Position numbers and translations under genes: made by a program. From positions 1-64,000 of the forward strand of contig NZ_MKCR01000012.1 of NCBI RefSeq assembly GCF_001855565.1: 64,000 nt of DNA. The letters run 5' to 3'. Below the pieces are notes generated by a model. It saw only the letters and a program-made list of their open reading frames with translations. It searched no databases and had not been told where the DNA came from. Position 1 is the first letter of the stretch. Each line of letters opens with the position of its first letter. Below, piece by piece: positions 1-64,000 of the stretch. The DNA comes from Chromobacterium amazonense. Lineage in GTDB: Bacteria > Pseudomonadota > Gammaproteobacteria > Burkholderiales > Chromobacteriaceae.

Positions 1-2113
1 TGTGCACATTGCCGTCGCCAGCGTGCATGTGCAGCGCCACGAACACCCGGCCGCGCAGCACGTGCTGCTGCAGTTCGCGGATGGCGGCGCGGATGCCGGC
101 GGCGGCGGTGCCGGAGAAGATCTGTTCCAGTTCGGCCAGCACTTCGCGCTTCCAACTGACGCGCAGGATGAAGTCGCGCAGCGCGTGGAATACCGTGTCC
201 GGCTGCGCGGCGGCGTCTTCCCGCGGCGCGTCGGGCCAGCGGCTGGCGTATTCATGGAACGGCGCGTCCATGTGGTCCAGCAGCCATTGCCAGCGGTCTC
301 GGTTGACGGCCAGCAGCGACAGCGCGGCGGCGCGCCGGTCGCCGATCAGCTCTTCCGACGGCAGGTTGGTGTCCATCTTGTCCACCGGCAGCCGGCCGTG
401 GAAGTACTCGGTCAGGGTGTCCAACAGTTCGATCTTGTTGGCGATGGACAGCTCGATGTTGATGCGTTCGATGCCGTCGCTGTAATCGCCGAGGCGCGGC
501 AGCGGGATCACCACGTCCTCGTTGATCTTGAAGGCGTTGGTGTGCTTGGCGATGGCGGCGGTGCGGCTGCGGTCCAGCCAGAAGGTCTTGCGCGCTTCCG
601 GCGTCACCGCGATGAAGCCCTCGCCGTGGCGGGCGTTGGCGATGCGCACCACTTGGCTGGCGGCATCGGCGGCGGCGTTCTCGTCGTCGGAGACGATGTC
701 GGCGATCAGCACCATCTTGGGCCGGCCCTTGCTCTTGGCCTTGGTGGCGTAGCCGACCGCGCGCACGTAGCGCCAGTCCAGGTGCTCCAGGCCGGCCAGC
801 TGCACGCCGGCGGCCAGACAGGCGCCGCCCGGTTTGAACAGGTCGGTGATCTCGACGATGGCCGGCGTCGCCTCGGCCACGGTCCCGAAGAACTCCAGGC
901 ATACGGTGCGGGTGTGCTTAGGCATCTTGTGCAGCACGAAGCGCGCGCTGGTGATGATGCCGTCGCAGCCTTCCTTCTGCACGCCGGGCAGGCCGGCCAG
1001 GAATTTGTCGGTGACGTCCTTGCCCAGGCCCACTTTGCGGAAGGCGCTGCCGGGAATCACCAGCTCGCGGCTGCTTTCCACGGTGATGCCATCGTCGGCC
1101 AGCCGCGAGACGCGGAAGCGCGCTTCTTCCACATCGTGGATCTTGCCGTAGTTGTGGCCTATGCGTTCCACCAGCTGCCAATGGCCGTCCGGGTCCACCA
1201 TCTTCCAGCAGGCCAGATTGTCCAGCGTGGTGCCCCACAGCACCGCCTTCTTGCCGCCGGCGTTCATGGCGATATTGCCGCCGATACAGGAGGCCTCGGC
1301 CGAGGTCGGGTCCACCGCGAACACCAGGCCGGCGGCGGCGGCGGCTTCGGACACGCGGGCGGTGACCACGCCGGCGCCGCAGGAAATGGTGGCGCGCTTG
1401 CCGGTGAGGCCCGGCAGCTCGATGAATTCGACGCCCAGGTGGCGGTCCAGTTTTTCGGTATTGATCACCGCGCTCATGCGGTCCAGCGGCACCGCGCCGC
1501 CGGTGTAGCCGGTGCCGCCGCCGCGCGGAATGATGGTCAGGCCCAGCTCGATGCAGGCGCGCACCAGCGGCGCCATCTCCGCTTCGCTGTCCGGGCTCAG
1601 CACCACGAACGGATATTCGACGCGCCAGTCGGTGGCGTCGGTGACGTGGGCGACGCGCGACAGGCCGTCGAACAGGATATTGTCGCGGCGGGTCAGCCGG
1701 CTCAGCTTCTTCAGCACGCTGGCGCGCAGCTCGCGGGTTTCCTCGAACTGGCGTTCGAAGTCATCCACCGCCTCGCGCGCGGCGGCGATCATCAGCTGGA
1801 CTTTATCGTTGCCGTCGCGGCGTTTCTCGATCTCGGTCAGCCGATGGCGCATCGCCTCCACCAGCGCGGCCAGACGCTTGGGATTGTCCAGCAGGTCGTC
1901 CACCAGATACGGATTGCGGTCCACCACCCAGATATCGCCCAGCACCTCGAACAGCATCCGCGCGGAGCGGCCGGTCTTGCGCTGCCCGCGCAGATCGTCC
2001 AGCAGTTTCCACATAGGTTCGCCCAAGAGGCGAACCACGATTTCGCGGTCGGAGTAGGAAGTATAGTTATACGGGATTTCCCGCAATCGCTGTTCGCTGG
2101 TGATGGCTGTCAT
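1..2113 (-). CDS. DUF3683-type FAD/FMN oxidoreductase (3' end outside window)
   Basis: This reading frame runs from an ATG at 2113 leftwards off the window with no stop, giving 704 codons. The N-terminus ([16 protein letters not shown]) is typical of the DUF3683 family of very large betaproteobacterial FAD-linked oxidases. A FAD_binding_4 domain follows, with its glycine-rich PP-loop ([11 protein letters not shown], residues 196-206). The FAD-oxidase C-terminal domain reaches the H-x-H-x-GDGNVH metal-binding motif at the window edge. Family members are usually well over 1000 residues and end in 4Fe-4S and cysteine-rich (CCG) domains, so about half is probably missing. It is likely a D-lactate/2-hydroxyacid-type dehydrogenase feeding the respiratory chain; the substrate cannot be told. 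The long plus-strand frame over it is a GC-driven shadow. Confidence 0.88.
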
Positions 2114-2435
2114 TTGTCCGCAAGCTGGGTTTTATTAGAGGAATGCCTGCCAGTTTAGCCTAATTGCTGCGATGCGAAAAACATGTGTTGAATAGGGATT
2201 TTTCCTCTTTAGATCAAGAGATTGCCGGCCTCCATGAGGCGAATGCATGGGTGAAGCGCCCAAAAAGTCACGGCACCTAAATGTTGGAGCATGGATTGGC
2301 TTGACGTCATTTTATGCTGCGCTCTGGCATGTCTATGAGTTTTTCCGATTACCGGCATGGCTCTGTTTTTGGGTAAGCTATGGCTTTGGGATGTTTGCCC
2401 TTGTGGATAATTGCAATATGGAAAGGATGGCGAGG
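2114..2435. other. Intergenic region between divergent oxidoreductase and lemA
   Basis: About 320 bases with visibly lower GC than the flanks. It must hold the divergent promoters of the oxidoreductase and of lemA, but I cannot assign a confident -35/-10 pair. The lemA frame stays open upstream to 2247 and would encode two hydrophobic stretches, but no LemA protein is known to me with such an extension. No RNA gene or repeat is evident. Confidence 0.5.
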
Positions 2436-3032
2436 ATGTGGAAGAAACTGTTGCTGGTGTTTACCCTGGCGGCTTCGCTGAGCGGTTGCGGCTATAACGC
2501 GATGCAGTCTCAGGATGAGGCGGCCAACGCCGCCTGGTCCGAGGTGCTGAACCAGTACCAGCGCCGCGCCGACCTGATTCCCAATCTGGTCAAGACGGTG
2601 CAGGGTTACGCCACGCACGAGAAGGATGTGCTGACCCAGGTGACCGAGGCCCGCGCCCGCGTCGGCAGCATCCAGATGGACGCGGCGTCCGCCACGGACG
2701 AAAACAAGCTCAAGCAGTTCACCGCCGCGCAGAATCAGCTGGGCTCGGCGCTGTCCCGCCTGTTGGTGGTGTCGGAGAACTACCCTCAGTTGAAGGCGGA
2801 CCAGTCGTTCCGCGATCTGCAGGCGCAGCTGGAAGGCACGGAGAACCGAATCGCGCTGGCGCGCAAGCGCTATATCGACGCGGTGCAGGTTTATAACGTC
2901 ACCGTGCGCAGCTTCCCCAACAACCTGACCGCGATGATGTTCAGCCTGAAGACCCGCCCCAACTTCACCGTGGACAACGAGAAGGCGATTGCCGCTCCGC
3001 CGCAGGTGAACTTCGATCAGCAAGGCAAGTGA
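2436..3032 (+). CDS. lemA: LemA family lipoprotein
   Basis: A 198-residue LemA-family protein. I chose the ATG at 2436 because the product then opens with a compact lipoprotein signal (MWKKLLLVFTLAASLSGC, lipobox LSGC, Cys18), preceded at 9 nt by GAAAGG. In-frame ATGs at 2418 and 2427 are alternatives. The family signature region (NQYQRRADLIPNLVKTVQGY) and the helical repeat that follows are present, ending in a short polar tail. LemA proteins are envelope-associated and often sit beside TPM-domain proteins, as here: the next gene starts 1 nt after this stop. The molecular role of LemA is not established. Confidence 0.9.
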   Translation: MWKKLLLVFTLAASLSGCGYNAMQSQDEAANAAWSEVLNQYQRRADLIPNLVKTVQGYATHEKDVLTQVTEARARVGSIQMDAASATDENKLKQFTAAQNQLGSALSRLLVVSENYPQLKADQSFRDLQAQLEGTENRIALARKRYIDAVQVYNVTVRSFPNNLTAMMFSLKTRPNFTVDNEKAIAAPPQVNFDQQGK

Positions 3033-3033
3033 G

Positions 3034-3885
3034 ATGAGCCGCGCATGGGCCTGGCTGGGCTTGGCGCTGTGGCTGCTGATGGGCGCGGCCCGCGCCGAGG
3101 TGGCGGTGCCGCCGCCGACCTCGCCGGTGATCGACCAGGCGGCTTTTCTGACCGACGCCGAGCGAGGCCAGCTGGAAAAGCAGCTGCTGGACTTTCACCA
3201 GCGCAAGGGCAGCCAGCTGGCGGTGTTGATCGTGCCGTCGGTCGAGCCGGAAACGCCGTTTGATTACGGCACTCGGGTGATGGAAAGCTGGAAGCTGGGG
3301 CGCAAGGGCGTGGATGACGGCGTGCTGCTGCTGATCGTGGCCGATACTCACAAGACTCAGCTCTTGGTGGGGCGCGGGCTGGAGGGCGCGATTCCTGACA
3401 TCTACGCCAAGCGCATCCTGCAGGACACGCTGCGGCCCTTGTTCAAGCAAGGCCTGCGCTTGCAGGGCATCCAGGCGGCGGCGACGCAGATCGAGGGCCT
3501 GATCGACGGCGAAAAACTGCCGGAACCCAAGCGGCAGGCCGCGCAAGGCGACGGCTGGGAAGATAGCTGGCCGCTGCTGGCGTTTTTCCTGCTGGTCGGT
3601 TCCGGCGTGGCCGGCCGGCTGTTTGGCCGCTTGATCGGCAGCTTCATCATGGGCTGCCTCAGCGTGGCCGCTTCCCTATTGCTGGGCGCAGCCGCCGCGA
3701 CCGCCTTGTTGATCGGCGTGGTGGCGGCAGGCTTGTGCCTGGTGCTGGGCGAACATGGCCTGTCCCTGGCCAGTTGGGGCAATTGGGGCGGCGGCGGAGG
3801 CGGCGGACGTTCCGGCGATGGCGGCAGCGGCTGGTCCGGCAGCGGGGGCGATTTCGGCGGCGGCGGGGCTTCGGGAGACTGGTGA
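3034..3885 (+). CDS. TPM-domain membrane protein (YgcG family)
   Basis: A 283-residue protein with an N-terminal signal peptide (hydrophobic to about residue 21, AARA cleavage site). It is followed by a TPM (YgcG) domain at about residues 30-160, containing GSQLAVLIVPSVEP, a DDGVLLLIV strand and LVGRGLEGAIPD. Two or three membrane helices lie at about 180-240, and the tail is very rich in Gly and Ser. This is the classic layout of YgcG-like proteins paired with LemA. The three genes lemA-TPM-TPM are nearly contiguous and surely co-transcribed. Such proteins are linked to envelope or photosystem maintenance in other organisms; the function here is unknown. Confidence 0.88.
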   Translation: MSRAWAWLGLALWLLMGAARAEVAVPPPTSPVIDQAAFLTDAERGQLEKQLLDFHQRKGSQLAVLIVPSVEPETPFDYGTRVMESWKLGRKGVDDGVLLLIVADTHKTQLLVGRGLEGAIPDIYAKRILQDTLRPLFKQGLRLQGIQAAATQIEGLIDGEKLPEPKRQAAQGDGWEDSWPLLAFFLLVGSGVAGRLFGRLIGSFIMGCLSVAASLLLGAAAATALLIGVVAAGLCLVLGEHGLSLASWGNWGGGGGGGRSGDGGSGWSGSGGDFGGGGASGDW

Positions 3886-3886
3886 G

Positions 3887-4390
3887 ATGAATCGATGGGA
3901 ACGCGTATGGCGCCACCTGAGCAGCACCGGCTGGCAGGCGCGCCGGCAGTTTCCGGCCCGGCAGTTGGCCAGGCTGGAGCGGCATATCGCCGAATCCGAG
4001 CAGGCGCACTGCGGGCAGCTGCGCTTCGTGGTGGAGTCCGCGCTGGACTGGCGCGCCGCCTGGCGCGGCATGAGCGCGCGGCAGCGGGCGCTGCAGTGGT
4101 TCGGCGAACTGCGGGTGTGGGATACCGAGGAGAACACCGGCGTCTTGGTCTATCTCCTGCTGGCGGAGCGGCGGATCGAGATCATTGCCGACCGCGGCAT
4201 CAATCGCCGGGTGCCGGCGCAGGATTGGGCTGATATTTGCACCGCGATGCAGCAAGCTTTCGCCGCGCGCGATCATGTGGTGGGGCTGGAGCTGGGGCTG
4301 AAGCGCATACACGCGCTGCTGACCAAGCATGCGCCGCGCCGCGGCGAACCCTTCGTCAATGAGCTGCCGGATCAGGTGATTGTGCGCTGA
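3887..4390 (+). CDS. Small TPM-domain protein
   Basis: A 167-residue protein starting with ATG at 3887, one base after the TGA of the preceding TPM gene; GGTGAG, made partly by that stop, could serve as the ribosome site. The body matches a soluble TPM domain: GQLRFVVESALDWRAA, FGELRVWDTEENTGVLVYLL, EIIADRGINRRVP. There is no signal peptide or membrane segment, so it probably acts on the cytoplasmic side, unlike its secreted partner. It is the last gene of the lemA operon and converges on pdxA with a 36-nt gap that shows no obvious terminator. Biochemical function is unknown. Confidence 0.85.
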   Translation: MNRWERVWRHLSSTGWQARRQFPARQLARLERHIAESEQAHCGQLRFVVESALDWRAAWRGMSARQRALQWFGELRVWDTEENTGVLVYLLLAERRIEIIADRGINRRVPAQDWADICTAMQQAFAARDHVVGLELGLKRIHALLTKHAPRRGEPFVNELPDQVIVR

Positions 4391-4426
4391 TCCCTGGCGA
4401 TCTTCGCAGGCTACGCCGGGCAGCCC

Positions 4427-5410
4427 CTAGCCGCGGCGGGAGTGGATGGCCAGCTGTTCCGCCAGCTGCACCGCCTCGACCAGGCTGCCCGGATGGGCGC
4501 GGCCGCTGCCGGCCAGGTCCAGCGCCGTGCCGTGATCGACCGAGGTGCGGATGATGGGCAGGCCCAGCGTGATATTGATGCCGGCGCCGAAACTAGCGTG
4601 CTTGAGCACCGGCAGGCCCTGGTCGTGGTACATGGCCAGCACCGCGTCGGCAGCAGCCAGCTTGTCCGGATTGAACAGCGTGTCGGCCGGCAGCGGGCCG
4701 ATCAGATGCATGCCTTCCGCGCGCAGCTTGGCCAGCGCCGGTTCGATGACGTCGATTTCCTCGCGTCCCATATGCCCGCCCTCGCCGGCGTGCGGATTCA
4801 ATCCCGCCACCAGGATGCGCGGCGCGGCGATGCCGAATTTGCCCGTCAGATCGGCATGCAGGATGCGGATGACTTCGTCCAGCAGCGGCGCGGTGATGGC
4901 GTCGGCGACGTCGCGCAAGGGCAGATGGGTGGTCGCCAGCGCCACGCGCATGCCGCCGCCGGCCAGCATCATCACCACTTTTTTGGCGCCGGTGCGTTCG
5001 GCCAGGTATTCGGTATGTCCGGTGAACGGCACGCCGGCGTCGTTGATCACGCCCTTATGCACCGGCGCGGTGACCATGGCGGCGAATTCGCCAGCCATGC
5101 AGCCGTCTATCGCCGCATCCAGCGTATCCAGCACATAGCGGCCATTGGCCGGAGCCAGCTGGCCGGGCGTTGACGGCGCAGCCAGCGGAACATGCAAGAC
5201 TTCCAGCGCGCCGGCCGGGGCCGGCTGGTCGCGGCGGTAGTCGACCAGCGTGATCGCTAGCCCCAGCTGCGCCGCGCGCTCGGCCAGCAGGCCCCGGTCC
5301 GCCACCACCACGCAGCGGCTGCGCGGCGCCAGTTCAGGCAGCAGCAGGGCCAGGTCCGGCCCGATGCCGGCCGGCTCTCCGGCGGTGACGGCCAGCACGG
5401 GGCGGTTCAT
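4427..5410 (-). CDS. pdxA: 4-hydroxythreonine-4-phosphate dehydrogenase
   Basis: PdxA, 327 residues, oxidises 4-phosphohydroxy-L-threonine in the DXP-dependent pyridoxal phosphate pathway. The sequence shows the N-terminal [12 protein letters not shown] motif, [10 protein letters not shown] and [12 protein letters not shown], then [14 protein letters not shown] and [12 protein letters not shown], which include the metal-binding histidines. The ATG at 5410 overlaps the surA stop by one base (TGATG), so translation is probably coupled; the longer open frame extending to 6001 is antisense-free readthrough inside surA and not real. In E. coli rsmA-apaGH follow pdxA, whereas here the operon ends after pdxA. 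Confidence 0.97.
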
Positions 5411-6723
5411 CACTTGTCGTCCAGATGTTCTTCGACGAAGGCGGAGTCGCGCAGCTGGCGCACCCAGTCGGCGTAGGCTTGTTCCATCTTGCGGGCGCGG
5501 ATCTGCTGTTTCACCGCCATCTTTTCGTGGTCGCTGGACACGTCCTGATTGCGTTTGCCTTCGACCAGGATCAAGTGCCAGCCGAACGGCGAGCGCACCG
5601 GTTCGGATACCTGGCCGATAGGCAGGGCCACCATCGCCTTCTCGAACTCCGGCACCAGATCGCCCAGATTCACCCAACCCAGGTCGCCGCCCTTGGCGTT
5701 GCTGCCGTCTTCGGAGTACAGCTTGGCCATGTCGGCGAACTTGGCGCCGCGCAGGATGCGGTCGCGCACTTGGTCGATGCGGGCCTTGGCGTCGGATTCG
5801 GACACGGCCTCGTTGGTGCGGATCAGGATGTGGCGCGCATGGTATTGCTCGACCAGCATAGGCGTGCCGCCGCTGCGCTTGTCCTGCAATTGGAAGATGA
5901 AGAAGCCCTGCTGGGTGCGGATCACGTCGGTGTAGCCGCCCGGCTTCAGTTGCTCCAGCATTTGCACGAATTCCAGCGGCAAGGAAGTGGCGGGACGCCA
6001 ACCCATGTCGCCGCCCTTCAGCGCATTGGGCGCGTCGGAATAGGCGGCGGAAACCTTGGCGAAAGGCTGGCCGGCATTCAGCTCGGCCTGGGCTTTATGC
6101 ACTTTCTGCGACAACTGGTCGATCTGTTTGGCGTCGGCGCGCTCCGGCACGCTGACCAGGAGGCTGGCCAGATGGTATTCGGTGCGGTTGGCGCTCTGCG
6201 CGCTCTTCAGCACCTGTTCCACTTCGCTGTCGCTGACGGAAACGCGGGAAGCGACTTCGCTGTCGCGCAAGCGGGAAATCGTCAGCTCGCGGCGGATATC
6301 GCTGCGCAGCCGGTCCATGGTGATGCCGTCGCGGGCCAGTTGGGCCTTCAGGCCGGCTTCGGTCAGCTTGTTTTGTTTGGCCAGGTTGGCGATCGCCTGG
6401 TTGATGGCCGATTCTTCGATGCGCAGTCCGCCGCTGGCGGCGTACTGCAGTTGGACTTCCTCGGTGATCATCTGCTCCAGCAACTGGCGTTGCAGCACAT
6501 CGCGAGCCGGCGGCGTCACTTTTTGCGCCTCCAGCTGTTTGATCGCCTCGTTGACCCGGGCCTGCAGTTCCTGCCAGGTAATCACATTCTTGTTGACCAC
6601 GGCGACGATGCGGTCGACTTCACGCACCGGCGCGACGGCGGTTTGGGCGGAAGCGGGTGCGGGGGCAGCCAGCGACGCCTGAGCGACGCTAGCGATCATC
6701 AGGGCAAGCAGGGTCTTTTTCAT
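5410..6723 (-). CDS. surA: Periplasmic chaperone / peptidyl-prolyl isomerase SurA
   Basis: SurA, 437 residues, escorts unfolded outer-membrane proteins across the periplasm. It has a cleavable signal peptide ([19 protein letters not shown]), an N-terminal chaperone domain beginning [16 protein letters not shown], and two parvulin domains at about 182-283 and 293-393. The second carries the better conserved YHARHILI...GWHLILVEG pattern. The C-terminal helix completes the chaperone core. It lies 9 nt after lptD and overlaps pdxA, reproducing the lptD-surA-pdxA order of E. coli. LptD is itself a SurA client, so co-expression makes sense. Confidence 0.97.
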
Positions 6724-6732
6724 GGTCAGGCT

Positions 6733-9024
6733 TTATTGCTCGTTAGTCTTGGTGTAACCGGGGATGGCCAGGCGCAGCGTGTCCTGCACGCCGCCGCTGC
6801 CCAAGGCACCCAGTCCCCTCAGTTCCAATTGGAAGAACAGCGAATTCTTGGTGGTCTGCGGATCGGTGACGAAGCGCTGGCTGAACAATCTCGCCGACCA
6901 GCAGCCATCGTTGTACTCGAAGCCGGCCAGCTGCTCAATAGGCTTGCGAGTGATCAGCGAGTAATTGTAGCGGCCGATGGCGTACCAGCGGCGGGCGATC
7001 GGCCATTGCGCGGCCACGTCCACCTGGCGCAGCGGACCGTAGGTGGCGGAGTTGTCCAGCTGTTCGTAGCGGCCGTAGCGCCAGCGCACGCTGGCCACCT
7101 TGCCGGCTTCCGGGCTATAGCGCAGCTGGACATTGTAGCGCTCGGTCGTGCCGAGCTGCTGGTTGTATTGGTAGCTGCTGTCGAAACGCCAGGAACGGGT
7201 CAGATCGCCGGCGGCGCTGAGCAAGAGGTCGGAGCTGGGTTGGTTGACGTTTTGCGTGATGTCGTCCGACAAGTAAAAGCGTTTGCCGATGGCGAGGCGC
7301 AGACGCTCCAGGCCGTTGGTCTGGTCGATGAAGCGGCTGGTCAGCGCGGTGGTGACCTGGTTGGCGCCGTTGATGCGATCGTAGCCGGAGAAACGGTTTT
7401 CGGTGAACAGCTGGGCGAAGTTCAGGTCGTTGACCGTGGTGTCGAAGTTAGGCAGGTCATCCTGATACTTGTTCGGAATGTTGACGTAGAACAGCCGCGG
7501 TTCCAGCGTCATCAAGTGGTCCTTGCCCATGAATTCGGTGTCGCGGTCGAAGTACAGGCCGGCGTCGGTGCTGAAGATCGGCAGCGTCCGCGTCCGCGTG
7601 CCTTGTTGCTGGTTCGGGAACGCGTTGAGGTTGTACTCGGTGAAGTTGACGCCGAGCTTGGGGCGGATGAAACCCCAGCTGCGGTCGAAATTCCAGCTCA
7701 CGCTGGGGTAGGCGACGAAGCGGTCGCCGGTCTGCAGGCTGGGGTGGTCGAAGCGCGTCAGGTCGGTCATCAGATTGGCGCTGAAGCCGGCAGGCAGGCT
7801 TTGGCTGGCGTTGAACGTCAACTGCGGCATCCGCGCATAGGGGATGTCGGTCGGCACCGGATTGAGCGTCAGGTTCTGGTAGTGCTGCACGCGCAAGGTG
7901 GCGTTGCCGGAGCCGCCGCTCCATCCCATGCCATAGCTCAGCGTCGCCTCCTGGTTCAGGTTGACGTTGGAGGCGATGGCCACCTGGTCGCCGAAGTCGC
8001 TGAAATACGTGCGGTCGGACACCGAGTTGTAACTGAGGCCAAATGTCAGCCCATGGCCCAGGTTCTGCGAGTGGTTGACGCTCCAGGCGTTGCGGGCCGT
8101 ATTGGTGACCTTGTCATTGGGCAACTGCTCGGTGTAGATCGTGCCGCTGTAGTTGGGCTGCAGATAGCGGAACTCGCCGGCCAGCATATTGCCGTGCTTG
8201 GTGTTGATGTGCGGCGTGATGGTCGCGTCGTAATTAGGCGCGATATTCCAATAGTAAGGCAGCGAGAACTCGGTGCCGGCGGTGCCGGTTTTGAAGGTGG
8301 GCGTCAGGAAGCCGGACTTGCGGTTGCTGTTGAGCGGGAAGTCTATCCACGGGGAGTATAGAATCGGTACGCCGTAGAACTGCATCCAGGCGTTGCGCGC
8401 CACGCCGACGCCGCTGTTGTAGTCGAGATCGGTGCTGCCCGCGTGCAGATACCAGGCATCGTCGCCCGGATCGCAGGTGGTCATGCGGCTGCCGTAGACG
8501 CGGTATTGGTTCTGCCCCTGGAAGTCGATCTGGCTGCCGTCGCCGCGCATGGTCATTGGTTTGGGACCGCCGGAGGCGGCCGAGACTGGCGCCGTCGCGG
8601 CTTGCGGCTTCGCCGCCGCAGGGCTCTGCTTCGCCATCGTGAACACCGGATTCATGCCCGTGCCGGTGTAGTCGTTGACGTTGTAGTCCAGCGTGGTGCC
8701 GGTGATCACGTCCCCGCCGCGGGTCAGCCGGAAACGGTCGCCGGCCTTGGCGAGGCTCTTGGCTTGGTAGTAGTCCAGCCAGTCGGACTCCAGTTTCTGG
8801 TCGTCGCGGGTGGCCACGACATTGCCTTTGGCGTGCAGCACCACATCGGTTTCGCCGTCGATATTGTCCGCGACGACCTTGGTCTGGCCTTGTTGCAAAG
8901 GCGGGTTCGGTACGGCGATCGGCGCATCGTCTTCGGCGCGTGCCGTTTGGGTGTTCAGGGCAAAGGCGGCGGCCAGGGCCAGCGCCAGCGGAGTCGGTTT
9001 TTGTATGGGCATGCACAAAGCCAT
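6733..9024 (-). CDS. lptD: LPS-assembly outer-membrane protein LptD
   Basis: LptD, 763 residues, is the outer-membrane barrel that inserts lipopolysaccharide. The N-terminus has a signal peptide ending at about residue 30 (TARA). An OstA/LptA-like jellyroll follows (VVADNIDGETDVVLHAKGNV), then a large beta-barrel ending in a Tyr/Phe-rich C-terminal strand region. An insertion rich in Ala and Pro (about 131-150) interrupts the jellyroll. The mature protein has only two cysteines, Cys184 (MTTCDPGDDAW) and Cys708 (NDGCW), matching one of the two inter-domain disulfides of the E. coli protein. An in-frame ATG at 9012 could also be the start; neither has a clear ribosome site. Confidence 0.95.
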   Translation of the reverse strand: MALCMPIQKPTPLALALAAAFALNTQTARAEDDAPIAVPNPPLQQGQTKVVADNIDGETDVVLHAKGNVVATRDDQKLESDWLDYYQAKSLAKAGDRFRLTRGGDVITGTTLDYNVNDYTGTGMNPVFTMAKQSPAAAKPQAATAPVSAASGGPKPMTMRGDGSQIDFQGQNQYRVYGSRMTTCDPGDDAWYLHAGSTDLDYNSGVGVARNAWMQFYGVPILYSPWIDFPLNSNRKSGFLTPTFKTGTAGTEFSLPYYWNIAPNYDATITPHINTKHGNMLAGEFRYLQPNYSGTIYTEQLPNDKVTNTARNAWSVNHSQNLGHGLTFGLSYNSVSDRTYFSDFGDQVAIASNVNLNQEATLSYGMGWSGGSGNATLRVQHYQNLTLNPVPTDIPYARMPQLTFNASQSLPAGFSANLMTDLTRFDHPSLQTGDRFVAYPSVSWNFDRSWGFIRPKLGVNFTEYNLNAFPNQQQGTRTRTLPIFSTDAGLYFDRDTEFMGKDHLMTLEPRLFYVNIPNKYQDDLPNFDTTVNDLNFAQLFTENRFSGYDRINGANQVTTALTSRFIDQTNGLERLRLAIGKRFYLSDDITQNVNQPSSDLLLSAAGDLTRSWRFDSSYQYNQQLGTTERYNVQLRYSPEAGKVASVRWRYGRYEQLDNSATYGPLRQVDVAAQWPIARRWYAIGRYNYSLITRKPIEQLAGFEYNDGCWSARLFSQRFVTDPQTTKNSLFFQLELRGLGALGSGGVQDTLRLAIPGYTKTNEQ

Positions 9025-9207
9025 ATCGTGGGGCCGGAGCCTGTTGCGTTAATTTTGATACAGCGGCCGGAAAGTCCGGTCCCGAAGGGCAGCTCTGCTA
9101 AGCCGCCCGCTGCTGCGCTGTCGGACTTGCGCTTGGAATCACCAAGCGCTGCATCCTCCGCCTTGCATTGCGCGACTTCTCAGCGCTGCGCCGGGTCTAA
9201 ATTAGCG

Positions 9208-9236
9208 TTAACAGGCCCCCATGGGCAGTATAAAAT
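9208..9236 (+). promoter_or_regulatory. Probable sigma-70 promoter for amgK-murU-ruvC
   Basis: TTAACA at 9208-9213 and TAAAAT at 9231-9236 are separated by 17 nt, 34 nt before the amgK ATG. This lies in the 245-nt gap (9025-9269) between divergent lptD and amgK. I found no equally convincing promoter for lptD on the other strand. Confidence 0.6.
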
Positions 9237-9269
9237 CGCTCAATTCTATCAGCACCACGACAAAGCGAC

Positions 9270-10304
9270 ATGCAAAGACTGGAACAGCTCAAGAAATGGC
9301 TGGCCGAGCAATATCCTGGCGATGAAATCCAGGTTGAATTCGCCGCCGCAGATGCCGACTTCCGCCGCTATTTCCGCGCGATCTGGCCGGACGGCGCTAC
9401 CCGCATCGTGATGGACGCGCCGCCGGAGCATATCGGCACCGACGCCTACGTTCAGGTCCGGGACATCTTCTCCATGGTCAAGGTGCCCAGGATAGACCTG
9501 CGCGACCGCGAGCAGGGCTTCATCGTGATGGAGGATCTGGGCAAGGTGACGTACCTCGCCGCGCTGCAGTACGACGAGCGTCCGCTGGTGCACCGCCGTC
9601 TGCTGGAGGAGGCGCTGGATACGCTGGTGGAGATTCAGAAAGCCAGCCAGCCGGGCGTGTTGCCGGAATACGACGAGGCATTGTTGACGCGCGAACTGAA
9701 TCTGTTCACCGAATGGTATTGCGCCAAGGAGCTCGGCAAGCCGCTGGACTTCAAGCAGCGCCAATTGTGGGATGCCGGCGTCAAGGCGTTGCTGCCGGCG
9801 CTGCTGGCGCAGCCCAAGGTTTTCGTGCACCGCGACTTCATCGTGCGCAATTTGATGCTGACGGCCGGCGCGCCCGGCGTGCTTGATTTCCAGGATGCGG
9901 TGTACGGCCCGATCAGTTACGACGTAGTGTCGCTATTACGCGACGCTTTCATCGAGTGGGAAGAGGAATTCGTGCTCGATCTGGCCATCCGCTACTGGGA
10001 GAAGGCGCGCGCCGCCGGCCTGCCGGTGTCGGACGCCTTTGATGATTTCTACCGCGCCTTCGAATGGATGGGCGTGCAGCGCCATCTGAAAGTCGCCGGC
10101 ATCTTCTCCCGCCTCTATCACCGCGACGGCAAGGACAAATACCGCGCCGAAATCCCGCGCTTCATCAAGTATCTGAAGCGGACCACGCGCCGCTACAGCG
10201 AGCTGGCGCCGTTCTACCAGTTGCTGGTGGAGCTGGTGGGCCGCGACGCCACCGACGAGGAGCTGCAGTCCAGCTACCCGGTGCTGGGCGTGAAGGGCAG
10301 CTGA
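9270..10304 (+). CDS. amgK: Anomeric MurNAc/GlcNAc sugar kinase AmgK
   Basis: A 344-residue aminoglycoside-phosphotransferase-fold kinase. It carries the catalytic loop FVHRDFIVRNLM and the metal-binding DFQDAVYGP motif typical of the AmgK branch. AmgK phosphorylates N-acetylmuramic acid (and GlcNAc) at the anomeric carbon in the peptidoglycan recycling route of Pseudomonas and Neisseria relatives. The identification rests on the fold plus the next gene, murU, whose ATG overlaps this stop by one base. The pair sits divergent to lptD, as in Pseudomonas. It is the first gene of a probable amgK-murU-ruvC transcript. Confidence 0.88.
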   Translation: MQRLEQLKKWLAEQYPGDEIQVEFAAADADFRRYFRAIWPDGATRIVMDAPPEHIGTDAYVQVRDIFSMVKVPRIDLRDREQGFIVMEDLGKVTYLAALQYDERPLVHRRLLEEALDTLVEIQKASQPGVLPEYDEALLTRELNLFTEWYCAKELGKPLDFKQRQLWDAGVKALLPALLAQPKVFVHRDFIVRNLMLTAGAPGVLDFQDAVYGPISYDVVSLLRDAFIEWEEEFVLDLAIRYWEKARAAGLPVSDAFDDFYRAFEWMGVQRHLKVAGIFSRLYHRDGKDKYRAEIPRFIKYLKRTTRRYSELAPFYQLLVELVGRDATDEELQSSYPVLGVKGS

Positions 10305-11002
10305 TGCGGGCGATGATACTGGCGGCTGGCCGCGGCGAACGGATGCGGCCCTTGACCGACCATACGCCCAAGCCGCTGCTGATGGCGGGCGGCAAGCCGC
10401 TGATCCAGTGGCATATCGAGCGGCTGGCCCGCGCCGGCGTGAGCCAGCTGGTGATCAACCATGCCTGGCTGGGCGAGCAGATTGAAGAAGCGCTCGGCGA
10501 TGGTTCGCGCTTCGGCGTGTCGATCGCGTATTCGCCGGAAGGCCAGGCGCTGGAGACCGCCGGCGGCATCGCCACGGCCTTGCCCTTGTTGGGCGACGCG
10601 CCGTTCATCGTGCTGAATGGCGATGTGCTGACTGATTTTCCGCTGGAAAGACTGATCGAAGCCGCATCCAACTTGGATGGCGACTCGGCGCAGGCGCACT
10701 TGGCGCTGACGCCCAAGGCGGGCTACAAGACCGGCCGCGACCTGACGCTGCGCGCCGATGGCCGCGTGGCCGCCTGCGAGGACGGCGACACGCCGTACAC
10801 TTTCTGCGGCCTGGCCGCCTACCATCCGGCCTTCTTCCGCGAGGTGCGGCCCGGCGAGGCCAGTGCCTTGCTGCCGTGGCTGCTGGCGGCGATGGAGCGG
10901 GGCCAAGTCCGCGGCGAGGTGCAACAGGGCCTGTGGCTGGACGTGGGCACGCCGGAGCGGCTGGCCGAGGCCGACCGTATCGCCGCCGGCTGGACGGCAT
11001 GA
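10304..11002 (+). CDS. murU: N-acetylmuramate-1-phosphate uridylyltransferase MurU
   Basis: A 232-residue nucleotidyltransferase with the signature [15 protein letters not shown] and TPKPLL, a substrate loop (ETAGGI) and the metal-binding LNGDVLTD motif. MurU converts MurNAc-1-phosphate to UDP-MurNAc, so amgK-murU feeds recycled MurNAc directly into cell-wall precursors and bypasses MurA; in Pseudomonas putida this gives intrinsic fosfomycin tolerance. The ATG at 10304 shares a base with the amgK stop, and the gene ends inside the ruvC start (ATGA overlap), so the three are translationally coupled. Confidence 0.9.
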
Positions 11003-11529
11003 GCCGGCGCATCCTCGGCATCGATCCCGGCAGCCGCATCTGCGGCTTCGGCGTGATAGACGTGGTCGGCAATCAGCGCCACTACGTCGCTTCCGGCGCC
11101 ATCCGCACCCCGCAAGGCGCCAGTCTGGCCGAGCGGGTCAAAGTGATCGTCGACGGCATCCATCAGGTGATCGCCACTTACCAGCCGACCGAGGCGGCGC
11201 TGGAGCAGGTGTTCGTCAACGTCAACCCGGCCGCCACGCTGATGCTGGGCCAGGCGCGCGGGGCCTGCATGACGGCGCTGGTGTTGAAAGACTTGCCGGT
11301 GGCGGAATACACGGCGCTGCAGGTCAAGCAATCCGTCGTCGGCCAAGGCAAGGCGCCGAAGGAGCAGGTGCAGTACATGGTGGTGCGCATGCTGAATCTG
11401 TCCGGCACGCCGCAGGCCGACGCCGCCGACGCGCTGGCGGTGGCGCTGACCCACGCCAATCATAGCGGCGGGGCCATCGGCCAGCTGGCGCGGCGCGGCC
11501 TCAAAGTGCGCGGCGGGCGGCTGGTGTAG
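10999..11529 (+). CDS. ruvC: Holliday junction resolvase RuvC
   Basis: RuvC, 176 residues, is the endonuclease that resolves Holliday junctions in the RuvABC complex. The RNase H-like fold is clear: [17 protein letters not shown] with catalytic Asp9, the acidic EQVFVN segment, the [13 protein letters not shown] helix, the basic [15 protein letters not shown] stretch and the C-terminal [10 protein letters not shown] motif with two catalytic aspartates. It starts at the ATG overlapping the murU stop. ruvA lies 190 nt downstream across two hairpin-forming sequences, so ruvA may be partly uncoupled from ruvC. Confidence 0.97.
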
Positions 11530-11530
11530 G

Positions 11531-11560
11531 GCGGAAGCCCGGCAAGGCCGGGCGTTCCGC
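11531..11560. other. GC-rich hairpin after ruvC
   Basis: GCGGAA + GCCCGGC pairs with GCCGGGC + TTCCGC around a 3-nt loop, with one bulged base. No U-run follows, so it is more likely an mRNA 3'-end stabiliser or a Rho-linked site than a classical terminator. Confidence 0.5.
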
Positions 11561-11582
11561 CGCTCAACCTAAAACGCATTCG

Positions 11583-11689
11583 CCACGGAAGCACACGGAA
11601 AGACACGGACGCTTTGGGCTAAGTCTGGATCAGGGGGCCTTGCTCCGGCGGGTGTTTTTCATTCCGTGTTTTTCTGTGTGTTTCCGTGG
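11583..11689. repeat. Long imperfect inverted repeat of CCACGGAA/ACACGGA units
   Basis: The left arm at 11583-11609 (CCACGGAA-CACAC-GGAAA-ACACGGA pattern) is nearly the reverse complement of the right arm at 11662-11689, with about three mismatches, around a 52-nt spacer. Each arm is itself built of short ACACGGA-like direct repeats. Similar CCACGGAA-type intergenic palindromes occur in various bacterial genomes. It would form a large stem-loop in the ruvC-ruvA transcript. No transposase is linked. Confidence 0.7.
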
Positions 11690-11721
11690 CTATCACTAAG
11701 TTTTTCACAGGAAGAATCATC

Positions 11722-12315
11722 ATGATCGGACGCCTGACGGGCAAATTGATCGAGAAACTGCCGCCGCAGGTGGTGATGGATGTGGGCGGCGTCGGCTACG
11801 AAGTCGATGTGCCGATGACCACTTTCTACCAACTGCCCGCCCTGGGGCAGAACACCACGCTGTTCACCCATCTGGTGGTGCGCGAGGATGCCCATTTGCT
11901 GTTCGGCTTCGCCAGCAAGGAAGAGCGGCAGACTTTCCGCCAACTGATCAAGGTGAGCGGCATCGGCGCCAAGATCGCGCTGGCCATCCTGTCCGGCATG
12001 ACTGCCGACGAGCTGGCCATCGCGGTGGCCAGCGAAGACATCAAGCGGCTGTCGTCGGTGCCCGGCATCGGCAAGAAAACGGCGGAGCGGCTGGTGCTGG
12101 AGCTGCGCGGCAAACTGGCTACCGGCGGCAACCTGACGGTTCCGGGCGGCCTGCCCTTCGCCGCCACCCCGGATGAGAAAAGCGACATTGTCAACGCGCT
12201 GCTGGCCTTGGGCTACAACGACAAGGAGGCATCGGCCGCGACCAAGAGCCTGCCTGCCGACGTCACCGTCAGCGAGGGCGTGCGGCTGGCGCTGAAGAGC
12301 TTGATGAAGGGTTGA
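11722..12315 (+). CDS. ruvA: Holliday junction branch-migration protein RuvA
   Basis: RuvA, 197 residues, binds four-way junctions and loads RuvB. The start at 11722 is set by AGGAAG nine bases upstream and gives the family N-terminus [15 protein letters not shown]. An OB-fold covers residues 1-62, followed by two helix-hairpin-helix motifs ([16 protein letters not shown] and [16 protein letters not shown]). A flexible linker leads to the C-terminal RuvB-binding three-helix domain ([18 protein letters not shown]). ruvB is not next to it but about 1.9 kb downstream, beyond the convergent rib genes. Confidence 0.97.
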
Positions 12316-12331
12316 GGCGGGCGGATCAAAC

Positions 12332-12487
12332 AAGGGCGGCTTAGGCCGTAATGCCGTTCACTTAAGGATTTTCGGGCGACTTTTCTGGCCTTGAGAGCAC
12401 AGGAATCCACAAAAAAAGCACCGTTTCCCATGCACGGAGACGATGCTTTTCTCTTAAGTGAACGGCATTACGGCTTAGGCCGCCCTT
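12332..12487. repeat. MITE-like element with 35-bp terminal inverted repeats
   Basis: The arms 12332-12366 and 12453-12487 are inverted copies (AAGGGCGGC...CGTTCACTTAAG) with only two mismatches near the outer third. They flank an 86-nt centre that contains a further inverted pair (AAAAGCA at 12414-12420 and TGCTTTT at 12444-12450). The size, the long terminal repeats and the lack of coding capacity fit a miniature inverted-repeat element. Both outer ends are GC-rich, and the right one runs into TTTTT, so it may also act as a terminator between convergent ruvA and ribE. No clear target duplication is visible. Confidence 0.65.
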
Positions 12488-12501
12488 TTTGTTGCCGTCG
12501 T

Positions 12502-13188
12502 TTAGGCCGGCAGCGCCAGGACGGTCCGGCCGGCGTGAGCCGACTGCGGCCCCAGCAGTTCCATCAGCGCGCTCAGTTTTTCCTCCAACGCTTCGCGCGT
12601 CGAATCCACCAGCACCTGCGTGTGCCGCTCGATTTCCAGATTCAGGTGGTCTCCCGGCTTTTTCTGGCCCAGCGTGGTGGCGCGGAGGGTTTCCGGAATC
12701 AGCCACACTTCGAACCAGCCCTCGCGCTTGTCGATGGCGGCGATGGTCAGGCTGACGCCGTCCAGCGCCGCGTAGCCTTTGGCGAACAGGTAGCGCAGCG
12801 CGCCGGCGGGCACCGTCAGCCGCAGGCACAGGTTGTCGCCGAGGCGGCGCGTCTGCTCGACCTGGGCCTGGTAATCGACATGGCCGGACAGCGCGTGGCC
12901 GCCGTTTTCCGCGCCATCGGCCAGCGCCCGCTCGACGTTGAGCGCGTCGCCCACCCGGCAATTGGCCAGCGTGCTGGTGATCAGCGTCGGCAGGATCAGG
13001 TCGAACTCGGCGTTGTCTTGGCGCGGCGGCGCGGCCACGGTGAGGCAGGCGCCATTGACGGCGACGCTGGCGCCCTGCCGCAGCCCCTGGCAGAAGCCAG
13101 GCGCGAAGGCCAGCGTGAGCCGCCGGCTGCCGTCGCCGTCCTGGATGGCGATGACGTGGGCGATGCTTTGGGTGATGCCGCTGAACAT
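12502..13188 (-). CDS. ribE: Riboflavin synthase (alpha subunit)
   Basis: Riboflavin synthase, 228 residues, dismutates two 6,7-dimethyl-8-ribityllumazine molecules to give riboflavin. Two lumazine-binding beta-barrel repeats are visible: the first opens with MFSGITQ and contains VAVNGACLTV, and the second contains ALSGHVD and YAALDGVSLTI. The ATG at 13188 is preceded by AAGGGA at 6 nt. An upstream ATG at 13203 overlaps the ribB stop and would add five residues (MKGRT), so coupling with ribB is likely either way. The locus is transcribed from the FMN-riboswitch leader. Confidence 0.95.
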   Translation of the reverse strand: MFSGITQSIAHVIAIQDGDGSRRLTLAFAPGFCQGLRQGASVAVNGACLTVAAPPRQDNAEFDLILPTLITSTLANCRVGDALNVERALADGAENGGHALSGHVDYQAQVEQTRRLGDNLCLRLTVPAGALRYLFAKGYAALDGVSLTIAAIDKREGWFEVWLIPETLRATTLGQKKPGDHLNLEIERHTQVLVDSTREALEEKLSALMELLGPQSAHAGRTVLALPA

Positions 13189-13199
13189 GGTCCGTCCCT

Positions 13200-13832
13200 T
13201 CATGCCTGATTGCGTTGCAGCCATTCGGCCAGTTCGGCGACGGACAGCTGCGGCAGGCCGTGGCGTTCGGCGTAGTCCTGCACTTGCTGGCCGCGCATCA
13301 TGCTGCCGTCCGGGTTCATCAACTCGCACAGCACGCCGGCCGGACTGAAACCAGCCAGCCGCGCCAGCTCCACCGAGGCCTCGGTATGGCCGCGCCGCTC
13401 GCGCACGCCGCCGGCGCGGGCGACGATGGGATAGACGTGGCCGGGCCGCACCAGATCGCCGGGCTTGGCGTCCGGGGCGATGGCGGCGCGTATGGTGGTG
13501 ACGCGGTCGGCGGCGGAGACGCCGGTGGTCACGCCCTCGGCCGCCTCGATGGCGACGGTGAAGTTCGTGCCGTAGCGGCTGCCGTTCTGCGCCGCCATCG
13601 GCGGCAGCTGCAGGCGCTCGGCATGTTCCGGGGTGAGGCACAGGCAGACGATGCCGCTGCAGTCGCGGATCAGCCTGGCCATTTCCGGCACGGTGAGGGC
13701 ATCGGCGGCCAGAATCAGATCGGCCTCGTTTTCGCGGTCGGCGTCGTCGGCGACGATGACCGGCAGGCCTTGGCGCAGGGCGGACAGCGCGGTTTGGACG
13801 CGCAGGGAAAGGATATCGGTGTTGGCGTTCAT
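13200..13832 (-). CDS. ribB: 3,4-dihydroxy-2-butanone 4-phosphate synthase
   Basis: RibB, 210 residues, makes 3,4-dihydroxy-2-butanone 4-phosphate from ribulose 5-phosphate for riboflavin synthesis. The active-site loop [11 protein letters not shown], the segment around [14 protein letters not shown], and [14 protein letters not shown] are all present. It is a stand-alone RibB with no fused GTP cyclohydrolase II (RibA) domain. The ATG at 13832 is preceded by GAGGA; the open frame continues to 13895, but those codons lie in the riboswitch expression platform. It overlaps the ribE upstream start. Confidence 0.95.
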
Positions 13833-13968
13833 GGAAACGGTCCTCAAATAATCGATTGAGAAACACGTCCCGTGGGCGTGAAGCGGATAGCGCATGGCTA
13901 TCCGGCGCGATAAACGCGCGGATACGACACAGTTTTCCAGCCGCGGGCGCGGACGGATGACTGGCGTC

Positions 13969-14110
13969 GTCTTCTTTCATCCGGACTATAACCGTCGGCT
14001 CTGGCGTTTCACCAGATCTGCTGACCCTTCGCCGTGCGGCGAAGGCGCTCGCGGGCTCGGCGCGTATCGCGCCATACCGCCGGTGGGGAATTGCACCCCG
14101 CCCCGAAGAC
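13969..14110 (-). ncRNA. FMN riboswitch (RFN element)
   Basis: Read on the minus strand, this segment reproduces the RFN element: CTTCGGGGCGGGGTGCAATT, then CCCCACCGGCGGTA, a variable arm (GAGCCCGCGAGC then GCCTTCGCC/GGCGAAGG), CTGGTGAAACGCCAG, GAGCCGACGGTTATAGTCCG and the closing GATGAAAGAAGAC. The ends pair as GTCTTC/GAAGAC. It binds FMN and should reduce ribB-ribE expression when flavin is plentiful. The platform between it and the ribB ATG (13833-13968) contains a GGATAG/CTATCC hairpin and no clear U-run, so control could be translational. Confidence 0.96.
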
Positions 14111-14113
14111 GTT

Positions 14114-14143
14114 GGCCGCACAGTGCGGCCAGCGGCGAGTATA
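14114..14143 (-). promoter_or_regulatory. Promoter -10 and 5' hairpin ahead of the riboswitch
   Basis: On the minus strand TATACT (14143-14138) is a good -10; the -35 is weak. Transcription would begin near 14131, immediately at a perfect GGCCGCA/TGCGGCC hairpin (14114-14130) that precedes the FMN aptamer. Confidence 0.45.
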
Positions 14144-14192
14144 GCGCGGTGTTAGAATATCGGCAGCAAGAATCCGCCACCAAGAGTCCCCG

Positions 14193-15230
<1,038 letters not shown>

Positions 15231-15314
15231 GTTTGCGCCATGGCAAGCCAGGAAGCCGGTGGCGGGCATGCGAATCGCGTACAATGAATTTATTTGCACC
15301 GTAAGCGAGAGATC

Positions 15315-15737
15315 ATGTTCTACGTGTTGTTCGCCACCATCCTGATCGTGGTGGTTGTGGCCGCTGTCGCCGCCGCCCGCTTCTTCGACCCGGCCGTGGC
15401 CAAGATTCTGGGCCGCACCTTGGGCCAGGAGCTGGCCGATGCCTGGCGCAAGTATGTGTTCTTCGCCATTGTCGTCAGCGGCATTTCCGGCGGCGTGCGG
15501 CCGTGGTCGCTGGAGCGCTACCTGGCGCCGGCGCCGGGAAAGGGCAGCACTCAGCTGGAGCTGAGCGGCCAGCGCTGGATGCTGGAGCTGTACACCGCAG
15601 GCATTGAAACGCTGCGCTCCATCGCCTGGGTGGTGCTGTTGTTCTTCCTGTTCGCGATGCTGGCCTATGTGATCATGCGGGCGGTCGAGTTCCGCCGCCA
15701 GGAAGCGGAAGGCCGTCGTCCGCACGAGATGGAGTGA
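15315..15737 (+). CDS. Small inner-membrane protein of unknown function
   Basis: A 140-residue protein with two membrane helices, at residues 1-24 (MFYVLFATILIVVVVAAVAA) and about 98-121 (IAWVVLLFFLFAMLAYVIM). Between them lies a roughly 70-residue hydrophilic loop with conserved-looking Trp and Arg residues, and the tail is charged. I do not recognise the family. The ATG at 15315 follows GAGAGA; a -10-like TACAAT at 15280-15285 suggests its own promoter. It is followed by a strong bidirectional terminator. Confidence 0.7.
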   Translation: MFYVLFATILIVVVVAAVAAARFFDPAVAKILGRTLGQELADAWRKYVFFAIVVSGISGGVRPWSLERYLAPAPGKGSTQLELSGQRWMLELYTAGIETLRSIAWVVLLFFLFAMLAYVIMRAVEFRRQEAEGRRPHEME

Positions 15738-15835
15738 GCTGCCGCAAGTCTGTCAGGAAACGCTGCGTTCTTGTCAGGCGTGTTTGGTTTTGTCGTCGGA
15801 AGCCAGCAGGCTTCATGCGCGATAAGGCGCTGGAA

Positions 15836-15865
15836 AAACAACCCCGTCCATGGACGGGGTTGTTT
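15836..15865. terminator. Bidirectional intrinsic terminator
   Basis: A 14-bp perfect stem (AAACAACCCCGTCC / GGACGGGGTTGTTT) with A-run and T-run flanks. It lies between the membrane protein gene and the convergent binding-protein gene and can serve both strands. Confidence 0.85.
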
Positions 15866-15878
15866 CATAAGCGCGGGC

Positions 15879-16952
15879 TCAGCGGCCGATCTTCACTTGC
15901 GACCACAGGCGGTTCAGCTCGCGGCGTGACTTCACGTCCAGATCTTTCAGCGCCACATACTTGCCCTTGGACGGCTCCAGCATGATCACCGGATTGGCCT
16001 TGATCTGCGGCTTGAAGAAGGCTTCGGCGGCCTTCACCGGATTGGTGGCACCGATCTGGTTGGAGATTTCCGCCGCGTTCCTGCCGTCCAGCATGAAGTT
16101 GATGAACTTGTGCGCCAGGTCCGGACGCGGCGCGTCCTTCAGGATGGTCATATTGTCGATGGCCAGCACATTGCCTTCCTTCTGCGGCTGGTAGGCCAGT
16201 TCGAACGGGCGCTTGGCTGCCTTGGCGTCCTGCTGCGCCTGGAACAGGTCATTCGAGTAGCCCAGCGCCACCCAGATATTGCCTACCGTCAGCTCCTTGA
16301 TGTAGCTCTGGTTGTTGAACGCCGCCCAGTACGGCTTGGCCTGGCGGATCACCTCCGCCGCGGCCTTCCAGTCCGCCGGATTGGCGGAGTTGGCGTCCTT
16401 GCCCAGGTACATCAGCGCGGCGGCCATCAGCTCGCGCTGGCTGTCCAGCACCGTCACTTTGCCCTTGATCTTGGCCAGCACCGCCGGATCGAAGACCAAG
16501 GCCCAGCTGTTCGCCTTGTCGGCCACGCCGGCTTTCTTCAGCTGGGTGGCGTTATAGCCCAGCAGCGTCAGCGACACCACCGTGGGCGCGGCGTAGCGGT
16601 TGCCCGGGTCAAACGGCTGGTTCAGCGCCAGATAGCCGCTGTTCAGGTTTTTCCAGTTGGGCAGTTTGCTCTTGTCCAGAGGCTGCAGTTTGCCCTGCTT
16701 GAGCAGCGTGTTCACGGCGAAGGCGGTGGGGAACACCATGTCGTAGCCCTTGGCGCCGGCGGCCAGCTTGGCCAGCATTTCCTCGTTGTCGCCGTAGTAG
16801 TCCTGCACAAGCTTGCAGTTGCAGGATTGCTCGAAACGCTTGGCGGTATCCGCGGACAGCGCATTGTTCCAATTGTAGATGTGCAGCACATCCGCGGCGG
16901 ATGCCGAACCCCAGGCTAGTGTCATCAGCGCCGAAAGAGCCAGCTTGTTCAT
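15879..16952 (-). CDS. Polyamine ABC transporter substrate-binding protein (PotD/PotF type)
   Basis: A 357-residue periplasmic binding protein with a signal peptide ending ASAA at about residue 20. The N-terminal strand LHIYNWNNALSADTAKRFE is diagnostic of the spermidine/putrescine binding family. Other family features are GYDMVFPTAFAVNTLLKQGK, the hinge segment around NRYAAPTVVSLTLLGYN and the C-terminal ATNPVKAAEAFF. It would deliver putrescine or spermidine to a PotFGHI/PotABCD-type permease, but no permease genes are nearby. Ligand specificity is not decidable by eye. It lies 101 nt after proB on the same strand, with a GC-rich hairpin in between. Confidence 0.88.
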   Translation of the reverse strand: MNKLALSALMTLAWGSASAADVLHIYNWNNALSADTAKRFEQSCNCKLVQDYYGDNEEMLAKLAAGAKGYDMVFPTAFAVNTLLKQGKLQPLDKSKLPNWKNLNSGYLALNQPFDPGNRYAAPTVVSLTLLGYNATQLKKAGVADKANSWALVFDPAVLAKIKGKVTVLDSQRELMAAALMYLGKDANSANPADWKAAAEVIRQAKPYWAAFNNQSYIKELTVGNIWVALGYSNDLFQAQQDAKAAKRPFELAYQPQKEGNVLAIDNMTILKDAPRPDLAHKFINFMLDGRNAAEISNQIGATNPVKAAEAFFKPQIKANPVIMLEPSKGKYVALKDLDVKSRRELNRLWSQVKIGR

Positions 16953-17053
16953 ACCATGTCATCCTTGTGATAGCGAAAAATGAAACCCCGGCCAGACACT
17001 GGCAGGGGTCGGGAAAACGTCGCGCCTCCCGCCGCGGGGAGGGCGCAGCGTGT

Positions 17054-18172
17054 TTACAAGGCCACCATATTGTCGCGGTGTATCAATTCCGGCTCGACGA
17101 TGTAGCCGAGGGCGGCTTCGATCTCGCGGGTGCCCTTGCGCATGATCTGGCGCGCCTCGTCCGAACTGTAGTTGACCAGGCCGCGCGCCACCTCGTTTCC
17201 TTCCGCGTCGACGCAGGCTACCGCTTCGCCGCGCAGGAAGTCGCCCTCCACCGCGCTGACGCCCACCGGCAACAGGCTGGTGCCGCGTTCGCGGATGGCG
17301 CGGGCGGCGCCGTCGTCCAGCAGCAGGCGGCCGGCCAGTTTCAGGTGATCGGCCAGCCATTGCTTGCGCGCCGCCATGCGGTTGGTGGCGGCCACCAGCT
17401 GGGTGCCGATGGCTTCGCCGTCGGCCAGCCGCGACAGCACATGCGGCTCGCGGCCGCAGGCGATCACGGTGGCGGCGCCGCTGCGCGCGGCGCGCTTGGC
17501 GGCCAGGATCTTGGTGATCATGCCGCCTGTGCCGACGCTGGAGCCGGCGCCGCCGGCCATTTCTTCCAGCCGGGGATCGCCGGCCTCGGCCTCGTGGATG
17601 AATTCGGCGTCCGGGTGCTTGCGCGGGTCGGCGCTGAACAGGCCCTGCTGGTCGGTCAGGATCACCAGCGCATCGGCCTCGATCAGGTTGGTCACCAGCG
17701 CGCCCAGCGTGTCGTTGTCGCCAAAGCGGATTTCGCTGGTGACCACGGTGTCGTTCTCATTGATGATGGGCACCACATTGAGATTCAGCAGGCTCACCAG
17801 CGTGGAGCGGGCGTTCAGATAGCGGGTGCGGTCGGCCAGATCTTCGTGGGTCAGCAGAATCTGCGCCGTCTGCAGGCCAAAGGCGCGGAAGGCGCTCTCG
17901 TAGGCCTGGCACAGCCCCATCTGGCCCACGGCGGCCGCGGCTTGCAGCTCGTGTACGCCTTTGGGCCGCACGGTCCAGCCCAGCCGCTGGCAGCCTTCGG
18001 CTATGGCGCCGCTGGAAACCAGCACCACCTGCTTGCCGCGGCGTTTCAGTTCGGCGATTTCGGCGGCCCAGCGCGCCAGAGCGGACAGGTCCAGGCCCTT
18101 GCCGTCGTTGGTCACCAGGCTGGAGCCGACTTTGACCACGATACGGTCGGAAGCGTGAATCACCGAATGCAT
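17054..18172 (-). CDS. proB: Glutamate 5-kinase
   Basis: ProB, 372 residues, phosphorylates glutamate in the first step of proline synthesis. The amino-acid kinase domain is clear: [46 protein letters not shown] and [11 protein letters not shown]-terminal PUA domain (about 280-360) starts near [16 protein letters not shown]. The enzyme is normally inhibited by proline. It lies between a PilZ-like gene and a binding-protein gene on the same strand, not next to obgE or proA as in many betaproteobacteria. A TATAAT -10 at 18205-18200 lies just upstream within an 8-bp inverted repeat. Confidence 0.97.
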
Positions 18173-18180
18173 CGACAGAC

Positions 18181-18210
18181 CTCTCTATTAAAGCAAATGA
18201 TTATAGAGAG
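18181..18210 (-). promoter_or_regulatory. proB promoter -10 inside an inverted repeat
   Basis: Minus-strand TATAAT occupies 18205-18200. CTCTCTAT (18181-18188) and ATAGAGAG (18203-18210) form an inverted repeat with a 14-nt spacer overlapping it. The -35 is weak. The repeat could be an operator or just leader structure. Confidence 0.4.
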
Positions 18211-18258
18211 CTCAGTGTACCCGAAAAAGGGCTGGGCTTGAGCGAGGCTTGAGCCAAG

Positions 18259-19761
18259 TCAAAACAGCTCGCTGGGGCGATATTCCATCAGCTGGAAATA
18301 CGGCGATTGCTGATGCAGCTTGCTTGTGCGGATCAAACGCTCGCCATCGGCGGCGCGCAGCCGGAACTCGCGCAACTGGCTGAACGGCCGCCCCACCATT
18401 TCCAGCAACTCTGGATGGTTGCCGTGCGGTGGCAGCAGCAGGCAGCGCTGATACGTGTCGCCGTGGTAGGTGATGCTAGGCATGACCAGGGCAGGCGCCG
18501 GCGCAGGGCAGAGAACCTCCACGCCGCATTCGATTTCCTTGCCGGTCGGCTGCATCAGCACCCAGCGCACGGCGCATAAGCGGGCGGCCTCTGGCTGGTC
18601 CGGCGGGTTGATCAGCAGGATTTCGCCGGCGCGCAGCGGTTGTTCGCGCGGCACGCCGCGCAGCAGATAGCCGCTGTCGCTGTGGTTGACGATGGTCATC
18701 AGGCACGGGAGCGGCGGGGGGCGCAAGCGCGAGGTTTCTTCGGTCGCGCCGGCGCCGGGCAATTGCCAGCTGCCGCCATTGACGCGGTGCCAGATCTGGG
18801 CGGTGCCGGCGATGACTTCCACCGCGCCTTGCGCGGATTCGCGGCTGTGTTTGCGCCGCCGTGGACGTTGCCAGGCTTCGCTGAGTTGGGTCAGTACGTG
18901 GATTTCTTCGTTGACCTGCCCGCCGGAGGCCGCCGCGCCGGCTTTCTGCAACTGCTCCAGGCTGCGGCGCATGCTGGCCAAGGCGCCCGCCATTTCCAAC
19001 AAGTAGCAGGCGTGCGGCAGCGCGGCGGCGCTGGCCAGCAGGTAGCGCGGCGGCGCATCTTCCTGCGGGTCCAACAGGTAGCCGTGACGGTTTTCGTCCA
19101 GTTCGCCCACCGGCAGCAGCGTCACCTGCTTGGCCAGGCTGTAAACCAGTTGCCGGGCCAGCTGCATTTCGGCAGGCGACAAGCGATTGGTGGCGGTCAG
19201 CCCCAGCAGCAGGATCTGCCGGTAGATGTCGGCCAGGGTGTCGTCATTGGCCAGCGAGCGGTCTTGCCAGCTCTTTTCCCGCGCGATCTCATACAGCTGA
19301 TGGCAATCCAGCCAGAAGCCGTCCGGCAGCGGGCAATAGTATTGCTGATAGAGGTTCAGGCATTGCCGCGCCGCCATCATGGTATACAGCAGCAGCCCCA
19401 CCTTGGGCTGTTCGCGCTCCAGCAGGCCGGGGCGGGCCAGCTTGTCCTGCAGCGCCTGCTTGAAGCCGATGAACAAATTGGAAAACAGCTTGACGCCGAC
19501 CACCGCCAACTGGCGGCTCTTGGGCGAGGACAGGATGTCGCTGTGCTGGGTTTCGCCTTCCAGCAGCGGGTAATAACGGTCCAGCGCCTTCAGGTACAGC
19601 ATCAGCAGCTTGTAGCGCAGCATCGGCTCCAGCGGCGTGCGTCCCAGGTGGTACAGCGCCTGCGCCAGCAGACGGCCGCATTCCAGCAAGTCGGTGTAAG
19701 GCAGCCGCTCCAGCCAGGCTTCCACGCTGGCGGGCTGGGTGTCGACGAGTTGCGGGTCCAT
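18259..19761 (-). CDS. Large protein with probable C-terminal PilZ-like domain
   Basis: A 500-residue cytoplasmic protein without signal or membrane segments (start MDPQLVDTQ at 19761; an upstream ATG at 19791 is possible). The first 290 residues are largely helical with many Leu and Tyr. The C-terminal part looks like a PilZ barrel: NHSDSGYLLRG (NxSxxG motif, about 359-364), then LRAGEILLI, CAVRWVLM and ECGVEVL. A basic RRRKHSRE cluster about 50 residues earlier may supply the arginines for cyclic di-GMP. This suggests a cyclic di-GMP effector, possibly for pili or motility. Motif reading only; the function is uncertain. It lies 94 nt after bioA. Confidence 0.55.
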   Translation of the reverse strand: MDPQLVDTQPASVEAWLERLPYTDLLECGRLLAQALYHLGRTPLEPMLRYKLLMLYLKALDRYYPLLEGETQHSDILSSPKSRQLAVVGVKLFSNLFIGFKQALQDKLARPGLLEREQPKVGLLLYTMMAARQCLNLYQQYYCPLPDGFWLDCHQLYEIAREKSWQDRSLANDDTLADIYRQILLLGLTATNRLSPAEMQLARQLVYSLAKQVTLLPVGELDENRHGYLLDPQEDAPPRYLLASAAALPHACYLLEMAGALASMRRSLEQLQKAGAAASGGQVNEEIHVLTQLSEAWQRPRRRKHSRESAQGAVEVIAGTAQIWHRVNGGSWQLPGAGATEETSRLRPPPLPCLMTIVNHSDSGYLLRGVPREQPLRAGEILLINPPDQPEAARLCAVRWVLMQPTGKEIECGVEVLCPAPAPALVMPSITYHGDTYQRCLLLPPHGNHPELLEMVGRPFSQLREFRLRAADGERLIRTSKLHQQSPYFQLMEYRPSELF

Positions 19762-19855
19762 ATTCCTCTTTGGCAAGGCAAGCCACAGCATCCAGACCAG
19801 GCTAAGGCATCAGGATTTGGCATGCGATTGGTATTGCGTGGCCGCGGCAAGGTTT

Positions 19856-21205
19856 TCATGGCAGAGCAGTGGCGTCGCCCCCTGTGCGGGCTTCGCCGGC
19901 CTGCACCTCGTCCAGTGCCTCCAGGCTGGCATCGACCAGCCACTGCATTTCTTCGCCGCTCAGTGTGTACGGCGGCATGAAGTAGACCGTCTTTCCGATG
20001 GGCCGCAACAAGCATCCGCGTTTCAGCATGGCCGAAAAATAGGCCAATGCAAAGTCCGTGCGCGAAGTCTCCACGTCGAAGGCCCAGATCATGCCGCGCT
20101 GACGGAAATGGCGCACATCCGGCCGCTGGCGCAGCGGCTGCATGCGGCGGGTAAAGTCCTCCGCCAGGATGCGGTTGGCTTCCAGCACGTTTTCGTCTTC
20201 AAAGATGTCCAGCACCGCCAGCGCCGCGGCGCAGGCCAGCGCGTTGCCGGTATAGCTGTGCGAGTGCAAAAAGCCGCGCGCCACGTCGTCATGGTAAAAG
20301 GCTTGGTAGACATCGTCCCGCGTCAGCACGCAGGACAGCGGCAAAAAGCCGCCGGTGATGCCCTTGGACAGGCACAGGAAGTCCGGCGCGACGCCGGCCT
20401 GCTGGCAGGCGAAGAAGCTGCCGGTGCGGCCGAAGCCGACTGCGATTTCGTCGGCGATCAAGTGCACCTGGTATTGATCGCACAGCCGGCGCAATTCCGT
20501 CAGATAGACCGGATCGTACATCGCCATCCCGGCCGCGCCCTGCACCAGCGGCTCCACGATGACGGCGGCGATCTCATGGCTGCGTTTGGCCAGCAGATTG
20601 CCCAGCGATTGGGCGGCGCGGCGGGCCACATCGGCGGCCGTTTCTCCGGGCGCGGCCTGCCGGGCATCCGGCGACGGCGCGCGCAGGCTGGGTTTCAGCA
20701 GATCGGCGTAGGTGGACGAGAAAATCGGCACATCGGTCACCGCCAGCGCGCCGACCGTTTCGCCGTGGTAGCTGTTTTCCAGGCTGACGAAGCGCGTCTT
20801 TTGCGGCTGGCCGCTGTTTTTCCAATAATGGAAGCTCATCTTCAGCGCGATCTCCGTCGCGCTGGCGCCATCGGAGCCATAAAAGGCATGGCCCAAGCCA
20901 GACAGCGCGGCCAGCCGCTCGGACAACTCCACCACCGGGCGGTGGGTGAAGCCGGCCAGCATCACGTGCTCCAGGCTGTCCAATTGTTCGCGTATCGCCT
21001 GCTTGATACGCGGATGGCTGTGGCCGAACAGATTGACCCACCAGGAGCTGACGCCGTCCAGATAGCGCTTGCCGTCAAAATCGGTCAGCCAGACGCCATC
21101 CGCGCTGGCGATGGGGATGATGGGCAGGCTTTCGTGGCGCTTCATCTGCGTGCACGGGTGCCATACGGCGGCGCGGCTGCGTTCCAGCCAGGCTTGGTTG
21201 CTCAT
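19856..21205 (-). CDS. bioA: Adenosylmethionine-8-amino-7-oxononanoate aminotransferase
   Basis: BioA, 449 residues, is a PLP-dependent class III aminotransferase that converts KAPA to DAPA with SAM as amino donor in biotin synthesis. VWHPCTQM, GVSSWWVNLFGH, YGSDGASATEIALKM, the PLP-site region LIADEIAVGFGRTGSFFA and the lysine motif CLSKGITGGFLPLS are all typical of BioA. The ATG at 21205 has a near-ideal AGGAGG 5 nt upstream, so the longer frame to 21241 is not used. The rest of the biotin pathway is not in the window. Confidence 0.96.
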   Translation of the reverse strand: MSNQAWLERSRAAVWHPCTQMKRHESLPIIPIASADGVWLTDFDGKRYLDGVSSWWVNLFGHSHPRIKQAIREQLDSLEHVMLAGFTHRPVVELSERLAALSGLGHAFYGSDGASATEIALKMSFHYWKNSGQPQKTRFVSLENSYHGETVGALAVTDVPIFSSTYADLLKPSLRAPSPDARQAAPGETAADVARRAAQSLGNLLAKRSHEIAAVIVEPLVQGAAGMAMYDPVYLTELRRLCDQYQVHLIADEIAVGFGRTGSFFACQQAGVAPDFLCLSKGITGGFLPLSCVLTRDDVYQAFYHDDVARGFLHSHSYTGNALACAAALAVLDIFEDENVLEANRILAEDFTRRMQPLRQRPDVRHFRQRGMIWAFDVETSRTDFALAYFSAMLKRGCLLRPIGKTVYFMPPYTLSGEEMQWLVDASLEALDEVQAGEARTGGDATALP

Positions 21206-21341
21206 GGGGGCCTCCTGTGGGGTGATGGCCGATGCTAACACAGGGCGGGAAAATGACCGATGTGACGAAAAACGTCAGTTTATGCCGTCTGGCGGCCGAT
21301 CAATCGACATGCGCGCAGCGTAAAATCACGGCGAAGCAGGG

Positions 21342-21357
21342 TGGCATGCTTCCTGCT
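21342..21357 (+). promoter_or_regulatory. Sigma-54 type promoter for the pilin gene
   Basis: TGGCATG-N4-CTGCT has the GG/GC spacing (10 nt between) of the -24/-12 element and 10 of 12 matches to TGGCACG-N4-TTGCA/T. It lies about 125 nt before the pilin ATG. PilA genes in Pseudomonas and relatives are sigma-54/PilR dependent, which supports the call. Confidence 0.7.
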
Positions 21358-21379
21358 GTATGGTTTGACAGAGAAAGAA

Positions 21380-21404
21380 GACGCGCAGCACGCGTCCGTT
21401 TTTT
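21380..21404 (+). terminator. Terminator-like hairpin in the pilin 5' leader
   Basis: GACGCG pairs with CGCGTC around CAGCA and is followed by CGTTTTTT, downstream of the sigma-54 start and upstream of the pilin ATG. A second strong GC hairpin (about 21416-21450, GGCAAG...CTTGCC) follows. Together they could attenuate or stabilise the pilin mRNA. Confidence 0.5.
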
Positions 21405-21481
21405 GAAGAAGAGGCGGGCAAGCCGCGCGGATTGCGCGGCGCCTTGCCAGACTCAAGCTTGACTAGACCATGGAGTTCAAC

Positions 21482-21991
21482 ATGAAGAAAAGACAAATCC
21501 AGCAGGGTTTCACCCTGATCGAATTGATGATCGTGGTGGCGATTGTCGGTATCTTGGCTGCGATTGCGATTCCCTCGTATCAGAATTATACCGCTCGGGC
21601 TCGGGTAACTGAAGGTTTGAGCGTTGCAGATGCTGCCAAAGTTTCGGTATCGGAATCTGCTGTAAATGGTAATACAAAATACAGTTCAGGCTATACCTTT
21701 GGTCAGGCAACTAAGAATGTTTCTGGGGTTTCAGTTTCGGATACCACCGGTGCGATTACTGTTACTTTTCAATCTAACGTCGCAGCATCTGGCGCTAATA
21801 CCTTGATGTTGGTGCCTTACTATGTGGCAAGTGGTGGTACTAATACCGCTTTGCCAGATAGCTCATCTGCTACGAATGCAGCGGTGACGAGTCAGATTCT
21901 ATGGCAGTGCTTGACAGCAAGTAGCACGGCAAAGGTTGGTAGTAACGCTGCTACATTAGCATCTAGTATGGCCCCGGCAGAGTGCCGTTAA
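21482..21991 (+). CDS. pilA: Type IV major pilin (PilA/PilE type)
   Basis: A 169-residue prepilin with the class IVa leader MKKRQIQQG cut before Phe, then [31 protein letters not shown] with Glu5 of the mature form. ATG 21482 is preferred over 21470 because of GGAG at 6 nt and the short leader. The globular part is rich in Ser, Thr, Ala and Asn, with [11 protein letters not shown] and a C-terminal disulfide pair (WQC...ECR), so it is the assembling pilus subunit. From about codon 36 on, the DNA is AT-rich (21 G+C of 60 bases at 21661-21720), unlike neighbours. Two putative O-linked glycan ligases follow. Confidence 0.93.
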
Positions 21992-22016
21992 TTTTTTAAC
22001 ATGATTTAAGGTGAGG

Positions 22017-22044
22017 CGGGCAGATACTTCTGCCCGTTTTTTTT
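22017..22044 (+). terminator. Intrinsic terminator after the pilin gene
   Basis: CGGGCAG/CTGCCCG (7-bp stem, ATACTT loop) followed by eight T residues, 26 nt after the pilin stop. It would leave the downstream ligase at a low readthrough level, suiting a stoichiometry of many pilins to few enzymes. Confidence 0.85.
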
Positions 22045-22055
22045 GGAATATCTTT

Positions 22056-23882
22056 ATGCGAACCATGTGGCTTCAATGTCTATTAGTGACATCCGTTTCC
22101 TTGCCATTTTTCAATCCTTGGCATTTTCAGCCGGTAGGCGATTGGGTAAGTAGTGCTGCATGTATAAGTCTGGCAGGACTTGGTTTGCTTGGTTTGTGTT
22201 TCTATAACATAAAAGGTCAAACTTCTAATTGTAAAGCTGCATTTTTCTTCATTTTCCTATTCAGTTTGCTACAGTTGCTAAGGCTGCAGTACAGCCTGCC
22301 TTTTTCTGTCCTTGCGTTATTTTTTCTGGCCATAGTTAGTTTGGCCGTTGCACAGTTTGAAAGCAATCAACGTAATCAGCTTATTCTTTGTATCGCATCA
22401 GTTGTCCTCGCCGCGGCCTTGTTGCAGTCGGTGCTGGGCTTCATCCAGGCATTAGGGCTGGCCCCGCTCGCGCGTGGTTGGGTGCTGTTCAATCCGGGTT
22501 CTAGCGATGTGATTGGCAACTTCGGCCAGCGCAACCAGCTGGCGCAGTTTTTGGGTTGGGGAGCCGTTTCCGCCGCCTACCTGTACGCTACGGGCCGCAT
22601 GGGGCGAGTGGCGACGGGCAGCGCGGTGCTGGTGCTGGCGCTGCTGATGAGCTGGACCGGCGCGCGGCTGCCGCTGGCGTACGGTTTGGGCCTGGCCTTG
22701 CTGGCCTGGTTCTGGCATCGACGCGTGCCGCAGGACGAGACTGTGGCGCGCATGGCCTGCGCCTTGGCTTGGTCGGTGCTGGCCCTCGCCTTGATCCAGA
22801 TATTCAACCAGCAGATTGATAGCGTTTTGCAAGCCATCGGCTTGCCCATCCATGTGCAGAGCGGTTCCGACCGCTTGCTGGACGCTGGTTTCGGAGCGCG
22901 CCGCCGCATCGAATGGAGCAAGGCCTGGGAGGTGTTCACGCAGCATCCGTGGCTTGGCGTGGGGCTGGGCGGTTATGCTTGGCATTCCGCTTGGCTGGAG
23001 GCGTACGGCGGTTGGCCCAAGGTGCCGGAGAGCTGGCTGTTTACCCATTCCCATAATCTGATTTTCCAGCTGCTGGCGGAAACCGGTCTGGTTGGTACTT
23101 TGCTTGCGGTGGGTGGTTTGCTGTGCTGCCTGCTGCCGTATTTCCGGCGCGGCGAGCAGACGGCAGACAATCTGCTGCTGATCAGCATCGCCATGATGTT
23201 GCTGGGGCATTCGATGTTTGAATACCCGCTGTGGTATCTGCCCTTCCTGCTGATGCTGGTGATCATTTGCACGCTGAGTCCCGCCAAAGGTTGGACGGTG
23301 CAATTGAGCGGGCGCTTCCGGCAAGTCTTGGGCTTGAGCGCAGGCGTGCTGGCCCTGGCCTATGTGGCAAGCGGCATCCTGCCTTACCGGCAGCTGATCC
23401 AGAATTTCACGCCGCGCAACGAGAATACCTTGCAGGCCAGTTTGGACAACGCCAAGCGCTCGCTGAAACTGTCCGAGTTGTCGCGCAATCCGTTGTGGAG
23501 CTGGGAAGCGGATTTGGGCATGGTCAACTATTTGCAGCCGGACGGCATCATGCGCGATTTGCAACTGGAACTCGCGGAGCGCGTGGCGCGCTACCAACCG
23601 TTTCCGACCGTGCTGATCAAGCTGTCCATCCTGCGCGCCTTGAATGGCCAGGCCGAGCCGGCCAAGCAGGCGCTGACGATGGCGATTGCCAATTACCCGG
23701 ATTACACGCCGCTGTTCCAGCATGAGCTGGCGCGTTACCGCCAGCCAGAGCTGAAGCCTTTGCAGGACATGGCCTCCAAGGCGGTGAAAGCCGGCGCGGC
23801 GCAGGGCGGGGCCACCGACCCCGGCCGCCTCGCCGCCGTGATGACCGTCGCCTCCCCGGTGACGCGCCAGCCTATCTTCTGA
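22056..23882 (+). CDS. PglL/TfpO-like O-oligosaccharyltransferase, pilin-proximal copy
   Basis: A 608-residue polytopic inner-membrane protein with about 10-12 helices. It has a Wzy_C/O-antigen-ligase type core: GNFGQRNQLAQFLGWG, a Wzy-like periplasmic loop, THSHNLIFQLLAETG (His-rich catalytic-loop motif) and LGHSMFEYPLWYLPFL, then a soluble C-terminal domain. It probably transfers lipid-linked glycans to Ser/Thr of the adjacent pilin. The ATG at 22056 is chosen because the GTG at 22011 lies before the terminator hairpin. The first ~115 codons are strikingly AT-rich (16 G+C of 60 at 22201-22260) and the rest GC-rich (43 of 60 at 22561-22620), suggesting recombination inside the gene. Confidence 0.85.
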   Translation: MRTMWLQCLLVTSVSLPFFNPWHFQPVGDWVSSAACISLAGLGLLGLCFYNIKGQTSNCKAAFFFIFLFSLLQLLRLQYSLPFSVLALFFLAIVSLAVAQFESNQRNQLILCIASVVLAAALLQSVLGFIQALGLAPLARGWVLFNPGSSDVIGNFGQRNQLAQFLGWGAVSAAYLYATGRMGRVATGSAVLVLALLMSWTGARLPLAYGLGLALLAWFWHRRVPQDETVARMACALAWSVLALALIQIFNQQIDSVLQAIGLPIHVQSGSDRLLDAGFGARRRIEWSKAWEVFTQHPWLGVGLGGYAWHSAWLEAYGGWPKVPESWLFTHSHNLIFQLLAETGLVGTLLAVGGLLCCLLPYFRRGEQTADNLLLISIAMMLLGHSMFEYPLWYLPFLLMLVIICTLSPAKGWTVQLSGRFRQVLGLSAGVLALAYVASGILPYRQLIQNFTPRNENTLQASLDNAKRSLKLSELSRNPLWSWEADLGMVNYLQPDGIMRDLQLELAERVARYQPFPTVLIKLSILRALNGQAEPAKQALTMAIANYPDYTPLFQHELARYRQPELKPLQDMASKAVKAGAAQGGATDPGRLAAVMTVASPVTRQPIF

Positions 23883-23918
23883 GCCTTGTAACAGCCCGAA
23901 ACATATGGTGTGTTCAAT

Positions 23919-23950
23919 GGAGCCGGCGCATGCGGTATGCTGCCGGCTCC
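23919..23950 (+). other. Hairpin between the two ligase genes
   Basis: GGAGCCGGC (23919-23927) pairs with GCCGGCTCC (23942-23950) around a 14-nt loop, followed by GCTGTTT. This is at best a weak terminator; it lies over an alternative start (23930) of the second ligase. Confidence 0.4.
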
Positions 23951-23974
23951 GCTGTTTCCAACCTCTGGTCTGCC

Positions 23975-25759
23975 ATGACTTTTCAGAAACTATCCGAGCG
24001 CCTGGCGCTGCTGGCGCTGGGCTTGATCGCCATCGTGCCGTTCGCCTCGCGCGTGCACTTTGTGCCGCTGCCGCAGTGGTTCGGCGAAATCAATGTGATC
24101 TGGCTGCTGTTGGCCGCCGGCGTCTTGCTGATGCCGTCCGGCCGCTTGTTCGACGCCATGCCGCGCGCCAGCTGGTGGTGCCTGTTGCTGGCGGCGGTGT
24201 GGGCGCTGCAGCCGCAATTCGTTCACCTCTTGTTCCCGGGCATGAGCTACGTCACCGCGTTGGGCTGGCTGTCGCTGGCCTTGCTGGCCTCGGTGACGGC
24301 GTCGCTGCGCGGCGCGTTCGGCGAGCGGGAGTTTGCGGTATGGCTGGCGCGCGCCATCGTCGTGGGCGGCCTGGTGCAGTCGTTGATCGGCACGGCCCAG
24401 GTGACCGGGCTGGCGCCGGTGCTGGGCCTGTTCTATGACAGCTCCCACCCCACCAGCAATATCTTCGGCCATATCGGCCAGCGCAATCAGTATGCCCATT
24501 ACTTGATGTGGTCGGTGCTGTCCGGCGTTTACCTGTTCGCTGTGGGCCGCCTGGGCCGCAACTGGCTGATCGCTTTGGTGCTGTGGATGTCGCTGATGCT
24601 GGCTTGGGCCGGCTCGCGCTCCATTTTGCTGTATCTGGTTGCGATGTCGGCGCTGGCGGGCCTGTGGTACTGGCGCAACCGCGATGAAGCGCTGGGCCGG
24701 CTGATGAAGGCGATGTGGCTGACCAGCGTGGTGATCGTCGCCGCGCAGTTCGCCTTGCCGCTGTTCAATCATTTGATCTCCCTGCTGACCCACACCGACG
24801 TGGAAAACGCTTCCGGCGTGGCGCGGCTGGCGGCCAATGGCGACGATATGGGCGCGCGCCGCTTCGCCGAGATGCACAAGGCCTGGCTGACTTTCCAGGC
24901 GCATCCGCTGTGGGGCGTGGGTTGGTCGCAATACGCGGCGGAGAGCGTGCGCCTGCAGCCGCTGCCGCAGTTCGCCGCGGCCGGCTACAACAGCGGCTTG
25001 TTCACCAACGCGCATAATCTGGTGATGCAGCTGTTGGCGGAAATGGGCGGCCCGGCCACGGCGCTGGTGGTGGGCGGCTTCCTGTGGGTGGTGCTGCCGT
25101 TCTTCCGCCGCGCGGCGACGCCGGAGGGCGTGCTTGCCTTGGGCTGCGTGGCGGTGACCTTGACCCATAGCATGCTGGAGTACCCGCTGTGGTACTTCTA
25201 CTTCCTGGCGATGCTGGTGATCTTCGTCGCTATGGCGCCGCGCGACGAGAAGCTGCCGGCGCCCTGGTTGCGCTTGCCGCTCTTGGGCGCGCTGGTGTGG
25301 GTGGGTTGGTTGTCCATCAGCACCACGCCGATGTTCTGGGAGCTGGTCAATCTGTATACGCCCACCGGCAACGCGCAAAAGGATGCCAAGCGCAGCGAGC
25401 GGCTGATCGAAATCATCGAAACCAAGCCCTTGTTCGCCTATCACGCCTTGTACACGCTGGACGATTATCTGCCGATCACCCGCGACAATCTGAAGCAGAA
25501 GCTGGCGCTGGAGGACAGGCTGACCGCCTTCCGTCCGTACCCGGACGTGATGCTGAAGCGCGCGCAGATGGAGATTCTGGCGGGCCAGAAGGCCAAGGCA
25601 GAGCAGACGCTGCGCACCACGCTGGCGTCGTTCCCCACTTACGCCGGCCAGTTCATCGAGACGCTGGGCGACGCGAACCCGGAATGGGAGCCGCTGCGCA
25701 AGATCAGCCGTGAAGCCTACGACAAGTTGCCGGCCAAGTTCCGCACCTTGCAGGAGTGA
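23975..25759 (+). CDS. PglL-like O-oligosaccharyltransferase, second tandem copy
   Basis: A 594-residue polytopic membrane protein, paralogous to the gene before it: FGHIGQRNQYAHYLMW, AWAGSRSILLYL, LFTNAHNLVMQLLAEMG and LTHSMLEYPLWYFYFLAML align with the other ligase. The C-terminal domain is a short TPR-like soluble tail. It is GC-rich throughout, in contrast to the mosaic first copy. The start MTFQKL at 23975 fits the family; 23930 is an alternative with GGAG 7 nt upstream. By analogy with Neisseria PglL and Acinetobacter paired ligases, one may be pilin-specific and the other general; which is which is unknown. Confidence 0.85.
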   Translation: MTFQKLSERLALLALGLIAIVPFASRVHFVPLPQWFGEINVIWLLLAAGVLLMPSGRLFDAMPRASWWCLLLAAVWALQPQFVHLLFPGMSYVTALGWLSLALLASVTASLRGAFGEREFAVWLARAIVVGGLVQSLIGTAQVTGLAPVLGLFYDSSHPTSNIFGHIGQRNQYAHYLMWSVLSGVYLFAVGRLGRNWLIALVLWMSLMLAWAGSRSILLYLVAMSALAGLWYWRNRDEALGRLMKAMWLTSVVIVAAQFALPLFNHLISLLTHTDVENASGVARLAANGDDMGARRFAEMHKAWLTFQAHPLWGVGWSQYAAESVRLQPLPQFAAAGYNSGLFTNAHNLVMQLLAEMGGPATALVVGGFLWVVLPFFRRAATPEGVLALGCVAVTLTHSMLEYPLWYFYFLAMLVIFVAMAPRDEKLPAPWLRLPLLGALVWVGWLSISTTPMFWELVNLYTPTGNAQKDAKRSERLIEIIETKPLFAYHALYTLDDYLPITRDNLKQKLALEDRLTAFRPYPDVMLKRAQMEILAGQKAKAEQTLRTTLASFPTYAGQFIETLGDANPEWEPLRKISREAYDKLPAKFRTLQE

Positions 25760-25793
25760 TAGGCATGCGCTCGCCGGATGGCGGGCAAATAAA

Positions 25794-25824
25794 AAGCCGC
25801 TCGATGGTTCGAGCGGCTTTTTTT
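25794..25824. terminator. Bidirectional intrinsic terminator
   Basis: AAGCCGCTCGA and TCGAGCGGCTT form an 11-bp stem with A-run and T-run flanks, between the convergent second ligase gene and rpoH. Confidence 0.88.
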
Positions 25825-25841
25825 CGGGCGGTGAGCGGGAC

Positions 25842-26705
<864 letters not shown>

Positions 26706-26736
26706 TGCGATGGCTACCTCCTTGGGTAGTGCTATC

Positions 26737-26763
26737 TTAGCACTCGTGTATTGAGAGTGCTAG
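26737..26763 (-). promoter_or_regulatory. CIRCE element (HrcA operator) upstream of rpoH
   Basis: TTAGCACTC (26737-26745), nine bases, then GAGTGCTAG (26755-26763) match the CIRCE consensus TTAGCACTC-N9-GAGTGCTAA with one mismatch. It ends 32 bases upstream of the rpoH ATG and overlaps a minus-strand TAAGAT -10-like hexamer (26738-26733), as expected for repression. HrcA would thus control the heat-shock sigma factor itself. Confidence 0.9.
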
Positions 26764-26819
26764 CAAGGAAAGGTTCCCGAGTCAATGATTTTTAACAATC
26801 GGCTCGATAGCTATTTTGT

Positions 26820-27728
26820 CTATTTGGGTTCGACCTTGCGCAGATGGTGGTCCGCGGCCAGCCGCGCGCCCAGCATCGCCAGCAGCGCGGAGATGCCGAT
26901 CAGGGCCGCCAGCTCCAGCGGCGTCAGGACGCGCAGTTCCACCCGTTCGCCGTACAGCATGGCGAATTCGCGGATGGCCGGATTGGCCATCGACGATAGC
27001 CAGCACGACAGGCCCCAAGCCAGCAGGGCGGCCAGCACCCCCTGCCACAGCGCATGGTACAGGAAGGGACGCCGGATGAAGCTATCCGTGGCGCCGATCA
27101 GCTTGGATACCTCGATCTCATCCTGCCGCGCCAGAATCTGCATGCGGATGGCGTTGTGCGTCACCAGCACCAGCGCCAGGCCCAGCGCCGCGGCGAGGAA
27201 GGCGGTCAGCTTCTGGCCCATCTCCACCATGCCGTACAGCCGTTTGGCCCAATGGGCGTCGAACTGAGCTGTTTCCACCATCGGCAGGCCGGACAGCTCC
27301 TTCTGCAGCATTTCCATTTCGCGGGGTTCCAGCGTCTTGGGCGTCACGACGAAGGCATCGGGCAGCGGGTTGCCTTCCAGTCCATCGGACAGGCCGGACA
27401 GACCATTGCGCTGTTCCAGATCTTGCAATGCCTTGCCCTTGCTGACAAAAGTGAAGCTTTTCACCTTGGGGTGGTGGGCCAGCGTGGTTTGCACGGCGGC
27501 GATGTCCGCCTCCTCGGCGGACAGCTCCATGAACAAGGTGATCTGCGGCGTGGCGGTCAGGCGGCCCACCCAATCCTGCACGCTGCTGACGGCCAGATAC
27601 AGCGACAAGGGCAGGGCCAGCGCCAAGGCCAGCATCAACAGCGTCAACATGCTGCCGAATGGTTGGCGCAGGATCTTGAGCAGCGCCAGTTTGGCGCTTT
27701 GCCAGTTCAGATAGAGAAAGTGTTTCAT
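26820..27728 (-). CDS. ftsX: Cell-division ABC transporter permease FtsX
   Basis: FtsX, 302 residues, is the membrane half of the FtsEX complex that regulates septal peptidoglycan hydrolases. It has an N-terminal cytoplasmic tail, a first helix (FGSMLTLLMLALALALPLSLYLAV), a roughly 100-residue periplasmic loop (TPQITLFMELSAEEADI) and three C-terminal helices. The conserved cytoplasmic segment RQDEIEVSKLIGATDSFIRRPF lies between helices 2 and 3. The ATG overlaps the ftsE stop (ATGA). It ends ftsY-ftsE-ftsX, ahead of independently controlled rpoH. Confidence 0.96.
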   Translation of the reverse strand: MKHFLYLNWQSAKLALLKILRQPFGSMLTLLMLALALALPLSLYLAVSSVQDWVGRLTATPQITLFMELSAEEADIAAVQTTLAHHPKVKSFTFVSKGKALQDLEQRNGLSGLSDGLEGNPLPDAFVVTPKTLEPREMEMLQKELSGLPMVETAQFDAHWAKRLYGMVEMGQKLTAFLAAALGLALVLVTHNAIRMQILARQDEIEVSKLIGATDSFIRRPFLYHALWQGVLAALLAWGLSCWLSSMANPAIREFAMLYGERVELRVLTPLELAALIGISALLAMLGARLAADHHLRKVEPK

Positions 27729-28378
27729 GCGGCGAACTGTCCTTCCCTCAGGCGGATGATGCGGCGGCCGTAATCTTCCATCAGGGTTTCGTCATGGGCG
27801 GAGATCAGCACCGTCACGCCCACCTGGTGGAAGGATTTGAACAACTCCATGATGTCCAGCGCGTAGGCGCGGTCCAGGTTGGCTGACGGCTCGTCCGCCA
27901 GCAGGATGCTGGGGCGGTGCACCACGGCGCGCGCGATGCACAGCCGTTGCTGTTCGCCGCCGGACAGGCGGATCGGCATCATTTTTTCCTTGTTCAGCAG
28001 GCCCACCTTGTCCAGCGCGGCGCGCACGCGCTTGGCCGCGTCGCGGCGGTCGAAGCCTATGATGTCCAGCGGCAGCATCACGTTGTCGAACACGCTGCGG
28101 TCGAACAGGATTTTATGATCCTGAAAAACCATGCCCAGATGCTGGCGCACATAAGGCAGCTGGCTGCCGCGCAGCTTGGACAGGTTCTGGCCATTGACCA
28201 GCACGCCGCCGCTGGTGGCGCGCTCGATGCCGGCGATCAGCTTGAGCAGGGTGGACTTGCCGGCGCCGGAGTGGCCGGCCAGAAACACCATTTCGCCGGT
28301 TTCTATGGTGAACGACAGGTTCTTCAGGGCTTCGTTGCCGCCTGGGTAGCGCTTGGTGACCTGGTCGAACTGTATCAT
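27725..28378 (-). CDS. ftsE: Cell-division ATP-binding protein FtsE
   Basis: FtsE, 217 residues, is the ABC ATPase partner of FtsX. It starts MIQFDQVTKRYPGG and contains Walker A AGHSGAGKSTLLK, the Q-loop VFQDHK, the signature LSGGEQQR, Walker B ILLADEPSAN and the H-loop SAHD. The ATG at 28378 gives the standard length; the frame is open 13 codons further up without a better start. The gap to ftsY is 56 nt and the overlap with ftsX is 4 nt. Found at the division septum, it couples ATP hydrolysis to amidase activation through FtsX. Confidence 0.97.
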   Translation of the reverse strand: MIQFDQVTKRYPGGNEALKNLSFTIETGEMVFLAGHSGAGKSTLLKLIAGIERATSGGVLVNGQNLSKLRGSQLPYVRQHLGMVFQDHKILFDRSVFDNVMLPLDIIGFDRRDAAKRVRAALDKVGLLNKEKMMPIRLSGGEQQRLCIARAVVHRPSILLADEPSANLDRAYALDIMELFKSFHQVGVTVLISAHDETLMEDYGRRIIRLREGQFAA

Positions 28379-28434
28379 TGAGATTTCCCGCTTGTTGGCT
28401 GAGAAAGGCGGCCGCATCGGCAGCCGCGATCATG

Positions 28435-29577
28435 TTATTCGAACAGCGCGTCGATGTAGTCGCGGCTATTGAATGGCCGCAGATCGTCAATGCTTTCGCC
28501 CACGCCGACGAAGCGCAGCGGAATCGGCCGCTGCTTGGCGATGGCGGCGATCACGCCGCCCTTGGCCGTGCCGTCCAGCTTGGTCAGGATCAGGCCGGTC
28601 AGGCCCAGCGCATCGTCGAAGGCCTTCACCTGATTGACGGTGTTCTGGCCGATATTGGCGTCCAGCACCAGCACCACCTCGTGCGGCGCGTCCGGCAGCG
28701 CCTTCTGGATCACGCGCTTCACCTTCTTGATCTCCTCCATCAGGTGCAGCTGCGTCGGCAGGCGGCCGGCGGTGTCCGCCAGAACGATGTCGATGCCGCG
28801 CGCCATGGCGGCCTGGATCGCGTCATAGCAGACGGCGGCCGAGTCGCCGCCCTGTTGCGCGATCACCGTCACGTTGTTGCGTTCGCCCCAGGCGATCAGC
28901 TGTTCGCGCGCGGCGGCGCGGAAGGTGTCGCCGGCGGCCAGCAGCACGCTCTTGCCCTGGCTCTGGTAATACTTGGCCAGTTTGCCGATGGAAGTGGTCT
29001 TGCCGGCGCCGTTGACGCCGGTCATCATGATCACGAACGGTTTCTTGCCTTCCACGTTCAGCGGCACCTGCAGCGGCCCGATCAGGTCCTGCAGCGAATC
29101 CTTCAGCGCGCCTTTCAGTTCCGATGCGTCTTTCAAACCCTTCAGCGACACGCGTTCGCGCACATCCTTCAATAGATGGACCGTGGCATCCATGCCCATG
29201 TCGGCGGTCAGCAGCACCGTTTCCAGGTCTTCGTACAGTTCCTCGTCGATCTTGCCGCCGCCGAACAGGCCGGCCAGCTGCTTGCCCAGCTTGTCGCGGG
29301 TTTTGGACAGACCGGCCTTCAGGCGTTCGGTCCAGCTCATTTTCTTCAGCGGCGCGGTTTCCTCCGCATGCTGCGGCGGGGCGCTGATTGTTGCAGCCTC
29401 GGCTGCCGGGGCGACAGTTTCGACGAGTGCGGGCGCTGCGGCGGAAGGCGCCGGCGTTTCCGCTGCGGGCTGCGGGATGGCGGGCGCTACGTCTTCGATA
29501 GCGGCCGTTGGCTGCGCCGGAGTCTCGATTTGCGGCGTTTCCACCGGCTTGGGCTTTTTCTTGAAGAAGCTGAACAT
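28435..29577 (-). CDS. ftsY: Signal recognition particle receptor FtsY
   Basis: FtsY, 380 residues, is the GTPase that docks SRP-ribosome complexes at the membrane. An N-terminal acidic and Ala/Pro-rich A domain (residues 1-80, shorter than in E. coli) begins [11 protein letters not shown]. The N domain follows ([20 protein letters not shown]), then the G domain with GVNGAGKTT, the insertion region [20 protein letters not shown] and [10 protein letters not shown]. Divergent from rsmD across 227 nt, with a TACAAT -10-like hexamer on the minus strand at 29619-29614. Confidence 0.97.
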
Positions 29578-29804
29578 GCGTAAATGAACCAGGGAAAAGC
29601 GATAAATGACTAAATTGTATCCTCAAACGGCGTCTCGTACAGGCTTGTGCGCATGGGATCGAAGCGATTCACGCAAAACATATATAAGGAATAGCCCGGA
29701 ATTTCGTCGGGGACGCGACAGATTTGCCGGCAAAGCAGCGTGAAAGAGGCGCTAAAGTGCTGATCGGGTTAAACTCCTGCCCTTGTTTCAAAAAGACGAG
29801 AGTC

Positions 29805-30359
29805 ATGAGTCAGTCACGTAACAAGGTCCGAATCATTGGCGGCGAGTTCCGACGCCGCTTGTTGCCTTTCCCTGATGCGGCCGGACTGCGGCCGACGCCG
29901 GATCGCGTCCGCGAGACGCTGTTTAACTGGTTGGGCCAGGATTTGTATGGAAAAAACTGCCTGGATTTGTTCGCCGGCAGCGGCGCGCTGGGCTTTGAGG
30001 CCGCGTCGCGCTCGGCGCGGCGCGTGGTGATGGTGGAGAAGTCGCGGCAGGTGTGCGAATCGCTGCAGGCGAACCGGCAGTTGCTGCAGGCTGGCGCGTT
30101 GGAAGTGATGAGCGGCGACGCGCTGCTGTATTTGAAGAACTGCCGCGAGCGCTTCGATGTCATTTTCGTAGATCCGCCCTACGACTCCGATTTGTTGCAG
30201 CAGGCGCTGCCGCTCTTGGCGCAGTGCCTGTCCGAAGGCGGGGTGGCGTACGTCGAGGCCCGTCAATGGCCGGACGCGCTGCCGGAAGGGCTGGCGCTGC
30301 TCAAGCGTGACAAGGCCGGCATGGTGCAGTACGGCCTGCTGGGGCGCGTCTCGGACTAG
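29805..30359 (+). CDS. rsmD: 16S rRNA (guanine966-N2)-methyltransferase
   Basis: RsmD, 184 residues, methylates G966 of 16S rRNA. The N-terminal RNA-binding stretch VRIIGGEFRRRLLPFP, the GLRPTPDRVRETLFNWL motif, the SAM site LDLFAGSGALGFEAASR and the catalytic DPPY (FVDPPYDSD) are all present. I use the ATG at 29805 because upstream codons lack homology and this gives the family length. In many betaproteobacteria coaD follows; here only a 103-nt gap precedes the ferredoxin gene. Confidence 0.95.
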   Translation: MSQSRNKVRIIGGEFRRRLLPFPDAAGLRPTPDRVRETLFNWLGQDLYGKNCLDLFAGSGALGFEAASRSARRVVMVEKSRQVCESLQANRQLLQAGALEVMSGDALLYLKNCRERFDVIFVDPPYDSDLLQQALPLLAQCLSEGGVAYVEARQWPDALPEGLALLKRDKAGMVQYGLLGRVSD

Positions 30360-30426
30360 CGCCTTCAGTCCCGCGCCCGTCTAACGATATAACCAGCGCG
30401 CCCTTGCGACTGGCGGCGGCGGGTGA

Positions 30427-30714
<288 letters not shown>

Positions 30715-30744
30715 TTCCGGCAAGTGATTGATAAAAAAGAAGAT

Positions 30745-30770
30745 GCCCCATCCTGGGTGGGGCGTTTTTT
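30745..30770 (+). terminator. Intrinsic terminator after ferredoxin gene
   Basis: GCCCCA/TGGGGC stem with a TCCTGGG loop followed by G and six T residues. Confidence 0.85.
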
Positions 30771-30810
30771 ATTTTCAGGACGGAAACTGTAATTTTTTTC
30801 GCAAAAGGTG

Positions 30811-30839
30811 TTGACGGCCTGCAAGGCCATCTATAATAT
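30811..30839 (+). promoter_or_regulatory. Promoter of the tRNA-tuf operon
   Basis: TTGACG at 30811-30816; TATAAT at 30832-30837 (15-nt spacer) or the overlapping TAATAT at 30834-30839 (17-nt spacer). The tRNA-Tyr begins 15-17 nt later. Confidence 0.75.
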
Positions 30840-30853
30840 TCGGGTCTCTTTCA

Positions 30854-30938
30854 GGAGGGATTCCCGAGCGGTCAAAGGGATCAGACTGTAAATCTGACGG
30901 CTCTGCCTTCGAAGGTTCGAATCCTTCTCCCTCCACCA
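30854..30938 (+). tRNA. tRNA-Tyr (GTA)
   Basis: Cloverleaf of 85 nt with acceptor GGAGGGA/TCCCTCC, a long class II variable arm, anticodon GTA at 30888-30890, T loop GGTTCGAATCC and encoded CCA. First gene of the tRNA-tuf operon, equivalent to E. coli tyrU. Confidence 0.98.
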
Positions 30939-30990
30939 GATTTAGAAAAGCGCTTGGCAGTGAAGCATCGCTGTCTAGTTGTGAAGCCAG

Positions 30991-31064
30991 GCGGGTGTAG
31001 CTCAATGGTAGAGCAGAAGCCTTCCAAGCTTACGACGAGGGTTCGATTCCCTTCACCCGCTCCA
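30991..31064 (+). tRNA. tRNA-Gly (TCC)
   Basis: Cloverleaf of 74 nt with acceptor GCGGGTG/CACCCGC, D arm TAGCTCAATGGTAGAGCA, anticodon TCC at 31023-31025, T loop GGTTCGATTCC and encoded CCA. Corresponds to glyT in E. coli. Confidence 0.98.
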
Positions 31065-31088
31065 AGCGTTTGATATAGCCTGTTTAGG

Positions 31089-31163
<75 letters not shown>

Positions 31164-31203
31164 CCGTTTAAATTTAGCTTGTTTCGTATTCAGGAAATTT
31201 GCC

Positions 31204-32394
31204 ATGGCTAAGGAAAAGTTCGAGCGGACCAAACCGCACGTAAACGTCGGCACCATCGGTCACGTTGACCATGGTAAAACCACTCTGACCGCCGCTATCA
31301 CCACCATTCTGTCCAAGAAGTTCGGTGGCGAAGCTAAGGATTACTCCCAGATCGATAGCGCGCCGGAAGAGAAGGCTCGTGGTATTACCATCAATACCGC
31401 GCACGTTGAATACGAAACCGAATCGCGCCACTACGCTCACGTGGACTGCCCGGGTCACGCCGACTACGTTAAGAACATGATTACCGGTGCTGCCCAGATG
31501 GACGGCGCTATCCTGGTTTGCTCGGCCGCTGATGGTCCGATGCCGCAAACCCGCGAACACATCCTGCTGTCCCGTCAGGTTGGCGTGCCGTACATCATCG
31601 TTTACCTGAACAAGGCTGACCTGGTTGACGACGCTGAGCTGCTGGAACTGGTGGAAATGGAAGTGCGCGATCTGCTGTCTTCCTACGACTTCCCGGGCGA
31701 CGACACTCCGATCGTGATCGGTTCCGCGCGTCTGGCGCTGGAAGGCGACCAATCCGAAATGGGCGAACCGTCCATCTTCCGTCTGGCTGCTGCTCTGGAC
31801 TCCTACATCCCGACTCCGGAACGCGCCATCGACAAGCCGTTCCTGCTGCCGATCGAAGACGTGTTCTCGATCTCCGGCCGCGGCACCGTGGTGACTGGTC
31901 GCGTTGAGCGCGGCATCGTCAAGGTTGGCGAAGAGCTGGAAATCGTGGGTCTGAAGGCTACCGCCAAGACCACCTGCACCGGCGTGGAAATGTTCCGCAA
32001 GCTGCTGGACCAAGGTCAAGCCGGCGACAACGTGGGCGTGCTGCTGCGCGGCACCAAGCGTGAAGACGTCGAGCGCGGCCAGGTTCTGGCCAAGCCGGGT
32101 TCCATCACCCCGCACACCGAGTTCCAAGCTTCCGTGTACGTGCTGTCCAAGGACGAAGGTGGCCGTCACACCCCGTTCTTCGCGAACTACCGTCCGCAGT
32201 TCTACTTCCGTACGACCGACGTGACCGGCGCGATCAAGCTGGCAGAAGGCGTGGAAATGGTAATGCCGGGCGACAACGTGGAAATCTCCGTTGAGCTGAT
32301 CGCACCGATCGCCATGGAAGAAGGTCTGCGCTTCGCTATCCGCGAAGGCGGGCGTACCGTCGGCGCCGGCGTGGTTGCCAAGATTCTGAAGTAA
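31204..32394 (+). CDS. tuf: Elongation factor Tu, copy 1
   Basis: EF-Tu, 396 residues, delivers aminoacyl-tRNA to the ribosome. It has G1 GHVDHGKT, the switch I region [13 protein letters not shown]3 DCPGHADY, G4 NKAD, G5 GSAR and beta-barrel domains 2 and 3. The protein is identical to that of the second tuf at 47805, and the DNA differs only at about eleven synonymous positions, mostly in the first 100 bases and last 20 bases. Sits in the tRNA-Tyr/Gly/Thr-tuf-tRNA-Trp-secE-nusG array, so tRNA processing shapes its mRNA ends. Confidence 0.99.
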
Positions 32395-32401
32395 GGTTTA
32401 T

Positions 32402-32477
32402 AGGCCAGTAGCTCAATTGGTAGAGTATCGGTCTCCAAAACCGAGGGTTGGGGGTTCGAGACCCTCCTGGCCTGCCA
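32402..32477 (+). tRNA. tRNA-Trp (CCA)
   Basis: Cloverleaf of 76 nt with acceptor AGGCCAG/CTGGCCT, anticodon CCA at 32435-32437, T loop GGTTCGAGACC and encoded CCA. Lies 7 nt after the tuf stop and 64 nt before secE. Confidence 0.98.
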
Positions 32478-32541
32478 ATTAAGACCAGCCGGCGCTCTGC
32501 GCCGGTTGGTCTTTTGTCGCATATGCGAGAGAAGATTCGAC

Positions 32542-32898
32542 ATGGAAATGCAAGATAAGATCAAGTTGTACGTAGCTGGTCTTGTGGTTGTTGCCGGCAT
32601 CGTCGGCTTTTACCTGATCCCGGAAGGGCAAGGGCTGCTGCGCGTGCTGGCTTTCATCGTATCTGTTTTGCTGGCTGCTGGCGTAGTATGGACGTCTGCT
32701 CCTGGCAAGGGGCTGGTGGTCTATGCCAACGAGTCGATTGTCGAGGCTCGTAAGGTGGTATGGCCGACGCGCAAGGAGGCGACCCAGGTGACGCTGATGG
32801 TGTTTGTATTCGTCGCGGTGCTGGCGCTCTTCATGTGGCTGGTGGATTCCAGCCTGTCCTGGCTGTTTTACGATGTGATTCTCGGTCGAGGTAGATAA
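32542..32898 (+). CDS. secE: Preprotein translocase subunit SecE
   Basis: SecE, 118 residues, is the essential clamp of the SecYEG channel. It has three predicted membrane helices ([52 protein letters not shown]) as in E. coli, and the conserved amphipathic motif [15 protein letters not shown] before the last helix. I chose the ATG at 32542 to give the expected short N-terminus. Its stop overlaps the nusG start by one base (TAATG). Confidence 0.97.
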
Positions 32899-33431
32899 TG
32901 GCAAAGCGCTGGTATGTGGTACACGCTTATTCGGGTTTTGAGAAGAGCGTGCAAAAGGCGCTGCGTGAACGTATCGAGCGTTCCGACATCGCAGACCAAT
33001 TTGGTCAGATTCTGGTGCCGGTGGAAGAGGTTGTGGACGTCAAGAACGGCCGCAAGTCCATCACCGAGCGCAAGTTCTTCCCGGGCTATGTGCTGGTGGA
33101 AATGGAAATGACCGACGATACCTGGCACTTGGTGAAGAGTACGCCCAAGGTGACCGGTTTTGTCGGCGGCACGGCCAACCGCCCGGCCCCGATTTCCAAG
33201 AAGGAAGTCGAAGCCATCATGCAGCAGATGCAAGAGGGCGTGGAAAAGCCGAAGCCGAAAGTCTTGTTCGAAGTCGGTGAGCGCGTGCGCGTCATCGATG
33301 GCCCGTTCAATGACTTCAATGGCTCGGTGGATGAAGTCAATTACGAGCGCAACAAGTTGCGCGTGTCGGTGCAGATCTTCGGTCGCGACACGCCGGTTGA
33401 GCTGGAATTCGGCCAGGTCGAAAAGCTGTAA
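32898..33431 (+). CDS. nusG: Transcription elongation/termination factor NusG
   Basis: NusG, 177 residues. An NGN domain ([18 protein letters not shown] ... [12 protein letters not shown]) binds RNA polymerase, and a C-terminal KOW domain ([23 protein letters not shown]) contacts Rho or ribosomal S10. Translationally coupled to secE through the TAATG overlap. A promoter follows in the gap before rplK. Confidence 0.98.
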
Positions 33432-33439
33432 TATTTCGC

Positions 33440-33468
33440 TTGGCAAGACTTTTGAAAGCGTGTAACAT
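33440..33468 (+). promoter_or_regulatory. Sigma-70 promoter for rplKA
   Basis: TTGGCA (33440-33445), 17-nt spacer, TAACAT (33463-33468), 63 nt before the rplK start. Equivalent to the L11 operon promoter of E. coli, downstream of nusG. Confidence 0.72.
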
Positions 33469-33531
33469 GTTGCGCTTTCGTCCGGGGAGCGAAGTTCTCT
33501 TTGCGCTATACCCATTTTAGGAGCTTTAATC

Positions 33532-33963
33532 GTGGCAAAGAAAATTGTCGGCTATATCAAGCTGCAAGTGCCCGCTGGCAAGGCCAACCCGTCGCCTCCG
33601 ATCGGTCCGGCACTGGGTCAGCGCGGTCTGAACATCATGGAATTCTGCAAGGCTTTCAATGCTCAAACCCAGGGCATGGAGCCGGGCATGCCGATTCCGG
33701 TTGTGATCACCGCTTACGCAGACAAGTCCTTCACCTTCACCATGAAGACGCCGCCGGCGACCTTCCTGCTGAAGAAGGCTGCTGGGATCAAGTCCGGCTC
33801 CTCCAAGGCGCATGCTGACAAGGTTGGTAAAGTGACCCGCGCTCAGCTGGAAGAAATCGCCAAGACCAAGCAGGCGGATCTGACCGCTGCTGATCTGGAT
33901 GCCGCTGTTCGCACCATCGCCGGCTCCGCCCGTTCGATGGGTCTGGAAGTGGAGGGCGTATAA
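33532..33963 (+). CDS. rplK: 50S ribosomal protein L11
   Basis: L11, 143 residues, with the proline-rich N-terminal domain ([24 protein letters not shown]) that contacts translation factors and the C-terminal 23S rRNA-binding domain ([20 protein letters not shown]). Part of the GTPase-associated centre and needed for the RelA stringent response. Starts with GTG at 33532, preceded by TAGGAG. rplA begins 1 nt after its stop. Confidence 0.98.
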
Positions 33964-33964
33964 C

Positions 33965-34660
33965 ATGGCTAAGATCTCCAAGCGCATGCAGGCGCTGAAG
34001 GCTACCGTTGATCGCAACAAGCTGTACGCTGTTGACGAGGCTATCGCCCTGGTTAAGGCTGCTGCCACCGCCAAGTTCGACGAGTCGATCGACATCTCCG
34101 TGAACCTGGGCGTGGATCCGCGTAAATCCGACCAAGTGGTCCGTGGTTCCGTGGTTCTGCCGCGCGGCACTGGCAAGTCGGTACGCGTTGCCGTATTTGC
34201 TCAAGGCGCCAACGCCGAAGCCGCCAAGGCTGCCGGCGCTGAAGTGGTCGGTTTTGAAGACCTGGCCGAGCAAGTGAAGGCTGGCAACCTGGACTTCGAC
34301 GTGGTGATCGCTTCTCCGGACGCGATGCGTGTTGTGGGTCAGCTGGGCCAGATCCTGGGTCCGCGTGGCCTGATGCCGAACCCGAAGGTTGGCACGGTTA
34401 CCCCGAACGTCGCCGAGGCTGTGAAGAACGCCAAGGCCGGTCAGGTTCAGTACCGTACCGACAAGGCTGGTATCATTCACGCCACCATCGGCCGCGCTTC
34501 CTTCGAAGCCGAAGCCCTGCGTGAAAACTTCTCCGCTCTGGTTGATGCCCTGGTGAAAGCCAAGCCGGCAGCTTCCAAGGGCGTGTATCTGAAAAAGATC
34601 GCCGTTTCCAGCACCATGGGCATCGGCGCTCGCGTAGATACCGCTACCGTCAGCGCCTAA
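33965..34660 (+). CDS. rplA: 50S ribosomal protein L1
   Basis: L1, 231 residues, forms the mobile L1 stalk and in E. coli represses the L11 operon by binding its mRNA leader. It contains the conserved [21 protein letters not shown] and [15 protein letters not shown] segments. ATG 33965 gives the standard MAKISKRMQ start. After it come a 342-nt gap with the L10 leader and a tRNA-Thr, instead of the direct junction to rplJ seen in E. coli. Confidence 0.98.
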
Positions 34661-34740
34661 TCGCGTTGCCGGAGCATGATCGGGCGGCGAAAGCCGCCTG
34701 GTTAAAGGCTTTGGGCTGGCAGGCTTGTCTGCCAGATTGT

Positions 34741-34824
34741 CAAAGACCGTAGGTGCCGCAAGGCTTAATAGCAGATTGGCCGGTACGGAAATCCGCATCC
34801 TACGCAGATGGTGTACCCGAAACA
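34741..34824 (+). promoter_or_regulatory. Ribosomal L10 leader (L10-L12 autoregulatory element)
   Basis: AGACCGTAGGTG near the 5' side and CCTACGCAGATGGTG with TACCCGAAAC at the 3' side pair as CGTAGG/CCTACG and match the L10 leader pattern found before rplJ in many bacteria. L10 bound to L12 would normally repress rplJ translation here. Unusually, 17 nt later a tRNA-Thr separates it from rplJ. Confidence 0.75.
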
Positions 34825-34841
34825 GGCTTCTTAAGTTCAAG

Positions 34842-34916
<75 letters not shown>

Positions 34917-35002
34917 GTTCTTTTTGATGTCTCCTGATACAGGTCGCCGCTGCAAAGCGAGGCGAAAATCCTTTCGTCTCATTTCAGTCTAGGAGGTAGA
35001 CC

Positions 35003-35497
35003 TTGAGTCTCAATATCGAAGATAAAAAGGCGGTAGTCGCTGAAGTATCTGCCCAGCTGGCAGAAGCTCAGACCCTCGTTATCGCTGAATATCGGGGCAT
35101 CGAGGTTAGCAGCATGACCAAACTCCGCGCTCAGGCGCGCGAGAACGGCGTTTACCTGCGCGTTCTGAAGAACACGCTGGTGCGTCGCGCTGTGGAAGGC
35201 ACTCCGTTTGCCGGCTTGGCTGACCAAATGGTCGGTCCGCTGGTTTACGCCGTTTCCGCCGACCCGGTTGCTGCTGCCAAGGTGCTGCATCAATTTGCCA
35301 AGGCTGACGACAAGATCATCGTCAAGGCCGGTTCCTACGATGGCAAGGTGCTGAACGCTGCTCAGGTTGCTGAGCTGGCGTCCATCCCGAGCCGCGAAGA
35401 ACTGCTGTCCAAGCTTCTCTACGTTATGCAGGCTCCGGTCGCTGGCTTCGCCCGCGCGCTGGCTGCATTGGCCGAGAAGCAAGCCGAAGCCGCTTAA
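35003..35497 (+). CDS. rplJ: 50S ribosomal protein L10
   Basis: L10, 164 residues, is the base of the L7/L12 stalk. N-terminal [19 protein letters not shown] and [14 protein letters not shown] are typical, and the C-terminal helix binds L7/L12 dimers. It starts with a rare TTG at 35003, set by AGGAGG 6 nt upstream. The weak start codon may help autoregulation. A hairpin TCGCC-GCT/AGC-GGCGA lies between the tRNA-Thr and the ribosome site. Confidence 0.96.
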
Positions 35498-35533
35498 CTT
35501 ATTTGATTCTTATAGAATTCAGGAGATTTTCAC

Positions 35534-35905
35534 ATGGCAATCACCAAAGAAGACATCCTCGAGGCCGTTGCTGGTCTGACCGTGATGGAACTGAACGACC
35601 TGGTTAAGGCGTTCGAAGAGAAGTTCGGCGTTTCCGCCGCTGCCGTAGCCGTTGCCGGCCCGGCCGCTGGTGGCGCTGCTGCTGCTGAAGAGAAGACCGA
35701 GTTTGACGTTATCCTGTCCGCCGCTGGCGACAACAAGGTTGGCGTGATCAAGGTTGTCCGTGCAATCACCGGTCTGGGCCTGAAAGAAGCCAAGGACCTG
35801 GTTGACGGCGCTCCGAAGTCCGTGAAGGAAGGCGTTGCCAAGGCTGAAGCCGAAGACATCGTTAAGCAACTGACCGAAGCCGGTGCCAAGGCTGAAATCA
35901 AATAA
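35534..35905 (+). CDS. rplL: 50S ribosomal protein L7/L12
   Basis: L7/L12, 123 residues, is the multi-copy stalk protein that recruits GTPase factors. It has an N-terminal dimerisation helix ([32 protein letters not shown]), an Ala/Gly-rich hinge ([13 protein letters not shown]) and the C-terminal domain with [27 protein letters not shown] precedes the ATG. It is followed by an attenuator-like hairpin before rpoB. Confidence 0.98.
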
Positions 35906-35928
35906 TCTTCTTTGAAAAAAGAAGGTGA

Positions 35929-35952
35929 GGCTGGCGGAGAAATCCGCCAGCC
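35929..35952 (+). terminator. rplL-rpoB attenuator hairpin
   Basis: A 10-bp perfect stem GGCTGGCGGA/TCCGCCAGCC with a GAAA loop followed by only TTATT. This corresponds to the partial terminator that lowers rpoBC expression relative to rplJL in E. coli. Confidence 0.7.
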
Positions 35953-36059
35953 TTATTGCGCTTGTAGTTGGCGGAAACGAAGAAGGTAAAAGCCAGCAAT
36001 ATACTTGGCGTGGCTGCTGACTTTTGGTTTCTTGCGCCACCCACCTCGATGGAGACTCT

Positions 36060-40235
<4,176 letters not shown>

Positions 40236-40292
40236 TTGGGTCCATGGGCGCGGCAAGATTGACGCCGCGCCTGTCCCCTGACTGGAGACGCA

Positions 40293-43200
40293 ATGAAAGC
40301 TCTGCTCGACCTCTTTAAGCAAGTCACGCAAGAAGAAGAGTTTGATGCGATTAAGATCGGCATCGCCTCGCCTGACAAGATCCGTTCCTGGTCTTATGGC
40401 GAAGTCAAAAAGCCGGAAACCATCAACTATCGTACCTTCAAGCCGGAACGCGACGGCCTGTTCTGCGCCCGCATCTTCGGACCGGTGAAGGACTACGAAT
40501 GCTTGTGCGGCAAGTACAAGCGCCTGAAGCATCGCGGCGTCATCTGCGAGAAGTGCGGCGTGGAAGTCACGCTGTCCAAAGTGCGCCGCGAGCGCATGGG
40601 CCACATCGAGCTGGCCAGCCCGACCGCGCACATCTGGTTCCTGAAGTCGCTGCCGTCGCGTCTGGGCATGGTGCTGGACATGACGCTGCGCGACATCGAA
40701 CGCGTGCTGTACTTCGAAGCGTTCGTCGTGACCGATCCGGGCATGACTCCGCTGCAGTACCGCCAGCTGTTGACCGAAGAGGACTTCCTGGACAAGGAAG
40801 ACCAGTATGGTGAAGAGTTCGTCGCCATGATGGGCGCCGAGGCGGTGAAGGAACTGCTGAAGAAGCTGGACCTCGACAGCGAGATCGAGAACCTGCGCCG
40901 CGAGCTGGAAGCCACCAACTCCGACACCAAGATCAAGAAGATCGCCAAGCGCCTGAAAGTGCTGGAGGCCTTCCAACGTTCCGGCATGAAGCCGGAATGG
41001 ATGATCCTGGAAGTGCTGCCGGTGCTGCCGCCGGAGCTGCGTCCGCTGGTGCCGCTGGACGGCGGCCGTTTCGCCACGTCCGACCTGAACGACCTGTACC
41101 GCCGCGTCATCAACCGTAACAACCGTCTGAAGCGCCTGCTGGAGCTGCGCGCACCGGACATCATCGTGCGCAACGAAAAGCGCATGCTGCAGGAATCGGT
41201 TGACTCCCTGCTGGACAACGGCCGTCGCGGCAAGGCCATGACCGGCGCCAACAAGCGTCCGCTGAAGTCGCTGGCCGACATGATCAAGGGCAAGGGCGGT
41301 CGTTTCCGTCAGAACTTGCTGGGTAAGCGCGTGGACTACTCCGGTCGTTCCGTGATTACCGTAGGTCCGACCCTGCGTCTGCATCAGTGCGGCCTGCCGA
41401 AGAAGATGGCGCTGGAGCTGTTCAAGCCCTTCATCTTCCACAAGCTGGAAGTGATGGGCCTGGCGTCCACCATCAAGGCGGCCAAGAAGCTGGTCGAACA
41501 GGAAGTGCCGGAAGTCTGGGACATCCTGGAAGACGTGATCCGCGAGCATCCGGTGCTGCTGAACCGCGCGCCGACGCTGCACCGCCTGGGTATCCAGGCG
41601 TTCGAGCCGGTACTGATCGAAGGCAAGGCCATCCAGCTGCACCCGCTGGTCTGCGCGGCGTTCAACGCCGACTTCGACGGCGACCAAATGGCCGTCCACG
41701 TCCCGCTGTCGCTGGAAGCGCAAATGGAAGCCCGCACCCTGATGCTGGCCACCAACAACGTGCTGTCCCCGGCCAACGGCGAGCCTATCATCGTGCCGTC
41801 GCAGGATATCGTGTTGGGTCTGTACTACATGACCCGCGACAAGGTGAATGGCAAGGGCGAAGGCATGGTGTTTGCGGACACCAAGGAAGTGCATCGCGCC
41901 TACGAAACCCGTCAGGTCGAGCTGGCCACCCGCATCACCGTCCGTCTGAAGGAATGGGAAAAGGACGAGCAGGGCGAATTCCAACCGGTGATCAAGCGTT
42001 ACGACACCACCGTGGGCCGCGCCATTCTGTCCGACATCCTGCCTAAGGGCCTGCCGTTCGAGCACATCAACAAGGCGCTGAAGAAGAAAGAGATCTCAAA
42101 GCTGATCAACGCTTCGTTCCGTCGTTGCGGCATCCGCGACACGGTGATCTTCGCCGACCAGCTGATGTACACCGGTTTTGCCTACTCCACCCGCGGCGGC
42201 ATCTCCATCTGCGTGGACGACATGCAGATCCCGGCCAAGAAAGTTGACCTGCTGGGTGAGGCCAACAAGGAAGTCAAGGAGATCGAGGAACAGTACCGTC
42301 AAGGTCTGGTGACCCAGGGCGAGCGCTACAACAAGGTAGTCGACATCTGGGGCCGCACCGGCGACAAGATCGCCAAGGCGATGATGGACGAGCTGTCCAA
42401 GCAGAAGGTGCTGGACCGCGACGGCAAGGAAGTCGATCAGGAATCCTTCAACTCCATTTACATGATGGCCGACTCGGGCGCGCGGGGTTCCGCAGCCCAG
42501 ATCAAGCAGCTGGCCGGCATGCGGGGTCTGATGGCCAAGCCGGACGGTTCGATTATCGAAACGCCGATTACCGCGAACTTCCGCGAGGGTCTGACCGTAC
42601 TCCAGTACTTCATCTCGACCCACGGCGCCCGTAAGGGTCTGGCGGATACGGCCTTGAAGACCGCTAACTCCGGTTACCTGACGCGTCGTCTGGTCGACGT
42701 AACCCAGGATCTGGTGGTGATCGAGGATGATTGCGGCACCACCAACGGCTTCACCATGAAGGCCGTGCTGCAGGGCGGCGACGTGATCGAAGCGCTGCGC
42801 GACCGTATCCTCGGCCGCGTGACCGCGGTTGACGTGGTGGACCCGTCCACCGGCGAAACCGTGATCGAAGCCGCTACGCTGCTGGACGAGCAGATGGTCG
42901 ATCTGATCGACAGCCTGGGCATCGACGAAGTCAAGGTTCGCACCGCCATCACTTGCGACACGCGCTACGGCCTGTGCGCCAAGTGCTACGGCCGCGATCT
43001 GGCGCGCGGCAAGCAGGTCAACGCTGGCGAAGCCGTGGGCGTGATCGCTGCGCAGTCCATCGGCGAACCGGGCACCCAGCTGACCATGCGTACCTTCCAC
43101 ATCGGTGGCGCCGCGTCTCGAAACGCAGCCGCCAGCCAGGTGGAAGGCAAGTCCAACGGCACCGTGCGCTTCTCCAGCCAGATGCGCTACGTGGCGAATA

Positions 43201-44483
43201 CCAAGGGCGAGCTCATCGTCATCACCCGCTCCGGCGAAGTGGTGATCCACGACGACATGGGCCGTGAGCGCGAGCGTCACAAGGTGCCGTACGGCGCGAC
43301 CCTGATGGTGACCGACGGTCTGCAGATCAAGGCAGGCACCGTGCTGGCCACCTGGGATCCGCACACCCGTCCGATCATCACCGAGTACGCTGGCCGCGTG
43401 AAGTTCGAGAACGTCGAAGAAGGCGTGACCGTAGCCAAGCAGACCGACGAAGTGACCGGCCTGTCCACGCTGGTGGTCATCGACCCGAAACGCCGCGCCG
43501 GCTCCCAGTCCAAGATGCTGCGTCCGCTGGTGAAGCTGCTTGACGACAACGGCAACGAAGTGAAGCTGGCCGGTTCCGACGCCTCGGTATCGATCACCTT
43601 CCAGGTCGGCGCCATCATCACCGTGCGCGATGGTCAGGACGTGGGCAAGGGCGAAGTGCTGGCCCGCATCCCGCAGGAATCGTCCAAGACCCGCGACATT
43701 ACCGGTGGTCTGCCGCGCGTGGCCGAGCTGTTCGAAGCCCGTTCGCCGAAAGATGCCGGCATGCTGGCGGAGGTGACTGGTACCGTTTCGTTCGGTAAGG
43801 ACACCAAGGGCAAGCAGCGCCTGATCATTACCGATCTGGAAGGCAACGGTTACGAAAACCTGATTCCGAAGGACAAGCACGTGCTGGTCCACGACGGCCA
43901 GGTGGTGAACCGCGGCGAATCCATCGTCGACGGTCCGGTCGATCCGCACGACATCCTGCGTCTGCAGGGCATCGAGGCGCTGGCCCGCTACATCGTTCAG
44001 GAAGTGCAGGAGGTGTATCGTCTGCAGGGCGTGAAGATCAACGACAAGCACATCGAGGTGATCATTCGCCAGATGCTGCGTCGCGTGGTCATCTCCGACA
44101 GCGGCGACACCGAATTCATCCAGGGCGAGCAGGTGGAGCGCGCCGACGTGCTGGAAATGAACGACAAGATGATGGCGGAAGGCAAGGAGCCGGCGCAGTA
44201 CGAAAACGTGCTGCTGGGCATCACCAAGGCTTCGCTGTCCACCGACTCGTTCATCTCCGCGGCTTCCTTCCAGGAAACCACGCGCGTGCTGACCGAAGCG
44301 GCCATCATGGGCAAGAAGGACGACCTGCGCGGTCTGAAGGAAAACGTGATCGTCGGCCGTCTGATCCCGGCCGGCACCGGTCTCGCCTACCACCGCACCC
44401 GTCGCCGTCAACACCTGGGCCTGGACGCTGGCGATTCACAGCTGTTCGATCCGGCTCCGGCCGCGCTGGAAAGCGACGACTAA
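40293..44483 (+). CDS. rpoC: RNA polymerase beta' subunit
   Basis: RpoC, 1396 residues. The N-terminal zinc site ([20 protein letters not shown]), the lid/rudder region, the catalytic NADFDGDQM with three Mg-binding aspartates (residues 458-466), the trigger loop/bridge helix area ([39 protein letters not shown]) and the second zinc cluster ([15 protein letters not shown]) are present. It sits 57 nt after rpoB. It ends at a strong terminator whose tail carries the next promoter. Confidence 0.99.
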
Positions 44484-44510
44484 GCTGGGCCTTGCGGCCA
44501 AGTGTTGAAA

Positions 44511-44557
44511 AAACGCTGCTCCATCAACGGTTAACGTTGCTGGAGCGGCGTTTTTTA
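44511..44557 (+). terminator. Intrinsic terminator after rpoC
   Basis: AAACGCTGCTCCA..CAACG pairs with CGTTG..TGGAGCGGCGTTTTTT with small internal mismatches; the T-run ends at 44556. The rpsL promoter begins 2 nt further on. Confidence 0.88.
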
Positions 44558-44558
44558 T

Positions 44559-44588
44559 TTGACGGTAAGCCGTTGACTAAAATATAAT
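44559..44588 (+). promoter_or_regulatory. Sigma-70 promoter for rpsL (str operon)
   Basis: TTGACG (44559-44564), 18-nt spacer, TATAAT (44583-44588), 59 nt before the rpsL ATG. The -35 abuts the U-tract of the rpoC terminator. Confidence 0.75.
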
Positions 44589-44647
44589 CCTCCGTCCTTT
44601 CTGGAGGCGTGTTGCTTCCGGGAAGCTTCAACTAGGAACTGATAGTA

Positions 44648-45019
44648 ATGCCAACCATTAACCAACTCGTTCGCAAGGGCCGCGTCGCCATCACGGCGAA
44701 GAGCAAGGTGCCTGCGCTGGAAGCCTGCCCGCAGAAGCGTGGCGTGTGCACCCGTGTTTACACCACCACTCCGAAGAAGCCGAACTCGGCTCTGCGTAAA
44801 GTGTGCAAGGTTCGTCTGACCAACGGTTTCGAAGTCATTTCGTACATCGGCGGTGAAGGCCACAACCTGCAGGAACACTCCGTGGTGCTGATCCGCGGCG
44901 GTCGTGTCAAGGACTTGCCGGGTGTGCGTTACCACACCGTGCGCGGTTCCCTGGATACCGCTGGCGTGAAAGACCGTAAGCAAGCTCGCTCCAAGTACGG
45001 TGCCAAGCGTCCTAAGTAA
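44648..45019 (+). CDS. rpsL: 30S ribosomal protein S12
   Basis: S12, 123 residues, sits at the decoding centre. [13 protein letters not shown] with Lys43 and [13 protein letters not shown] with Lys88 show the streptomycin-sensitive wild-type sequence; Asp89 is the usual methylthiolation site. First gene of the str operon. The 111-nt spacer to rpsG can fold locally (TGACT/AGTCA around 45070-45091); in E. coli this spacer holds the S7 repressor site. Confidence 0.99.
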
Positions 45020-45130
45020 TTGGGACGTACTCAAGGCGGCCTGATCAACACTCAGGGTCGTCTAGTAAGTGACTGCTCCGTTGGGTAGTCATGAGCAAGT
45101 AGAGCTCAACTGAATAATTAAGGAATTAAC

Positions 45131-45601
45131 ATGCCACGTCGCAGAGAAGTCCCCAAGCGTGAAATTCTGCCGGATCCGAAGTTCGGTTCCCAGGATCTCT
45201 CCAAATTCATGAACGTCGTGATGATCGACGGCAAGAAGTCTGTTGCGGAACGCATCATTTACGGCGCGCTGGAACAGATCGAAAAGAAAACCGGCAAGAA
45301 CGCTCTGGAAGTGTTCAACACCGCGCTGTCCAACGCCAAGCCGGTGGTGGAAGTGAAGAGCCGCCGCGTAGGTGGTGCAAACTATCAAGTTCCTGTTGAA
45401 GTCCGTCCGTCCCGTCGTATGGCCCTGGCCATGCGCTGGCTGCGTGACGCTGCGCGCAAGCGCGGCGAAAAGTCCATGGACCTGCGCCTGGCTGGTGAGC
45501 TGATCGACGCGGCTGAAGGCCGTGGCGGCGCGATGAAGAAGCGTGACGAAGTGCACCGCATGGCAGAGGCCAACAAGGCCTTCTCGCACTTCCGTTTCTA
45601 A
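45131..45601 (+). CDS. rpsG: 30S ribosomal protein S7
   Basis: S7, 156 residues, nucleates the head of the 30S subunit and in E. coli represses its own operon. It opens [20 protein letters not shown] and contains the [19 protein letters not shown] beta-hairpin region. It lies between rpsL and fusA in the usual str order. AAGGAATTAAC precedes the ATG. Confidence 0.98.
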
Positions 45602-45628
45602 GCTAGTTCACTTTTTAAGGTGTAAACC

Positions 45629-47725
<2,097 letters not shown>

Positions 47726-47804
47726 TGCGCGCTGAGGCTGGCCGGCATTTCAATCTGTCCGGTCAGCCCCGATCTAATGTTCTTTAATTAAGGAATTTTG
47801 CAAA

Positions 47805-48995
47805 ATGGCAAAAGAAAAGTTTGAGCGGACCAAACCGCACGTAAACGTCGGCACCATCGGTCACGTGGACCACGGTAAGACCACCCTGACCGCCGCTATC
47901 ACCACCATTCTGTCCAAGAAGTTCGGTGGCGAAGCTAAGGACTACTCCCAGATCGATAGCGCGCCGGAAGAGAAGGCTCGTGGTATTACCATCAATACCG
48001 CGCACGTTGAATACGAAACCGAATCGCGCCACTACGCTCACGTAGACTGCCCGGGTCACGCCGACTACGTTAAGAACATGATTACCGGTGCTGCCCAGAT
48101 GGACGGCGCTATCCTGGTTTGCTCGGCCGCTGATGGTCCGATGCCGCAAACCCGCGAACACATCCTGCTGTCCCGTCAGGTTGGCGTGCCGTACATCATC
48201 GTTTACCTGAACAAGGCTGACCTGGTTGACGACGCTGAGCTGCTGGAACTGGTGGAAATGGAAGTGCGCGATCTGCTGTCTTCCTACGACTTCCCGGGCG
48301 ACGACACTCCGATCGTGATCGGTTCCGCGCGTCTGGCGCTGGAAGGCGACCAATCCGAAATGGGCGAACCGTCCATCTTCCGTCTGGCTGCTGCTCTGGA
48401 CTCCTACATCCCGACTCCGGAACGCGCCATCGACAAGCCGTTCCTGCTGCCGATCGAAGACGTGTTCTCGATCTCCGGCCGCGGCACCGTGGTGACTGGT
48501 CGCGTTGAGCGCGGCATCGTCAAGGTTGGCGAAGAGCTGGAAATCGTGGGTCTGAAGGCTACCGCCAAGACCACCTGCACCGGCGTGGAAATGTTCCGCA
48601 AGCTGCTGGACCAAGGTCAAGCCGGCGACAACGTGGGCGTGCTGCTGCGCGGCACCAAGCGTGAAGACGTCGAGCGCGGCCAGGTTCTGGCCAAGCCGGG
48701 TTCCATCACCCCGCACACCGAGTTCCAAGCTTCCGTGTACGTGCTGTCCAAGGACGAAGGTGGCCGTCACACCCCGTTCTTCGCGAACTACCGTCCGCAG
48801 TTCTACTTCCGTACGACCGACGTGACCGGCGCGATCAAGCTGGCAGAAGGCGTGGAAATGGTAATGCCGGGCGACAACGTGGAAATCTCCGTTGAGCTGA
48901 TCGCACCGATCGCCATGGAAGAAGGTCTGCGCTTCGCTATCCGCGAAGGCGGGCGTACCGTCGGCGCCGGCGTGGTTGCCAAGATCCTCAAGTAA
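47805..48995 (+). CDS. tuf: Elongation factor Tu, copy 2
   Basis: A second EF-Tu, 396 residues, amino-acid identical to the copy at 31204. The genes differ only at about eleven synonymous sites, eight of them within the first 140 coding bases and two in the last five codons, leaving a long identical core. This is the str-operon copy (tufA position). Near-identity over 16.6 kb separation implies ongoing gene conversion. rpsJ starts 18 nt after it. Confidence 0.99.
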
Positions 48996-49013
48996 CGGAA
49001 GCGGAGATTTTTC

Positions 49014-49325
49014 ATGTCTAGCCAAAAGATCCGCATCCGCCTGAAGGCGTTCGATTACAACCTGATCGATCGTTCCGCTCAGGAAATCGTTGAGACTGCT
49101 AAGCGCACCGGCGCCGTTGTTAAGGGCCCGGTTCCGCTGCCGACCAAGATCGAGCGTTTCAACGTTCTGCGCTCCCCGCACGTGAACAAGACTTCCCGCG
49201 ACCAGCTGGAAATCCGCACTCACCTGCGTCTGATGGACATCGTAGACCCGACCGACAAGACTGTTGACGCTCTGATGAAGCTCGACCTGCCGGCCGGTGT
49301 GGATGTGGAAATCAAGCTGCAGTAA
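49014..49325 (+). CDS. rpsJ: 30S ribosomal protein S10
   Basis: S10, 103 residues, is a 30S head protein also used as NusE in antitermination with NusB and Nus[39 protein letters not shown] and the usual C-terminal DVEIKL region are present. It is attached to tuf (str operon) rather than leading the S10 operon as in E. coli, because a terminator and a new promoter lie between it and rplC. Confidence 0.98.
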
Positions 49326-49358
49326 TCGCTTAAGTTCAAGGGTTTGCAGGCTAAGTGC

Positions 49359-49388
49359 TTGCGACTCTTGAATTTTCTGTGATACATT
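49359..49388 (+). promoter_or_regulatory. Promoter for rplC (S10 operon remainder)
   Basis: TTGCGA (49359-49364), 18-nt spacer, extended -10 TGATACATT (TACATT at 49383-49388). The predicted start falls within the 5' arm of the following terminator stem. Confidence 0.6.
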
Positions 49389-49390
49389 AG

Positions 49391-49427
49391 CGGACTCGCC
49401 ATTTTGGCGAGTCCGTTTTTGTTTTTT
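49391..49427 (+). terminator. Intrinsic terminator between rpsJ and rplC
   Basis: CGGACTCGCC/GGCGAGTCCG, a perfect 10-bp stem with an ATTTT loop followed by TTTTTGTTTTTT. It should stop transcripts coming from tuf-rpsJ. A start near 49395 from the overlapping promoter would lack the complete stem and escape. Confidence 0.85.
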
Positions 49428-49483
49428 ATGTCGTGTTTTTTATGCCGGTCAATCGCAATCGGCGCCTGAAAAAGGAAATAAAC

Positions 49484-50128
49484 ATGAGTTTAGGTCTTGT
49501 CGGTCGCAAAGTCGGCATGACCCGCATTTTTGCCGAAGATGGCGCAACCATCCCGGTAACTGTGCTGGACATGTCCGCTAACCGCGTCACGCAAATCAAA
49601 ACTGCAGAAACTGACGGCTACAATGCCGTTCAGGTCACTTTTGGCTCCAAGAAGGCCAATCGTGTAAACAAGGCTGCAGCTGGCCACTTCGCCAAAGCCG
49701 GCGTTGAAGCAGGTGAGGTTCTGGTAGAGTTCGCTCTGTCCGCCGAAGCTGTCTCCAATCTGAAGCTGGGCGATGCTGTCGCTGTTGAAACCTTCTCCGT
49801 TGGTCAACTGGTTGATGTAACCGGTACCTCCAAGGGTAAGGGCTTCTCCGGTGTGATCAAGCGTCACAACTTCTCTTCCAACCGTGCTTCCCACGGTAAC
49901 TCGCGTTCGCACAATACGCCGGGTTCCATTGGTCAAGCTCAGGATCCGGGTCGTGTATTCCCGGGCAAGCGCATGGCCGGTCAGTACGGTAACGTCAAGA
50001 GCACGGTTCAGTGCCTCGAGATCGTTCGTATCGACGCCGAGCGTCAGCTGATCCTGGTCAAGGGCGCAGTCCCGGGTGCCAAGAACGGCGACGTAGTCGT
50101 GCGTCCTAGCGTGAAAGCGGGTGCGTGA
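49484..50128 (+). CDS. rplC: 50S ribosomal protein L3
   Basis: L3, 214 residues, is an early assembly protein near the peptidyl transferase centre. [20 protein letters not shown] and the extension [19 protein letters not shown] with [22 protein letters not shown] are typical, including the Gln that is methylated by PrmB. ATG 49484 follows AAAGGAA. Its stop overlaps the rplD ATG (TGATG). Confidence 0.98.
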
Positions 50129-50748
50129 TGGAATTGAATGTAATCAATACCCAAGGCAAGGCTGTTGGTAGCCTGCAAGTGTCCGACTCCCTGTTCGGCC
50201 GCGACTACAACGAAGCTCTGGTTCACCAAGTTGTTACCGCGTTCCTGGCGAACGCCCGTAGCGGCAACCGTGCCCAGCTGACTCGTGCCGAAGTGAAGCA
50301 CTCGACCAAGAAGCCGTTCCGTCAGAAGGGCACTGGTAACGCTCGTGCAGGTATGACTTCCACCCCGAACCGTCGTGGTGGTGGCCGCGCCTTCCCGAAC
50401 AAGCCGGACGAGAACTTCACCCAGAAGATCAACCGCAAGATGTTCCGTGCTGGCATGGCAGCTATCCTGTCGCAACTGGTGCGTGACGAGCGTCTGATCA
50501 TCGTGGACGAGCTGAATGTAGCCAGCCCGAAGACCAAGGAATTCGTGGGTACTGTGCAGCCGATGGGTCTGGAGCAAGCTCTGTTCATCACTGGCGAGCT
50601 GAACGAAAACCTGTATCTGTCTTCCCGTAACCTGCCGAACGTGCTGGTTATCGAAGCTCAACAAGCTGACCCGTACAGCCTGCTGCGCTTCAAGAAGACC
50701 GTGATCACCCGCGACGCCGTGAAGCAACTGGAGGAGCAGTGGGCATGA
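50128..50748 (+). CDS. rplD: 50S ribosomal protein L4
   Basis: L4, 206 residues, lines the exit tunnel through its extended loop ([15 protein letters not shown] ... [12 protein letters not shown]) and in E. coli is the repressor and attenuator of the S10 operon. ATG 50128 shares a base with the rplC stop. Ends with a 4-nt overlap (ATGA) with rplW. Confidence 0.98.
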
Positions 50749-51053
50749 ACCAAGAACGTCTGTTGCAAGTAATCCTTGCTCCGATCGTTTCCGAAAAGAG
50801 CACCATGATTGCTGAGAAGAACCAGCAAATGGCGTTCCGTGTTGCTAAAGACGCAACCAAGCCGGAAATCAAGGCCGCTGTTGAAATGCTGTTCAACGTA
50901 AAAGTTGAAGGCGTTTCCACTGTGAACGTCAAGGGCAAGGTTAAGCGTTTCGGCCGTAGCATCGGTCGTCGCAGTGACTGGAAAAAGGCCTACGTTAGCC
51001 TGGTTGAAGGTCAAGAAATCGACCTGACCGCTACCCCGGCCGCGGCGGAGTAA
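50745..51053 (+). CDS. rplW: 50S ribosomal protein L23
   Basis: L23, 102 residues, sits at the tunnel exit and is the docking site for trigger factor and [23 protein letters not shown] and the [22 protein letters not shown] loop are standard. ATG 50745 overlaps the rplD stop, after GGAGGAGC in rplD, so translation is coupled. Confidence 0.97.
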
Positions 51054-51064
51054 GGAGATAGAGC

Positions 51065-51898
51065 ATGCCTATCGTTAAGGTAAAACCGACTTCCGCGGGT
51101 CGCCGTGCTGTCGTCAAGGTGGTAAACCCTGACCTGCACAAGGGTGCTCCGCACGCTGCCCTGGTAGAGAAGAAAAACTCCACCGGTGGTCGCAATCACA
51201 ATGGTCACATCACCACGCGTCATCGCGGTGGTGGCCACAAGAAGCACTACCGTCTGATCGACTTCCGTCGCAACAAGGATGGCATCCCGGCAAAAGTGGA
51301 ACGCATCGAATACGATCCGAACCGCACTGCCCACATCGCTCTGTTGTGCTACGCCGATGGCGAACGCCGCTACATCATCGCCCCGCGTGGCGTGAAGGTG
51401 GGCGCGGTTCTGCTGTCCGGTTCCGAGGCTCCGATCAAGGCCGGTAACGCTCTGCCGATCCGCAACATCCCGGTGGGTACCACTATCCACTGCGTGGAAA
51501 TGCAACCCGGCAAGGGCGCTCAGATGGTTCGCTCCGCTGGCGCTTCTGCAATGCTGCTGGCTCGTGAAGGCGTGTACGCTCAACTGCGTCTGCGCTCTGG
51601 CGAGATCCGCCTGGTGCACGTCGATTGCCGTGCGACCGTTGGCGAAGTGGGTAACGAAGAGCACTCCCTGCGCAAGCTGGGCAAGGCCGGTGCGACTCGT
51701 TGGCGCGGCATCCGTCCGACCGTTCGCGGTACGGCGATGAACCCGATCGATCACCCGCATGGTGGTGGTGAAGGCCGCACTGGCGAAGGCCGCGTGCCGG
51801 TGAGCCCGTGGGGCACTCCGACTAAGGGCTTCCGTACCCGTCGCAACAAGCGTACCGACAACATGATCGTACGCCGTCGCTATTCCAACAAAGGGTAA
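51065..51898 (+). CDS. rplB: 50S ribosomal protein L2
   Basis: L2, 277 residues, is required for subunit association and peptidyl transferase activity. It contains [23 protein letters not shown] and the C-terminal [22 protein letters not shown] loop with the conserved histidine. AAGGAGATAGAGC precedes the ATG. Followed after 6 nt by rpsS. Confidence 0.98.
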
Positions 51899-51904
51899 TT
51901 GACA

Positions 51905-52183
51905 ATGGCACGTTCGCAGAAAAAAGGCCCGTTCGTTGACCTGCATCTCCTGAAGAAGGTGGATGCGGTACGGGCAACCAGCGACAAGCGTCCGATCAAG
52001 ACCTGGTCCCGTCGTTCGACCATCCTGCCGGACTTCATTGGTTTGACCATCGCTGTACACAACGGTCGCACTCACGTTCCCGTCTATGTTTCTGAAAACA
52101 TGGTCGGCCACAAACTGGGTGAATTCTCGCTGACTCGCACCTTCAAAGGCCATGCTGCCGATAAGAAGGCGAAGAAGAAGTAA
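51905..52183 (+). CDS. rpsS: 30S ribosomal protein S19
   Basis: S19, 92 residues, is a 30S head protein forming a complex with S13. [33 protein letters not shown] and the basic KKAKKK tail are present. ATG 51905 is taken rather than the frame's earlier opening directly at the rplB stop. Confidence 0.97.
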
Positions 52184-52192
52184 GGTGAAGCG

Positions 52193-52522
52193 ATGAGAGT
52201 ATCTGCAAATCTGAAAAGTGTTCGCCTGTCGGCACAAAAGTGTCGTCTGGTGGCCGATCTGGTCCGCGGCAAGCCCGTTGATCAGGCGCTGAATATCCTG
52301 GCCTTCTCCCCGAAGAAGGGCGCGGTAATCATCAAGAAAGTGCTGGAATCTGCAATCGCTAACGCCGAACACAACGAAGGCGCTGACATCGATACCCTGC
52401 GTGTCACCAGCATCTTTGTTGACAAGGGCGCTAGTCTGAAGCGTTTCACTGCCCGTGCTAAGGGTCGTGGCAATCGCATCGAAAAGCAGACCTGCCACAT
52501 CTCGTTGACCGTTGGCAATTAA
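52193..52522 (+). CDS. rplV: 50S ribosomal protein L22
   Basis: L22, 109 residues, spans all 23S domains and forms a tunnel constriction with its beta-hairpin ([21 protein letters not shown]), a site of macrolide-resistance mutations; the sequence looks wild type. AAGGTGAAGCG precedes the ATG. Confidence 0.97.
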
Positions 52523-52532
52523 GGGGTAAGAA

Positions 52533-53234
52533 ATGGGTCAGAAGATTCATCCGACGGGATTCCGTCTTGCCGTTAACAAAAACTGGTCTTCCAAGTGGTT
52601 CGCGTCTTCGCAGAACTTCCCGGAAATGCTGAAGCAGGATATCGAAGTTCGCGAATTCCTGAAGAAGCGTCTGGGTCACGCTTCGGTTGGCCGCGTAACC
52701 ATCGAGCGTCCGGCCAAGTCCGCCCGCATCACCATTCACAGCGCCCGTCCGGGCGTGGTGATTGGCAAGAAGGGCGAAGACATTGAAGTTCTGAAGCAAG
52801 AACTGCAAAAGCGCCTGGGCGTGCCGGTTCACGTGAACATCGAAGAAGTTCGCAAGCCGGAACTGGACGCGCAAATCATCGCCGACGGCATCGCTTCCCA
52901 GCTGGAAAAGCGTGTTATGTTCCGTCGCGCCATGAAGCGCGCCATGCAAAACGCCATGCGTCTGGGTGCCGAAGGCATCAAGATCATGTCGTCCGGTCGT
53001 CTGAACGGTATCGACATCGCGCGTAGCGAATGGTACCGCGAAGGCCGCGTTCCGCTGCATACCCTGCGCGCTGACGTGGATTACGCTACCTCCGAAGCCA
53101 AGACTACCTACGGTATCATCGGCATCAAGGTATGGGTATACAAAGGCGAGCTGAAGCCGGGCCAAGTTGTGGCCGCGCCGGCAGCTCCCGAGAAGAAAAT
53201 GAGAAAGGGTGCCCGCAATGCTGCAGCCAACTAG
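52533..53234 (+). CDS. rpsC: 30S ribosomal protein S3
   Basis: S3, 233 residues, forms part of the mRNA entry tunnel and helicase. It has a KH-2 domain with the GKKGEDIE motif ([17 protein letters not shown]) and a C-terminal domain ([29 protein letters not shown]). It overlaps the next gene, rplP, by 17 nt, so L16 is probably translationally coupled. Confidence 0.98.
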
Positions 53235-53634
53235 ACTCAAGTACCGCAAACAGCACAAAGGCCGTAACACCGGTATCGCCACTCGTGGCAATAAGGTGAG
53301 CTTTGGTGATTTCGGTCTGAAGGCTGTTGGTCGTGGTCGTCTGACCGCGCGTCAGATCGAAGCTGCGCGTCGTGCGATGACTCGTCACATCAAGCGTGGC
53401 GGCCGCATCTGGATCCGTATCTTCCCGGACAAACCGATCACCTCCAAGCCGGCCGAAGTCCGTATGGGCGGGGGCAAGGGCTCTCCGGAGTACTACGTGG
53501 CTGAGATTCAGCCTGGCAAGATGCTGTACGAAATGGATGGCGTATCCGAGGAACTCGCTCGCGAAGCTTTCCGTCTGGCCGCAGCTAAGTTGCCGATCGC
53601 CACTGTGTTCGTAACCAAACAGGTAGGTCAGTAA
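53218..53634 (+). CDS. rplP: 50S ribosomal protein L16
   Basis: L16, 138 residues, organises the tRNA-binding A and P sites on the 50[17 protein letters not shown] is the standard start (ATG 53218, inside the end of rpsC). [12 protein letters not shown] and [19 protein letters not shown] are intact. The stop overlaps the rpmC ATG by one base. Confidence 0.97.
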
Positions 53635-53822
53635 TGAAAGCGTCCGAACTGAAAGCCAAAACTGTTGAAGAGCTGAAGGCGGAACTGCTGAGCCTGCTGA
53701 AGGCCCAGTTTGCGCTGCGCATGCAGCACGCTACTCAGCAACTCGCCAAGACCTCTGAACTGAAGAAAGTGCGTCGCGACATCGCTCGTGTTCGTACCGT
53801 TCTGAAAGAAAAGGCAGTTTAA
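53634..53822 (+). CDS. rpmC: 50S ribosomal protein L29
   Basis: L29, 62 residues, is a two-helix protein near the tunnel exit, next to L23. [30 protein letters not shown] and the conserved [12 protein letters not shown] helix are typical. Coupled to rplP (TAATG) and 1 nt from rpsQ. Confidence 0.96.
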
Positions 53823-53823
53823 G

Positions 53824-54087
53824 ATGAGCGAAACCAAAGTGGTACGTACGCTGACCGGCGTTGTGGTCAGCGACAAGATGGATAAGACCGTGACCGTACT
53901 GGTCGAGCGCAAAGTCAAGCACCCGATCTACGGCAAGATCATCCGTCGCTCCAAGAAGTTCCACGCACACGACGAAAACAACGAGTTCAAGGCAGGCGAC
54001 ATCGTAGTAATCAGCGAGTCCCGCCCGCTCTCGAAGACCAAATCGTGGGTGGTAACTGGCCTGGTTGAGAAATCTCGCCAGGTATAA
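53824..54087 (+). CDS. rpsQ: 30S ribosomal protein S17
   Basis: S17, 87 residues, is an OB-fold protein and primary 16S binder. [43 protein letters not shown] and [16 protein letters not shown] are conserved. It is the last gene of the S10 unit; a new promoter follows directly. Confidence 0.97.
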
Positions 54088-54090
54088 AGC

Positions 54091-54119
54091 TTGCAGAGGG
54101 CTTCGGTCCTCTGTATAAT
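54091..54119 (+). promoter_or_regulatory. Sigma-70 promoter of the spc operon
   Basis: TTGCAG (54091-54096), 17-nt spacer, perfect TATAAT (54114-54119), directly after the rpsQ stop. The spacer itself is a palindrome (CAGAGG..CCTCTG). Confidence 0.85.
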
Positions 54120-54125
54120 GGCCAT

Positions 54126-54242
54126 CTCCTGCACCCTTCGTGCAGGAGTTCCGCCCTTACGGGGTCCAAAACTGGCCGTTTGATACGCCACAGAATGATC
54201 TGTGGCGTTTCCGCTGTTCGAGCCTGGCATCGCGCCCAGGCT
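54126..54242 (+). promoter_or_regulatory. Structured leader of the spc operon
   Basis: Three perfect or near-perfect hairpins in series: CTCCTGCA/TGCAGGAG (54126-54148), ACGCCACAGA/TCTGTGGCGT (54185-54208, then TT) and AGCCTGG/CCAGGCT (54221-54242). They precede rplN by 50 nt. They could be 3' ends of the S10 transcript, a processed leader or an autoregulatory site; none has a proper U-run. Confidence 0.55.
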
Positions 54243-54292
54243 AACGGCAGTGGAAAGTGACGGATAAAGTTGGATTAGAAAGGTAATCTCAA

Positions 54293-54661
54293 ATGATCCA
54301 AATGCAGACCATGCTTGAGGTCGCTGACAACACTGGTGCGCGTCACGTTATGTGCATCAAGGTGCTGGGTGGCTCCAAGCGTCGCTATGCTAGCGTAGGT
54401 GACATCATCAAGGTGAGCATCAAGGATGCCGCTCCGCGTGGTCGCGTCAAAAAAGGCGACGTATACAACGCGGTCGTGGTACGCACTGCCAAAGGCGTGC
54501 GCCGTCCGGATGGCTCTTTGATCAAGTTTGACAGCAATGCTGCCGTACTGCTCAACAACAAGCTTGAGCCGATCGGCACACGTATCTTCGGGCCCGTTAC
54601 GCGTGAACTGCGTACCGAACGCTTCATGAAGATCGTATCGCTGGCTCCTGAAGTGCTGTAA
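54293..54661 (+). CDS. rplN: 50S ribosomal protein L14
   Basis: L14, 122 residues, forms an intersubunit bridge and is the target of the silencing factor Rsf[29 protein letters not shown] and the conserved [20 protein letters not shown] are present. First gene of the spc operon. GAAAGGTAATC precedes the ATG. Confidence 0.98.
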
Positions 54662-54670
54662 GGAGGTCAC

Positions 54671-54985
54671 ATGCGCAAAATTCGTAAAGGTGATGAAGTC
54701 GTAGTAATCACCGGTAAAGACAAAGGCAAGCGCGGTACCGTCCTGCGTGTTCTGGAAACCAAGCTGGTAGTTGAAGGCGTGAATGTCGCCAAGAAACACC
54801 AGAAGCCGAACCCGGTACGTGGCGTAGCTGGCGGCATCGTCGAGAAGACCATGCCCATCGATGCTTCCAACGTCGCGATTTTCAATCCGGCAAGCCAAAA
54901 GGCTGACCGCGTAGGCTTCAAGGTTCTTGAAGACGGCCGCAAGGTGCGCGTGTTCAAGTCCAGCGGCGAAGTTATCGGCGCCTAA
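54671..54985 (+). CDS. rplX: 50S ribosomal protein L24
   Basis: L24, 104 residues, is an assembly initiator with a KOW motif ([23 protein letters not shown]) and [32 protein letters not shown] precedes the ATG. Nine bases separate it from rplE on each side of the usual spc order. Confidence 0.97.
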
Positions 54986-54994
54986 GGAGCTAAC

Positions 54995-55534
54995 ATGGCA
55001 CGTCTCTACGATTTCTACAAAGACAGCGTAGTGCCAGAACTGATGAAACAGTTCGGCTACAAGTCGATCATGCAAGTTCCGCGTATCGAGAAGATCACCG
55101 TGAACATGGGCGTGGGCGAAGCCGTTGCCGATAAGAAGGTAATGGAATTCGCCGTGGGCGACCTGGAAAAGATCGCCGGCCAGAAGCCGGTTGTCACCAC
55201 CGCTCGCAAGTCCATCGCAGGCTTCAAGATTCGCGACAACTACCCGGTAGGTTGCAAGGTGACTCTGCGTCGCGAACGCATGTACGAGTTCCTGGACCGC
55301 CTGGTAACCATCGCTTTGCCGCGCGTTCGCGACTTCCGTGGTGTATCTGCCAAGTCCTTTGATGGCCGTGGCAACTACAACATGGGCGTTAAAGAACAGA
55401 TCATCTTCCCGGAAATCGAGTACGACAAGATCGATGCTCTGCGTGGTATGAACATCACTATCACCACCACGGCGAAGACTGACGAAGAGGCCCGCGCTCT
55501 GCTGGCCGCGTTCAAGTTCCCGTTCAAGGGTTAA
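54995..55534 (+). CDS. rplE: 50S ribosomal protein L5
   Basis: L5, 179 residues, binds 5S rRNA and contacts the P-site tRNA. It has the [16 protein letters not shown] start region, [25 protein letters not shown] and [21 protein letters not shown]. In E. coli the S8 repressor site lies at the start of rplE; I did not resolve the equivalent here. Confidence 0.98.
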
Positions 55535-55538
55535 GCAC

Positions 55539-55844
55539 ATGGCACGACTTGCACTGATTAACCGTGAAGAAAAGCGCGTCAAGCTGGCCAATAAGTTTGC
55601 TGCCAAGCGTGAAGCCCTGATCGCCACCATCAACAACCAGAACCTCTCGGAAGAAGAGCGTTTCGCCGCCCGCCTGCAACTGCAGCAACTGCCGCGCAAC
55701 GCTTCTCCGGTTCGCCAGCGTCGCCGCTGCGCCGTGACCGGTCGTCCGCGTGGTGTGTTCCGTAAATTCGGCCTGGGTCGCAACAAACTGCGTGAGATCG
55801 CCATGAAGGGCGAGATTCCGGGTGTTGTGAAGGCCAGCTGGTAA
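55539..55844 (+). CDS. rpsN: 30S ribosomal protein S14 (zinc-free form)
   Basis: S14, 101 residues, of the long C-minus type: only one Cys ([26 protein letters not shown]) rather than the CxxC...CxxC zinc ribbon of the short form. C-terminal [11 protein letters not shown] is standard. Four bases after rplE. Confidence 0.97.
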
Positions 55845-55859
55845 TAGGAGACACATAGA

Positions 55860-56255
55860 ATGAGCATGCACGATCCTATTTCCGATATGTTGACCCGCAT
55901 CCGCAACGGCCAAACCGCTTCCAAGGTCAAGGTTTCCATGCCTTGCTCGAAGCTGAAGGTTGCGCTGGCGCAGGTGCTGAAGGAAGAAGGCTACATCGAA
56001 GACTTCGCCGTTGCCGGCGAAGAGAAGAAGCCTGTTCTTGATATCCAGCTCAAGTACTACGCTGGCCGTCCGGTGATCGAGCGCATCGAGCGCGTATCCC
56101 GTCCTGGCCTGCGCGTGTACAAGGGCTCCACCGAAATCCCGAAGGTCATGAATGGTCTGGGCGTGGCGATTCTGTCCACCTCCAAGGGCGTGATGACCGA
56201 TCGCAAGGCACGCGCAGCCGGTATCGGCGGCGAACTGCTCTGCGTCGTGGCGTAA
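55860..56255 (+). CDS. rpsH: 30S ribosomal protein S8
   Basis: S8, 131 residues, is a primary 16S binder and in E. coli the spc operon repressor. [18 protein letters not shown] and the C-terminal [25 protein letters not shown] are conserved. TAGGAGACACATAGA precedes the ATG. Confidence 0.98.
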
Positions 56256-56264
56256 GGGGGTCAA

Positions 56265-56798
56265 ATGTCTCGCGTAGCTAAGAATCCGGTAGCCATTCCG
56301 GCCGGCGTCGAAGTGAAGTTCGGCGCTGCAGAAGTGACTGTAAAGGGCGCCCTGGGCACCCTGAGCACCGCTCTGTGCAACGACGTGGAAGTGAAGCTGG
56401 ACAACAACCAGCTGACTTTCGCTGCCAAGAACGACAGCAAGTTCGCACGTGCCATGTCCGGCACCCTGCGTGCCCTGCTGAACAACATGGTGAACGGCGT
56501 ATCCAAGGGCTTCGAGAAGAAGCTGCAGCTGGTCGGCGTGGGCTATCGCGCCCAAGCTCAAGGCGATACCCTGAACCTGTCTCTGGGTTTCTCGCACCCG
56601 GTGGCTCACAAGATGCCCGAAGGCATCAAGGTTGAGACTCCGACTCAGACCGAGATTCTGGTCAAGGGCGCTAACAAGCAGCTCGTTGGTCAGGTCGCAG
56701 CCGAGATTCGCGCTTACCGTTCGCCAGAGCCCTACAAGGGCAAGGGCGTTCGTTATGCCGACGAGGTTGTGGTTCTGAAAGAAACCAAGAAGAAGTAA
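56265..56798 (+). CDS. rplF: 50S ribosomal protein L6
   Basis: L6, 177 residues, sits at the factor-binding site near the sarcin-ricin loop. [29 protein letters not shown] and the C-terminal [19 protein letters not shown] are standard. Ten bases after rpsH. Confidence 0.98.
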
Positions 56799-56811
56799 CT
56801 GAGGCACTGAC

Positions 56812-57165
56812 ATGGACAAGAAACAAGCTCGACTCCGCCGCGCACGTAAAACCCGTGCACGGATTGCGGAGCTCAAGATGGTGCGCCTCTCTGTGCATCG
56901 CACCAATAGCCACATTTACGCCCAGATCATTGACGAGACCGGCAGCAAGGTACTGGCCAGCGCATCTTCGCTGGAAGCAGAAGTCCGCGCCGAACTCGCC
57001 AATGGCGGCAACGTGGCAGCTGCGGCCGTGATCGGCAAGCGCATTGCCGAAAAGGCAAAAGCCGCTGGCATCGTGAACGTGGCCTTCGACCGCTCCGGTT
57101 TCAAATACCACGGTCGCATGAAGGCCCTGGCTGACGCCGCTCGCGAACACGGCCTCGTATTCTAA
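56812..57165 (+). CDS. rplR: 50S ribosomal protein L18
   Basis: L18, 117 residues, binds 5S rRNA with L5. The basic N-terminus ([16 protein letters not shown]), [16 protein letters not shown] and C-terminal [23 protein letters not shown] are typical. Confidence 0.97.
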
Positions 57166-57178
57166 TTCGGAGTGAAGA

Positions 57179-57697
57179 ATGGCTAAGCACGAAATGGAAG
57201 ATCGCGGCGACGGTCTGGTCGAGAAAATGATCAGCGTCAACCGCGTCACCAAAGTGGTTAAGGGCGGCCGTATCATGGCTTTCTCCGCCCTGACCGTGGT
57301 TGGTGATGGCGACGGCGGTATCGGCATGGGTAAGGGCCGTTCCAAGGAAGTTCCGGTTGCCGTACAAAAGGCAATGGAACAAGCCCGCCACAACATGGTT
57401 AAGATCCCGCTGAAGAACGGCACGCTGCAACACACCGTTATCGGCAAGCACGGTGCCACCACCGTCTTCATCCAGCCGGCCAAAGAAGGTACCGGCGTGA
57501 AGGCTGGTGGCCCGATGCGCGCGATCTTTGATGCAATGGGTGTTCACAATGTTTCGGCCAAGATTCATGGTTCCACCAACCCGTACAACGTGGTGCGTGC
57601 AACCCTGAATGGCCTGAGCAACATCAACACCCCGGCGCAAATCGCTGCCAAGCGTGGCCTGAGCGTCGAGGACATCCTGGGGGTGGGTCATGAGTAA
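57179..57697 (+). CDS. rpsE: 30S ribosomal protein S5
   Basis: S5, 172 residues, helps decoding accuracy. The loop [22 protein letters not shown], where spectinomycin-resistance changes occur, is wild type. [18 protein letters not shown] is conserved. Its 3' end overlaps rpmD by 8 nt. Confidence 0.98.
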
Positions 57698-57875
57698 CGC
57701 CAAGACTGTCAAGGTCACTCTGGTAAAGAGCCTGATCGGTCGCCTGGAGTCTCACAAGGCCTGCGCCCGTGGTCTGGGTCTACGCAAGATCCGCCAGACC
57801 GTTGAAGTGCTCGATACCCCTGAAAACCGTGGCATGATCAACAAGATCAGCTACCTGCTCAAATTCGAGGGCTAA
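57690..57875 (+). CDS. rpmD: 50S ribosomal protein L30
   Basis: L30, 61 residues. [21 protein letters not shown] and [25 protein letters not shown] are the usual L30 features. ATG 57690 lies within the end of rpsE, and rplO follows after 3 nt, so the three are coupled. Confidence 0.96.
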
Positions 57876-57878
57876 GAG

Positions 57879-58310
57879 ATGCTGCTGAACACCGTACAAC
57901 CGGGCGTCGGCGCCAAGCATGCCAAGCGCCGTGTCGGCCGTGGCATTGGCAGCGGCCTGGGCAAGACTTGCGGCCGCGGCCACAAGGGTCAGAAGAGCCG
58001 TGCCGGTGGTTTCCACAAGGTAGGCTTCGAAGGCGGTCAAATGCCGCTGCAACGTCGCTTGCCGAAGCGTGGCTTCAAGTCGCTGACCGCTCGCAAGGTT
58101 GCTGAGGTTCGCCTGTCCGAACTGAACCTGCTGCCGGTCAACGAAATCGATCTGCTGTCTCTCAAGCAAGCTGGTCTGGTATCCGCTCAAGCCCTGGTGG
58201 CCAAAGTGGTTCTGTCCGGCAAGATTGAGCGCGCGGTGAAACTGCGTGGTATCGGCGCTACCGCCGGTGCCCGCGCTGCCATCGAAGCTGCCGGCGGCAG
58301 TATTGAATAA
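57879..58310 (+). CDS. rplO: 50S ribosomal protein L15
   Basis: L15, 143 residues, is a late assembly protein. The glycine-rich basic N-terminus ([26 protein letters not shown]) and [18 protein letters not shown] are diagnostic. Precedes secY by 11 nt. Confidence 0.97.
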
Positions 58311-58321
58311 GGCATTTATCT

Positions 58322-59641
58322 GTGGCGAATACTTCTCTAGTGGCAAATGCCAATAAGTTTGGTGATCTGAAACGTCGCATCTGGTTCCTGATTGGCGCGC
58401 TGATCGTTTTCCGTATCGGTGCCCACATTCCGGTTCCGGGCGTCAATCCTGCCGAGCTAGCGAAGTTGTTCCACACATCGCAGACGGGCCTGCTCGACAT
58501 GTTCAACATGTTCTCGGGCGGCGCCCTCTCGAGGTTTACCGTGTTTGCCCTGGGCATCACGCCGTATATCTCGGCTTCCATCATTCTGCAGTTGGCGGCG
58601 GAAGTGATTCCGACGCTGAAACAGCTGAAGAAGGAAGGCGATGCGGGACGTCGCAAGATAACCCAGTACACGCGTTATGCCACTGTGGCGCTGGCGACTT
58701 TCCAAAGTTTCGGCATCGCGGTGATGTTGTACAAGCAGCCAAACCTGGTGATGACTGCTCAGTGGGAGTTTTATCTGACATCCGTAGTGTGTCTGGTTAC
58801 CGGTACCATGTTCTTGATGTGGTTGGGTGAACAGATCACCGAGCGGGGTATCGGCAACGGTATCTCGTTGATCATCTGCGCGGGTATCGCTTCAGGTGTT
58901 CCGGCTGCCATTGGTAAAACCCTGACTCTGACCAGTCAGGGCTCTTTGCCCATTCCGTTTGCCATCTTGCTGTTTGTCGCAGTGATCCTGGTGACTTTCG
59001 TGGTGGTCTACGCCGAGCGTGGCCAGCGCAAAGTTCTGGTGAACTATGCCAAGCGTCAGGTGGGCAACCGCGTCATGCAGGGCCAGAGCACGCATTTGCC
59101 GCTCAAGCTCAACATGGCGGGGGTGATTCCTCCGATCTTCGCCTCCAGCATCATCCTGTTCCCGGCCACCGTTATCGGCTGGTTTGGCCAGGGCGAGCAC
59201 ATGTCTTGGTTGAAGGGCGTGGCTGACAAGCTGCATCCGGGTCAGCCGATTTATGTGCTGCTGTACGCGGCGGCGATCATCTTCTTCTGCTATTTCTACA
59301 CGGCGCTGGTTTTCAGCCCGAAGGAAACGGCTGACAACCTGAAGAAGAGCGGGGCGTTCATCCCGGGCATCCGTCCAGGTGAGCAGACTTCTCGTTACAT
59401 CGAGAAGATCATCCTGCGGCTGACACTGATCGGTGCGATCTACATCACGCTGGTCTGCCTGATGCCGGAATTCCTGATCCTGAAGTGGAACGTACCGTTC
59501 TACTTCGGCGGTACATCGCTGCTGATCATGGTGGTGGTGACCATGGACTTCATGGCGCAGGTGCAGTCCTACGTGTTGTCGCATCAATACGAGAGCTTGC
59601 TGAAGAAGGCTAACTTCAAAGGCAATGCCCTTACCCGCTGA
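58322..59641 (+). CDS. secY: Preprotein translocase channel SecY
   Basis: SecY, 439 residues, forms the ten-helix protein-conducting channel with SecE and SecG. Helix 1 ([22 protein letters not shown]), the plug region, [11 protein letters not shown], the cytoplasmic loop with [33 protein letters not shown] and [21 protein letters not shown] are all recognisable. It starts with GTG at 58322 with a poor ribosome site, consistent with coupling to rplO. Confidence 0.98.
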
Positions 59642-59664
59642 CACACGAGTTCACACTGGGTTAT

Positions 59665-59883
59665 ATGGCTAAGGAAGACACTATCCAGATGCAAGGCGAG
59701 ATCTTGGAAAATTTGCCTAGCGCAACTTTCAAGATCAAGCTCGAAAATGGACACGTGGTACTCGGGCATATCTCTGGGAAGATGCGGATGCACTACATCC
59801 GCATCCTGCCGGGTGACAAGGTGACTGTGGAGTTGACTCCATACGATCTGTCCCGCGCCCGAATTGTGTTCCGCGCGAAGTAA
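59665..59883 (+). CDS. infA: Translation initiation factor IF-1
   Basis: IF-1, 72 residues, is an S1-like OB-fold protein that occupies the ribosomal A site during initiation. [40 protein letters not shown] and the C-terminal RIVFRAK are standard. The location between secY and rpmJ is typical of betaproteobacteria; E. coli has it elsewhere. Confidence 0.98.
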
Positions 59884-59919
59884 CGCATTCGCTCTTTTAG
59901 GATTTGAAAGGATCTGAAC

Positions 59920-60033
59920 ATGCGAGTACAGCCTTCTGTAAAGAAGATTTGCCGTAATTGCAAAATCATTCGTCGCAATCGCGTGGTTCGCGTGATCTGC
60001 ACGGACCCGCGTCACAAGCAAAAGCAAGGCTAA
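59920..60033 (+). CDS. rpmJ: 50S ribosomal protein L36
   Basis: L36, 37 residues, is a very small gene: [20 protein letters not shown], then [16 protein letters not shown]. Cys11, Cys14, Cys27 and His33 form the zinc site of the C-plus type. GAAAGGATCTGAAC precedes the ATG. It closes the spc operon; a promoter for the alpha operon follows 3 nt after the stop. Confidence 0.97.
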
Positions 60034-60036
60034 CAT

Positions 60037-60065
60037 TTGTTAGACCTGGATTTGCGTGATACAAT
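60037..60065 (+). promoter_or_regulatory. Promoter of the alpha operon
   Basis: TTGTTA (60037-60042), 17-nt spacer, extended -10 TGATACAAT (TACAAT at 60060-60065), 38 nt before rpsM. The -10 lies in a TTGCG/CGCAA palindrome, and the leader ends with a CTTAAGG tandem repeat. Confidence 0.65.
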
Positions 60066-60103
60066 CGCAAACTTTTCAAGGTCTTAAGGCTTAAGGAAAG
60101 AGT

Positions 60104-60466
60104 ATGGCCCGTATTGCAGGGGTAAACATCCCCAATCATGCGCATGCCGTTATCGGCCTGCAGGCAATTTTCGGCATCGGTCAGACTCGCGCGCAGCAAA
60201 TTTGTGCTGCTGCTGGCGTGAATCCCTCCACCAAGGTGAAGGATCTGACTGAAGCTGAAATGGAAACTCTGCGTGATCAAGTGGCTAAGTTCACCGTTGA
60301 AGGTGACCTGCGTCGCGAAATCACCATGAGCATCAAGCGTCTGATGGACATGGGCTGCTATCGCGGCTTCCGCCATCGTCGCGGCTTGCCGTGCCGCGGT
60401 CAGCGCACTCGCACTAACGCGCGTACCCGTAAGGGACCGCGTAAGGCGATCGCCGGCAAGAAGTAA
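60104..60466 (+). CDS. rpsM: 30S ribosomal protein S13
   Basis: S13, 120 residues, contacts tRNA and the 50S from the 30S head. [33 protein letters not shown] (helix-turn-helix-like) and C-terminal [22 protein letters not shown] are conserved. First gene of the alpha operon (rpsM-rpsK-rpsD-rpoA-rplQ). Confidence 0.98.
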
Positions 60467-60484
60467 TTTTAAGGAACACAGAGA

Positions 60485-60880
<396 letters not shown>

Positions 60881-60898
60881 TTCGGAGAGTGTGAGAAC

Positions 60899-61519
60899 AT
60901 GGCACGTTATATTGGCCCGAAGTGTAAGCTCGCTCGTCGTGAAGGCACCGACCTTTTCCTGAAGAGCGCGCGTCGTGCACTGGATTCCAAATGCAAACTG
61001 GACACCGCTCCTGGTCAGCATGGCGCCCGTCGCGGCCGCCTGTCCGACTACGGCGTTCAGCTGCGTGAAAAGCAGAAAATCCGCCGCATCTACGGCGTAC
61101 TCGAGCGTCAGTTCCGCAACTACTTTGCGGAAGCTGTTCGCCGCAAGGGCTCCACGGGTGAAAACCTGCTGAAGCTGCTTGAGTCCCGCCTGGACAATGT
61201 TGTATATCGCATGGGCTTTGGCTCCACTCGCGCCGAAGCGCGCCAGCTGGTCAGCCACAAGGCTATCGTTGTGAACGGCCAGGTTGTGAACATTCCGTCC
61301 TACCAGGTTAAAGCCGGTGACGTAGTGTCCGTCCGCGAAAAGGCCAAGAAGCAGGCTCGTATCGTCGAAGGCCTGGCTCTGGCTGAGCAAGGCGGCTTCC
61401 CGACTTGGGTGTCCGTGGACTCCAAGAAAATGGAAGGCGTCTTCAAATCCGCTCCGGAACGTTCCGAACTGTCTAGCGATATCAACGAACAACTCGTTGT
61501 GGAATTCTACTCCAAGTAA
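60899..61519 (+). CDS. rpsD: 30S ribosomal protein S4
   Basis: S4, 206 residues, is a primary assembly protein and in E. coli the alpha operon repressor. It has an N-terminal domain ([35 protein letters not shown]) and an S4 RNA-binding domain ([34 protein letters not shown]). No Cys-rich zinc knuckle is visible, so it is the C-minus type. Followed by rpoA after a short gap. Confidence 0.98.
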
Positions 61520-61542
61520 TCGCTAGCTCTTAGGGAATGACT

Positions 61543-62526
61543 ATGCAAAACAGCGCTTCGGAATTTCTGAAACCTCGTCTGATTGACGTACAGCCGGTTT
61601 CCGCCACCCACGCTCGCGTGTCGATGGAGCCGTTCGAGCGCGGCTACGCCCATACCCTGGGCAATTCGCTGCGCCGCATCCTGCTGTCGTCGATGCCGGG
61701 CTATGCTCCGACCGAAGTGACTATCGCTGGCGTTTTGCATGAGTATTCCGCGCTTGACGGCGTGCGGGAGGATGTCGTTGACATCCTCCTCAACCTCAAG
61801 GGCGTAGTGCTTAAGCTGCATGGTCGCGACAGTGTCGTGCTGACCTTGAAAAAGGAAGGCGAGGGCGCTGTCTTGGCTAGCGATATCGAGCTGCCGCACG
61901 ACGTGGAAGTGATCAATCCGGAACACGTGATTTGTCACATCTCCGCTGGCGGCAAGATCGACATGGAGGTCAAGGTGGAGAAGGGCCGCGGCTATCAGCC
62001 GGTGTCCGTCCGCACCAGCCATGACGACAACCGTTCCATCGGCACCATCCAACTGGACGCTTCCTTCTCGCCGGTTCGCCGCGTGAGCTTCGCTGTGGAA
62101 AGCGCCCGTGTGGAACAGCGTACCGACCTCGACCGCCTGGTTCTCGACATCGAGACCAACGGCGTCATCGAGCCGGAGCAGGCTGTGCGCAACGCAGCCC
62201 GCATCCTGATGGATCAGCTGTCGATCTTTGCAGATCTCCAAGGCACAGCGGTTGAAGAAGTCGTTGAAAAGGCGCCGCCGATCGATCCGATCCTGCTGCG
62301 TCCGGTAGACGATCTTGAACTGACGGTCCGTTCGGCCAACTGCCTGAAAGCAGAGAACATTTATTACATCGGCGATCTGATCCAGCGTACCGAAACCGAG
62401 CTTCTGAAGACACCGAACCTCGGCCGCAAGTCGCTGAACGAGATCAAAGAAGTTCTCGCTTCCAAGGGCCTGACTCTCGGCATGAAGCTCGAGAACTGGC
62501 CTCCGGCTGGTCTGGAAAAGCCGTAA
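61543..62526 (+). CDS. rpoA: RNA polymerase alpha subunit
   Basis: RpoA, 327 residues. The N-terminal dimerisation domain ([23 protein letters not shown]) is joined by a linker to the C-terminal domain ([27 protein letters not shown], then [18 protein letters not shown]), which binds UP elements and activators. I prefer ATG 61543 over 61537 because AGGGA lies 6 nt upstream and [11 protein letters not shown] matches the Neisseria protein start. Confidence 0.98.
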
Positions 62527-62550
62527 GTTTGAGACTAAAGGACATTAACA

Positions 62551-62946
62551 ATGCGTCATCGTTACAGTAATCGTAAACTGAACCGCACGACCAGCCATCG
62601 TCTGGCGATGCTGCGCAACATGGCCAACTCGCTGCTGAAGCACGAAGTTATCGTGACCACGCTGCCGAAGGCCAAGGAACTGCGTCGTGTGGCCGAGCCG
62701 CTCATCACGCTCGGCAAGAAGCCGTCTCTCGCCAACCGTCGTCTGGCGTTCGACCGCACCCGTGACCGCGAAATCGTGGTTAAACTCTTTGACGTGCTCG
62801 GCGCGCGCTACGCTACCCGCAACGGTGGTTACGTGCGTATCCTGAAGTACGGTTTCCGCAAGGGCGACAACGCCCCGATGGCTCTGGTAGAGCTGGTGGA
62901 CCGTCCGGAAGATGCCGTTGCCGTTGAAGACAACTCCGCCGAGTAA
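62551..62946 (+). CDS. rplQ: 50S ribosomal protein L17
   Basis: L17, 131 residues, lies near the tunnel exit. [32 protein letters not shown] and the [27 protein letters not shown] region are standard. Last gene of the alpha operon, followed by a strong terminator. Confidence 0.98.
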
Positions 62947-62962
62947 TCGACGAAGTTGCAGG

Positions 62963-62994
62963 AAAAAGCCAGCTCGCTTGAGCTGGCTTTTTTC
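62963..62994. terminator. Intrinsic terminator after rplQ
   Basis: AAAAAGCCAGCTC/GAGCTGGCTTTTT, a 13-bp stem with a GCTT loop and a T-run. The A-run on the other side lets it serve glsA on the minus strand as well. Confidence 0.9.
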
Positions 62995-63035
62995 ATGCCT
63001 GCCGCCTGGCGCGATAGGCCGCGCAGGCGCGAAAG

Positions 63036-63950
63036 CTAGAAGATAGACAAGCCGGTTCGCGTGGTAAAGCGATCCAGCGCCTCCAAGCCCAGCACCGAAT
63101 TGCCGCGGCTGTCCAGTTGCGGACTCCATACCGCGATGCTCATCTTGCCCGGGATCACCGCCAGCAAGCCCCCGCCCACGCCGCTCTTGACCGGCAAGCC
63201 GACACGATAAGCGAATTCGCCGGCTGCATCGTAGGTGCCGCAGGTCAACATGACGGCATTCACCTGTTTGGCCTGGCTGCGGCTCAGGTATCGTTCACCG
63301 GTCAGCGGCGACACGCCATGGTTGGCGAGAAATAGTCCCGCGCGCGCCAGCTCGCGGCAAGTCAGCGCGATGCTGCAGCTATCGAAGTATTGCGCCAACA
63401 CGGTTTGCACCGCGTGTCCGATATTGCCGTAACTTTTCATGAAGTGGGCCAGCGCCGCGTTGCGGTCCCCGTGCTCGCGCTCCGATGCGGCAATGACAGG
63501 ATCGGCATCCAGCTTGGGGCTGTCGGTTTCCTGGCGCAGCCAATGCAGCAGATGGCGATGGGCGTCGCCGAAGTGGCCCATGGCGCGATCGGTCACGACC
63601 AGGGCGCCGGCATTGATGAAGGGATTGCGCGGGATGCCGTGCTCGTATTCCAGCTGCACCAGCGAGTTGAAGGGATTGCCGGACGGTTCCTTGCCGACAT
63701 GGCGCCACAGCGTCTCCCCGTCGACTTGCAGCGTCAGCGCCAGCATGAAGGCCTTGCTGATGCTTTGCATAGAAAACGGCGTGTCGGCGTCGCCGCAGGC
63801 GAATTGCTGGCCATCCAGCGTATGGATGGCGAAACCGAACTGGTGCGGGGCAACCGAGGCCAGGGCTGGGATGTAGTCGGCTACCTGGCCTTGATCGTAG
63901 AAAGGCAGCACTTGCTGCCGGATATCTTCAATAAGCGCTTGCAGATTCAT
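63036..63950 (-). CDS. glsA: Glutaminase
   Basis: A 304-residue glutaminase of the serine beta-lactamase-like fold that hydrolyses glutamine to glutamate and ammonia. The catalytic SxxK (FSMQSISKAF), EPSGNPFNSLVQLEYEHGIPRNPFINAGAL and VKSGVGGGLLAVIPGKMSIAVWSP are diagnostic. No signal peptide, so it is cytoplasmic. Converges on rplQ across a bidirectional terminator. The ATG at 63950 lacks a clear ribosome site; upstream sequence is cut by the window end. Confidence 0.96.
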   Translation of the reverse strand: MNLQALIEDIRQQVLPFYDQGQVADYIPALASVAPHQFGFAIHTLDGQQFACGDADTPFSMQSISKAFMLALTLQVDGETLWRHVGKEPSGNPFNSLVQLEYEHGIPRNPFINAGALVVTDRAMGHFGDAHRHLLHWLRQETDSPKLDADPVIAASEREHGDRNAALAHFMKSYGNIGHAVQTVLAQYFDSCSIALTCRELARAGLFLANHGVSPLTGERYLSRSQAKQVNAVMLTCGTYDAAGEFAYRVGLPVKSGVGGGLLAVIPGKMSIAVWSPQLDSRGNSVLGLEALDRFTTRTGLSIF

Positions 63951-64000
63951 CGGCAGATTTTAATCATTGCGTGGGCCGCCAGTCTAGAAGCTGTAACGCT

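Follow-up and report, generated by a model that had tools for sequence, protein, structure and literature searches.

The locus described here raises the question of how a single uninterrupted gene came to have two compositionally unlike parts, and whether the first of these changed together with the pilin gene that precedes it. It lies in a 64,000-nt stretch of the Chromobacterium amazonense genome (the window; genome G000), in which the gene order is bioA (reverse strand), pilA, ligase 1, ligase 2, rpoH (reverse strand), and ftsX/E/Y (reverse strand), where bioA, rpoH, and ftsX/E/Y are the names that we presume for the housekeeping genes. The pilA gene (positions 21482–21991, forward strand) encodes a type IV pilin of 169 aa (Pfam Pilin, 1e−12; N_methyl, 1.1e−9), and ligase 1 (22056–23882, forward strand) encodes a PglL-type O-oligosaccharyltransferase of 608 aa (Wzy_C_2, 1.4e−24; Wzy_C, 2.2e−16; PglL_A, 8.9e−9), in which the PglL_A motif (Pfam PF15864) occupies residues 153–176 (22512–22583, forward strand). 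The conserved upstream flank is bioA (19856–21202), and the downstream flank is ligase 2, a conserved PglL-type paralogue identified with Pfam (23975–25759, forward strand); their nucleotide identities to the nearest species (G009) were 0.95 and 0.96, respectively. A terminator-like hairpin with a T8 run was recognized by eye in the spacer between pilA and ligase 1 (22017–22044, forward strand), and a run of at least five T residues was present in 11 of 18 pilA–ligase spacers of the genus, in G010 at the spacer start only. Upstream of pilA, a GG-N10-GC pattern was seen by eye at 21342–21358, which presumably resembles a sigma-54 promoter.

PglL_A, Wzy_C, and Wzy_C_2 all scored above the Pfam cut-off in ligase 1 and in ligase 2, and by this domain set both enzymes would be placed in the PglL/PglS class. 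In the relevant passages of PMC3643930 and PMC12645811, PglL_A occurs with Wzy_C and Wzy_C_2 in PglL/PglS enzymes, and many of the genes adjoin a pilin gene; C. violaceum ATCC 12472 is entered with the context “pilin, 2” in the PMC3643930 passage. These passages deal with enzymes, gene context, and substrates, and mosaic ligase genes are not described in them. The assignment of ligase 1 to the TfpO/PilO class was considered and rejected, because known TfpO is without PglL_A and Wzy_C_2 according to the passage in PMC12645811 and ligase 1 has both. The co-variation of ligase 1 with the pilin, with ligase 2 constant, suggests that ligase 1 is PglS-like and acts on the linked pilin; ligase 2 may be a general ligase that accompanies a pilin-specific ligase 1.

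The initial annotation had described an AT-rich block over the pilin body and the 5′ part of the ligase gene, and the base composition agreed with this description. The GC content of the 820 bp from position 21590 was 0.440 versus 0.609 in the whole window, and 0.06% of all 820-bp segments were as low in GC as this block. The segments with GC ≤0.47 formed one valley, with starts at 21392–21735, which was the lowest-GC valley of the window. An abrupt change had been proposed near 22400–22410 within the ligase frame; the maximum likelihood change-point fell after codon 116, between 22403 and 22404, where the GC content of the ligase rose from 0.405 to 0.633, and its log-likelihood ratio (LLR) was 29.7, whereas none of 500 codon permutations exceeded 10.7. 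The GC content at third codon positions (GC3) was 0.71 in pilin codons 1–24, 0.38 in both the pilin body and ligase codons 1–120, and 0.79–0.82 afterwards. In other words, the pilin N-terminus was less affected than the body, as had also been proposed.

The window's genome was then set against 18 congeneric genomes. A two-rate model applied to the comparison with G009 delimited a replaced tract at 21553–22500 (forward strand), consisting of the pilin body, the spacer, and ligase codons 1 to ~149, with a divergence of 0.381 within the tract and 0.042 outside it (LLR 378.4). When the alignment was divided into 50-bp blocks, identity to G009 was 92–98% at 21203–21552, 47–82% at 21553–22502, and 96–100% in the next twelve blocks. 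At the upstream joint (21523–21553, pilin codons ~14–24), isolated differences from G009 began in the DNA alignment at 21523 and dense differences at 21553, which was also the best tract start (2-unit support range, 21543–21553). The downstream joint was located by three pairwise comparisons at 22478–22517 (ligase codons ~149–154), just before PglL_A; the last difference from G009 was at 22517 and was followed by 167 identical bases, and the open reading frame continued through the joint. Among the 703 pairs formed by 38 loci of the family, G000–G009 had the largest ligase change-point (LLR 154.7, residue 150), and a weaker one occurred in a pair from another genus (G050–G052; residue 80, identity 0.68 to 0.90, LLR 44.0). 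Further along the ligase body, identity to G009 was lower (0.84–0.92) at 23253–23402 and 23703–23852, possibly reflecting further short exchanges.

The four-fold degenerate sites distinguished replacement from change in place. Between G000 and G009, 37/50 of these sites differed in the pilin body and 26/40 in ligase residues 1–148 (jointly 63/90), versus 21/244 in the rest of the ligase, 32/330 in ligase 2, and 22/228 in bioA (8.6–9.7%). Because the silent sites diverged in the tract and the flanks were normal, protein-level selection is insufficient, and replacement explains the pattern; excess silent divergence, sharp edges, and normal flanks, the marks of a recombination tract, were all found. 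Rapid evolution in place, by diversifying selection or local hypermutation of the pilin and the ligase N-terminus with no import, would be in keeping with the fast change of surface proteins and with the congruent topologies of the two ligase halves described below. However, such a silent excess bounded by sharp edges argues against it, as do three vertical-like pairs of genomes that have no such excess in the N-terminal half, and we consider it highly improbable. The window very probably holds a recombinant allele, in which an import of ~0.95–1 kb replaced the pilin body, the spacer, and the first ~150 ligase codons, at a locus that does so repeatedly. The contiguous replacement put forward in the initial annotation, running from the conserved N-terminal region of the pilin to a point inside the ligase gene, is thereby supported. 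According to this reconstruction, one edge would lie in the strongly conserved coding region of the pilin N-terminus and the other just before PglL_A, where ligase alleles regain similarity, and the ligase body carrying Wzy_C and Wzy_C_2 would have stayed resident together with the flanking genes.

The downstream edge (about 22500–22517) lay ~95–115 bp beyond the GC step at 22403, and the step therefore sits inside the import. The crossover that had been assigned to the step is thus within the ligase gene, as suggested, but not at the step itself; the lesson is that a crossover cannot simply be placed at a GC step, which here lies ~100 bp inside the imported DNA. A composition step common to all relatives had been named as a sign of an ancient native feature. 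No such common step was found: in 14 of the 18 genus genomes the best ligase GC step was elsewhere, with LLR values of 10.9–12.5 in G001, G004, G011, and G012. The remaining genomes besides the window had LLR values of 14.7 (G006, residue 136), 8.1 (G009, residue 74), and 2.7 (G010, residue 92), and the value for G009 is unremarkable because the four genomes named above exceed it at other positions. It is nevertheless possible, if doubtful, that the step is ancient and native to the allele family, so that AT-richness is mute on recent transfer. The 5′ part of the G006 ligase is also lower in GC, that of G009 weakly so; six other genomes (G001–G005 and G012) have ligase 1 genes of low GC3 throughout (0.27–0.50), with bioA and ligase 2 at 0.74–0.87; and the GC edge falls inside the imported tract rather than at its end. 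An old step would account for the composition but not for a 38% divergence bounded at both ends, and it is compatible with the replacement proposed here.

A third species, G006, allowed the joint to be examined in three pairwise combinations. The best tract for G000–G006 was 21620–22478, and the best tract for G009–G006 was 22041–22505, that is, the ligase part without the pilin. In the ligase N-terminal part, four-fold sites differed at 27/37 for G000–G006 and 30/41 for G009–G006. Outside this part, the G009–G006 differences were 25/85 in the pilin body, 50/215 in bioA, and 65/215 in the rest of the ligase. Because the divergence between the G009 and G006 pilins is close to that of bioA and the ligase rest, it is the pilin of the window that stands apart; because the ligase N-terminal parts of all three species differ mutually, the direction of replacement is read from the pilin body only. 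The reverse reading, in which the older allele is the one in the window and the swaps took place in G009 and G006, is left some room by the mutual differences of the three ligase N-terminal parts, where either direction would fit. It is nonetheless unlikely, since the G009–G006 pilin comparison looks vertical beside bioA and it is the window that looks replaced. Replacement in the window is thus preferred, and a minimum of two events, their edges almost coinciding, probably joined three N-terminal parts to one body, because the ligase body of G000, G009, and G006 diverges about as the flanks do.

The trees agreed with this in branch length rather than in branching order. Both ligase halves grouped G000, G009, and G006 and recovered the same deeper groups. 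Congruent trees for the two halves had been offered as grounds for rejecting a transfer, and in the literal sense of topology they were obtained; however, the tree path from G000 to G009 (sum of branch lengths) was 0.83 in the N-terminal half and 0.036 in the C-terminal half, and the silent sites also disagreed strongly. The corresponding N/C paths were 0.32/0.20 for G008–G018 and 0.28/0.21 for G015–G016. Congruent topology with discordant path lengths and silent sites indicates a donor with the same allele family rather than vertical inheritance. Meanwhile, the tree of bioA and ligase 2 paired G006 with G002 (SH-aLRT 97), whose ligase 1 was far off, so that ligase 1 and its flanks disagree. 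In the pilin tree, G009 and G006 stood together (98/89) with the window outside, and an AU test did not reject a sister relationship of the window and G009 in the pilin body (p = 0.075 for protein, 0.239 for DNA). Given the congruent topologies and this non-rejecting AU test, the case rests on the silent divergence and the edges.

In Neisseria pilE/pilS antigenic variation, the pilin N-terminus is conserved and the variable body is replaced. Conversion from silent copies within the genome would give a variable pilin body behind a conserved N-terminus here as well. However, unlike in that system, the tract extends into the ligase gene, and no silent pilin copies or second ligase N-terminal copy were found in the window's own draft genome of 35 contigs, in which gaps remain: the ligase N-terminal part matched only itself, and the pilin body matched itself and one other sequence at 42%. 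This speaks against silent-cassette conversion, which we regard as the least probable of the alternatives. Import from elsewhere is the preferred reading, and the donor would be a bacterium outside the sampled genomes whose allele belongs to the same family. No close donor was found among 61 genomes of the family, where, outside the window's own genome, the ligase N-terminal part reached at best 61% (in G009) and the pilin body 62% (in G009 and in G006), and among 399 genomes of the order the ligase N-terminal part had matches only in its own genome and in G022 (35%) at an E-value of 1e−12. The route may have been homologous recombination after DNA uptake. Searches with ComEC and DprA gave matches, and the controls also matched in 10 and 11 of 14 genomes; because both searches matched E. 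coli as well, they are uninformative on competence. The Neisseria uptake 10-mer was absent from ~354 kb of genus DNA, and the pertinent passage of PMC3630211 reports no obvious uptake sequence for C. violaceum ATCC 12472 and Chromobacterium sp. C-61.

Why the downstream edge recurs near residue 150 is explained only in part by sequence similarity. Residues 151–162 were the first stretch of the ligase with a mean identity of >0.6 between distinct alleles (0.68). Higher similarity peaks lie further downstream (residues 283–294, 331–342, and 385–402), together with more exact shared runs; therefore, local similarity alone fails to explain an edge at ~150. In an AlphaFold model of ligase 1 (14 sequences; mean pLDDT 82.7, with blocks in residues 21–100 down to 58; pTM 0.83), residues 1–148 comprise five predicted helices of 14–30 residues and part of a loop. 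The model had no PDB match at an E-value of 0.001 and so was used for helix boundaries only, with no active-site distances; a sequence relative has a solved structure (9rmk_A, E-value 1.6e−42). Tentatively, the first five helices may be a module open to exchange, whose joint recurs at the PglL_A edge, the pilin allele and the module travelling together onto a constant catalytic body; if this holds, G000, G009, and G006 carry three helix modules on one ligase body.

The initial annotation had taken the swapped ligase part to face the substrate, and this found no support: the swapped part consists of the five predicted helices, Wzy_C and Wzy_C_2 are located in the retained part, and the targeting of PilE by Neisseria PglO chimeras follows C-terminal segments (PMC9239064, in the passage on these constructs). 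Because those segments correspond to the part kept in the window, a swap that brought in a matching substrate-facing part is unsupported. As described in the same passage, the PglO chimeras resemble the window's ligase in being fused at conserved stretches and still glycosylate proteins, but unlike it they were made in the laboratory. Since such fusions are functional, it is plausible that an enzyme would keep working after a natural swap of part of its gene. The same edge in three species with three N-terminal parts amounts to a set of natural chimeras for finding out what portion of a PglL-type ligase has to fit its pilin, a question so far addressed with the laboratory Neisseria chimeras.

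The whole locus showed signs of exchange across the genus. The order bioA–pilA–ligase 1–ligase 2–rpoH was found in 18 of 19 genomes, including the window's own, and protein identity to the window was 40–88% for ligase 1 and 69–99% for ligase 2. Among the 19 close pairs, defined by identities of ≥0.86 in both bioA and ligase 2 (species overlap, and the pairs are not independent), ligase 1 was >0.10 below the lower flank in 13, three were the partial swaps among G000, G009, and G006, and three (G004–G005, G008–G018, and G015–G016) were vertical-like, their ligase halves differing by ≤0.03 in identity. In the 13 pairs, identity in the body of the pilin closest to ligase 1 was ≤0.72, the first pilin copy being at 0.90–0.91 in two of them (G001–G004 and G001–G005). 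Judged from sequence comparison, the differences in these pairs span the entire ligase, which is the outcome expected of a whole-cassette swap. A variable pilin and a modification gene between conserved flanks, with differing alleles in close relatives, are features of an exchangeable pilin-accessory cassette, and they were all observed here. The recurrence would then comprise two related species holding other N-terminal parts on the same ligase body and whole-cassette swaps in the other close pairs. The partial correlation with pilin distance was 0.58 for the ligase N-terminal half given the C-terminal half and −0.02 for the C-terminal half given the N-terminal half; physical linkage alone can explain this.

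Pilins and their modifying enzymes have been described as jointly acquired cassettes. In P. aeruginosa, as given in a passage of PMC11841053, pilA is linked to tfpO, tfpW, or tfpX/Y/Z with a terminator after the pilin gene, and TfpO and TfpW glycosylate their pilins, thereby evading pilus phages. The window shares with these cassettes the variable pilin and the linked accessory gene, and the hairpin recognized by eye is a candidate for a terminator between them. In contrast, all 18 alleles compared from the genus belong to the same PglL-type family, and one joint falls within the ligase gene, which means that the enzyme was exchanged in part. The kind of event is therefore known, and the recurrent joint that puts the cassette edge inside the enzyme gene is the unusual point; among the open-access matches listed, no title or abstract opening mentioned mosaic pglL or pilin–ligase alleles in Chromobacterium. 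Pilus phages or immunity may be the selective driver. The one genome that departs from the common order, G013 (L043), has no ligase 1, retains ligase 2 and rpoH at their usual positions, gave no bioA match in its fetched stretch, and has its best pilin matches on another contig. Finally, two tandem pilin genes precede ligase 1 in 8 of 18 genus genomes (L031, L033, L034, L035, L041, L042, L045, and L046).
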